Part shown: piece by piece, positions 1-41,605 of the stretch | Layout of the letters: each line of letters begins with the position of its first letter | How positions within the stretch are numbered: position 1 is the first letter of the stretch | DNA from: a bacterium | GTDB taxonomy: Bacteria; JAGOBX01 | Reading direction: 5' to 3' | Assembly: GCA_029551925.1 (NCBI GenBank) | Contig: JAKPEO010000024.1 | Location: 1 to 41,605, forward strand | Length of the DNA: 41,605 nt | Translations under genes and position numbers: made by a program | Notes under the pieces: model-generated | Database searches by the model: none | Told to the model about the DNA's origin: nothing | The model's input: the letters and a program-made list of their open reading frames with translations, nothing else

Positions 1-873
1 ATAATTTTAATAATTCCATTTATGAGTTACAACGCAAAATTGCCAATTCATATTCTTTTAACAGACGCATTTTTTCCAAACAGTCAAGCGAATGCGATAA
101 TAGCAATATATGTTATTAACGTAATATTAGCTTTGGGTTCCGCATATATTTTTAGAAAAACGATTTTAAGAGGCGAGGCAACGGCGTTTGTTATGGAATT
201 GCCGCCATATAGAATACCGACGCTGCGCGGAATATTATTTCATATGTGGGAAAAGACATATCAATACATCAAAAAAGCAGGCACCATAATTTTAGCCGCA
301 TCAATATTAATTTGGGCGATTACCACATTTCCGCAAATTAAATACAATGAAAAAGAATACGAAAAAATAGCGGAAGAATATAAAATTAAAATCAGAGCAG
401 ATAATTCGATTAATTCAAGTGAAAAAATTAACGAATTAACAGCGCAGCATATTGATATTGTCAAAAAGCAAAAAGCGCTTGAATATAGTATTGCTGGAAG
501 AATTGGAAAGCTAATCGAACCGATAGTTAGACCTATTGGTTTTGATTGGAAAATAGGGATTTCAGCAGTCACTGGTTTTGCGGCAAAAGAGATAGTTGTT
601 TCAACGCTCGGAATATTATATAAAGTCGGAGCTGAAGAAGGCGAGGAGAGTGAGAGTCTGCGCACCGCTTTAAGAAATGACAAAATATTCAATAAATTAG
701 TAGCATTTGTTTTGATGTTATTTACTTTGATAATAGCGCCATGCGTTGCGGCGCAGGCGGCGATAAAAGCTGAAATTGGTTGGAAATGGCTCGGATTATT
801 TGTCGGCTATTCAACAATAATAGCTTGGCTTGTGTGCTTTGCAGTGTATCAATTTGGTAATTTAATTATTTAA
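1..873 (+). CDS. feoB: Ferrous iron transporter FeoB, C-terminal part (5' end outside window)
   Basis: This is the C-terminal part of the GTP-driven inner-membrane Fe(II) transporter FeoB. The reading frame is open from base 1, so the gene starts upstream of the window; the first in-frame ATG at 22 lies inside the conserved IPFMSYNAKLP stretch and is not the start. The visible part has hydrophobic membrane segments, a charged loop with the family motif GFDWKIGISAVTGFAAKE, then LIIAPCVAAQAAIKAE and a last membrane helix before the stop. The GTPase domain is not in view. The FeoB-associated small Cys-rich peptide that follows 27 bases later supports the call. Fe(II) uptake suits an anaerobe or microaerophile (inference). 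Confidence 0.95.
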   Translation: MILIIPFMSYNAKLPIHILLTDAFFPNSQANAIIAIYVINVILALGSAYIFRKTILRGEATAFVMELPPYRIPTLRGILFHMWEKTYQYIKKAGTIILAASILIWAITTFPQIKYNEKEYEKIAEEYKIKIRADNSINSSEKINELTAQHIDIVKKQKALEYSIAGRIGKLIEPIVRPIGFDWKIGISAVTGFAAKEIVVSTLGILYKVGAEEGEESESLRTALRNDKIFNKLVAFVLMLFTLIIAPCVAAQAAIKAEIGWKWLGLFVGYSTIIAWLVCFAVYQFGNLII

Positions 874-900
874 TTTTTAAATTAATGGGATGTGTAAAAA

Positions 901-1041
901 ATGATAGAATATATTGTGGTTTTTTTTATTATAATTGCTGCGGCGGCATTCTTAATTCATAAATTTTTTAAAAGAGATAAAGACTCTGACGGTTTGAATA
1001 ACTGTGGTAATTGCTGTAATTGTAAAATCAAAAAAAGTTAG
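901..1041 (+). CDS. FeoB-associated Cys-rich membrane peptide, 46 aa
   Basis: This short gene encodes an N-terminal membrane helix (about residues 4-21, rich in Val, Ile, Phe and Ala), then a basic stretch, then a Cys-rich tail reading NNCGNCCNCK before the stop. That layout matches the small FeoB-associated Cys-rich membrane protein family, which is usually encoded directly after feoB. It begins 27 bases after the feoB stop on the same strand. The ribosome site is weak (GGGA about 11 bases upstream). The role is probably a membrane partner of FeoB that handles metal through its cysteines. That is inferred from family context and is not shown here. Confidence 0.8.
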   Translation: MIEYIVVFFIIIAAAAFLIHKFFKRDKDSDGLNNCGNCCNCKIKKS

Positions 1042-1063
1042 ATATATATAACTTTTAAGAATT

Positions 1064-1822
1064 ATGAATATGCTAATAAAATTATTAGGGTTAATTATTA
1101 TGACAATATTTTTTTGTAATTCGCAAGGATTATCTGATAATTTCAAAGAAAAACAATTACAATATTACCGCGTAAAAATTGCGTATAATGAAAAAGAAGA
1201 ATTATTAAAAGCAGAATTTAGTAAAAAGAAAATGATCTATCCAGCAGCAAATATTTTTTTAAGAATTTTCAAAAATGAACGAATATTAGAACTTTGGATT
1301 AAAGAAAAATCTAAAAAAAAATATAAGTTTTTTAAAAGTTATGAATTTGCCGGATTTTCTGGAAAATTAGGACCAAAACTCCGCGAAGGCGATGGGCAAA
1401 TACCCGAGGGCTATTATTATATTTCTAATTTTAATCCTTTAAGCAATTATCATTTATCGTTAAAAATTGATTATCCAAACAATTTTGATAAAAAAACAAA
1501 TTTTAATATTACTAATTTAGGCGGTGACATTTTTATACACGGAAGCAATGTGACAATAGGCTGCATACCGATTACAGATGATAAAATAAAAGAATTATAT
1601 ATTTTAGCGGTAGAAGCGAAAAATGCAGGGCAGAGTAACATACCGGTTCATATTTTTCCTATTAAACTTACGCGTGAAAATTTTGGAAAAATCAGCGAAC
1701 TATATAAAATACATAAAAACTTCTGGCAGAAATTAAAAAGCGGCTTTGACTATTTTAACACAACCAACGAACTTTTTGAATATGACGATGATTATAATAT
1801 TTGTGAAAGCAAACAGCGCTAA
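1064..1822 (+). CDS. YafK-type L,D-transpeptidase domain protein (YkuD fold), exported
   Basis: The protein has 252 residues with a hydrophobic N-terminal signal (residues 3-20). The central domain carries the YafK/YkuD hallmarks: GPKLREGDGQIPEGYY (residues 103-118) and the catalytic block IHGSNVTIGCIP, with His159 and nucleophile Cys167. Enzymes of this group act on meso-diaminopimelate-containing peptidoglycan peptides or detach bound lipoprotein in the periplasm. The exact reaction here cannot be told. The C-terminal 60 residues are charged and look variable. A second in-frame ATG at 1070 is an equally possible start, and neither has a good Shine-Dalgarno. The 3' end overlaps the convergent acyltransferase gene by 4 bases. 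Confidence 0.85.
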   Translation: MNMLIKLLGLIIMTIFFCNSQGLSDNFKEKQLQYYRVKIAYNEKEELLKAEFSKKKMIYPAANIFLRIFKNERILELWIKEKSKKKYKFFKSYEFAGFSGKLGPKLREGDGQIPEGYYYISNFNPLSNYHLSLKIDYPNNFDKKTNFNITNLGGDIFIHGSNVTIGCIPITDDKIKELYILAVEAKNAGQSNIPVHIFPIKLTRENFGKISELYKIHKNFWQKLKSGFDYFNTTNELFEYDDDYNICESKQR

Positions 1823-2544
1823 TTTTTGATATTAGAATATTTATCAATTTGCTGTTTAATTTCATTATAAATTTTCTGCAATACCGCTAATTGCGATTCT
1901 TTATTTTTTTGAGGAGGATCAATTGGGTCAGAGAAATAAACTCTGACATTGCTTTTATTTATCCAAAAACTATTTTTCGGCTGAATTTCATAGTTTCCTA
2001 TTATTGTGACCGGCACAATTTTTTTTTGCGCTTCAACTGCGAGCATTAATGACCCGCGCTTAAACTCTTGCAATTTTCCGTCTCTTGATCTTGTGCCTTC
2101 TGGAAAAATCACAACTGACATTTTTTTTTGATTCATTATTTCCACTGCTTTTTTTATTGTAGCAAACGCTTTTTTGGGATTAGTTCTGTCTATGCCAATA
2201 AAATTCAAAGAGCGCATCGCTTTGCCGATAATCGGCAATTTCAAATATTCAATTTTAGAAATCCACGAAAATTTAAAAGGCAGATACGCCGAGAGTAGAT
2301 AAATATCAAATGAGCTTGTATGATTAGGACAAAATACATACAATTCATTTTTATCTAATTTTTCAAGTCCGAAAAATTCATAAGTCGAGCCGGATAATTT
2401 GAATATAAATTTTCCCCACAGTTTAAAAATTTTATAACATATTTTATCAAGCCCAAATCTGCTTAAAAATATAATAATAAACGATGCAATTAACGATAAA
2501 AAAAAATACGCTGTAAAAAAAATCAAACTTTTAATTATTTTCAT
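1819..2544 (-). CDS. 1-acyl-sn-glycerol-3-phosphate acyltransferase (PlsC family)
   Basis: The 241-residue membrane-associated acyltransferase transfers an acyl chain to lysophosphatidic acid to make phosphatidic acid. It has an N-terminal hydrophobic segment (about residues 5-27), the acyltransferase motif I NHTSSFD (HX4D, His75 and Asp80), and motif III FPEGTRSRDG at about residue 147, followed by KRGSLMLA and VPVTIIG. Length fits the family. The start codon overlaps the stop of the upstream FtsB-like gene by 4 bases (ATGA), so the two are probably translationally coupled. A role in another lipid acylation is possible, since the family is broad. Confidence 0.9.
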   Translation of the reverse strand: MKIIKSLIFFTAYFFLSLIASFIIIFLSRFGLDKICYKIFKLWGKFIFKLSGSTYEFFGLEKLDKNELYVFCPNHTSSFDIYLLSAYLPFKFSWISKIEYLKLPIIGKAMRSLNFIGIDRTNPKKAFATIKKAVEIMNQKKMSVVIFPEGTRSRDGKLQEFKRGSLMLAVEAQKKIVPVTIIGNYEIQPKNSFWINKSNVRVYFSDPIDPPQKNKESQLAVLQKIYNEIKQQIDKYSNIKN

Positions 2545-2837
2545 TTTAAAGTTTCTGTATTCTCTTCGATTTTAATCATAATTTCATTTGGTTTAATCAT
2601 TCGATAATTATCACGCGCATATTTTTCGATATAGTAATCGCTTGATTTTAAGCGTTCAATATCTATTTTTAATGCGGCTATTTCCTTTTTTACAGCTTCA
2701 ATTTCTTGTTCGATTTTTTTGCGTTCTTCGTTTAATTTTGTTCTATTAATCAAACCGCTGCCGCTGAATAAAACAAAATACAACATTATCAAAACAAAAA
2801 CAACAATGGCAATAATTATAGATTTTTTTTTTGTCAT
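2541..2837 (-). CDS. Septum formation initiator (FtsB/DivIC family)
   Basis: This 98-residue protein has the FtsB/DivIC plan: a short basic N-terminus, one transmembrane helix (about residues 6-24), a long coiled coil rich in Glu and Lys (about residues 33-66), and the family's conserved end, YIEKYARDNYRMIKPNEI. Proteins of this group sit in the inner membrane and link early and late divisome parts (FtsL and FtsQ partners). It is coupled by a 4-base overlap to the acyltransferase gene behind it. No Shine-Dalgarno is visible ahead of the ATG. FtsB and DivIC cannot be told apart from sequence alone. Confidence 0.88.
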   Translation of the reverse strand: MTKKKSIIIAIVVFVLIMLYFVLFSGSGLINRTKLNEERKKIEQEIEAVKKEIAALKIDIERLKSSDYYIEKYARDNYRMIKPNEIMIKIEENTETLK

Positions 2838-2904
2838 ATAATCATCAACTATTTTATATATTTTTTCGATAAGTTATACTTAATAAATTAAAAAAATCAA
2901 ATAT

Positions 2905-5676
2905 TTAATTTACCTTATAAATTTTTATTTTATGATGTTTGCCTTTAACTTCTGTTTCGCTGTAAAATGAAATATTGCTGGTATTTTTTAATTTTTCATA
3001 AACTGACTCTGTTATTAAAACCTCATTTTTTTTTGCTAAATCTTGCAATCGCGCGGCAGTATTGACAGCATCGCCGATCGCCGTATATTCTAATCTTTGG
3101 AAGGACCCAAAAGCTCCGAGCAATACGTTGCCCGCATTAATGCCTATGCCTATTTCAATAATCGGTTCGCCTGTATTTTTTCTACGCTGATTTATACCCT
3201 CTAATCGTATTAATATTTCCTTTGCTGATTTTATCGCTTTTTCTTCCGGATTATTATCATTACCGCTCATATTGAATAATGCTAATACGCTGTCGCCTAT
3301 AAATTTATTTATAATGCCGTTGTTTTGAGTAATAATTTTTGTTACACTTGTATAAAAATCATTTAATAAACTTTCTAATTTCGCTATTTCTAAATTTTCA
3401 GAAATTGTAGTGAAACCGCGAATATCTACAAAAAAAATTACTAAATATTTATTGCTGACTTTTAGGGCATTATCATTTTCTTCGACATAATCATTATCCG
3501 CGCCTGTCATACTCAATAATTTCATTTTTTGCGTTTCTAATTCGCTCAATTGATTTAATTTTTCAAGCAAAAAATTAACTTTTTCAAATAATCCGATTTT
3601 TTTGCATATCTCGATTGATGATTTCAAACAATTTATCGCATCTTTAAAATTTGCGGTTTTTTCATAATATATGGATAATTCATAATATGCTTCAATCAAA
3701 TCATTATTGAGCGGGTCAAGATTTTCGTAAAGTTTTATCGCTGATTTAAAAAGTTCTTCTATCTGTTTACCGCGTTTGTTCAATATTGTATAGCATATTC
3801 CTTTAACTAATAATATATGTGCCTGTAATAATCTATTTTTTGCGTATTTCCAACAGTTTTCGGCATCATTAAGATATTTAGTGACATACTTAACTAATCC
3901 TATTTTAGCGTTATTTATTGCTAATTGCAGAAGCACTAATATTTTATTATTCGGATTGTCAATAACATTAAAATATTCTAATGATTTTTTTAAATAAGTT
4001 TCAGCGATATTAGTCATATCTTGTTTTTGATAAACTAATCCGAGATGATAATAAGAAAATGCTAATGAATGTATATTTTCAGTTTGTTTTGTAATACTCA
4101 AATCTTTTTTGAAAAATTCTTCTGCTTTTTGATATAAATTTTGCAGTAAATAAATCTTTGCTTTTTGGCTGTATAAAAGCGGCAATTCTTGAATATTTTC
4201 GCGGATTTCTAATATTCTAATCGCTTCGTCTATGTAATACATCGCTTCGTTTATGTCGCCTGCGCGAATATAATGTTTAGAAATCAATTGCATTGAATTT
4301 ATCAATCTATTGATGCTGTAATTTTCATAAAATTTATTAAAAGCGGTCATAAAAAATTTTAAAGAATCCGCGTGAATCTCATTTGCGCTCAATGTCTGCG
4401 CTATGCCGCATAATGTCTCGGCATATTCAAAAGTATGACGGTAAGCATTTAACCCTTTCAGCGATTGATTGTATAATTCCACAGCTTTTTTTATTTCGTA
4501 GTTTTTCAATAAAATAAAGCATTTTTGATTGTTGATTTTTGCTTTATAGCGCGCTTTGAAAAAATCGTATTTACAATGCTCTAATAATTTCTCTTCTATG
4601 TATTTGAATATTTGCAGCGCTTCTTTATCATTTCCAAATTTTGATTTGCAAAGCGCTTTTTCATAATACAATCTCACCTGATATTCAATGTCTTCGCAGT
4701 ATTCTAATCTTTTTTCTAATTTATCAATCAACGTAAATGCGCGCGGATAATTTTTCATTATTGATAATGTCCGTATTGCGCCAATATGCAATTTGTAAAA
4801 TAATTCGCCGCTGATATTTTCAGTTTCTACAAAATACATGCCTTGTTCGAATAATTGCAGTGCTTTATTATGAAAACCAAAGTCATAAGACATTTTAGCT
4901 AAATTAATTAATATTTCTAAATATTTAGGAACAGCGACTTTATTGCGTATTAATTCAGAAGCATAAAACATTGCTGATTTCAAACAAATTAATGATTTAT
5001 GAAATTTGAATTCCGCTTTGAATAATTCGCTGAATCCAAACAATTCGTCAATATTTTTCAATAATAGCGGAAACAGCACATTTTCATATTCTTTTGGAGC
5101 AATGTATTTTAGCAGATATTTAATTACTCGATTTTTGAAGCAATAATCGAATACATCGGCGCTCGCGGAATTTTGTAAAAGTTTCAAAAGCGCATTAATG
5201 CCGGCATTGTGTTTTTCTATTTTTATATCAATTAATGCGCTTAATAATTTGAAATTTTCATAATTTTGATATGTGTCTTTTGCAATAATTTGACAGCGCG
5301 ATTGACATTCTGTTGCTTTTGAAATATTGTCAATATCAATATACAACTCTCCGAGTTTGCTGTAAAAAGCCAAATAAATATCAACATTATAAAATTTCAA
5401 TTTTTCAAATTTTAAAAATAATTCTTTAAAAAATCGCAAGCCCTTATGACTGTCTAATGTCAGCGTATAATAATCGCCAATCGCCAATATCGCAAATACA
5501 TACAGATCATTATATTCATTAATATATTTTTCCTGTGAAATCAGCAGTAAAAACTCGTTATTTATTTTTAATAGCTGGTCTAATACTGAATTATGTTTAT
5601 CTTGAAAATAATAATCAAATAATTCTTCGAATAGTTTTAATAATTTTTTGTTTTCGTATGTATTGATAAACGCCAT
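2905..5676 (-). CDS. TPR-repeat protein with C-terminal class III adenylate cyclase domain
   Basis: This 923-residue soluble-looking protein has about 700 residues of helical TPR-like repeats. Clear repeats include SLAFSYYHLGLVYQKQDM and EAYYELSIYYEKTANFKDA. A class III nucleotide cyclase domain follows in the last 180 residues. The two metal-binding Asp residues are present in VIFFVDIRGFTTISENL and KFIGDSVLALF. The Lys of INKFIGD and the Asp of EYTAIGDAVNTAARLQ are the residues that favour ATP over GTP, and the Asn and Arg for catalysis are in VNTAARL. It is therefore probably an active adenylate cyclase gated by protein contacts through the TPRs (inference). No cAMP receptor is seen in the window. 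It lies between the radical-SAM fusion gene and the FtsB-like gene. Confidence 0.9.
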   Translation of the reverse strand: MAFINTYENKKLLKLFEELFDYYFQDKHNSVLDQLLKINNEFLLLISQEKYINEYNDLYVFAILAIGDYYTLTLDSHKGLRFFKELFLKFEKLKFYNVDIYLAFYSKLGELYIDIDNISKATECQSRCQIIAKDTYQNYENFKLLSALIDIKIEKHNAGINALLKLLQNSASADVFDYCFKNRVIKYLLKYIAPKEYENVLFPLLLKNIDELFGFSELFKAEFKFHKSLICLKSAMFYASELIRNKVAVPKYLEILINLAKMSYDFGFHNKALQLFEQGMYFVETENISGELFYKLHIGAIRTLSIMKNYPRAFTLIDKLEKRLEYCEDIEYQVRLYYEKALCKSKFGNDKEALQIFKYIEEKLLEHCKYDFFKARYKAKINNQKCFILLKNYEIKKAVELYNQSLKGLNAYRHTFEYAETLCGIAQTLSANEIHADSLKFFMTAFNKFYENYSINRLINSMQLISKHYIRAGDINEAMYYIDEAIRILEIRENIQELPLLYSQKAKIYLLQNLYQKAEEFFKKDLSITKQTENIHSLAFSYYHLGLVYQKQDMTNIAETYLKKSLEYFNVIDNPNNKILVLLQLAINNAKIGLVKYVTKYLNDAENCWKYAKNRLLQAHILLVKGICYTILNKRGKQIEELFKSAIKLYENLDPLNNDLIEAYYELSIYYEKTANFKDAINCLKSSIEICKKIGLFEKVNFLLEKLNQLSELETQKMKLLSMTGADNDYVEENDNALKVSNKYLVIFFVDIRGFTTISENLEIAKLESLLNDFYTSVTKIITQNNGIINKFIGDSVLALFNMSGNDNNPEEKAIKSAKEILIRLEGINQRRKNTGEPIIEIGIGINAGNVLLGAFGSFQRLEYTAIGDAVNTAARLQDLAKKNEVLITESVYEKLKNTSNISFYSETEVKGKHHKIKIYKVN

Positions 5677-5705
5677 AGAAAATTATTATAAATTTTTGAT
5701 TTTTT

Positions 5706-5733
5706 ATTATAATGACAAATCAAAATATCGCAA
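5706..5733 (-). promoter_or_regulatory. Possible sigma70-type promoter for the TPR-cyclase gene
   Basis: Reading on the minus strand, a TTGCGA box (5728-5733) is followed after 16 bases by a perfect TATAAT (5706-5711), about 30 bases before the ATG. The -35 is only half conserved, so this is tentative. Confidence 0.35.
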
Positions 5734-5736
5734 GTT

Positions 5737-8547
5737 TTATTTTTTTATGGTTGTAATAATTTTTTGTATAGTTTCAGTTTGAATTTCTAAACAGAATTTT
5801 TCGTCAATATCTTTACGAGCATTAGAGCCGATATAATCAAGCGTCTTAAAATTTTCGATAATATATATTGTTAATTCTTTAAATTCCGCAGGAGTATTAG
5901 CGAGCAGCCCATTGCGTTTATGCTCGATTATTTTTGGAATTTCGCCGAGCGCAGATGATAGCGAGATTTTACCTAATGCCATATATTCAAAAAGTTTGGT
6001 CGGACTTTTACCGAGATTAAATTCTATATTTTGCCAGAGCGGAAATAATCCCACATCTATATCAGCGAGATAGTTAGGCATATCATCTGGTTTTATCCAT
6101 TGAATATATTTGATATTTTTTGATTTTATTTTTGAAATAACAGTTTCAACTAATGGTCCGCAACCGACTATTTCCAATTTTGCTGACGGATATGAATTTT
6201 CTAATTCATTAAACAATTCTATTAAATAAATAACATTTTCGCAGTTATCCAGTCTAAAAAAAGTTCCTATCCATGAAAATACAATATCATCATTTTTCCG
6301 CGATTTCGGAATATATTTAAAAAGTTTTTTATATACGACAGTTTGCACAAGATAGACATTTTGATTCCATTTTTTAAAAATGTCATATAAATAATGACTC
6401 GATAAAATCACAGCAAACGCTGATTCAGCCAATATTCTCGTAAAATTTTTACCGTTAAATAATTTTAATTCGCTTAATACATAAAACGGCCGTTTATCAA
6501 AGTCCCAGTCGTCAACATCAAAAATATAGCGCAGCCCTAAATATTTGTTTAATAAAAATGTTCCGACAGAATGATAGTGCATTCGCTGCATAAAAACAAT
6601 CGGCTGGTCTTTTAAAAATAATAATTTTAATATAAATTTTAAATTCAAATATATTCTGCGCAAATCAGACATTCTGTATTCGTTTGCACCGTCGTAGGCA
6701 TCTCTAAAAATTTCAGGATAGTTCCATACCTCTGTATTTAAGCCCTTGTCATTAAGCGCTTGCGAAAAATAATGACATCTTACTCTACCGCCCGGCAGAT
6801 TAATACTTTCGCGCGAAATAAATACAAGTTTGATTTTTTTAGAGTTTTGCGAATAATCAAATTTAAAAATAAAACTTGTCAGAAACAAAGTAAATTCGAT
6901 TATTTTATACAATATCAGCGCAAAAAAAGCATTTACTAAATGATAGAGATATTTTTTATATCTAAATAAAAATCGAGAGACAATAACAAAAAACAAATAA
7001 ATTTTAGCGCAAAAATTTTCAGATATATTTTTTTTTTCGTTATGCCAAGTAATAAAAAAATTTTGCAATTTATTTTTAAAAAATACCGTTATTTTATTTT
7101 TCGGAAAAAATATTATATAGATTTTTTTTAATAGATTATATAGAAAATTATTTTGATAATTTTTCGGTTTGCAATTATTTAGTCGCTCGTATGCTGATTG
7201 CGCAGCGTTTACTAAATAGTCTGCCGGCAAATCATCGTGTTTAATTACGCAAGTAGTATAGCCGTCATATTTAGAATAATCATCAGTAATAATGCGATTT
7301 TGCTGTTTGAGTAAATTATAATAACGGCTGCCGGGAAATGGCGTAGCAATAGAAAACTGCGCGCTGTCCGGCTGCAATTTGCAAGCGAGATTAATTGTCT
7401 GTTCGATAGTTTCTTTGGTTTCGCCCGGCAAACCAAAGCAAAAAGTGAGATGAACTTTAATATCATTTTTTTTAGCGAATTCAACAGCGTTAATAACTTT
7501 CTCAATGTCTAATGATTTATCTATATTTTTCAAAATTTCAGGCGCGGCTGATTCTACGCCGTATTTGACGGCTTTCAGCCCGGATTGTTTCATCAATAAC
7601 AGAGTTTCTTCGTCCATTATATCAGCGCGGCACATTGCAGCCCATTCGATTTTTAAATTTTCAGAAATAATTTTTTTGGATAATTCTTGAACGAATTTTT
7701 TGTTGACATTAAAAGTATCGTCGTCAAAATAAATAGAATTAATTTTATATTTTTCTTTTAGAAATTTCATTTCGCTGATGACATTATCAACGCTGCGCTG
7801 TCGAAATTTATTGCCGCCGTAGATTATCTGCGGCCAGGCGCAAAATATACAGCCGAACGGACAGCCGCGCGAAGCGATAATCTGCACTGACGGCTCGGCA
7901 ATACCGCACGGTCTATCCAAATAATTTTTTAAAGGCAGCGCGTCTCTATCAGGAAAATCCAAAGCGTCGAGATTATTAAATAATTCTGCGCGGCCTGTAT
8001 TGACAATTTTGTTGTTTTCATCTCTAAAAATCAAACCCTTGATTTTAGATAAATTTGAAGATGTGCCATCATTAATTTTTGCTTTGCATAATTCTAATAA
8101 AATATTTTCATATTCGCCGATAATAACATAATCAACGCATTGATGTTTTTCTAAAAATTCTGAACTATACATAAAATTATGCAATCCTGCAAATACAATT
8201 TCAGTTTTAATTTTTGATTTGAGATACTGCGCATCAGCTAAATCTTTGGCAATTGAAACCGTGCTGACTTCAAGTAAAACAAGATCCGGCGCAAAATCAA
8301 TAATTTTTTCTAAAAATTTTTGTTCAGTTAATAATTCCGCCGCGCCGTCGAGCGTTAATACATTAAATCTATTTTTTTTTAAAAGCGTAGAAGCATAACC
8401 CATAAAAAATGGATAGGGCATATAACATACAGCCCCGTCAGAATTGAATTTTTCAAAATGCGGCCAGCGGCTGCCAGCCCTCACAAAATAATAATTATTG
8501 TTATTTTCTTTTTTATACCATGGGCTATTTGCTAATACTATTTTCAT
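5737..8547 (-). CDS. Fusion: B12-binding/radical SAM enzyme plus GT4-type glycosyltransferase
   Basis: This 936-residue reading frame has no interruption. Residues 1-200 look like the cobalamin-binding-like domain of B12-type radical SAM enzymes (MPYPFFMGYASTLLKK, then VIIGEYENILLEL). The radical SAM core follows with ASRGCPFGCIFCAW; Cys229, Cys233 and Cys236 form the 4Fe-4S CX3CX2C site, with YFDDDTFNVNKKF and a GLPGETKETIEQT motif after it. Residues 455-560 form a hydrophobic and basic linker with membrane-like helices. The C-terminal 370 residues resemble a GT4 glycosyltransferase (GGRVRCHYFSQAL, IFDVDDWD, KLEIVGCGPL, SPTKLFEYMALGK). The substrate is unknown; tailoring of a surface glycan or lipid is inferred. 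The gene precedes the TPR-cyclase gene by 60 bases. No Shine-Dalgarno is seen. Confidence 0.85.
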   Translation of the reverse strand: MKIVLANSPWYKKENNNNYYFVRAGSRWPHFEKFNSDGAVCYMPYPFFMGYASTLLKKNRFNVLTLDGAAELLTEQKFLEKIIDFAPDLVLLEVSTVSIAKDLADAQYLKSKIKTEIVFAGLHNFMYSSEFLEKHQCVDYVIIGEYENILLELCKAKINDGTSSNLSKIKGLIFRDENNKIVNTGRAELFNNLDALDFPDRDALPLKNYLDRPCGIAEPSVQIIASRGCPFGCIFCAWPQIIYGGNKFRQRSVDNVISEMKFLKEKYKINSIYFDDDTFNVNKKFVQELSKKIISENLKIEWAAMCRADIMDEETLLLMKQSGLKAVKYGVESAAPEILKNIDKSLDIEKVINAVEFAKKNDIKVHLTFCFGLPGETKETIEQTINLACKLQPDSAQFSIATPFPGSRYYNLLKQQNRIITDDYSKYDGYTTCVIKHDDLPADYLVNAAQSAYERLNNCKPKNYQNNFLYNLLKKIYIIFFPKNKITVFFKNKLQNFFITWHNEKKNISENFCAKIYLFFVIVSRFLFRYKKYLYHLVNAFFALILYKIIEFTLFLTSFIFKFDYSQNSKKIKLVFISRESINLPGGRVRCHYFSQALNDKGLNTEVWNYPEIFRDAYDGANEYRMSDLRRIYLNLKFILKLLFLKDQPIVFMQRMHYHSVGTFLLNKYLGLRYIFDVDDWDFDKRPFYVLSELKLFNGKNFTRILAESAFAVILSSHYLYDIFKKWNQNVYLVQTVVYKKLFKYIPKSRKNDDIVFSWIGTFFRLDNCENVIYLIELFNELENSYPSAKLEIVGCGPLVETVISKIKSKNIKYIQWIKPDDMPNYLADIDVGLFPLWQNIEFNLGKSPTKLFEYMALGKISLSSALGEIPKIIEHKRNGLLANTPAEFKELTIYIIENFKTLDYIGSNARKDIDEKFCLEIQTETIQKIITTIKK

Positions 8548-8727
8548 TATTATTATTATTAATTATTTTGAAAAATTAGTCAATATAACATAAGCAAATG
8601 ATTATATATTTAAAAAATAAAGATTGTCAAAAAGTTTTTTTATTCTTTTGCAGTTTGCAGGTTGCTGTGACTCTTGAGCGCACTGCTGCTTAATTTTTTT
8701 AAGATTTTTTAGCCAACATACTCTTGT

Positions 8728-8771
8728 AAAAAAAAAAAATAATTTGACTTAAAATATTATTTTTTTATAAT
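8728..8771 (+). promoter_or_regulatory. Promoter of the secretin cassette, with A12 tract upstream of -35
   Basis: TTGACT (8744-8749), a 16-base spacer and a perfect TATAAT (8766-8771) place the transcription start near 8778. A run of twelve A (8728-8739) sits 4 bases upstream of the -35, where an UP element would lie. This start point leaves only about 3 bases before the TTG at 8781 but a normal leader before the ATG at 8815. Confidence 0.6.
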
Positions 8772-8780
8772 AAATTTTTA

Positions 8781-11015
8781 TTGAATTTATTAAAAATTAT
8801 AAGGCGGATTTTTTATGAAATTAAAAAATTTTTTATTTTTTTAATTTTTATTGTAATATTAATTTCAAAAGCAAATGCTGAAAAATATGAAATCGAAATT
8901 TTCAATATTTTGCCTGAGCAGATTGCAGTTCAATTAACAAATGAATTTAATATCCAAATAAATAGCGACAATAACAAAAAAATAATATTTTTTGAAGCTA
9001 CGCCTGAACAATATAATAATATATTAAAAAGAGTCGAAGAAATAGATATTGAACCAACCACCACTAATGTTACAGATTCTCAAAAATTAGAAGAACTAAA
9101 TAACACATCAGTTATCTCAACGCCTACAGAACCAAACGAGTCAATAGAAGAAAAAGAAATTACAGAGTATGTTTTTTTAAATTATCTTGCCGCGATAGAT
9201 ATGCAAAAAATTATTGAAGATAAATTCGGTAAAGATTTATTTTTGATGGTAGATAAATTCAAGAATGCTTTTATAATAACTGCGCAGCCAAAAGTAATAG
9301 CAGAGATAAAAAAATTTTTAAAACAATTAGATAAAGATTATATTGAAGCGAAATCAGAAGCAGAAGCATTAGAACTGCCGCAAAACACAGAAATTTTTAA
9401 ATTACAATACATAGCGCCAGATAGAATGAATGAAATTATTTTAAGTCATTTTGGTAAGTGTATAATATCAATAGATAATGCTTCAAATGCATTGATTATA
9501 ACTGACAGACCGTCAAAATTAGCGCAGATAGGGGAGTTAATAAAAAAACTTGATAAACCTGAACAAGAGCAAGTATTAGAAGGAATACAAATAAAATACG
9601 CTGAAATAAACAATATTTTCAAAATTCTCCAAAGTATGTATGATGTTAAAAAGATGGATATTGATGACAAACAAAAGAAGATCTATATAAGTGGTCCAAA
9701 AAGTAAAGTCGAAGAAATAAAAAAATTTATTGAAGAATATGATTATGAACCGCCAGTGATACTTGTTGAAGGCACTATCTTATCTGTTAATATAGCAAAA
9801 GCAAAGCAATTAGGAATGAAATACGAGCATTCAGGCGGATTTATTTTTGATGAAAACGCTGGAAAATTTACAGAAGAGCCGGTAGTGCCATCTGACAAAC
9901 TTACTGCTTCTGGCAGAACTACTGGTTCAAAAGTAATAGGCGAATTTACTGCGGGCGTTGCGCTTTCGCAAGTAATGTATCAATACACATCAAAAAGCGG
10001 CAAAGTTCAAGAAGTATCTTTGCGCGCATTAATTGATAATAATGTAGCGGAAGCAGTATTAAAGCCGCATATAACATTTGTCAGCGGACGTTCTGGTATA
10101 TTCGAACAAAATCAAAATATCCCATTAAAATCTAAAGATGCAAATAATAATCCGATAACCACAATAATGTCCGTAGGTTTAACTTTATCTGTCGGCGGAA
10201 TTGCAGTGCCAATTGAAATCACAGACGACCACGGCAATAAAAAACATACATATAAAATTATAGTATCTGAATTAAAACTTACAGATGGTAATAAAGAAGA
10301 AGGCGAAGCATCGCGCGAAACTATTTTTGAAGCGAGTCAAATTGTTAATGATGGACAATTGATAATACTTGGCGGCGCGATAAACGATAAATCAATGAAA
10401 AAAAATTCTAAAGTGCCGTTACTTGGCGATATACCTATTATAAAACATTTATTTACATATCAAGATTCGTCAAAATCAGCTACTGAGATGCTGGCATTGT
10501 TAAGATTAACTGTTATGACGCCAGAAAGTTATAAATATAAAGCCGCGCAATTTACATCGTCAAAAGATTTAAGACCAATAGAATACGGCGGCAAGGTAAA
10601 TGACAGTATTCAAGAGCATCCATTAAAAACAGCGGAATGGTCATCAAAAATTATATATGAAGAAAACGGCGGATATTTTGATTTAATACACGATAAAATA
10701 AATGCAGACGTGATGACGCGTATAGATAGACAATTTAAAAGAAATATTCGCGGCAGAGTCAAACTTGTTCAAGAATGGAGCAATTCTGAACTTGTGCGTA
10801 AATTGATATTCAATGATAAAGGTTTGAAAAAAGCGTTTGAAGATATGTCTGCGGAATTTAAACTTTCTTGTTTTGAAATTTTATTGATTGCTAGACATTT
10901 AGGTTCGATTAATGACGAAGTATATTTGATGTATTATGAATTTTTAGATAAAAATGGGTTGATGGCTGACAGGGATCTAAAAAAAAATAAGAAAAAAAAC
11001 AAAGAAAATAATTGA
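8781..11015 (+). CDS. Secretin (GspD/PulD superfamily), start region probably frameshifted
   Basis: The product is an outer-membrane secretin, the ring channel of type II-like export systems. N-terminal ring domains of the NolW/N1 type repeat at about residues 130-190, 200-260 and 262-325 (FLNYLAAIDMQKIIEDKFG, then NAFIITAQPKVIAEIKKFL). The secretin core follows (LVEGTILSVNIAKAKQLGM; IVNDGQLIILGGAINDKS; VPLLGDIPIIKHLF). About 115 C-terminal residues past the core are charged, helical and not recognised. The in-frame start is a TTG at 8781 lacking a ribosome site. A better ATG at 8815, with GGCGG 7 bases upstream, is one base out of frame: it would give a clean signal peptide (MKLKNFLFF joined to LIFIVILISKANA) if the T7 run at 8836-8842 had one more T. 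No other type II secretion genes are in the window. Confidence 0.88.
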   Translation: MNLLKIIRRIFYEIKKFFIFLIFIVILISKANAEKYEIEIFNILPEQIAVQLTNEFNIQINSDNNKKIIFFEATPEQYNNILKRVEEIDIEPTTTNVTDSQKLEELNNTSVISTPTEPNESIEEKEITEYVFLNYLAAIDMQKIIEDKFGKDLFLMVDKFKNAFIITAQPKVIAEIKKFLKQLDKDYIEAKSEAEALELPQNTEIFKLQYIAPDRMNEIILSHFGKCIISIDNASNALIITDRPSKLAQIGELIKKLDKPEQEQVLEGIQIKYAEINNIFKILQSMYDVKKMDIDDKQKKIYISGPKSKVEEIKKFIEEYDYEPPVILVEGTILSVNIAKAKQLGMKYEHSGGFIFDENAGKFTEEPVVPSDKLTASGRTTGSKVIGEFTAGVALSQVMYQYTSKSGKVQEVSLRALIDNNVAEAVLKPHITFVSGRSGIFEQNQNIPLKSKDANNNPITTIMSVGLTLSVGGIAVPIEITDDHGNKKHTYKIIVSELKLTDGNKEEGEASRETIFEASQIVNDGQLIILGGAINDKSMKKNSKVPLLGDIPIIKHLFTYQDSSKSATEMLALLRLTVMTPESYKYKAAQFTSSKDLRPIEYGGKVNDSIQEHPLKTAEWSSKIIYEENGGYFDLIHDKINADVMTRIDRQFKRNIRGRVKLVQEWSNSELVRKLIFNDKGLKKAFEDMSAEFKLSCFEILLIARHLGSINDEVYLMYYEFLDKNGLMADRDLKKNKKKNKENN

Positions 11016-11052
11016 GTGATTATAGTTTAATATAAAAATCGGAGTATATTAA

Positions 11053-13842
11053 ATGAACAAAAAAATTTTGATTATTATATATTTATTATTATCATTATTC
11101 GCCGCTTTTAGCGCAGAAGCGCTGAATATGTCACCGACATTAAAGCAATTATCTGAAAAGCGCAAAACGCCGGCCAATGTAATAATTAAAAAAGCGCCAG
11201 CCGGTAAATCTGATTTAGTATCAGTGATTATTCGTTCGAGTCAAAGCGCTCAGGATTATGAATATATAAAAAAAATTGGCGGTATGCCGCGGTCGATAAT
11301 GGGCGAGTATATTACTGCATTAGTTCCGATAGATAAGCTTTCTGTTTTAAGTGAACGTCAAACAATAATTTTTATTTCTGAAAATAGAAAAAAAAAAATG
11401 CTTCTTGATAATGCGCGTAAAAGCGTTAATGCGGATTCAGTGTATTTAGGCGAGGGCGGTTTAGCAAAAGCATACAAAGGAAACAATGTAATAGTTGGCG
11501 TTGTTGATTCCGGTTTGGATATTTCTCACAATGATTTTAAAGACAGTGTAGGTGGAAGCCGAGTTTTATATTTATGGGATCAGACGGCAGATGCGCAATT
11601 TGGTCCTACTGAAATACCAAATTCTTTTGGTATAGAATGGAGCAAAGAACAAATAGATAATAATGTGTGTAATCAAATTGACGACCACGGACACGGCACA
11701 CATGTCGCAGGTATAGCAGCTGGCAATGGCGCGGCATCTTCTGATGTTTTTCGCGGAATGGCACCAGAAGCCGATATTATTTTTGTAAAAACTGATTTTG
11801 AAAATGATGTTGACGGTGTGAATTATATATTTAAAAAAGCCGAAGCGCTCGGACGGCCAGCTGTTGTTAATATGAGTTTAGGCGGGCATTTCGGTCCGCA
11901 TGACGGCACAAGCAATTATGAACGAAGTTTAGAAGTTTTAACAGGTCGCGGAAAAATCCTTGTTGTTGCAGCTGGCAATGAAGGTATGGATAAAATCCAT
12001 TATTCAGATGTTGCAACTTCAACTCCAAAATATGTAGATTTCAAAATGTTCGATGTATCAGCAAATATTGAACTGTGGTATGATAATCAGACACGCGATA
12101 AAAATGTCACCTTGACTTTTCAAATTTTAGATAATAATAATAACCCAATTGCTGCGCTTGGTCCATTAAATCCTGGAATGTATCTTGAACGAGATTTTGA
12201 TTTTCCAACCGAACCGGTAGTAGACGAATCCGAAACATTTGTAATTGCTGATGCGCGGCTGACGCTTGACCCTAATAATTACGCATCATTAGTAAGCATA
12301 TCATATGGCTCAAAATTAAAATACACTTTAAGAATAATATATACCGGTAATACAAAATTTGATATGTGGCTCGCTACTAATGGCGCGGTGGGCGAGTTTG
12401 AACAAGGCGATACATATTCTACTATCGGCGCGCCGGGCACAGTGGCTTCCGCTATTACAGTCGCGGCTTATACTACAAAAACCGAATGGTGGGGGCAAGA
12501 CGGAAATTATCATTATCAATATTTAGAAGCCGGTTGGCCTACCCATATGGATAATATTGCCTCATTTTCATCGCGCGGGCCGTCGCGCAGATCAGATTGG
12601 ACTGGGTTAAAACCGAATATAAGCGCGCCGGGTGAAATTATTTTTTCAACATTTAGTTCATCAAGCAATGCTCAAACTAAAAACAAAGATATGACTGGCA
12701 AATATGTGAAGATGGAAGGGACAAGTATGGCTACACCTGCTGTAACCGGAATAGTTGCGCTGATGCTTCAAGCCAATCCGAATCTTAATCCTGCAGAAGT
12801 AAAAGAAATCTTAAAAAAATCCGCTAATACTGATGCATATACCGGCGCTGTGCCGAATGTAATTTGGGGCAATGGCAAAATCAATGCTTTGGCAGCCTTA
12901 CTCGAAACGCTAAATATCGTTATTGACACTACTGCTGCCGTGTATATTGATACAAGTAGTTCGATAATTTCTTCGCTGGTCACCGCAAATACCGCTGTTG
13001 CGCAAGTGCTCTTTGATTCGCAATGCGCAGGCGGAAATGTTATAACTGAAAAAGTAAAATCTGAATTATTAAACTATTTGGCTGATGGTTCTGTTGGCGA
13101 TACAATTATTCTTGACCTTGAATTTAAAGATAGAAATTTACCTATCACTATGACAGTTAAAAATATTGAAGATGCCTCAACAAGAGCAAAAGTGGACGCC
13201 GCAGAAAATTCTATTATTGATTTTGGTGGTGGATACGCTTATCAAGTAGCATTAAAAACAGTCCGCGATATTTCATTTATTCGCAACGGCGCGGCGTATA
13301 ATTCTGCGAGTTCATTTAATAAAGCGCGTATAACTTATAATGTTCCGGCTGGGCTGCGCGGCTATCCGCTCGCTGTTTATTATCTTGATGAAACAGACAG
13401 CAGGTGGAAAATCGTTAATGAAAATAATATTAGTTATTCAGCTAATGGCGATACAGTATCAGCGGAATTGACGCATTTTTCAATATACGGACTATTTGCA
13501 AAAGGCGTGCGCAGCGCCAGCGATTTTTCAGAACTTGTAATTTTTCCTAATCCGTTCAGACCAAATGACGGCAATGAATTGACAGGTCTTGAATTCACAG
13601 GTAGTTATAATATCAACAATAAAACAGGAATTCATATTTCTGGGCTTATACCTAATAGTTCTATAAAAATTTATGATATTAACGGCAGATTAGTCGCAGA
13701 ACTTCAGCCGATTTTAGGGACAAGTATGGCTATTTGGGACGCGCGAATGAAAGATGGCAGATTAGCACCGACCGGCTTGTATCTGGTTTTAATAGAAAAT
13801 GCCGGACAAAAACGTATTGAAAAACTGGCAATTGTTAGATAA
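11053..13842 (+). CDS. Exported subtilisin-like serine protease (S8) with C-terminal FlgD-like/sorting module
   Basis: The protein has 929 residues with a signal peptide (residues 1-21) and a propeptide-like region (about 50-115). The S8 catalytic triad is complete: Asp152 (GVVDSGLD), His214 (DDHGHGTHVAG) and Ser558 (EGTSMATPAV), with oxyanion Asn309 (AAGNEG). A roughly 140-residue beta-rich insert (320-460) splits the catalytic domain. The last 95 residues, from FPNPFRPNDGNE through IKIYDINGRLVAEL to PTGLYLVLIENAGQKRIEKL, match FlgD-like Ig and type IX-like C-terminal modules that act in export or surface attachment. GGAG lies 9 bases before the ATG. It stands 37 bases after the secretin gene and before the PorV/PorQ-like gene, so a shared export role is inferred. 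Confidence 0.92.
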   Translation: MNKKILIIIYLLLSLFAAFSAEALNMSPTLKQLSEKRKTPANVIIKKAPAGKSDLVSVIIRSSQSAQDYEYIKKIGGMPRSIMGEYITALVPIDKLSVLSERQTIIFISENRKKKMLLDNARKSVNADSVYLGEGGLAKAYKGNNVIVGVVDSGLDISHNDFKDSVGGSRVLYLWDQTADAQFGPTEIPNSFGIEWSKEQIDNNVCNQIDDHGHGTHVAGIAAGNGAASSDVFRGMAPEADIIFVKTDFENDVDGVNYIFKKAEALGRPAVVNMSLGGHFGPHDGTSNYERSLEVLTGRGKILVVAAGNEGMDKIHYSDVATSTPKYVDFKMFDVSANIELWYDNQTRDKNVTLTFQILDNNNNPIAALGPLNPGMYLERDFDFPTEPVVDESETFVIADARLTLDPNNYASLVSISYGSKLKYTLRIIYTGNTKFDMWLATNGAVGEFEQGDTYSTIGAPGTVASAITVAAYTTKTEWWGQDGNYHYQYLEAGWPTHMDNIASFSSRGPSRRSDWTGLKPNISAPGEIIFSTFSSSSNAQTKNKDMTGKYVKMEGTSMATPAVTGIVALMLQANPNLNPAEVKEILKKSANTDAYTGAVPNVIWGNGKINALAALLETLNIVIDTTAAVYIDTSSSIISSLVTANTAVAQVLFDSQCAGGNVITEKVKSELLNYLADGSVGDTIILDLEFKDRNLPITMTVKNIEDASTRAKVDAAENSIIDFGGGYAYQVALKTVRDISFIRNGAAYNSASSFNKARITYNVPAGLRGYPLAVYYLDETDSRWKIVNENNISYSANGDTVSAELTHFSIYGLFAKGVRSASDFSELVIFPNPFRPNDGNELTGLEFTGSYNINNKTGIHISGLIPNSSIKIYDINGRLVAELQPILGTSMAIWDARMKDGRLAPTGLYLVLIENAGQKRIEKLAIVR

Positions 13843-13868
13843 ATTTAAAAAAGGTAGTGGGAATTATA

Positions 13869-14765
13869 ATGTTTAAAAAAATAATAATAGTGTTCTTAAT
13901 TTTAATTATTAATTGCGCAGCTAATGCGAATATTTTATTGAAAATGAATGAAAATAATGCACAAGTTTCCGCTCTTAGTGGCTCGGCTATTTCATTTGCC
14001 AATATAATAAGTGAAAATCCTGCTTCGTTTTCAGGTATTGAAAAAAATTATATTTCATTTACGAATAATAATTATTTGACTGATATTTCTGTAATGTCTT
14101 TTAAATACGCGGCATATATTGATAAATTAAAAGGCGTAATAAATACTGGCTATACTATTTTTGATTCTGGAAAGATTAGAAAAACATTTATTACCGGCTC
14201 TACAAGTTTTTTAGATGCAGGCACTACTGATATTAATGAAAAGATGTTTATACTCGGATATTCTACGAATATAAAATTATTGTCTTTGGGCGTAAATACT
14301 AAATTTATCAATTCGGATTTTGCAGGAGTGAGCGATAAATCATTAGCGATAGATTTTGGTTTTAATTATAACTTTGAATTTTTAAAGGATAATTTTACAA
14401 TAGGCGGAGTAATAAAAAATCTCGGAAATTCGTTTAAATACGATAGAGAAAAATATTCTGTTCCGTTGCAATACAAATTCGGCGTGAGCGCTTCTTCGGA
14501 TTTTTTAGCGACTGGCTATATGATAAAATTTGGCATTGAAACTATCTACGATAAATACAATCATTTTGATGGCGCTGCTGGCTGCGAAATAGATTATAAA
14601 GAAAAAATTTTTTTACGAGCTGGCTATAATACTACATCTGATCAAGGAAACGGTATTTCCGCTGGTATCGGTTTGAGTTGGAGCGGTTTAAAATTTGATT
14701 ACGGCTGGACACCGTATAGTTCGCTCGGAGACGCGCATTATATAACGCTTTCATATAGTTTTTAA
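13869..14765 (+). CDS. PorV/PorQ family outer-membrane beta-barrel protein
   Basis: The product is a predicted outer-membrane barrel with signal peptide MFKKIIIVFLILIINCAANA. It shows the PorV/PorQ (UPF0164-type) features: NAQVSALSGSAISFANIISENPAS near the N-terminus, alternating polar and apolar strands, NFTIGGVIKNLG, and a C-terminal strand ending in aromatic Phe (LSYSF). In Bacteroidota PorV helps type IX secretion cargo reach the surface; here only the family likeness is seen. I choose the ATG at 13869 because GTGGGA lies just upstream and the signal peptide begins there; the frame also allows a GTG at 13857. It follows the protease gene by 26 bases and probably shares its mRNA. Confidence 0.85.
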   Translation: MFKKIIIVFLILIINCAANANILLKMNENNAQVSALSGSAISFANIISENPASFSGIEKNYISFTNNNYLTDISVMSFKYAAYIDKLKGVINTGYTIFDSGKIRKTFITGSTSFLDAGTTDINEKMFILGYSTNIKLLSLGVNTKFINSDFAGVSDKSLAIDFGFNYNFEFLKDNFTIGGVIKNLGNSFKYDREKYSVPLQYKFGVSASSDFLATGYMIKFGIETIYDKYNHFDGAAGCEIDYKEKIFLRAGYNTTSDQGNGISAGIGLSWSGLKFDYGWTPYSSLGDAHYITLSYSF

Positions 14766-14791
14766 AAAAATAATTTTATTTTAAGTTTAGA

Positions 14792-16414
14792 TTATTCTAT
14801 TTTGATTTTTTTGATAAACATTCCGAATTTGCGATTGTAATCGTCTTTAAACGAATTTGTTAATTCAAAATATAATTCATAAAAATAAGAATTGTCTATT
14901 TCTAAATGTTCTGTCGGTGTTAAAATTAATATCATTTCATTATTTTTTTGTTGTATCCAGAAATTAACTGATTTATTGTTAATGCAAATAGTGTCATTAT
15001 CAGAAAAATTATAATTTTCAAAATATAATTTGATAGTATTGATTTTTTCAGATTTTGCAAAACAGATAGAACCAAATTCAGTAGTCCATACTCCGTCTAA
15101 TTTAATATTCATTTTTTTGTTGTTAATAGGAAAATGCCGCCAATAGCCATAAATAAAATATTTTTCAAATTCAAATGAGTTGTCAAAATTTATATAATTA
15201 GTAGATAAAAATAAATCATTTAATAACTGTGTTTTTTGGCGCTCTTCATATTTTCGATTTTTTTCTAAATATTGAGATAATGTTTTTTTATAGATTTCTT
15301 GAAAATCCGAATTTTGCGGAATAATAATATTTTCGCTATCAATAATCTTCTTTAATAATTGAGCAGTGTAAAAACTTCCGTGTCTGTTAAAATGCGAATC
15401 CCAGCCGAGTATAAATTTTTGCGCATATTCTTTTTTGTCCGGCATAAACATCGCTAAATTATAAAAATTTATATTGGCTTGTTCGAATATATTATGAATT
15501 TTCAAAACAGCTGCGCCTTCAATTATATGGTCGAGCAGTAGCACGACTGAATATTTAATATTATTTTTATCCGCATATTCTTTTAAATTTTTCACGGTTT
15601 TATATAATGGCTGATATATTAATTTCTCCGATATTTTTAAATTAGGAAATAAATAAATATTAGGTTTTTCAGAAGCGGCCAGCGCTAAATTTATTCGTTT
15701 TAATGACATTGCCGCAGCTAAATATAATTTGCTGTATCTAATAAAAATTTTGCGGATGCTAACTTTATTAATGTATCGTTCATTAGTCAAATCATCGGGC
15801 AATAATAGATTCATTAATCTGTATAAAAATGTATTTTTATCTGGCTCTATAAAATACGCTGACTTAATTTGAGGGTATAAAACATTTGTATCACATTCGT
15901 CAATATAATACAAGTCTTCCAAATCATTATGTATAAAAGATAAAAAATTGTATTTGATATTATTATAGTAGTGATTGTAAAACTTCATACTTTCGATAAT
16001 CTGCAAAAAATTATAGCCGCATACTCCGTTATTTAAATGATGCCATTCAGGAAAAGCGGCTATTTGATTATTCAAATATTCTGTAATTGTAAATTTGTCT
16101 TTAAGACCATATCCAAAAAAAATTGAATCGCCGGAATATAAAATGATTTTTTTATCTTTATAATTTTCTTTCGAAACTGCGCGTAATCCGTCTTCATTAA
16201 AATTTAATTTTACGCCAGTTGCATACCCGCGCCAATTAGGAATATGTTCGTATTTAGTATTTACAGTTAATTCAGAGTTTCTGATTGGATATTTATATAT
16301 AGAAAGATAATGGTCAGGCAAATCGAGCCATATGAATCTTACTGCTATCTCAGCGATAATTAATAATAAAAAAAACAACGCTAATGAAAAAAAAATTTTA
16401 GGTATTATTCGCAT
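14792..16414 (-). CDS. Membrane-anchored SGNH/GDSL hydrolase-like protein
   Basis: This 540-residue protein has one N-terminal membrane helix (residues 7-28) and a large extracytoplasmic part. The SGNH signatures are visible: block I YSGDSIFFGYG with nucleophile Ser96, a later NNGVCGYNFLQ block, and GWDSHFNRHG supplying the Asp and His. The last 150 residues are unrecognised and probably beta-rich. Such proteins often add or remove O-acetyl groups on extracellular polysaccharide. That fits its overlap (10 bases) with the upstream GT4 gene, but the substrate is unknown. It ends the minus-strand run that begins with the GGDEF gene at 20970. Confidence 0.75.
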   Translation of the reverse strand: MRIIPKIFFSLALFFLLLIIAEIAVRFIWLDLPDHYLSIYKYPIRNSELTVNTKYEHIPNWRGYATGVKLNFNEDGLRAVSKENYKDKKIILYSGDSIFFGYGLKDKFTITEYLNNQIAAFPEWHHLNNGVCGYNFLQIIESMKFYNHYYNNIKYNFLSFIHNDLEDLYYIDECDTNVLYPQIKSAYFIEPDKNTFLYRLMNLLLPDDLTNERYINKVSIRKIFIRYSKLYLAAAMSLKRINLALAASEKPNIYLFPNLKISEKLIYQPLYKTVKNLKEYADKNNIKYSVVLLLDHIIEGAAVLKIHNIFEQANINFYNLAMFMPDKKEYAQKFILGWDSHFNRHGSFYTAQLLKKIIDSENIIIPQNSDFQEIYKKTLSQYLEKNRKYEERQKTQLLNDLFLSTNYINFDNSFEFEKYFIYGYWRHFPINNKKMNIKLDGVWTTEFGSICFAKSEKINTIKLYFENYNFSDNDTICINNKSVNFWIQQKNNEMILILTPTEHLEIDNSYFYELYFELTNSFKDDYNRKFGMFIKKIKIE

Positions 16415-17616
16415 AATTCATCGTAAAGTTTGTTATATTTAGCCGCTATAATACGCCAGTCAAAATTTCTTACTACATATTCGCGATTTTCAAAACCAAT
16501 ATGTTTGCATTTTTCATAATTAAATAATAATTGCATTATTTTTTCAGCGAGCGCTTCGGCATTGCGCGGCGGCACTAATAAATTTTTATTACGCTCGCCT
16601 AAAATTTCAGGCGGACCGCCGGCATTAGTAGATATTACCGGAAGTCCGCACGCCATTGCTTCTAATATACTCATACCAAACGGCTCGCATAATGATGGTA
16701 ATACATAAATCTGCGCTTTTTGAAAATAATTGATTGTATCTTTATGTATAGCGGCCGGTAGAAATTCAATACAATCATTTAATTTTAAATCATCAGTTTG
16801 TTTTATAAAAAAATCTTTGTCAGGACCATCGCCGACTATCAATAATTTTATATCAGGTATTTGTCTGCGAATAATATTTATCGCTTGAATCAAATATTCT
16901 AAACCCTTTCTGCGTACAATATACGCAAGAAAAAGTATAGTATTGTTGTCCGGCAGTTTTGCCGAGGGCTTGAAATAATATGTATCTACGCCAATCGGTA
17001 TTTTTACAATTTTATTTTGATATTTATCAGGCAGAAATTTTCGCGCGCAATCGAGCGTTACCACAATTTTATCTGCAAACTCCAATGTTTTTTCAAATTT
17101 TTCTTTATTGATTTTTTTTAAATAGCGTTTAATATGATTTTTTATTCTGCCGACTATCGGAAAATCTTTTTTTAAAATTATTTCATTAAAACTATATTCT
17201 TCTGGCTTTAAATCTGTCCACGGATGAAATACCGGTCCTACAATTAACGGTTTTTTTAATATAGGCGAATAACTTTGATTTATATTGACAGGCATCATAT
17301 AATGAATAATATCAAACTCGTAATTTTTAAATTCGTTATTGAATAATTTTTCAACTTTTTTACAGTATTTGCGCCAGCGTAGTAAATATTGAAATTCTTC
17401 CGGAGCTGGAAAAAATTCATAATCGCCTAGCGCTAAAATTTCAGCATTATAAATCGCTGTTTGTAATTTTACCTGCGGCGCTAAAACAGTTAAATTATGC
17501 CCGCTCTTGCCTAAAAAATTTAAAAGATTATATGCAATTAAACCCTCGCCAGCAGCAAGGCAATCTGTTAATATTAAAGATGCGCAGGGAAATAAAATAT
17601 TTTTCGGAGAATACAT
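16405..17616 (-). CDS. GT4 family glycosyltransferase
   Basis: This 403-residue GT-B fold enzyme transfers a sugar from a nucleotide donor. An N-terminal acceptor domain (GEGLIAYNLLNFLGKSGH) is followed by a donor domain with FLAYIVRRKGLEYLI, KLLIVGDGPDKDFF, and the retaining-enzyme EX7E motif CEPFGMSILEAMACGLP, then AGGPPEIL. No membrane helices are seen, so it probably works at the inner face of the membrane. It overlaps the SGNH hydrolase gene by 10 bases and follows the HDOD gene by 8, so all three likely form one operon in polysaccharide synthesis. Donor and acceptor sugars cannot be named. Confidence 0.9.
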   Translation of the reverse strand: MYSPKNILFPCASLILTDCLAAGEGLIAYNLLNFLGKSGHNLTVLAPQVKLQTAIYNAEILALGDYEFFPAPEEFQYLLRWRKYCKKVEKLFNNEFKNYEFDIIHYMMPVNINQSYSPILKKPLIVGPVFHPWTDLKPEEYSFNEIILKKDFPIVGRIKNHIKRYLKKINKEKFEKTLEFADKIVVTLDCARKFLPDKYQNKIVKIPIGVDTYYFKPSAKLPDNNTILFLAYIVRRKGLEYLIQAINIIRRQIPDIKLLIVGDGPDKDFFIKQTDDLKLNDCIEFLPAAIHKDTINYFQKAQIYVLPSLCEPFGMSILEAMACGLPVISTNAGGPPEILGERNKNLLVPPRNAEALAEKIMQLLFNYEKCKHIGFENREYVVRNFDWRIIAAKYNKLYDELCE

Positions 17617-17624
17617 TTATGTTT

Positions 17625-18491
17625 TTAGTTTGTTTTTAAGAATATCATCGCATTATTTAATTCTTCTGTCACAGGCGCTAATAATTCAAAACATTGTTCT
17701 TTTGTCATTTTTATTGCTTTCCAAGTCAATGGATTTAATTCAGGCGGATTTTGGTCGCCAGCAAATCCGATGTTATTAACCACGCAATAGTAATTTGATA
17801 TATATACGCTTAATAATAATTTAAAATCTGGATTTTTATATTCAGAAAAATCTATGCCGTGATGCGATGAAATTGAATGTTTTAAACCGCTTGATAGTTT
17901 CCATTTATCCGCTATTTTTTCGCCTATTTCAGGATGAGAAAATTGCAACTCTTGATTTTCAATTGTTAATATCGAAATATTTTCTTCTTGTTTTCTGCGC
18001 AGAATCGCGTTCATTTCATTTGGAAAATAACGAGCAATAATTAGTTTTCCTATATCGTGCAACAGCCCGGCAATGAAAAATTCTTCTCTATATTTTTTTT
18101 CGACATTAAAAGCGATAGATAAAATTTTTGAGCCAACAGCCACAGCTAATGAATGCTTCCAAAATTCGTCAATATTAAAATTCGATAATTTGAAATCTTT
18201 ACTGTTGAACTGATCAATTACCGCAGTGCTTAATGCTAAATTTTTTATTGTGTTTAATCCTAACATAATAACAGCGCGTTCAAGCGATGTAACTTCCTGT
18301 GAAAGTGCAAAATATGAGGAGTTGATTAATTTTATAACTTTACCTGTTAGCACAGGATCCATTTTTATTACTGTCACTAATTCGCGCGGCGTAGAATTTA
18401 GATTATTCGCAACTTCAATCACCTTTGCGACAGTCGGCGATAAATTAGGCAATTTATCAATTTTTTCTAAAATATCATTTAAATTAATCAT
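17625..18491 (-). CDS. HDOD domain signalling protein
   Basis: The 288-residue protein is a single HDOD domain. It shows LPNLSPTVAKVIEVANN, VIKMDPVLTGKVIKLINSS, ERAVIMLGLNTIKNLALS and an HD pair in FIAGLLHDIGKLIIARYFP. HDOD proteins are regulatory partners without proven catalysis in most cases, often tied to c-di-GMP, motility or biofilm control. Here it lies between a GT4 gene and the gene for a TRAM-like membrane protein, downstream of a GGDEF cyclase, which supports a control role for this block (inference). No Shine-Dalgarno is visible. Confidence 0.9.
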   Translation of the reverse strand: MINLNDILEKIDKLPNLSPTVAKVIEVANNLNSTPRELVTVIKMDPVLTGKVIKLINSSYFALSQEVTSLERAVIMLGLNTIKNLALSTAVIDQFNSKDFKLSNFNIDEFWKHSLAVAVGSKILSIAFNVEKKYREEFFIAGLLHDIGKLIIARYFPNEMNAILRRKQEENISILTIENQELQFSHPEIGEKIADKWKLSSGLKHSISSHHGIDFSEYKNPDFKLLLSVYISNYYCVVNNIGFAGDQNPPELNPLTWKAIKMTKEQCFELLAPVTEELNNAMIFLKTN

Positions 18492-18554
18492 ATAAAAAAA
18501 ATATATTTTTTTAAAAAAAATTCAATATATTTTTTAATTTTTTAAATTTAAATT

Positions 18555-19172
18555 TTAGTTTAAAATGTTACGCTGAACTATAATTGCTAAATACTTTTTA
18601 CGGTCTTTTCCTATGTATTTAACTTGCATTTTTTCGCCGCTGCGATTTGCGCCTTGAATTATTAATTTTCCGTCTTCATACAATGCAAAATATTCGCCAC
18701 CTAAATTTGGCCCGGCAGTTATAATTGAGTAAGTTTTGTTGAGTTCTAAATCATTTATCGACCCGCTATTCAGATAATTTGCGTATTTTTGTTGCACTTC
18801 CGCATAACCGGAAGCGCCAGTTTTACTTAATTTTGAAATCTTGACAAGAACATCGTCGCCTAATTCTCCGCCTTCGACAAATATTTGTTTGGAACCAACA
18901 TACATCACACCTTGAAAATCTTTTCTCGCTTTACGCCACTCCACAATAACTCCGCGTATCTCGCTTTCTTCTTTTAATTCTATTTCTTCTTCAATAACGC
19001 CGCTTGATACTATTGTATTTTCTTCGTTTAATTGTTGAATATAATTTTCAAAATATTTTTGGTTGATTTTGAATAAATAATTAAGCAGCATCGTCTCTGA
19101 TACCAAATAATATAATAAACCGCTTAATAATGTTGTAATAATTATAATTGAAATTATAATTTTTCTTGTCAT
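18555..19172 (-). CDS. Membrane-anchored protein with two TRAM-like beta-barrel repeats, function unknown
   Basis: The protein has about 205 residues. The frame is open up to 19247, but I place the start at 19172 because GGAAGGG lies about 11 bases upstream and a membrane helix (KIIISIIIITTLLSGLLYYLV) follows at once. The rest has two segments resembling the RNA-binding TRAM fold: GVMYVGSKQIFVEGGELGDD followed by VLVKISKL, and NLGGEYFALYEDGKLIIQGA followed by NRSGEKMQVKYIG. Each has the pattern of a turn, a strand, a G-(E/D) turn and a V-V-I strand. A short acidic stretch separates helix and repeats. It starts 7 bases after the GGDEF gene. The TRAM reading is by eye; another small beta-barrel is possible. 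Confidence 0.6.
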   Translation of the reverse strand: MTRKIIISIIIITTLLSGLLYYLVSETMLLNYLFKINQKYFENYIQQLNEENTIVSSGVIEEEIELKEESEIRGVIVEWRKARKDFQGVMYVGSKQIFVEGGELGDDVLVKISKLSKTGASGYAEVQQKYANYLNSGSINDLELNKTYSIITAGPNLGGEYFALYEDGKLIIQGANRSGEKMQVKYIGKDRKKYLAIIVQRNILN

Positions 19173-19179
19173 ATAAAAT

Positions 19180-20970
19180 TTAACCCTTCCAAATAGTACA
19201 TCTATTTCTTCCGTTGCGTTTTGATTCATATAATGCCATATCTGCATTTTCTATTAATGCTTCCTTTGTCATCCCTTTTTGAAATACGCAGGCGCCAATA
19301 CTTACAGTGATATGATGGACTTGTTTTTCGCCTTGTATCGGCGTATTTTCAATAGCATAACGCACGCGTTCTGCGAGCATTTCAATCGCATCCGCGCCGG
19401 CATTTAAAAATAAAATTGAAAATTCTTCGCCACCGTATCTGCCTATTATATCTGGCTCGCGGTCCGCGCGTTTAATATCTTTTCTGCGGACACAGTGTTT
19501 TAAAATTTCAGATACGCCTTTTAATATTATATCGCCTTCGCGATGTCCGAAAGTATCGTTTACTTTTTTGAAAAAATCAATATCAGTCATAATTAAAGAT
19601 AATGGCGCGCCGGTCTGTTCCGCTTTTTCTATTTCTTGATCTAATTTATATAAATAATGCCGTTTTAAGAATACGCCTGTCAATCCGTCTGTTATTGCTA
19701 AGGTATATAACTTCGCATTCTCTATCGCTATTGTAGCACTGTCTGCTAAAATTTCATATAATTCAATATCGGATTTTTTTATTTTTAATTTTGGTCCAGT
19801 AGCATATAAAATTCCAATAATTTTATTTGAATATTTAAAAGGTATTCCTATGAAATTATATTTCGGTATATTTTGATTTTCAGTATCAAAAAATAAAGCG
19901 TATTCGATAAACATTTCTTTTAAAGTGTCAATTACGGTTATTTTGCCAGAAGACAACATTTTACATAAAAACCCGTCGCATTTAGGAATATAGCATTTTG
20001 TATCTGTAATTACTCCGATACCTGCTTGCGTGCTGAAATATTCCGGATATTCAGGATCTTGTAATAATAATGTGCAGTGACTTGCATTGGTTATTTCATA
20101 AAATGTTTTTACTATTTGATTAACTAAATCTTCTTGACTTAAATTTGCATTTATGTTTCTGCTCATTAATTGTATTGCGTTTAAATCATCTATTTTATTT
20201 TTTAATGATTCAGTCATAACATTAAATGCATACGACAGCCCAGCAATTTCATCAGTGCTTTTTATCTTTACGCGCAAAGATAAATCGCCTGCTGTTATTG
20301 AATACGCTGTGTTTTCCAATTCTTTTATCGGCAATAAAATTATTTTAGATAATAACAGCGATAATCCTAATCCAACCAAAATCATAAAATATCCTAAAAT
20401 TATTGCTTTTTTAATTGTGCGTTTTATCCCGTTAACAATAAATTCAGGACTCACGCACATAATAATAGAACCGTGGAAATTATTGCGATTATCAAATACA
20501 GGCATTGAAAATAATATTAATTCCATATTATCGTCATAGCGCCCGTAAATTTTCTCTTTTTTTAAATCTTCTTCTTTTAAAATTTTTTGATATTTTGAAT
20601 TTTCTTGCGGATAAAAAAAATCTTCCTCGCTGATATTATTGCTAAATAAAAGAAAAACAATCGCCTTATCATTTTTTGTCGCTTTTTCAAATAGCGAAGA
20701 TAAATAAATTTGTTTGATTTCGCGCGGTTTGTTGGACATCACTCTTATTGTGATTTGTTCTTGAATTTGATTCACTATTGACGATAAATTTATATTTGAT
20801 TTCTTTAATAACTGGTCATACATACTTTGTTTGTATTCATTTACGGATAAATACAAAAGAAGTATTATTATTAATGTTACAATCAAAAAAATTGTAGCTG
20901 TAATTTTTAATATCAAAGGACGTTTGATAATCGGTTTTTCCGTTTGGATATTTTCCAATTCTGTAATCAT
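19180..20970 (-). CDS. Diguanylate cyclase with periplasmic sensor, HAMP, GAF and GGDEF domains
   Basis: The 596-residue protein makes the second messenger c-di-GMP. Two membrane helices (about residues 19-45 and 190-212) bracket a periplasmic domain. Then come a HAMP domain (LPIKELENTAYSITAGDLSL), a GAF-like domain (about 270-415) and a GGDEF domain. The active site GRYGGEEFSIL is intact (near residue 515), and the inhibitory RxxD site (REPD) lies exactly five residues ahead, so the enzyme should be active and feedback-controlled. DFFKKVNDTFGHREGD carries the first metal-binding Asp. It heads a minus-strand run with TRAM-like, HDOD, GT4 and SGNH genes. A TATAAT at 21003-21008 may be its -10. 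Confidence 0.93.
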   Translation of the reverse strand: MITELENIQTEKPIIKRPLILKITATIFLIVTLIIILLLYLSVNEYKQSMYDQLLKKSNINLSSIVNQIQEQITIRVMSNKPREIKQIYLSSLFEKATKNDKAIVFLLFSNNISEEDFFYPQENSKYQKILKEEDLKKEKIYGRYDDNMELILFSMPVFDNRNNFHGSIIMCVSPEFIVNGIKRTIKKAIILGYFMILVGLGLSLLLSKIILLPIKELENTAYSITAGDLSLRVKIKSTDEIAGLSYAFNVMTESLKNKIDDLNAIQLMSRNINANLSQEDLVNQIVKTFYEITNASHCTLLLQDPEYPEYFSTQAGIGVITDTKCYIPKCDGFLCKMLSSGKITVIDTLKEMFIEYALFFDTENQNIPKYNFIGIPFKYSNKIIGILYATGPKLKIKKSDIELYEILADSATIAIENAKLYTLAITDGLTGVFLKRHYLYKLDQEIEKAEQTGAPLSLIMTDIDFFKKVNDTFGHREGDIILKGVSEILKHCVRRKDIKRADREPDIIGRYGGEEFSILFLNAGADAIEMLAERVRYAIENTPIQGEKQVHHITVSIGACVFQKGMTKEALIENADMALYESKRNGRNRCTIWKG

Positions 20971-21058
20971 ATAATTTTTTTACATTATTTTTTTACATTT
21001 TTATTATATTAATTTTTTCAGATAAAACAATATTTTTGTTGTTTTTTAATAAAATTTC

Positions 21059-21086
21059 TTGACTTTTAATTTTTTAATATTATATT
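21059..21086 (+). promoter_or_regulatory. Promoter of the yceD-rpmF-plsX operon
   Basis: TTGACT (21059-21064), a 16-base spacer and TATATT (21081-21086) lie about 37 bases before the start codon. A GGAG at 21106-21109 is the only ribosome-site candidate, 13 bases from the ATG. A perfect 12-base palindrome AGTATCGATACT (21108-21119) lies between it and the start. Confidence 0.55.
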
Positions 21087-21122
21087 TTGCTCTCTAAAAA
21101 ATAATGGAGTATCGATACTTTT

Positions 21123-21641
21123 ATGATTATTAATTTAAAATTATTGGAATCCGGCAAACAAGAAAGTATTGAATACAGCAATATTTTCTCGATTGCGGAA
21201 ATTCCTTTTGAAGACACGGGATTAGATTTTATTGAAGATTTTGCGATTGAATATACAGTGGAAAAAGTTGGCGGCGATTATTCGATAATCGGCAAGTATC
21301 AAACAAAAGTAAAATTTCCATGCGATAAATGTCTGTCAACATTTGATTATATTATAAAAGACAATTTTTCTTTTATTGTTATGAAAGAAAAAGAAAATGA
21401 CGACGAACTAAAAGACGAAGATGATATTATAGTTATATCTGACGCCGATTATGAATTAGATATAACTGATTATATTCGCGAGAATATTTTGGTTTCATTA
21501 CCATACATCAATAAATGTTCAGAAGATTGCAAGGGCTTATGCTCTGTATGCGGCGCGAATTTGAATAAAGAAACCTGTTCATGCAAAAATGAATACATCA
21601 ATCCGGCATTTAATAAACTCTTGCAAAATTTTAAAGATTAA
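21123..21641 (+). CDS. yceD: YceD family protein (DUF177), large ribosomal RNA accumulation protein
   Basis: The 172-residue cytoplasmic protein of the DUF177/YceD family is needed in E. coli and plants for normal 23S rRNA levels. It has a CxxC pair at Cys67 and Cys70 (FPCDKCLSTF) and the common C-terminal Cys cluster CSEDCKGLCSVCGANLNK, probably binding zinc. It is followed 43 bases later by rpmF and then plsX, the conserved gene order that gives the best support. Confidence 0.92.
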   Translation: MIINLKLLESGKQESIEYSNIFSIAEIPFEDTGLDFIEDFAIEYTVEKVGGDYSIIGKYQTKVKFPCDKCLSTFDYIIKDNFSFIVMKEKENDDELKDEDDIIVISDADYELDITDYIRENILVSLPYINKCSEDCKGLCSVCGANLNKETCSCKNEYINPAFNKLLQNFKD

Positions 21642-21684
21642 AGTATAATATTTATTTTATGATTTTTTAGGAGGAGAATATAAA

Positions 21685-21891
21685 ATGGCAGTACCAAAAC
21701 GAAAACCGTCGAAATCGGTAGTTCGAAAAAGAAAAGCGACTTGGAAACGAAGCATCGAAAAAATTAAACCGACATTAGTAGAATGCTCGCATTGTCATAA
21801 TATGAAGCGCGCACACTGCGTATGTCCGCACTGCGGATATTACAAAGGCAGACAAGTATTGACAATTAAATCGAAAAAGAAAGAAAACTAA
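21685..21891 (+). CDS. rpmF: 50S ribosomal protein L32
   Basis: This 68-residue basic protein begins MAVPKRKPSKSVVRKRKA and carries a zinc-ribbon type Cys set: Cys34, Cys37, Cys47 and Cys50. An excellent ribosome site AGGAGG (21669-21674) sits 10 bases before the ATG. It is the middle gene of yceD-rpmF-plsX. The length is slightly above the usual 57-65 because of a Lys-rich tail. Confidence 0.98.
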   Translation: MAVPKRKPSKSVVRKRKATWKRSIEKIKPTLVECSHCHNMKRAHCVCPHCGYYKGRQVLTIKSKKKEN

Positions 21892-21904
21892 AACTAAAAA
21901 ATAT

Positions 21905-22909
21905 ATGAAAATAGCAGTAGATGCAATGGGCGGCGATTTAGGTCCGCAAGAAATAGTTAAAGGCGTAATTGAAGCATTAAAAGAATATGATGTTTCAATT
22001 TTGTTAGTCGGCAAAAAAGAAATATTGTCTAATATTTTATCAAACTATAATTATGATAGAAATCGTCTTGAAATTTTGAATGCAGATGAAGAAATTGTGA
22101 TGACTGATTCGCCGCTCGCTGCGCTGCGTCAAAAAAAAAATTCGTCAATAGCGATTGGTTTAGACGCTGTAAAAAAAGGCGACGCGCGCTGTTTTGTATC
22201 TACCGGCAATACAGGCGCAGTAATGGCTGCTGCAACAATAAAATTAAAACTCATAAAAGGCATAGAGCGCGCTGGGATTGCTACTGTTTTGCCTAATGCT
22301 AAAAAAAGCGTCACTATCTTAATGGATGTTGGCGCAAGCGTTGACAGCAAACCTGAACATTTACTGCATTATTCTATTATGGCTTCTGAATATGCAAAAA
22401 TCATTTTAAATAAATCAGAAGTAACTGTCGGATTATTAAATGTCGGCGAAGAAGAAACCAAAGGAAATGAATTAGCAAAAGATACATTTGTTTTATTAAA
22501 AAAATGCTTGCCGAATTTTTATGGAAATGTCGAAGGTCGCGATATTTACAAGGCAAAGACAGATGTCGTTATTTGCGATGGATTTACAGGCAATACGATT
22601 TTGAAAGTATCAGAAGGTTTGGCTGAAACATTATTTGATATGATAAGAGAAGGCATCAAAGAAAAACTGCAATATAAAATAGGCGCATTATTATTAAAAC
22701 CCTTTTTCAAAAAATTTAAGAAAACAATATCATATTCAGAATATGGCGGCGCGTCGTTGTTAGGCGTAAACGGCTATGTAATAATTTGCCACGGCCGTTC
22801 AACATATATAGCGATAAAAAACGCTGTGCGAGTATCATTGAATTTTTGCAAACAAAATGTTAATGACAGCATTAGCGAAAAGATAAACGCATTATCGCAA
22901 TTTCGCTGA
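21905..22909 (+). CDS. plsX: Phosphate acyltransferase PlsX
   Basis: The 334-residue enzyme makes acyl-phosphate from acyl-ACP and phosphate, the first step of glycerolipid synthesis with PlsY. It opens with the signature KIAVDAMGGDLGPQEIVKG; further family blocks are SSIAIGLDAVKKGDA, CFVSTGNTGAVMA, LLNVGEEETKG, VVICDGFTGNTILK and EYGGASLLGVNG. Length and order are typical. It starts 13 bases after rpmF. The fabHDG cluster that often follows in other bacteria is absent; a convergent gene comes next. Confidence 0.97.
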   Translation: MKIAVDAMGGDLGPQEIVKGVIEALKEYDVSILLVGKKEILSNILSNYNYDRNRLEILNADEEIVMTDSPLAALRQKKNSSIAIGLDAVKKGDARCFVSTGNTGAVMAAATIKLKLIKGIERAGIATVLPNAKKSVTILMDVGASVDSKPEHLLHYSIMASEYAKIILNKSEVTVGLLNVGEEETKGNELAKDTFVLLKKCLPNFYGNVEGRDIYKAKTDVVICDGFTGNTILKVSEGLAETLFDMIREGIKEKLQYKIGALLLKPFFKKFKKTISYSEYGGASLLGVNGYVIICHGRSTYIAIKNAVRVSLNFCKQNVNDSISEKINALSQFR

Positions 22910-22953
22910 AATTATATAAATTAAAATTAACAAAAATAAAAATTATTAACAAC

Positions 22954-23694
22954 CTATCTTAAATTATTCGTATTATAAAAAAATTCGTGCCATTCATTTT
23001 TTTGAAACATCATCTTTTTATAACAAAAAATAAATTTTACAAGTTTGACAAACGCTTGGAATTTATTGACATATTTAAGTTTGCGCATAGAGGTTTTTAT
23101 CGGAATCTCTCGAATATTACGAAATTTATAATTTTTCGATTTCAAATATTTTTTTATTCGATGCGCAAAATCAAGGTCTTCGGCTGCATAAATTTTTTCA
23201 TCAAAACCATTAACTGCTAAAAAATCTTGTTTTTTACAAAAAAATAGCCCGCTGCCTGTATTCAATTTTTCAAAAATATAATTCATAAATTTTATTATGA
23301 AATTATAAATTATTCCTATTTTTTCATCAGGCAAAATCCAGGCGCAGCCGGCTTGAACATCAGTAAAATTAATAAGTTCATATATTGTTTTTAATGTCTC
23401 AATATGCATTTGACTATCCGCGTCAATAAATATCAATATTTCATATTCGCTTTTTGACGCGCCGCTATTTCTAACTTCGGCAATAGAATCAGCGGCTGTA
23501 TCAAAAATTTTATCAGTATATTTTTGCGCGATTTTTTTTGTATTATCAGTAGAAAAATTATTTGCGACAATAATTTCTACTTTACTTGCTGGATAATATT
23601 GTTGAAAAAAAACAATACTTTTTTGAATTGCTATTAATCCATTTTCTATATATTTTTCTTCGTTTTTCGCTGGAATAATAATAGAAATATTCAT
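22954..23694 (-). CDS. GT2 family glycosyltransferase
   Basis: The product has about 246 residues and a GT-A fold. It begins MNISIIIPAKNEEKYIENGL, has NNFSTDNTKKIAQKY for nucleotide binding, the metal-binding DAD motif in LIFIDADSQMH, and GSGLFFCKKQDF with AAEDLDFAHRIKK for the acceptor and ED region. I place the start at 23694, since the four residues before MNISI in the longer frame are not conserved in the family. No ribosome site is clear. It lies 34 bases after the histone-fold gene on the same strand, so it may be read from the same mRNA. The sugar and acceptor are unknown. Confidence 0.85.
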   Translation of the reverse strand: MNISIIIPAKNEEKYIENGLIAIQKSIVFFQQYYPASKVEIIVANNFSTDNTKKIAQKYTDKIFDTAADSIAEVRNSGASKSEYEILIFIDADSQMHIETLKTIYELINFTDVQAGCAWILPDEKIGIIYNFIIKFMNYIFEKLNTGSGLFFCKKQDFLAVNGFDEKIYAAEDLDFAHRIKKYLKSKNYKFRNIREIPIKTSMRKLKYVNKFQAFVKLVKFIFCYKKMMFQKNEWHEFFYNTNNLR

Positions 23695-23728
23695 TAAACA
23701 AAACAAAAAAAATAATATCTGCCTTGTA

Positions 23729-23920
23729 TTATAAAATTCCTATATCTGACGGTTTGATAATTTTTCTACGGTCAGCTTGCGCGCGGCGCGCCGCATCTTC
23801 GCATAATTGCAAAACCTTGTTATTTATTACGCCGAGCGCTTCCATTGATATACTGCAGCCGGTGGTATTCTTAATATACTTTTTTAATTTTGACATTACA
23901 ACTACTAAACTTTCGTCCAT
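23729..23920 (-). CDS. Bacterial histone-fold protein, 63 aa
   Basis: This small protein fits a single histone fold. The first helix covers MSKLKKYIKNTTG, a long middle helix runs about residues 24-49 (MEALGVINNKVLQLCEDAAR), and a loop plus short helix carries DRRKIIKPSDI. The Arg52 and Asp59 positions match the conserved Arg-Asp pair of histones. It resembles single-domain bacterial histones such as Bdellovibrio Bd0055. It has a strong ribosome site (GGGAG 9 bases upstream) that overlaps the stop region of the metallo-beta-lactamase gene 6 bases away, so it is read with that gene and the HU gene before it. DNA binding is inferred from the fold. No database check was possible. Confidence 0.75.
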   Translation of the reverse strand: MDESLVVVMSKLKKYIKNTTGCSISMEALGVINNKVLQLCEDAARRAQADRRKIIKPSDIGIL

Positions 23921-23926
23921 AACTTA

Positions 23927-25348
23927 TCACTCCCTATGATTTTGTTGAAGAATTAACAAAATTTCGCCGTTTTCTTTTTCTACGCTTTTATAAATTTTGT
24001 TCTTCATTTTTATATAAATATTATTTAATTCGCTATCTGCCGGATAATAAGCGCCGTCTATATCTTCAAATAAATTATAATATTCCACATCTTTTGACGA
24101 TTGATTAATTTCTGTTCTTTTCTTTAATTCTAATAACCCATTATCATTTTCAATAACAGCAAATAATCCATTAGAATTTTTATAGCCGACAAAATAACGA
24201 AGTTGATATTTTACATAAATATCAGCGTTTAGTTCATAATTTTTATTATTCGAATTTTCAAATATTTTTTTATTTTGAATAATGTATTTTTTATCTTTAT
24301 AAGTTAGCGGAATATAAGAAACATAATTATCAGGAGAATGTGTAAGCAATGTTTTGGATTTTTCAAGACAATATAATTCTTTAAAATCTGTATGAACAAT
24401 AGAATTTATAGCCGCGCTGTCATGTATTATAAAATCAGTATTATTATAATACATAATCGCTTCTTTATAACGTTCCATACTCCACATTTTTTCAATATAT
24501 TTATTTATGTCATCAGAGATTACAAATTTATTTTTTATTTCCGAATTTTTTAAAATAGCATTATCATTATTAACAACTGCAAGTTCTTTCCATAAATTCA
24601 AATCAAATACAGTATCGCCGCTAAAAAATATTTTTGTATCATCAACCGTCAATACAGCGCCTACTGCTGAAATACCGTGCCATATCGGAGCATTAATAAT
24701 TTCAATCTTTGTGTTTATTTCCGGTATATCAAATGTTCTGTTGTTATAATAATAGCGCTCATCTGAAAAACTGTAATATGCTTCAGGATTGACCCATACT
24801 TTATCTCTTTCATCATAAACTAAAATATCAATATTTTCTGTAAATGGCAATTTAAAAATTTTTGCTTTATCAATTGAAACCGGTTTTTCGTTTTCATCGA
24901 TTATTTGATAATTATTATTTTCGCAAATAACTTTATATTTTGCTCGCGGTCCTAAATAAATACAATCAACAAAATCATCATAATTTAATCTTATAATTTT
25001 TTTAGAATCAGCCGATAATGTTTTTTCAAGCGACGGTATTAAATTTTGTTTAATTTCATTATGAATCGATTCTGATGATAATAATTTTATTTTCGGTTTG
25101 GTTGGCGTAACATATTTCCTGAAAAGCAGCAAATCGCTTAACCAGCGTTTATGATCTTCGTGCAAATGCGTGATTAAAACCGCGTCAATACTGCAGATCT
25201 CTGGAAAACTTAATAAATAAAATACAGGCGCGCCCGCATCAATTAATAATTTATAATCATTAAGTTCTATTAAATATGATATACTTCTACCTGTTGGTGA
25301 GAAAGGGCCGCTGTCTCCTAAAATTCTTATACTAATAGGAATTTGCAT
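23927..25348 (-). CDS. Metallo-beta-lactamase fold hydrolase with unrecognised C-terminal region
   Basis: The 473-residue cytoplasmic protein has the metal site HLHEDH (residues 61-66, HxHxDH) after the strand SIDAVLIT. Further ligand candidates are FFSGDTVF, FIIHDSAAINSIVHTD and LLTHSPDNYV. The fold opens with RILGDSGPFSPTGRSISYLI and LLIDAGAP. A long insert (about residues 90-210) and the last 140 residues are not recognised; the latter repeat Tyr-rich strand-like segments. The substrate cannot be named: families with this fold cut esters, RNA, DNA or cyclic nucleotides. It lies 20 bases after the HU gene and 6 before the histone gene, an unusual setting. Confidence 0.8.
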   Translation of the reverse strand: MQIPISIRILGDSGPFSPTGRSISYLIELNDYKLLIDAGAPVFYLLSFPEICSIDAVLITHLHEDHKRWLSDLLLFRKYVTPTKPKIKLLSSESIHNEIKQNLIPSLEKTLSADSKKIIRLNYDDFVDCIYLGPRAKYKVICENNNYQIIDENEKPVSIDKAKIFKLPFTENIDILVYDERDKVWVNPEAYYSFSDERYYYNNRTFDIPEINTKIEIINAPIWHGISAVGAVLTVDDTKIFFSGDTVFDLNLWKELAVVNNDNAILKNSEIKNKFVISDDINKYIEKMWSMERYKEAIMYYNNTDFIIHDSAAINSIVHTDFKELYCLEKSKTLLTHSPDNYVSYIPLTYKDKKYIIQNKKIFENSNNKNYELNADIYVKYQLRYFVGYKNSNGLFAVIENDNGLLELKKRTEINQSSKDVEYYNLFEDIDGAYYPADSELNNIYIKMKNKIYKSVEKENGEILLILQQNHRE

Positions 25349-25368
25349 TTGTCTTTATTTAATTTTTT

Positions 25369-25668
25369 TTATCTACCATTGACTTTATCGCGCATTTCTT
25401 TGCCCGGTTTAAATGATAAATATCTGCGTTTCGGCAAATTTATTGGTTCATTAGTTTTTAGATTTCGTCCTATTTTCGGCTGGCGAGTCTGCATTTGAAA
25501 CACTCCAAAATTTCGTAATTCAACTTTATCTTCAGCAATTATACATTTCTCAAAAGAATCAAAAAAATTTAAAATTATTTCATCTACTATTTTAGGGTCA
25601 AGATTCAATTCACTTGCTATTTTATTGCATACATCTTTTCGGATTATCGTTTTTATTTGCCTTTTCAT
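25369..25668 (-). CDS. HU/IHF family DNA-binding protein
   Basis: The product is a 99-residue DNA-bending nucleoid protein. It has the helical dimer part (KDVCNKIASELNLDPKIVDE) and the beta arm with VELRNFGVFQMQTRQPKIGR, then KTNEPINLPKRRYLSFKPGK. The arm keeps the Arg and Pro of the DNA-intercalating tip region. The frame can be extended to a GTG at 25680, but AAAGGTG overlaps that codon and is well placed for the ATG at 25668, which I prefer. It is the first gene of a run with the metallo-beta-lactamase-fold and histone-fold genes. Confidence 0.96.
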   Translation of the reverse strand: MKRQIKTIIRKDVCNKIASELNLDPKIVDEIILNFFDSFEKCIIAEDKVELRNFGVFQMQTRQPKIGRNLKTNEPINLPKRRYLSFKPGKEMRDKVNGR

Positions 25669-25708
25669 AATTTCGCGCACCTTTGAAAATATTTTATATT
25701 ATAGTTTA

Positions 25709-25737
25709 ATGTTATAATATTTTTATAATTAAGTCAA
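25709..25737 (-). promoter_or_regulatory. Promoter of the HU-MBL-histone run
   Basis: On the minus strand TTGACT (25732-25737) is followed after 17 bases by TAACAT (25709-25714), about 40 bases before the HU start. An alternative -10, TATAAC, overlaps with a 15-base spacer. Confidence 0.5.
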
Positions 25738-25947
25738 TAATTTTCTATCTTAACGATTTCGGCATTTTTTGTTAAACCCGCCGCAAAATAATCCGACATT
25801 TTTAATAAAGAAAAAACATAATTTATTAATTATTTTTTCTATTAATATTTTTTTGGGGCGGTTCTTCGCGGATTGTGAATTAATATTTACACACTTTATT
25901 GGATTTTTTTTTAATCGATAATATCGCTTAATTTTTTTTAGAACAAT

Positions 25948-27111
25948 TTATGACTGCGCTTTAATCAAAGCCAAATAGATTTTGTTTATCTCGCTTGCCA
26001 TTTTTTCAGCGGTAAATTCGCTGGTCAAGCGTTTACTCGCATTTTCAGCTAATCTTTTTCGTTCGCTCTGATGATTATACAAATAAATAATTTTTTCAGC
26101 TAATTTTTCAGCATTTGACGGTTCGACCAGACAGCCAGTTTCATTATCAATAATCAAATCAGGTATTCCGCCGACATTCGTTCCTATTACTGGTTTACCG
26201 CAAAGCATCGCTTCTAATATTACTCTGCCCATACCTTCAAAATCAGATATTAATAAAGCCACATCAAATAATGCGGTATAATCAAAGACATTTTCTTGAA
26301 AACCAGTAAATATTATTTTATCAGTCAATCCGTAATCCCTGACCATTTCGCGCAATTCCTTTTCTAAATAGCCCTCGCCGACAAATAACACCTTTAAATT
26401 AGGTATCTTTCCGCCAATCAAACGCGCAGCTTCAATTATAGTCCTATGCCCTTTGCCTTCCCACAATTTCGCTACTTCGCCAATCACAAAATCATCTGTT
26501 TTTAAATCGTATTTTTTTCGTAAATTCGTCAATACCTCAGCGCTCGGCATCTGAAAATTTCGCAATTCTATACCGCTGTAAATCTTAGAATACGGACATT
26601 TCAGTAATTTATGTTTTTTTGCCATTTCTATCAGCGGCTGAGATATAAATATCATATAATCGCACCAATACGCGGCTATTTTTTCCATTATCAAAAAAAT
26701 CACACGCCGCCAAAATTTCTCAAAACTATGAAAAGCATAACCGTGAACAGTATGAACTATCTTAACATTTCCAGCAAGCCGTCCAGCTAATCTGCCAATA
26801 AATCCAGCTTTGGAATTATGAGTATGTATTATATCAAATTTTTCGCGCTTTGATAATTTATACACTTCAAATAATGCTAATAAATCGTGTATCAAACTAA
26901 TCGGTCCACGAAAATGCTGTATCTCATAAAATTTAAATCCGCTATTTTGGACTAGTTCTTCTAATTTACCGCCCGGCAGACAAGCCAATGACGATTCAAA
27001 TACTGCGCTATCAGATAATTTCATTGTCAAAAAAGTATTTATACCTGACCCGCTCACTACCGGCAATGTATGTATATGCAATACTCTTATTTTTTTCGCG
27101 CTATTATCCAC
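25948..27111 (-). CDS. GT4 family glycosyltransferase
   Basis: The 387-residue GT-B enzyme has an N-terminal acceptor domain (RVLHIHTLPVVSGSGINTFL; FDIIHTHNSKAGFIGRLAGR) and a C-terminal donor domain (GEVAKLWEGKGHRTIIEAA; LKVLFVGEGYLEKELRE). The EX7E-type block reads FEGMGRVILEAMLCGKPVIG and is followed by NVGGIPDLI. The N-terminal HIHTLPVVSGSGI style is common in transferases for lipid-linked or capsule glycans. It overlaps the upstream methyltransferase by 25 bases, so the two are coupled. The acceptor is unknown. Confidence 0.92.
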   Translation of the reverse strand: MDNSAKKIRVLHIHTLPVVSGSGINTFLTMKLSDSAVFESSLACLPGGKLEELVQNSGFKFYEIQHFRGPISLIHDLLALFEVYKLSKREKFDIIHTHNSKAGFIGRLAGRLAGNVKIVHTVHGYAFHSFEKFWRRVIFLIMEKIAAYWCDYMIFISQPLIEMAKKHKLLKCPYSKIYSGIELRNFQMPSAEVLTNLRKKYDLKTDDFVIGEVAKLWEGKGHRTIIEAARLIGGKIPNLKVLFVGEGYLEKELREMVRDYGLTDKIIFTGFQENVFDYTALFDVALLISDFEGMGRVILEAMLCGKPVIGTNVGGIPDLIIDNETGCLVEPSNAEKLAEKIIYLYNHQSERKRLAENASKRLTSEFTAEKMASEINKIYLALIKAQS

Positions 27112-28031
27112 AATTGGTCACCCATCATTAATTTTTCAGATAAATAATTCAGCGGCAGATTTATTAACGCTTTTAGATCATTCAAAATTTTATAAAATAT
27201 CAACTCGCTTTTTGATAATAATATTATTTCTTCTTTCTTTTTTGCGGCGCTATCTTCTTCTTTTGACAAACTATTTTTTTTAAGTATTCTTTTCAATAAA
27301 TCTTTCAATCCTAATCGCCAAAGCCCTTCAATTGACAAAATATTGAAATTAGCGGTAAATTTCGCAATCACTTCAAACCCGACATTTTCCAATATATTAG
27401 TCAATACCCTATCATTAAAATGATAATTATGAAATTTATTAAATCCGACCCAATGACTGCCAATTAATTTTCTATAAAAACTACTATAATTCGGCGCTTC
27501 GATAATTATCCCAGCGCCGCTATCTAATAAATTACAAATTTTTTTTAATGTATCTATCGGATTAATCGTATGCTCTAATACATCAGTCATTATCAATACA
27601 TCGCAATTTATTTTTTCAGAGTATTTTTCAATATTGCTCTGTATTAGTTTTATATCAAACAATTTTTCTGCGAGCATCACGCCAGCACGCGAGATTTCAA
27701 GTCCGGATACTTCAAATCCGCAGTTTTTTAATTCATTAAGCGCGATCCCAGCAGCTGCGCCTACATCAAATATTTTTCTGCTATTTGGAAAATATTTTTT
27801 TAAATAGCGCGCTAATCTGCGTCCTTTACAAATATCATCAAATACCGCGCTTTTCTTATAATTGCTGAAATAATAATAATTTTCATTATATGTATTATCA
27901 TTAATATTCAAAGGCGATAGCGCAGCCAAGCCGCAGGCAGGACATTCAAAAATATCTGAATTTAATGATTGTAATTTATATTTTAAAAAAATTTCGGTTT
28001 TACATAATACGCATTTTTTATCTTTTGACAT
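27087..28031 (-). CDS. SAM-dependent methyltransferase with N-terminal zinc ribbon
   Basis: The 314-residue protein starts with a zinc-ribbon pair, CVLCKTE and CPACGLAAL. A class I methyltransferase domain follows, with motif I IFDVGAAAGIALNEL, the acidic end of strand 2 in VSGLEISRAG, and CDVLIMTDVLEHTINPIDTL. Proteins of this plan commonly methylate sugars or small molecules in surface-glycan gene sets. Overlaps of 14 bases with the amidase gene and 25 with the GT4 gene tie it to a cell-envelope operon. The last 80 residues are helical and unrecognised. Confidence 0.88.
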   Translation of the reverse strand: MSKDKKCVLCKTEIFLKYKLQSLNSDIFECPACGLAALSPLNINDNTYNENYYYFSNYKKSAVFDDICKGRRLARYLKKYFPNSRKIFDVGAAAGIALNELKNCGFEVSGLEISRAGVMLAEKLFDIKLIQSNIEKYSEKINCDVLIMTDVLEHTINPIDTLKKICNLLDSGAGIIIEAPNYSSFYRKLIGSHWVGFNKFHNYHFNDRVLTNILENVGFEVIAKFTANFNILSIEGLWRLGLKDLLKRILKKNSLSKEEDSAAKKKEEIILLSKSELIFYKILNDLKALINLPLNYLSEKLMMGDQLWIIARKK

Positions 28032-28896
28032 TTATTTTTTGCAAAACATTATTATTCTCATTTTTTTCATTATAACTATATTCTATTTTTTGTAAAGTGT
28101 TTGTATAAAATAACTCTATTCCTTTTGCTAAATTTATCGCATAATTTTTTAGATATTCATCGTCTTGCATTAATCGTCTGTCATTAGCATTTGACAGATA
28201 CCCGATTTCTATTAATATCGCAGGTGCTAATAATGTTTTTAATACCATAAACGGCGCGCGTCTGATATACTTCACTCTGCCTTCCGGCAAATTCGCCATC
28301 GCTTTTTCAATATTCAATGCTAATTGAATACTGCGATTAATTATTGCGCGCTTATTCAAATCCTTAAATAAAAAATCTAATGTCTGGTCTTCGTCATTTG
28401 CCAATTCTTCATTTTCATCTTCCGGATATACGAAGTTTTCACGATTTACAAGCAATTCTATTCCGACATTATCAGCGGCGTCTTCTGTCACAAAAAATAT
28501 CTCTGTGCCTGATGCAGCAGGATTCGTCGGAGAAATATTTGTATGCAGACTTATAAATACATCAGCATTATGTTTTTTCACTATCTTTCTACGCGCATTT
28601 AATGACAAATACACATCTTTATCGCGAGTGAGTATCGGCTCAATTTTATCTAGATATTCCGCTTTTTTTAGTTCTTCTTCCAAATATTTTGCAAGTTTTA
28701 AAACTACATCTTTCTCGCGAACGCCGTTCACTACCGCGCCCGGATCCTTGCCTCCATGCCCAGCATCTATTACAACCTTGATTTTTTTAGTTTCAAATGA
28801 TGATAATGACGAATGATTAACAGATTTAGCATTTAATAATATAACGGCATTCAGTAAAATCCAAAATGCCATAAAAATAATTTTTATCAAACGCAT
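28018..28896 (-). CDS. N-acetylmuramoyl-L-alanine amidase (Amidase_3)
   Basis: The 292-residue exported enzyme cuts the bond between N-acetylmuramic acid and L-Ala in peptidoglycan. A signal-anchor helix lies at residues 3-22. The zinc ligands are His47 (VVIDAGHGGKDPGA), Glu61 (GVREKDVVLKLA) and His118 (VFISLHTN), and the catalytic Glu is Glu230 (PAILIEIGYLSN). An insert at residues 140-195 is acidic and sits where regulatory helices block the site in the division amidases AmiB and AmiC, so control by an activator is possible (inference). It starts 2 bases after the PHP gene stop and overlaps the methyltransferase gene. Confidence 0.94.
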   Translation of the reverse strand: MRLIKIIFMAFWILLNAVILLNAKSVNHSSLSSFETKKIKVVIDAGHGGKDPGAVVNGVREKDVVLKLAKYLEEELKKAEYLDKIEPILTRDKDVYLSLNARRKIVKKHNADVFISLHTNISPTNPAASGTEIFFVTEDAADNVGIELLVNRENFVYPEDENEELANDEDQTLDFLFKDLNKRAIINRSIQLALNIEKAMANLPEGRVKYIRRAPFMVLKTLLAPAILIEIGYLSNANDRRLMQDDEYLKNYAINLAKGIELFYTNTLQKIEYSYNEKNENNNVLQKINVKR

Positions 28897-28898
28897 TT

Positions 28899-29660
28899 TT
28901 ACACCAATATTTCTTTTGGTCTTTTATATGGATGTACTTTGTCTAAAAATTCTTTTAATTTTTGTTCATCAGCAGTTAAAATTAAATCTTGCGGAAATCC
29001 AATATTTTCTAATATTTCACGAGCATAGCCAAAACAACCAACTTGCATCTGATTATGAGCATCGCTCGATACTATCACGCGCACATTGTATTTTACGCAT
29101 AAATCCATTACTTTTAAACAATTGTCTTTACTACCGCGCCGCGCAGCTCGTTCATCTGGCAAAAACGAACGATTATTGATTTCTATTAAAACATTATAGT
29201 CATTCAAACATTTTATTACTTCTACATAATTTACTTTAAATGCTGGATTGCCTATATGCGCTACTGCATCTATCGCCGGATGCTTCTTTATCGCTTTTAT
29301 CAATGTCTTTGTGTTGCCTTCTTCTGATGACGGGATATATTGCGTATAATGATGAAATCCTATTAACGCAAAATCTAATGACTCCGCTACTCTATCAGTT
29401 AAATCTATTGCGCCGTCATTATCAATTATATTTAATTCGCAACCGAAGATTATAGTAGTATTGCCTATTTTAGCAGGACAAAGATTCGAACATTTGAAAT
29501 ATATCTCTGATGGCGCACCTGTTAACGCTGGTCCGTGGTCCATAATTCCTAAATATTTCAAACCTTTGGCATCAGCTATTCTGCCCATCTCTTCAACTGT
29601 GCCAAACGCGTGACCGCTTGCTACTGAATGAGTATGTAAATCCGCTATTAGATTTATCAT
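28899..29660 (-). CDS. PHP domain metal-dependent hydrolase (YcdX-type phosphatase)
   Basis: The 253-residue cytoplasmic protein has the PHP metal-site motifs: DLHTHSVASGHAFGT near the N-terminus, GIMDHGPAL, FGCELNIID, FALIGFHHYTQY, AVAHIGNPAF and VIVSSDAHNQ. The order and length match the YcdX family of phosphatases. The substrate is unknown. It heads the run with amidase, methyltransferase and GT4. No strong ribosome site is visible. Confidence 0.92.
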   Translation of the reverse strand: MINLIADLHTHSVASGHAFGTVEEMGRIADAKGLKYLGIMDHGPALTGAPSEIYFKCSNLCPAKIGNTTIIFGCELNIIDNDGAIDLTDRVAESLDFALIGFHHYTQYIPSSEEGNTKTLIKAIKKHPAIDAVAHIGNPAFKVNYVEVIKCLNDYNVLIEINNRSFLPDERAARRGSKDNCLKVMDLCVKYNVRVIVSSDAHNQMQVGCFGYAREILENIGFPQDLILTADEQKLKEFLDKVHPYKRPKEILV

Positions 29661-29817
29661 AATTATTTTTCTCTTTTTTTATTAATTTTTAATTCGTAAT
29701 TGTTTTTTTTAGATAAATAATAATTTTAGGGTTTTGACAATTTAATAGAATTTTTTAGCAGTTCTTTTTTAGATTGTTATTGTTAGATGATGATTACTGA
29801 TTAACCGAAAATTTTAG

Positions 29818-29852
29818 AAAAACAGTTTGCGGGAATACCGCAAACTGTTTTT
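29818..29852 (-). terminator. Rho-independent terminator after the porin-like gene (possibly bidirectional)
   Basis: AACAGTTTGCGG (29821-29832) pairs perfectly with CCGCAAACTGTT (29838-29849) around the loop GAATA, and A/T pairs extend the stem by three more. On the minus strand a short U tract follows, 33 bases past the stop of the barrel gene. The plus strand also has a T run after the stem. Confidence 0.9.
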
Positions 29853-29884
29853 TTAAAATCATTGATTAGAAGAAAAAAACTAAA

Positions 29885-31081
29885 TTAGAAGTTAACTCTT
29901 AATTCTGCGCCTAAAAATGTAGTTTTCTTACCTTTATCCGGGTCAAACATACTATAACCAGCTGCAACATAATAAGTCTTACCTAAATCATATTTACCGA
30001 AAATATCTAAGTTTTTGCCGTCGTAATCATCTGATTTGCCTGCCTCTACTTTATTTTTATTTAACATCGAATATTTTGTGCCTAACGCTAATTTTTCTGT
30101 CGGTTTAACTGATACGCCAAAACCTAAGATTTCTACATTTGAATACAAATCAGCGCCAATCTTTGCGCGTGCTGCGTCCATACCAAAATCAAAGTTGAAG
30201 TTGCCTTCTAAATTCTGGTTGCCTGCAACTGACGAAATTTTAAAATTTTTATTTTTATCATCAGTTACATTATCGCCAGACGCTACTAAATAATCAGCAA
30301 TAAACTTTAAATTTTTCAAATCTTTGATTTCATAGTTAGCATTCAAATAGTATAATGAACTCCGATATTTGGTTTTTGCTACTGCTCCAGAATCACCTGA
30401 TAATAATATCAATTCTGCAATATAAGATAAGCCGTCTATTGATGTAATAGCGCCTTCACCGCGTAAGCCAATATACTGCGCTAAATCTGAGTCATTTCTG
30501 TCAAATAATAAATATGCTTGAATATTGTTCTTTTCAATACCTTTATAATTTGCAACTGCGCCATAAACTTCCTGATCATCTTTATCGCCATCTGCTGCTG
30601 GAGTATCAGAATTAACTTTAAAATATAATGCGTCAAAAGTCCAATCTTTAACGCTTGCGCAAGTTAAACGCATACCATCTAAACCGTTAGCGTTATCCCA
30701 AATTACAAAATTATTTTTGTTTAACTGATACGGCTGACGACCTACTGTCAATGTTAAATCTTTATCAAATAATTTTGATAATTTAACATAACCATAAACT
30801 AAAGTTGCTGTTGGTGATTCAGGTGTAGCATTATTTTTACCCCATTCTTTTTCAAATTCCATTGTAACATTAGCAAATACATTTTCTGCTACATTACCTT
30901 CTACGCCTAACCATATACGCTGTCTGTAATAACGATCTAAAGTAGTATCAGCGCCATCTTTTTCAGTATAATACCCGCGCAATCTGTAATGCCCTGTGAA
31001 TTTCAAATCTTTGAAATCAAGAGCGGCATAAGCTGGCAGACTTAATAAAACCACTAAAACTAAACATAAAAACTTTCTCAT
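29885..31081 (-). CDS. Porin-like outer-membrane beta-barrel protein
   Basis: The 398-residue barrel has signal peptide MRKFLCLVLVVLLSLPAYA. Its mature part is made of short alternating strands: FTGHYRLRGYYTE, RIWLGVEGNVAENVFANVTM, VTVGRQPYQLN-like segments, and a last strand ending in Phe (GAELRVNF). The layout and the GRQPYQLNKNNFVIWDNANG region resemble AlgE-type alginate-export porins, but the substrate cannot be told. The ribosome site AGGAGGT lies 10 bases before the ATG, among the strongest in the window. It is a single-gene unit with its own promoter and a strong terminator, suggesting high expression. The promoter spacer contains an A13 run. Confidence 0.88.
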   Translation of the reverse strand: MRKFLCLVLVVLLSLPAYAALDFKDLKFTGHYRLRGYYTEKDGADTTLDRYYRQRIWLGVEGNVAENVFANVTMEFEKEWGKNNATPESPTATLVYGYVKLSKLFDKDLTLTVGRQPYQLNKNNFVIWDNANGLDGMRLTCASVKDWTFDALYFKVNSDTPAADGDKDDQEVYGAVANYKGIEKNNIQAYLLFDRNDSDLAQYIGLRGEGAITSIDGLSYIAELILLSGDSGAVAKTKYRSSLYYLNANYEIKDLKNLKFIADYLVASGDNVTDDKNKNFKISSVAGNQNLEGNFNFDFGMDAARAKIGADLYSNVEILGFGVSVKPTEKLALGTKYSMLNKNKVEAGKSDDYDGKNLDIFGKYDLGKTYYVAAGYSMFDPDKGKKTTFLGAELRVNF

Positions 31082-31125
31082 AAAAAACCATACCTCCTAA
31101 AAATTTTTTCAAAATTTAAAATGCA

Positions 31126-31154
31126 ATACTAAATCGAAAAAAAAAAAAAGTCAA
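31126..31154 (-). promoter_or_regulatory. Porin promoter with A13/T13 homopolymer filling most of the -35/-10 spacer
   Basis: On the minus strand TTGACT (31149-31154) and TAGTAT (31126-31131) are 17 bases apart, the best spacing. A homopolymer of 13 (31137-31149) takes up most of the spacer and the last base of the -35. A length change would alter spacing directly. Confidence 0.6.
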
Positions 31155-31393
31155 CTATTTTTTTACTTTTTTTCAAAACATAAAAAAAATACTAATTTTC
31201 TAAACCTTCATAATTCACCACCGACCTTTTGTTAAAAATACCGCATTTTCCGCGGCAAAATCTTATAAAAACCAAAAAGCCAATCAAAAAAATCTCGCAA
31301 AAAATCAATCTACCTCATCTAATCAATCTAAAAAAAAACTACTAAAAAATTCTATTAAATTGTCAAATATCAAAAAATTTAATATTCAGACTT

Positions 31394-31425
31394 CATCGGG
31401 GACTCATGGGGACTCATCGGGGACA
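31394..31425 (+). repeat. Three short tandem units, CAT(C)GGGGAC(T/A)
   Basis: Three units of 11, 10 and 11 bases follow one another: CATCGGGGACT, CATGGGGACT and CATCGGGGACA. The last runs into the 28-base inverted repeat. They are G-rich in an AT-rich setting. Confidence 0.8.
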
Positions 31426-31445
31426 GGCGTCACCTCTTCACCTCT
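31418..31445 (+). repeat. 28-base inverted repeat, left copy
   Basis: This begins CGGGGACAGGCGTC and ends CACCTCT. Its exact reverse complement is found at 35294-35321, with the CGGGG ends on the outside of both copies, like terminal inverted repeats. No target-site duplication is visible. Confidence 0.85.
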
Positions 31446-31693
31446 CTTTAAGTCACCACAATTCGTTTATTGAAATTTTGGGAATTATAGTCACCCGCTA
31501 CAATTTTTCAAAATTAACTTCAACATTCAGATTAACAGATTAAAAATTATTTCCAAAAAAATCCTATCCTGCCAACACCAGTATTTTAAATTTTCGGAAA
31601 AACTGTTCTGAATATCAAATTTTATTAATTACTAGTTTCGCCAAAGCGGAACATCTCAACCTTATTTTCTCTTTTTTCCTATTTTTCCTAAAT

Positions 31694-32575
31694 TTAACTC
31701 TTTTTTTGAAATTTGTCAAGTTTTAATTTATTGTTTTTTATCATCTCTTTATTTTTCAAATCATTATCCTTGATGGTTTTTTTTATTTTTTCAGTTTTAA
31801 TAAAATTATAATGACGAATAATTATCATTTTTCCCAAAGATAGACCAAGCAAAGTATCAAAACCAGAACTTGCGCCGTATAATTTCAAAATTCCAGACAC
31901 CAAATTTTTATTATTCACATTTAATATTATATAATTGAATAATTCATTATATTTATTTTCAATAGCATAATTCAACATATTTTGCGAAAATATTGTAGTT
32001 TTTTTCAAAACTTTTACTAATTTTTCCAAATTTATTATATTGCAATTTTTATAAGCACTATTTTTTTGGATATAAATCAAGCCGTTCAAAATATCATCGC
32101 CTGACGGTGTCAATCCAAATCCGCGGCCTATCAAAAAATCAATTAGATTATTTTTATAATATTTATCGAGCAATAATTCTATTAAATCATCATAATTCTC
32201 AGTTGCAAATATCTCAAAACAATTTTTTTTATATTCCACAAATAAATCAGCAGTAATATCATATATTTTTTTTAAATCACTATAATCTATTTTAGTATTA
32301 TTATTTTCATTAAAATTTTCTAAAGTTATTTCAACATTAGAAATTTTCAGTTTATTATCTTTTAATATATAGTTATCATTTAATTGAACTGTATTTTTTA
32401 GTTTTTCAAATTTTCTTATATCTAATATAATAGAATACGGCAGAAGAATAGTTTTATTTTTTAAAATCGCAATAAGCCTATCATCATCATACAATAGATT
32501 TATAGCATTATCAAAAATAGAGTGGATTTTACCCACTGCCACAATATTTTTTAATTCATTAGCGCAGCGAATCAT
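31694..32575 (-). CDS. DUF2877 family protein (AllH-like)
   Basis: The 293-residue protein carries the DUF2877 signatures LIGRGFGLTPSGDDILNGLI (about residues 148-167) and YGASSGFDTLLGLSLGK near the end. In E. coli the DUF2877 protein AllH is part of the oxamate carbamoyltransferase complex of allantoin use (AllFGH). No partner for that route is in this window, so the function here is open. The start overlaps the stop of the small membrane protein gene by 4 bases (ATGA). The Lys-rich C-terminal 35 residues look like a low-complexity tail. Confidence 0.8.
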   Translation of the reverse strand: MIRCANELKNIVAVGKIHSIFDNAINLLYDDDRLIAILKNKTILLPYSIILDIRKFEKLKNTVQLNDNYILKDNKLKISNVEITLENFNENNNTKIDYSDLKKIYDITADLFVEYKKNCFEIFATENYDDLIELLLDKYYKNNLIDFLIGRGFGLTPSGDDILNGLIYIQKNSAYKNCNIINLEKLVKVLKKTTIFSQNMLNYAIENKYNELFNYIILNVNNKNLVSGILKLYGASSGFDTLLGLSLGKMIIIRHYNFIKTEKIKKTIKDNDLKNKEMIKNNKLKLDKFQKKS

Positions 32576-32970
32576 AAATAATACCTAATTTGTGGTTTAA
32601 CACTGTATTTAAACACAAGCAGCAGTATTATTACAGCAGCAGCAGTGATGTATTCTTTTGGATTAGATGTTTCTATAAAAGATAGAATTATTATTAAAGA
32701 TATAATAAAATACAATATGCTGAATATTTTTATTTGTTTTTTATTTTTATCAGACAAAATATCTATAATATTTTTTACAATTGTAATTATATAATCAAAC
32801 AAGAACAAAAAAACAGCCACTAAAAATATTTTATAATGCGGAAAATCCAAAAAATTTTCATTTACATAATCATCGGAATTAATAAAACTCAAAGTTGTAA
32901 TTAATATACCACATCTAAACACGACAAAAAGGAGTATAAATAAAAATTTATTATCTAATTTTTTTAACAT
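32572..32970 (-). CDS. Small four-helix membrane protein, unknown function
   Basis: The 132-residue protein is made of about four membrane helices (residues 7-28, 46-66, 82-99 and 106-124) with short Lys-rich loops. No family is recognised. AAAGG lies about 10 bases ahead of the ATG, supporting expression. It is coupled by a 4-base overlap to the DUF2877 gene and lies 82 bases after a 38-aa peptide gene on the same strand, so the three may form one operon from the promoter at 33203-33231. Confidence 0.65.
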   Translation of the reverse strand: MLKKLDNKFLFILLFVVFRCGILITTLSFINSDDYVNENFLDFPHYKIFLVAVFLFLFDYIITIVKNIIDILSDKNKKQIKIFSILYFIISLIIILSFIETSNPKEYITAAAVIILLLVFKYSVKPQIRYYL

Positions 32971-33052
32971 ATAAATCGAACCTTTTTAAAGTTTGATAAT
33001 TTCTCTCCTAATTAGTGTTAATAATTCCGTATTGTTTTATTTGTTTATAAAT

Positions 33053-33169
33053 TCAGCCGAGTACAGTTCGAACAAACACAAAAATAGCGAAAGAAAAAAT
33101 AATTTTAGAAATAATATTAGACGATTCGAGCATCGCCGCAATCACTTCTTTCACTTTTTTATACTTCAT
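33053..33169 (-). CDS. Small membrane peptide, 38 aa, with near-consensus promoter and ribosome site
   Basis: The frame is open up to 33271, but the start I choose is the ATG at 33169. A perfect AAGGAGG lies 11 bases upstream (33181-33190), and the promoter beyond it excludes the longer start. The peptide has a basic head (MKYKKVKEV), an amphipathic middle, a hydrophobic stretch (IISKIIFSFAIFVFV) and the end RTVLG. It is not recognised. It may be a small membrane peptide, or a leader whose translation affects the membrane-protein gene 82 bases downstream. Confidence 0.5.
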   Translation of the reverse strand: MKYKKVKEVIAAMLESSNIISKIIFSFAIFVFVRTVLG

Positions 33170-33202
33170 TTTTCTTTTTTCCTCCTTTTCCATTTTTTCC
33201 TT

Positions 33203-33231
33203 AATATAATGTTTTTTTTGGTGTTTGTCAA
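33203..33231 (-). promoter_or_regulatory. Near-consensus sigma70 promoter
   Basis: On the minus strand TTGACA (33226-33231), a 17-base spacer and TATATT (33203-33208) form one of the two best promoters in the window. Transcription would begin near 33196, just ahead of AAGGAGG and the ATG at 33169. Confidence 0.8.
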
Positions 33232-33523
33232 GAAAAAACCGGAACAAACAGTTTATCTTTTTTTTTATCATAAGATTAGTTTTTTATTGGATGCTTTATA
33301 CTACAATTTGTCCTAATATTTTCTTAATTTACTTGAAAATAAAATAATAAAATTCCAAAACATTAATATTACAAAATTAAGATTTAGTATTAATTTTTTC
33401 AAAAGCAAATCCGCAAAAAAATATCTCAAAAAAAATCTTGATTTTTATTATTTTTTTAGTAATATTTTTTTAACTAAATATATTTTGATGATTTTTGAAA
33501 AAATTCATTAAATAGACAATTTT
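33232..33523. other. Gene-free AT-rich spacer between divergent units
   Basis: This divergent gap separates the 38-aa peptide unit (minus) and the response regulator (plus). It is very AT-rich with long T runs. A TTGATT at about 33434 may be part of the regulator's promoter, but no convincing -10 follows. I see no gene or hairpin in it. Confidence 0.5.
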
Positions 33524-35002
33524 ATGGATAATAATCAAATTGATGATAAAAATTCGAAAGATACAATTTTAATTATTGAAGATGATGAAGCGATTATTGA
33601 AATTCTGAAAATATTTTTTAAAGAAAACAAGTTTGAAGTTTTTACTGCTTTTAATGGAAAACAAGGGTTAGATTTAATTTCACGCGGAGACATCTCATTA
33701 ATTTTATGCGATATAATGATGCCTGTAATGGACGGATACGAAACACTGCAAAATATCCGACTATTATACAATCAATTAGAAATGCCTATTATCATGATGA
33801 CGGCAAAATCAAAAGAGGAAGATATTGTCAAGGCATTTGAATTAGGCGCAAATGATTATATAACTAAACCATTTAATTTTAGAGTTTTATATTCTCGCGT
33901 AAAAACGCATTTAACATTAAAAAATATAAACGACAAATTTATAAAGCAAAATGAACAATTAAAAAATCTAACTACCAGACTTGAAAAAGTATTAGATAAT
34001 GCCATAAATTTTGTTGGCTTTACTCAATCATTAAATTATTTAAATAAAAAAAAATTATTTGATAATATCAAAAAATATTTACCTGTTATGTTTAACGCTG
34101 AATATTTTTCATTGTTCATTTACAATAAAAAGCAAAATCAATTAGAATTAGCAGTACATAATCATAAAGAATGGGAAACAAAAGAAGAGGAATTTATAGT
34201 AAAGGAAGAAAAAGGCGGTTTAATGTGGGATACAGTAAAAGCAAAAAAAATGATGCGTATCGCAAATTTTTCACAAAGCAAATATTCAAAAAAAAAATCT
34301 GAAAATGAAAGCAAAAAAAAATACTCTGAAAATACTGTCTGTATGCCATTAATAATTGACGATGATATTATCGGAATATTAAATCTCAATAATTTTCAAG
34401 ATGAAAATATGACGAGCGAACATTTTGCTAATATTAGAATGGTGACAAATCATTTAGCAATGGCATTAAACAATTTATTATTACATAACCGCATAGAAGA
34501 ACAGGCGATAAAAGACGAATTAACCGGGCTTTTTAATCGCAGATATTTGTTCACAATATTAAACAATTGCATAGAAGAAGCGAAAAGATACGAAAATCCA
34601 CTTTCTATATTAATGTTTGACATTGATTTTTTTAAAAAGATAAACGACACTTACGGGCACGATAATGGCGATATTACATTAAAAAACACAGCGCAAACTA
34701 TAAAACAAATTTTGCGAAAATCCGATATTTTATGTAGATTCGGTGGTGAAGAATTCATTGCAATATTAACGCACACAACAGCAAGCAACGCTATTGCCAT
34801 TGCTGAACGCATAAGAGCAGAAATATCAAAAAATCAAATAATATTAACAAACAATTCAGAAATAACTATCACATTAAGCATAGGTATAAGTTCATTTACA
34901 AAAACAGACAACAGCGAATCTATAATAAAACGCGCAGATGATGCATTATACGAAGCCAAAAAAACAGGGAGAAACCGCTGCGTATTTTTCGACGCATTAT
35001 AA
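33524..35002 (+). CDS. Response regulator diguanylate cyclase (REC-GAF-GGDEF)
   Basis: This 492-residue cytoplasmic protein makes c-di-GMP on command of a histidine kinase. The REC domain (residues 14-130) has Asp19-Asp21, phospho-acceptor Asp63 (LCDIMMP), Thr93 and Lys115 (DYITKPFN). A GAF-like domain (about 165-325) follows; then the GGDEF domain with DFFKKINDTYGHDNGD, active site CRFGGEEFIAIL (near residue 408) and an inhibitory RKSD site five residues ahead. All key residues are present, so activity is expected. No partner kinase is in the window. No Shine-Dalgarno is visible ahead of the ATG. It lies inside the segment bounded by the 28-base inverted repeat. Confidence 0.94.
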   Translation: MDNNQIDDKNSKDTILIIEDDEAIIEILKIFFKENKFEVFTAFNGKQGLDLISRGDISLILCDIMMPVMDGYETLQNIRLLYNQLEMPIIMMTAKSKEEDIVKAFELGANDYITKPFNFRVLYSRVKTHLTLKNINDKFIKQNEQLKNLTTRLEKVLDNAINFVGFTQSLNYLNKKKLFDNIKKYLPVMFNAEYFSLFIYNKKQNQLELAVHNHKEWETKEEEFIVKEEKGGLMWDTVKAKKMMRIANFSQSKYSKKKSENESKKKYSENTVCMPLIIDDDIIGILNLNNFQDENMTSEHFANIRMVTNHLAMALNNLLLHNRIEEQAIKDELTGLFNRRYLFTILNNCIEEAKRYENPLSILMFDIDFFKKINDTYGHDNGDITLKNTAQTIKQILRKSDILCRFGGEEFIAILTHTTASNAIAIAERIRAEISKNQIILTNNSEITITLSIGISSFTKTDNSESIIKRADDALYEAKKTGRNRCVFFDAL

Positions 35003-35066
35003 TTTTTAAATAACTTAAATTGTCAGTTTTAAAATAAAGTAAAAAAATTATTAATATCAAACGAAC

Positions 35067-35196
35067 TAATAAATAGATGTGATTTTTATATCAAATTTTA
35101 TGTCAGTCCTCTTGTCTGACAAATATTGTAAGTCGGGCATATCGGGTAACAAAGATATCATCACAACTGCGAAGCAGTTAAAAAATAATAGCCATA
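35067..35196. repeat. Diverged dispersed repeat, copy A
   Basis: The stretch AATAAATAGATGTGATTTTT, then ATATCAAATT, later TTGTCTGACAAATAT and AACTGCGAAGCAGTT, is matched in the same order by a more decayed copy at 35560-35660. It holds two hairpins: TGTCAG/CTGACA (35101-35121) and AACTGC-GAA-GCAGTT (35165-35179). It lies on the 3' side of the tRNA gene. The rest of 35003-35334 has a GGGGTGAATGGGGTGAAT doublet and the right inverted-repeat copy, and no gene. Confidence 0.6.
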
Positions 35197-35293
35197 GATA
35201 TAAGATATAAACCTGCGAAATAAAGATAAAAATCAATCTTCACAGGGGTGAATGGGGTGAATAATAATTTATTTTAACACAAAGCTGGAGAAA

Positions 35294-35321
35294 AGAGGTG
35301 AAGAGGTGACGCCTGTCCCCG
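35294..35321 (-). repeat. 28-base inverted repeat, right copy
   Basis: This is the exact reverse complement of 31418-31445, ending GCCTGTCCCCG. It ends 13 bases from the 3' end of the tRNA-Ser gene. Confidence 0.85.
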
Positions 35322-35334
35322 TTTGAACAACAAA

Positions 35335-35427
35335 TGGCGGAGAAGGCGGGATTCGAACCCGCGGTACGGTTTCCCGTACAACACCTTAGCAGGGTGCCGC
35401 CTTAGACCAAATCTCGGCCACCTCTCC
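35335..35427 (-). tRNA. tRNA-Ser (anticodon GCT), with encoded CCA
   Basis: On the minus strand the gene starts GGAGAGGTGGCCGAG, has the anticodon loop CTGCTAA, a long variable arm (GTACGGGAAACCGTAC as a perfect hairpin), the T arm GCGGGTTCGAATCCCGC, and ends CTTCTCC-G-CCA. The acceptor stem pairs over seven positions with one G-U. The long variable arm and GCT anticodon give serine (AGC/AGU codons). The plus-strand open frame across it is an artefact. Confidence 0.97.
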
Positions 35428-35458
35428 GAACAATCATATAAAAAATATTATTTTGTTC

Positions 35459-35486
35459 ACTATACAAATAAATTTTATAATGTCAA
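35459..35486 (-). promoter_or_regulatory. tRNA-Ser promoter
   Basis: On the minus strand TTGACA (35481-35486), a 16-base spacer and TATAGT (35459-35464) place the start about 25 bases ahead of the tRNA 5' end. Confidence 0.75.
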
Positions 35487-35559
35487 GTTTTTTATTTTTT
35501 TAAATAAAACAATTAGACAATGAACGCACAACTAAAAATTTCTAATAGAGTTTTAACAA

Positions 35560-35660
35560 ATTAATAAATGTAATTTTATATCAAATTGTATTTCATCTAT
35601 ATTGCCTGATAAATATGCTAGCCAACTACGAAGCAATTGAAAAATATTAGCCGCAAATGA
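35560..35660. repeat. Diverged dispersed repeat, copy B
   Basis: This is a decayed copy of 35067-35196 in the same orientation: AATAAATGTAATTTTATATC, then TTGCCTGATAAATAT and AACTACGAAGCAATTG with AAAAATATTAGCCG. It lacks about 35 bases of the middle, and its hairpins are broken by mismatches. The rest of 35487-35809 is AT-rich; reading on the minus strand it contains AACCGCAGAGGATAG, then AAACGCAAAG. This looks like decayed intergenic repeat, and I see no gene there. Confidence 0.5.
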
Positions 35661-35809
35661 TAAAAATAATAATTGCAAACTATTTGAAAAATAAAAAATA
35701 TTTTTTATTCTTCGCATCTTTTCTTTACTTTGTGGGTTCGTATTTATTTTTTTTAATCTTTGCGTTTATCTATCCTCTGCGGTTAAAAATAAAATTCATC
35801 GCATTTTTT

Positions 35810-37345
35810 TTATTTTTCTTGGACTGCGATATTTTCTAAATTGATTGCTTTAAATAAACACAACTTTTGTTTTATTGGAGGAATATTATACTCTTTAATT
35901 AATTTGTAATTTGCATAATAAATTTTATCTTCATAATGAAGAATATAATCAGGCGAATATTTTTTTATATATTTAATATACGGATTGCCGGGAATAATCA
36001 TAACATTTTTAAAATTAAAAAATATCTGCGGCGCCCACCATCCGATTACTTTTGCGTTCGGCTGTATTTCTTTTGAAATATCTGTCATTATTTCTGACAA
36101 ATAATAACCACTTTTCTTATAAGCGTTCAAATATTGAACAGCAGCATAACTCAAAAATATAACCATAAAAATTTTTAAATTAACAGCGCGCAATTTTTTC
36201 AAAATATACAAACCGCCAAATGTTCCAACAATCGCAACTAATATCACAGCCCAGCCGCTAATAGTAACATTAACTTTCTTTGTCAAAAGCCACCAGACAA
36301 TCGGATAAAAAAATAAAAATATTAATGCGCATTTTAGTTTTTGAGATTCTTTGTAATTTGTTATCCTAAAATATTCTAATCCAATAAATATCATTACAGG
36401 CAGCATAAAAATTCTGTATCTCAACGGCGAATATTCATACGAATAATTTACAAATAAAACATTAAAAAATAAAACAAAAATCAGCAGCGCAGAAATTTTA
36501 TCATTTCTATCTTTATTCAAAATCATCCGATATAATCCTGCTAAAAACAAAAAATACAGCGGCAATTCTCGAATAAATAAATTGTTTTTTAAAAAAAATA
36601 ATATTTCAAACAATTGATAGATTTTGAATTTTTTATGATCTTCAATTATCTGACGATATATCACAGAATTTTTCAAACTAATATAATCGTCATAGTATAT
36701 TAAATAAGATAGTGATAATATCGCTATTCCGCAAAATATTCCGAAAATATAATAATATTCTATTTTTTTGTTTTTCAAATATTGATAAATGCAATAACAT
36801 ATCAATGCCACTGCAATAATCACAAAATTTGATTTTACCAGTATTCCGAGCGCCGCCAACAATCCGCATAAAAATTTTGGCAGTTTATTCTCGCTTTTAA
36901 ATAATAACAAAAACAACGCAAAAAATAACATAATATTATTTTCGATCATTGCGCTGCGGCTGAATGTTATCAAAACAATAGAAAACGCAAAAAAACTGAA
37001 AATTATCAATCTGTATTTTTTCTCTACGCACAAAGAAAAAATCAGACATACTATTACAGCCAACAGCGCATTGCATAATACTAATTTAAAATAATCTATT
37101 CCGCTTATCTTCAAAAAAAATAATGTGATGTAAGTATGCAGCGGAAATAATAAATGATAATTATATTCTTCAAAATTAAAATTATCAGTCAATATTTTTT
37201 GCCGAGCATTAAAAGCATAAATGCCATTATCAACAAATATCGATTTACTTGCGCTTATATAAAATGGATCTTTGCGCAAATTATAAGTTCGCAGCAATAC
37301 GCACGCTAATATCAAAACAAAAAATATCAAATAATATCTCTTCAT
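35810..37345 (-). CDS. Polytopic membrane glycosyltransferase (GT39/ArnT-like, PMT_2)
   Basis: This 511-residue protein has about 11-12 membrane helices. Its first periplasmic loop carries VDNGIYAFNARQ, where GT-C enzymes such as ArnT and the protein mannosyltransferases keep their acidic catalytic residue. After PLHTYITLFFLKISGIDYFKL come ITFSRSAMIENNIMLFFAL and AALGILVKSNF, the usual PMT_2 pattern. It probably transfers a sugar from a polyprenyl phosphate to a surface target; donor and acceptor are not evident. It lies 12 bases after the UV endonuclease gene and is the last gene of that run. Confidence 0.85.
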   Translation of the reverse strand: MKRYYLIFFVLILACVLLRTYNLRKDPFYISASKSIFVDNGIYAFNARQKILTDNFNFEEYNYHLLFPLHTYITLFFLKISGIDYFKLVLCNALLAVIVCLIFSLCVEKKYRLIIFSFFAFSIVLITFSRSAMIENNIMLFFALFLLLFKSENKLPKFLCGLLAALGILVKSNFVIIAVALICYCIYQYLKNKKIEYYYIFGIFCGIAILSLSYLIYYDDYISLKNSVIYRQIIEDHKKFKIYQLFEILFFLKNNLFIRELPLYFLFLAGLYRMILNKDRNDKISALLIFVLFFNVLFVNYSYEYSPLRYRIFMLPVMIFIGLEYFRITNYKESQKLKCALIFLFFYPIVWWLLTKKVNVTISGWAVILVAIVGTFGGLYILKKLRAVNLKIFMVIFLSYAAVQYLNAYKKSGYYLSEIMTDISKEIQPNAKVIGWWAPQIFFNFKNVMIIPGNPYIKYIKKYSPDYILHYEDKIYYANYKLIKEYNIPPIKQKLCLFKAINLENIAVQEK

Positions 37346-37357
37346 TTTTTTAGCGCC

Positions 37358-38254
37358 TTAAAAAATATTTTTATATTCATTCATTATTTTTTCAACTGAA
37401 ATATTTTTGTCTTTAACTTCAAGCATAACATCTATCCGCTGATTTAATAGCGGTTTAATAAAATCCATAAATTCCGCAATATTTATCGTCTCTGAATGAG
37501 CGCTTCCGGATTTTGTCAGTGACAATTGCGAATAATGTATTTTCTGGACGCCGTATTCTTTTCGCCAAGTTTTATGGGCTTGTTTTATTATATCATAAAT
37601 ATCAGCCGCGCTATCTCTGCAATTAATTCGATGATGCAATACATCAAATACTACTGCCGCATCTATTTCTTCGGCGATTTCTAACACTTCGTCAATATTA
37701 TAATTTTTTTCATCGTTTTCTATTGTCAAACGCTTTCTACTGTTTATCGGCAGTTTATTAAAATTTTCAATAAATCTTTTTTTCGAGTTTTTTTTATCGC
37801 CATATACTCCGCCAATATGCAATATTATTCGATGTTCATAACCATCGGTTATCTCATCTAAAAATTCCGTATGATAAATTATATCATTCACAGCGTTTTC
37901 CAAAACCTTTGGATTTTCCGTATTCAGCACTGTATATTGTCCGGGATGCATTGACACGCGCATATTATTTTTTTTTATAAATTGTTTTATGCTTCCAAAT
38001 TCCGCTTTAAATTCTTTGCGCCATTTTATTTTATTTATATAATGCGAAGCAAATGGTATTACATCTGAACTAATGCGAAACAAATATATATTTTTTGCTA
38101 AATTATATTCCAATATTTTCAGCACGCTTAATAAATTAATGTGTATTAATTCCCGCAAGCGTTTATCATCGGCATTTTTTAATAAGCAACGACGCATTTT
38201 TGTGTCAGGCAACAGCGGATTTATACAAGCGTAACCTAATTTTATTTTATTCAT
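37358..38254 (-). CDS. uvsE: UV damage endonuclease (UvsE/UVDE family)
   Basis: The 298-residue TIM-barrel repair nuclease nicks DNA 5' to UV photoproducts in an excision route independent of UvrABC. Family blocks are seen in order: KIKLGYACINPLLPDTK, FRISSDVIPFASH, RVSMHPGQYTVLNTENP, IILHIGGVYGDKK, LTIENDEKNYN, FDVLHHRIN, KIHYSQ and MLEVKDKN. These supply the His and Glu/Asp metal ligands. Length is typical. The start overlaps the upstream YfhO-like gene by 8 bases and the next gene is 12 bases away, so a repair gene is embedded between two membrane glycosyltransferase-type genes. Confidence 0.95.
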   Translation of the reverse strand: MNKIKLGYACINPLLPDTKMRRCLLKNADDKRLRELIHINLLSVLKILEYNLAKNIYLFRISSDVIPFASHYINKIKWRKEFKAEFGSIKQFIKKNNMRVSMHPGQYTVLNTENPKVLENAVNDIIYHTEFLDEITDGYEHRIILHIGGVYGDKKNSKKRFIENFNKLPINSRKRLTIENDEKNYNIDEVLEIAEEIDAAVVFDVLHHRINCRDSAADIYDIIKQAHKTWRKEYGVQKIHYSQLSLTKSGSAHSETINIAEFMDFIKPLLNQRIDVMLEVKDKNISVEKIMNEYKNIF

Positions 38255-40586
38255 ATTCCCTACATTTTTTTACTAATAACAGTGCGATAAAAAAACTTAT
38301 TACGGCGAATACAATTAAAATTTTCAAAGTATTTTTTTCACGCAGCAATACTATTTCAAATTCGCCGTCTTTTAATGCAGCGCAAATAAACATATTATTA
38401 CAGCGATATTTTTTTTTCTCGCTGCCGTTATAATACATCTTGTCAAAATTTGTGAATTTCTCGCTTATAAATAAATATCGGCTGCCTTTATTATATCCGC
38501 TAATTTTTACTGAACCGCCGACACGCTCGATTTTTTTTATAATACCTCGTCCGACATTATTTTCAATAATAGTATCATCATCAATATCTTCATTCAATAT
38601 CAACTTATCTTTTACGCTGATAACATTATTCTTCAACATTTCATAAGATTTTTCCAAATCTTTTTCAACTATCGCGTCATTATAAAATTTTGCATAGCCG
38701 ATATTTTCGCTACGACGATAAATATATAAATCTTTATACTTTTCTAAAAACTCTAATTTTGATTGTTCAGCATTAATTTCTAAATCCGAATATATATAAC
38801 CAATATTCAATAAATCCAGCAATTGCGAATTAATATCAGGTCTGCTGATTTCTGTGTTCGGATGAACATCACGCATATTAGTTTCTATTCCGCGAAAATA
38901 ATCTATATAGTATTTTTCAACTAACGGATCATAGCCACGCGCGCTTTCTATATCATAAAATATCGAGCCGTTCAACGCTAATAAATGATCAAGCGGCACT
39001 AGCGACAAAATCCGTGCATCTTTTTTTGATACGATTTTTTTTTCATAAAAATTCATCTTTTCAACAAGTTCTGAATTTGGGATATTATCAAAAAATCTAA
39101 AATTAAACCAATGCAATTCTACTATAAAAAGCGCTATTGTAAAAATTAAATATTTTCTGCGTTTGTTCGCAAGCAATAAACTCAAAATATAGCCGATAGC
39201 AAACGCAAAAAAAATATACAACTGCTTGATTGAATGATTAACGGCATTATTTATAAACGCGCTGTAAAATTGCCAATTATGATAATGATTATTCTTTTTT
39301 AAATATTCGCTATGCCCTATTTTTTGCAAATACTCTATTAATCTGCTTCTCGAAAAAATATCAGCGACAAAAAACACAAAAAATACTATCATCAAAACTT
39401 GCAATATTTTTTTTAAAATATTTGCATTTTTAATTTCGCTATTTTCGCAAAATATTTGCAAACTAATAGCAGCGGCAATTGTAATGAATATATCGTAAAA
39501 ATACAATATTCGTTTTGGCGAGCGAAAATTACTGACTCCCGGCAATACATCAAACAAAATTCTGAATAATGGCGCGTATCTGCCTAATGATATTAGTAGC
39601 GCGAATATCCCCAAAAAAATAAATAAATAATATCGTTTATTTTCTTTTAGCGATTTAGTCAATCCAAAAATCAGCAAAATTATCGGCAATATTCCTAAAA
39701 ATTCTATATGCGTATGCACTTGTTTTAATGGCCGCCAAAAATTGCCCCACGCTGTGCCGTCCGCTATATTGCCATAAAAATCAGGTATCAAAATATTTAT
39801 TAATTTGCTCGGTTTGACAGAACCATCAGTCGCAAAATAATATGAATTTGCTGAAGAACGCGCCGCAATTTTACTAAATTTATATGTCGAATATATTTGA
39901 GGCAGTGTTAATAAAATTACTATTATCGCGGCTATTATTAAACGCCATAAAATCTTGATTTTTTTTAAATCATAAATCAAATAAATCAAAATTATCAAAC
40001 CTGAAAATATCAAAGCATAATATGGAAATTGCGGGTGTCCGCCTAATATCGAAAATACTAAAACAATAGAATATTTCAATACATCAGCCCACTGCTCTTT
40101 ATCTAAATATCTGAACAAATAATAAAATATCAGCGGCAGCCAAATATATGCGTTAAACACTTGTTTTAACGGCGCAAAATAAACTGCAAACCAACAAAAA
40201 CCCAGAGAAATCATGCCGAATAAAACAACAATATTTTTTTTGCTAAAATATGAAATCAATAAATAACAGCCGAACAAATAAATAATATAATTTAGAAAAA
40301 AAGTGATTTTAAATGATTTCAGCGGCTCGATAAAATAAAAAAAAATATCTATCGGATAAAATAATCCTGATTGTATATTCGAAGCAAATGGCAGTCCTGA
40401 AAATACATACGGATTGTATTCTGGAAATGTAAAATTATTTTTAAAACTATTATAAATAAAATATTTCCACGGAAGCGACATTGTCAAAAAATCGCCAGTG
40501 AACGGCAATCTATCGTAAAATATAATCCTATAAAAAAATAAAATGAATATTAATGCTATTACAAAAAAAATCCATTTTTTGTTCAT
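38247..40586 (-). CDS. YfhO family polytopic membrane protein (GT-C like)
   Basis: The 779-residue protein has about 13 membrane helices. Its first loop shows the YfhO hallmarks: TGDFLTMSLPWKYF, PEYNPYVFSGLPFASNIQSG and LFYPIDIFFYF. The GD of the first motif is the expected catalytic-type acid. After the membrane part lies a soluble domain (about residues 520-730) and one last helix. Members glycosylate lipoteichoic acids or other surface polymers in Firmicutes; elsewhere the role is unknown. It is the first gene of the run with uvsE and the GT39-like gene. Confidence 0.9.
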   Translation of the reverse strand: MNKKWIFFVIALIFILFFYRIIFYDRLPFTGDFLTMSLPWKYFIYNSFKNNFTFPEYNPYVFSGLPFASNIQSGLFYPIDIFFYFIEPLKSFKITFFLNYIIYLFGCYLLISYFSKKNIVVLFGMISLGFCWFAVYFAPLKQVFNAYIWLPLIFYYLFRYLDKEQWADVLKYSIVLVFSILGGHPQFPYYALIFSGLIILIYLIYDLKKIKILWRLIIAAIIVILLTLPQIYSTYKFSKIAARSSANSYYFATDGSVKPSKLINILIPDFYGNIADGTAWGNFWRPLKQVHTHIEFLGILPIILLIFGLTKSLKENKRYYLFIFLGIFALLISLGRYAPLFRILFDVLPGVSNFRSPKRILYFYDIFITIAAAISLQIFCENSEIKNANILKKILQVLMIVFFVFFVADIFSRSRLIEYLQKIGHSEYLKKNNHYHNWQFYSAFINNAVNHSIKQLYIFFAFAIGYILSLLLANKRRKYLIFTIALFIVELHWFNFRFFDNIPNSELVEKMNFYEKKIVSKKDARILSLVPLDHLLALNGSIFYDIESARGYDPLVEKYYIDYFRGIETNMRDVHPNTEISRPDINSQLLDLLNIGYIYSDLEINAEQSKLEFLEKYKDLYIYRRSENIGYAKFYNDAIVEKDLEKSYEMLKNNVISVKDKLILNEDIDDDTIIENNVGRGIIKKIERVGGSVKISGYNKGSRYLFISEKFTNFDKMYYNGSEKKKYRCNNMFICAALKDGEFEIVLLREKNTLKILIVFAVISFFIALLLVKKCREYE

Positions 40587-40735
40587 TCAATTATTAATCA
40601 GATAATTTATTATGGTATAATTTTTCTTTATTCAATTTTTTTATTTATGTCAATCTACTTTGTTATAATGAATTGCACATTTTGATTAGTCATTTGCTTA
40701 TTTGCGTAATTGCACAAACATACAAATGTCAAAAC

Positions 40736-41605
40736 CTAAAATAATCCATTCTTATTAAAATGCTCGCCGTATTTCTTGTCCATTCCTTTTATATGATTTA
40801 TCAACCAATCCTTTAAAAAATTCATTACATCTATTGTTATTACGCTTTTTCCAGATTCTACTGTTTTTTGCAATTCTAATACTTGCGCGACTAATTTTTC
40901 ATGCGCTTGCTTGTGTTCATTGTATCCGCTAAAATTATATTTCTTCATATACTTTTCTTCTAATGCAAAATGATTGGCTGTATAACTTATTAATTCTCTT
41001 AACAATTTTTTCATTACATCAGCAGCTGCGCCCGTGCGCATCGCTCTATGAAATTCATTCACCATTTCTACAAGCCGTTTATGTTGGGCGTCTATCTCTC
41101 GAACATTCACACTAAAAGCATCACTCCACTGCAAAAAATTTGCAGTATGTGAAGAAGCGACAATATTCGCTTTTCTCTCAATTTTTTCTGAATGATGCAA
41201 ATTTGAAGATTGAGAGACTATATTGACAGATAAATTTCCTAATGCATTTTTTAACTCCTGTATTAATTGCAACATATCTTCTGACATCGCAAATATCTGT
41301 TCTGACGACTTCGCATTCTGCCGAACAGAATCGTTTATTACGCTTATCGCTTCGTTTAACTTTTGAGAATTTTCAGATTGTATCTCCATTGAGGCACTTA
41401 TATCGCCAGTATTTTTATTTATATTTTCTATCGCTGTGGCAATCTTGCTCGATGAATGCGTTTGCTCTGAAGAAGCAATAGCTAAACTTTCTGACAGCAT
41501 TTTTATCTTCTCTATTTCTTTCACTATTTCAATGCCGCCTTGATTCTGCTCGTTCATCGCGCCAGCAACTTGACCTATCAATAAAACAATTTCATCAACT
41601 TTATT
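40736..41605 (-). CDS. Methyl-accepting chemotaxis signalling region fused to C-terminal bacteriohemerythrin (5' end outside window)
   Basis: The frame runs off the right edge, so only the C-terminal 289 residues are seen. The first 130 are the trailing helix of a chemoreceptor signalling domain (EIVLLIGQVAGAMNEQNQGG, then SLAIASSEQTHSSSKIATAI). The remainder is a full bacteriohemerythrin. Its seven di-iron ligands are all present: His in IDAQHKRLVE, His and Glu in ANHFALEEKYM, two His in NEHKQAHEKL, and His and Asp in NHIKGMDKKY. A chemoreceptor with a hemerythrin tail is known from Desulfovibrio DcrH and senses oxygen. This fits the ferrous iron uptake seen at the other end of the window. 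Confidence 0.92.
   Translation of the reverse strand, partial: NKVDEIVLLIGQVAGAMNEQNQGGIEIVKEIEKIKMLSESLAIASSEQTHSSSKIATAIENINKNTGDISASMEIQSENSQKLNEAISVINDSVRQNAKSSEQIFAMSEDMLQLIQELKNALGNLSVNIVSQSSNLHHSEKIERKANIVASSHTANFLQWSDAFSVNVREIDAQHKRLVEMVNEFHRAMRTGAAADVMKKLLRELISYTANHFALEEKYMKKYNFSGYNEHKQAHEKLVAQVLELQKTVESGKSVITIDVMNFLKDWLINHIKGMDKKYGEHFNKNGLF

Follow-up and report, generated by a model that had tools for sequence, protein, structure and literature searches.

I found an apparent operon on the reverse strand of a bacterial contig in which an HU/IHF-like gene, a gene for a protein of the metallo-beta-lactamase (MBL) fold and a histone gene follow one another. It may be a chromatin operon, producing an IHF-like protein, an MBL phosphodiesterase and a tail-less alpha3 histone from one unit, and I put the probability of this reading at about 60%. 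The window, that is, the whole stretch of DNA analysed (41,605 nucleotides), is the entire contig C117 of a genome of 2.96 Mb in 131 contigs, which is 86% complete. The genome belongs to JAGOBX01, an uncultured and barely sampled phylum with scarcely any data. In GTDB, JAGOBX01 is the phylum of Candidatus Honifiota, known from one wastewater genome of 3.83 Mb with 30.2% GC (PMC11382960). A second JAGOBX01 genome of a different genus, G001, the only other one of the phylum in the comparison, was also examined, and its trio lies on contig JAGOBX010000482.1. Bacterial histones are mostly single-gene units, and the trio names testable candidate partners for one of them.

The last gene of the unit (23729..23920, minus strand) runs from an ATG to a TAA and encodes 63 amino acids. 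Its sequence and predicted structure mark it as an alpha3-type bacterial histone with a short alpha3. A held-out profile made of 31 histone domains from other bacteria, the window's own protein being left out, gave it as the sole match when the window was searched in all six reading frames (63.4 bits, E 1.2e-18). Single-sequence phmmer matches in the PDB were HLp of Leptospira perolatii, the best one (3e-6), and HBb of Bdellovibrio (1e-5). The initial annotation had read the protein as one histone fold and had proposed a structure prediction against Bd0055 (HBb). AlphaFold2 from the single sequence indeed gave a histone-fold monomer with helices at 3-20, 26-51 and 57-60 (mean pLDDT 83), and HBb and HLp head the Foldseek list for this model (probability 0.91-0.96) with E about 0.1, as is expected with only 63 residues. 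The Arg-Asp pair recognized earlier in the DRRKIIKPSDI ending is the RD clamp R52-D59. Absence of a histone according to Pfam PF00808 (18.0 bits, cut-off 21.4) was rejected, as PF00808 alone misses the gene.

How does this histone relate to the known ones? HBb (Bd0055 of Bdellovibrio bacteriovorus, the "bacterial dimer") shares with it the single fold, the short alpha3, about 38% identity over 55 columns and an RD clamp with an extra Asp (D50 here, D49 in HBb). When compared at the DNA-contact residues of HBb (PMC11317129), the histone retains S10, K11, K13, K17, S25 and K53, and its alpha1 lysines K11, K13 and K17 align to K10, K12 and K16 of HBb. In contrast, T8 of HBb is replaced by Met, N22 by Ser, T53 by Ile and R57 by Ser. 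The L2 motif RKTxxxD of the HBb subfamily thus reads RKIIKPSD, with R52, K53 and D59 present and Ile in place of Thr; all 33 of the 33 other histones compared have the Thr, and the Ile is found solely in the 63-residue protein. Because of this Ile and the Ser at HBb R57, the DNA binding of the histone may be weakened. Also unlike HBb, it has an Arg (R46) at one of the two FtF positions (R48 and N52 in HMM numbering, residues that the HBb subfamily lacks), while D50 takes the place of the Asn. Of the tetramer set R49, N53 and R55 in HLp, an FtF histone, R49 and R55 correspond to R46 and R52, whereas N53 corresponds to D50, and the N-terminal tail is lacking here. The gene neighbourhoods differ too, hlp having SMC and MAP genes nearby; an HU/MBL operon is not described for HBb. 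With both FtF arginines but Asp for Asn, the protein is best called a divergent alpha3 histone, with no safe assignment to the dimer or the FtF group. A tree position between these two groups was rejected owing to a long branch and weak support.

The first gene of the unit (25369..25668, minus strand) encodes a 99-residue HU/IHF-like DNA-binding protein (PF00216, E 1.5e-24), counted from the ATG at 25668, which is preceded by AAAGGTG and appears the more likely start than the GTG at 25680. HU/IHF proteins insert the proline of the RNPxT motif into DNA and kink it. There are three HU/IHF paralogs in the window's genome and four in G001, and among these seven only the operon copy has RNLKT for RNPxT, in both genera; the two other proteins of the window's genome keep the Pro. 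The Leu at this site may still intercalate, and the bending may have been lost. The best PDB matches of the operon protein are IHF chains, and it retains the IHF-beta arginine, the criterion for an IHF-beta-like protein in PMC11390915. Thus the HU partner named earlier holds as a PF00216 family member, more precisely an IHF-like one deprived of the intercalating Pro. Several of the HU paralogs (G000:C102, L046; G001:C302 and C258, L045 and L047) have lysine/alanine-rich N- and C-terminal tails, and another adjoins a GTPase gene in an arrangement common to both genera (L041, L042).

The three genes are tightly packed. The MBL gene starts at 25348, 20 nt past the end of the HU/IHF gene at 25369, and its TGA stop lies 6 nt ahead of the histone ATG. 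The ribosome-binding site of the histone, AGGGAG (23930..23935, minus strand), is inside the last MBL codons, and AAGGAG is found in the last MBL codons of G001 ahead of the histone start. Both the 20-base spacing and the overlapping ribosome site had been noticed before and agree with the coordinates. Such a layout would couple translation of the histone to that of the MBL protein, and the three genes are probably co-transcribed. A separate promoter for the HU gene had also been claimed. The candidate (TTGACT, 17 nt, TAACAT; 25709..25737, minus strand) has its TTGACT box 69 nt ahead of the HU ATG; it is weak alone, since promoter-like sites occur at the chance level by motif count (22 found, 22.4 expected), but G001 has the counterpart TTGACT-16-TATAAT upstream of its HU gene. 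It is a possible promoter of the unit. In G001, the interval from the promoter to the HU start contains a 56-nt near-perfect inverted repeat (L007, 1099-1154; 28-nt arms, 82%; RNA fold z-score -4.8), of which no counterpart was seen in the window's leader.

Is this gene order conserved? The initial annotation had suggested looking for it in related genomes, and G001 has it: an HU gene (59% identical in protein sequence) and an MBL gene (47%) lie 21 nt apart and are followed by ATGGATGATAGTTTAGTTC, the opening of the histone gene, with six codons that read MDDSLV (MDESLV here). The contig ends there, 19 bases into the gene, so the first impression that G001 has no histone was rejected; the conservation of the order rests on two genomes, with just these 19 bases of the histone gene in the second. 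The upstream flanks differ, with PPK2 and response regulator genes in G001 versus a glycosyltransferase gene in the window. Since the proteins have diverged and the upstream flank has changed, the three genes have been kept together against a changing background. Outside JAGOBX01 the HU-MBL-histone order is rare. Of 386 diverse bacterial genomes, 35 have histones; neither HU nor MBL was found within 1.5 kb at about 30 other histone loci, and when the flanks of about 40 such loci were followed as far as 6.5 kb either way, one HU gene, 5 kb off, and no MBL gene turned up. No relatives of the histone or the MBL protein were found in viral contigs. The unit's neighbours in the window include genes for glycosyltransferases, PlsX, RpmF and YceD.

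The initial annotation knew of no description of a histone and an HU protein made from one mRNA with a possible hydrolase between them. Schwab et al. 2024 reported 19 "IHF histones" from Omnitrophota, Wallbacteria, CG03 and Elusimicrobiota; every one of them shares an operon with an IHF-like gene, their C-terminal tail is structured, and their cluster includes a topo VI-like gene (PMC11390915). Because these were published in 2024, a histone and an IHF protein made from one unit were already known, and this part of the claim does not stand. What is new here is a tail-less histone with an MBL gene, in another phylum. The present unit resembles the "IHF histones" in having an IHF-like gene in one apparent operon, whose product keeps the IHF-beta arginine. 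It differs from them in that the Thr of RxTxxxxD is missing, the MBL gene intervenes, no topo VI-like gene was found among the unit's neighbours in the window and the C-terminal two-helix tail is absent, the protein stopping four residues after D59. Together with the "IHF histones", this unit suggests that the pairing of histone and IHF arose or persisted repeatedly in bacteria. No publication joining bacterial histones with MBL was found in a literature search.

The middle gene (23927..25348, minus strand) encodes a predicted MBL-fold hydrolase of 473 residues (PF00753, E 4.7e-10; AlphaFold2 model with pLDDT 78.6) with a beta-rich C-terminal extension at about 342-473. Its metal ligands H61, H63, D65, H66, H224, D245 and H337 (HxHxDH and others) are invariant in six full-length homologs. 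Thus the possible hydrolase of the initial annotation has intact ligands, and it can be refined to a predicted phosphodiesterase or nuclease type. Like the class II phosphodiesterases Apyc1 and YhfI, it combines the MBL fold with HxHxDH and the remaining ligands, and Apyc1 is its best structural match (Z 18.8 over 233 residues, rmsd 3.3 A, residues beyond about 370 being hardly covered). Unlike them, it is 473 rather than about 240-250 residues long, has insertions and the extra C-terminal part, and scores only 22.1 bits with the Pfam Apyc1 model, far under the cut-off of 50. A homolog in G166 adjoins a CHASE2-class III cyclase gene. In G019:C69 (L083, 656-5412), a homolog shares a cluster with a TrkA-type channel and a pair of cNMP-binding proteins, the second of which has a further match to Transposase_mut. 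Co-occurrence of MBL and class III cyclases in a genome (8/8) was dropped as evidence, since cyclases are present in 253 of the 386 genomes and are uninformative for MBL. Co-occurrence of MBL homologs with histones, seen in G019, G166 and G388, not in three other genomes and never as adjacent genes, was left unused as well. A defence-system reading of the MBL protein was rejected because it had no PADLOC match.

Does the MBL protein act on cyclic nucleotides or on nucleic acids? It might be an RNA- or DNA-processing nuclease of the RNase Z/J kind at the nucleoid, for which the two DNA-binding proteins of the operon would fit as a sign of a nucleic-acid substrate. Structurally, RNase J and RNase Z come close behind Apyc1 (Z 16.8 and 16.3), and RNase Z leads the NCBIfam matches, with a score far under the cut-off. 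I consider a nuclease unlikely, because Apyc1 comes first in both the Foldseek and VIA-align rankings, two homologs lie in cyclic-nucleotide neighbourhoods and the C-terminal extension had no RNA-binding domain match in Pfam. The fold match and the two neighbourhoods favour a cyclic-nucleotide phosphodiesterase over a nuclease, at perhaps even odds or slightly better. The phosphodiester that such an enzyme hydrolyses would most probably be a cyclic mononucleotide, in the manner of the class II type.

Is the MBL protein connected to the DNA-binding proteins at all? The order might reflect mere shared descent in one small family, with MBL functionally unconnected to its neighbours: the trio is confined to two genomes of one family, and in Planctomycetota, Desulfobacterales and f19 the MBL homologs are solitary or lie close to signalling genes. 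This seems a doubtful account of genes that, at 47-59% identity and with an altered upstream flank, have nevertheless retained order, spacing and the overlapping ribosome-binding site. It is also conceivable that the histone-fold protein is no longer architectural and that, as a small protein, it now partners or regulates another factor such as the IHF-like protein or MBL. The absence of the Thr in L2 and of an Arg equivalent to HBb R57, the long lone branch among bacterial histones and the two further HU/IHF proteins with intact Pro in the genome would agree with this; I hold it to be quite improbable, since the alpha1 lysines, S10, S25, K53 and the RD clamp are all retained. Thus the chromatin operon is preferred, and its retention in a related genus suggests a chromatin module to which the hydrolase may be tied. 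The IHF-like protein and a histone dimer would most likely both bind to the backbone of DNA without sequence specificity, bending or compacting it as HBb and IHF do. It is a far bolder and very unlikely proposal that the histone, the Pro-less IHF-like protein and a cyclic-nucleotide phosphodiesterase work as one regulatory module, in which histone and IHF-like protein may co-assemble on DNA. If true, it would couple the level of a second messenger to nucleoid architecture.

Some other genes of the window were also recorded. A gene at 2908-5676 (minus strand), which shares the contig with the predicted phosphodiesterase gene, encodes a 923-residue TPR protein whose C-terminal domain is a class III nucleotide cyclase (PF00211), matched by the PADLOC PycC models too. 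On the plus strand, a secretin-like gene and then a gene for a large subtilase lie at 8748-13839. On the minus strand, there are an AllH-like gene of the oxamate carbamoyltransferase subunit family (PF11392) at 31697-32578 and a gene for the UV damage endonuclease UvdE (PF03851, E 7.8e-63) at 37361-38257, the latter adjoining membrane protein genes.
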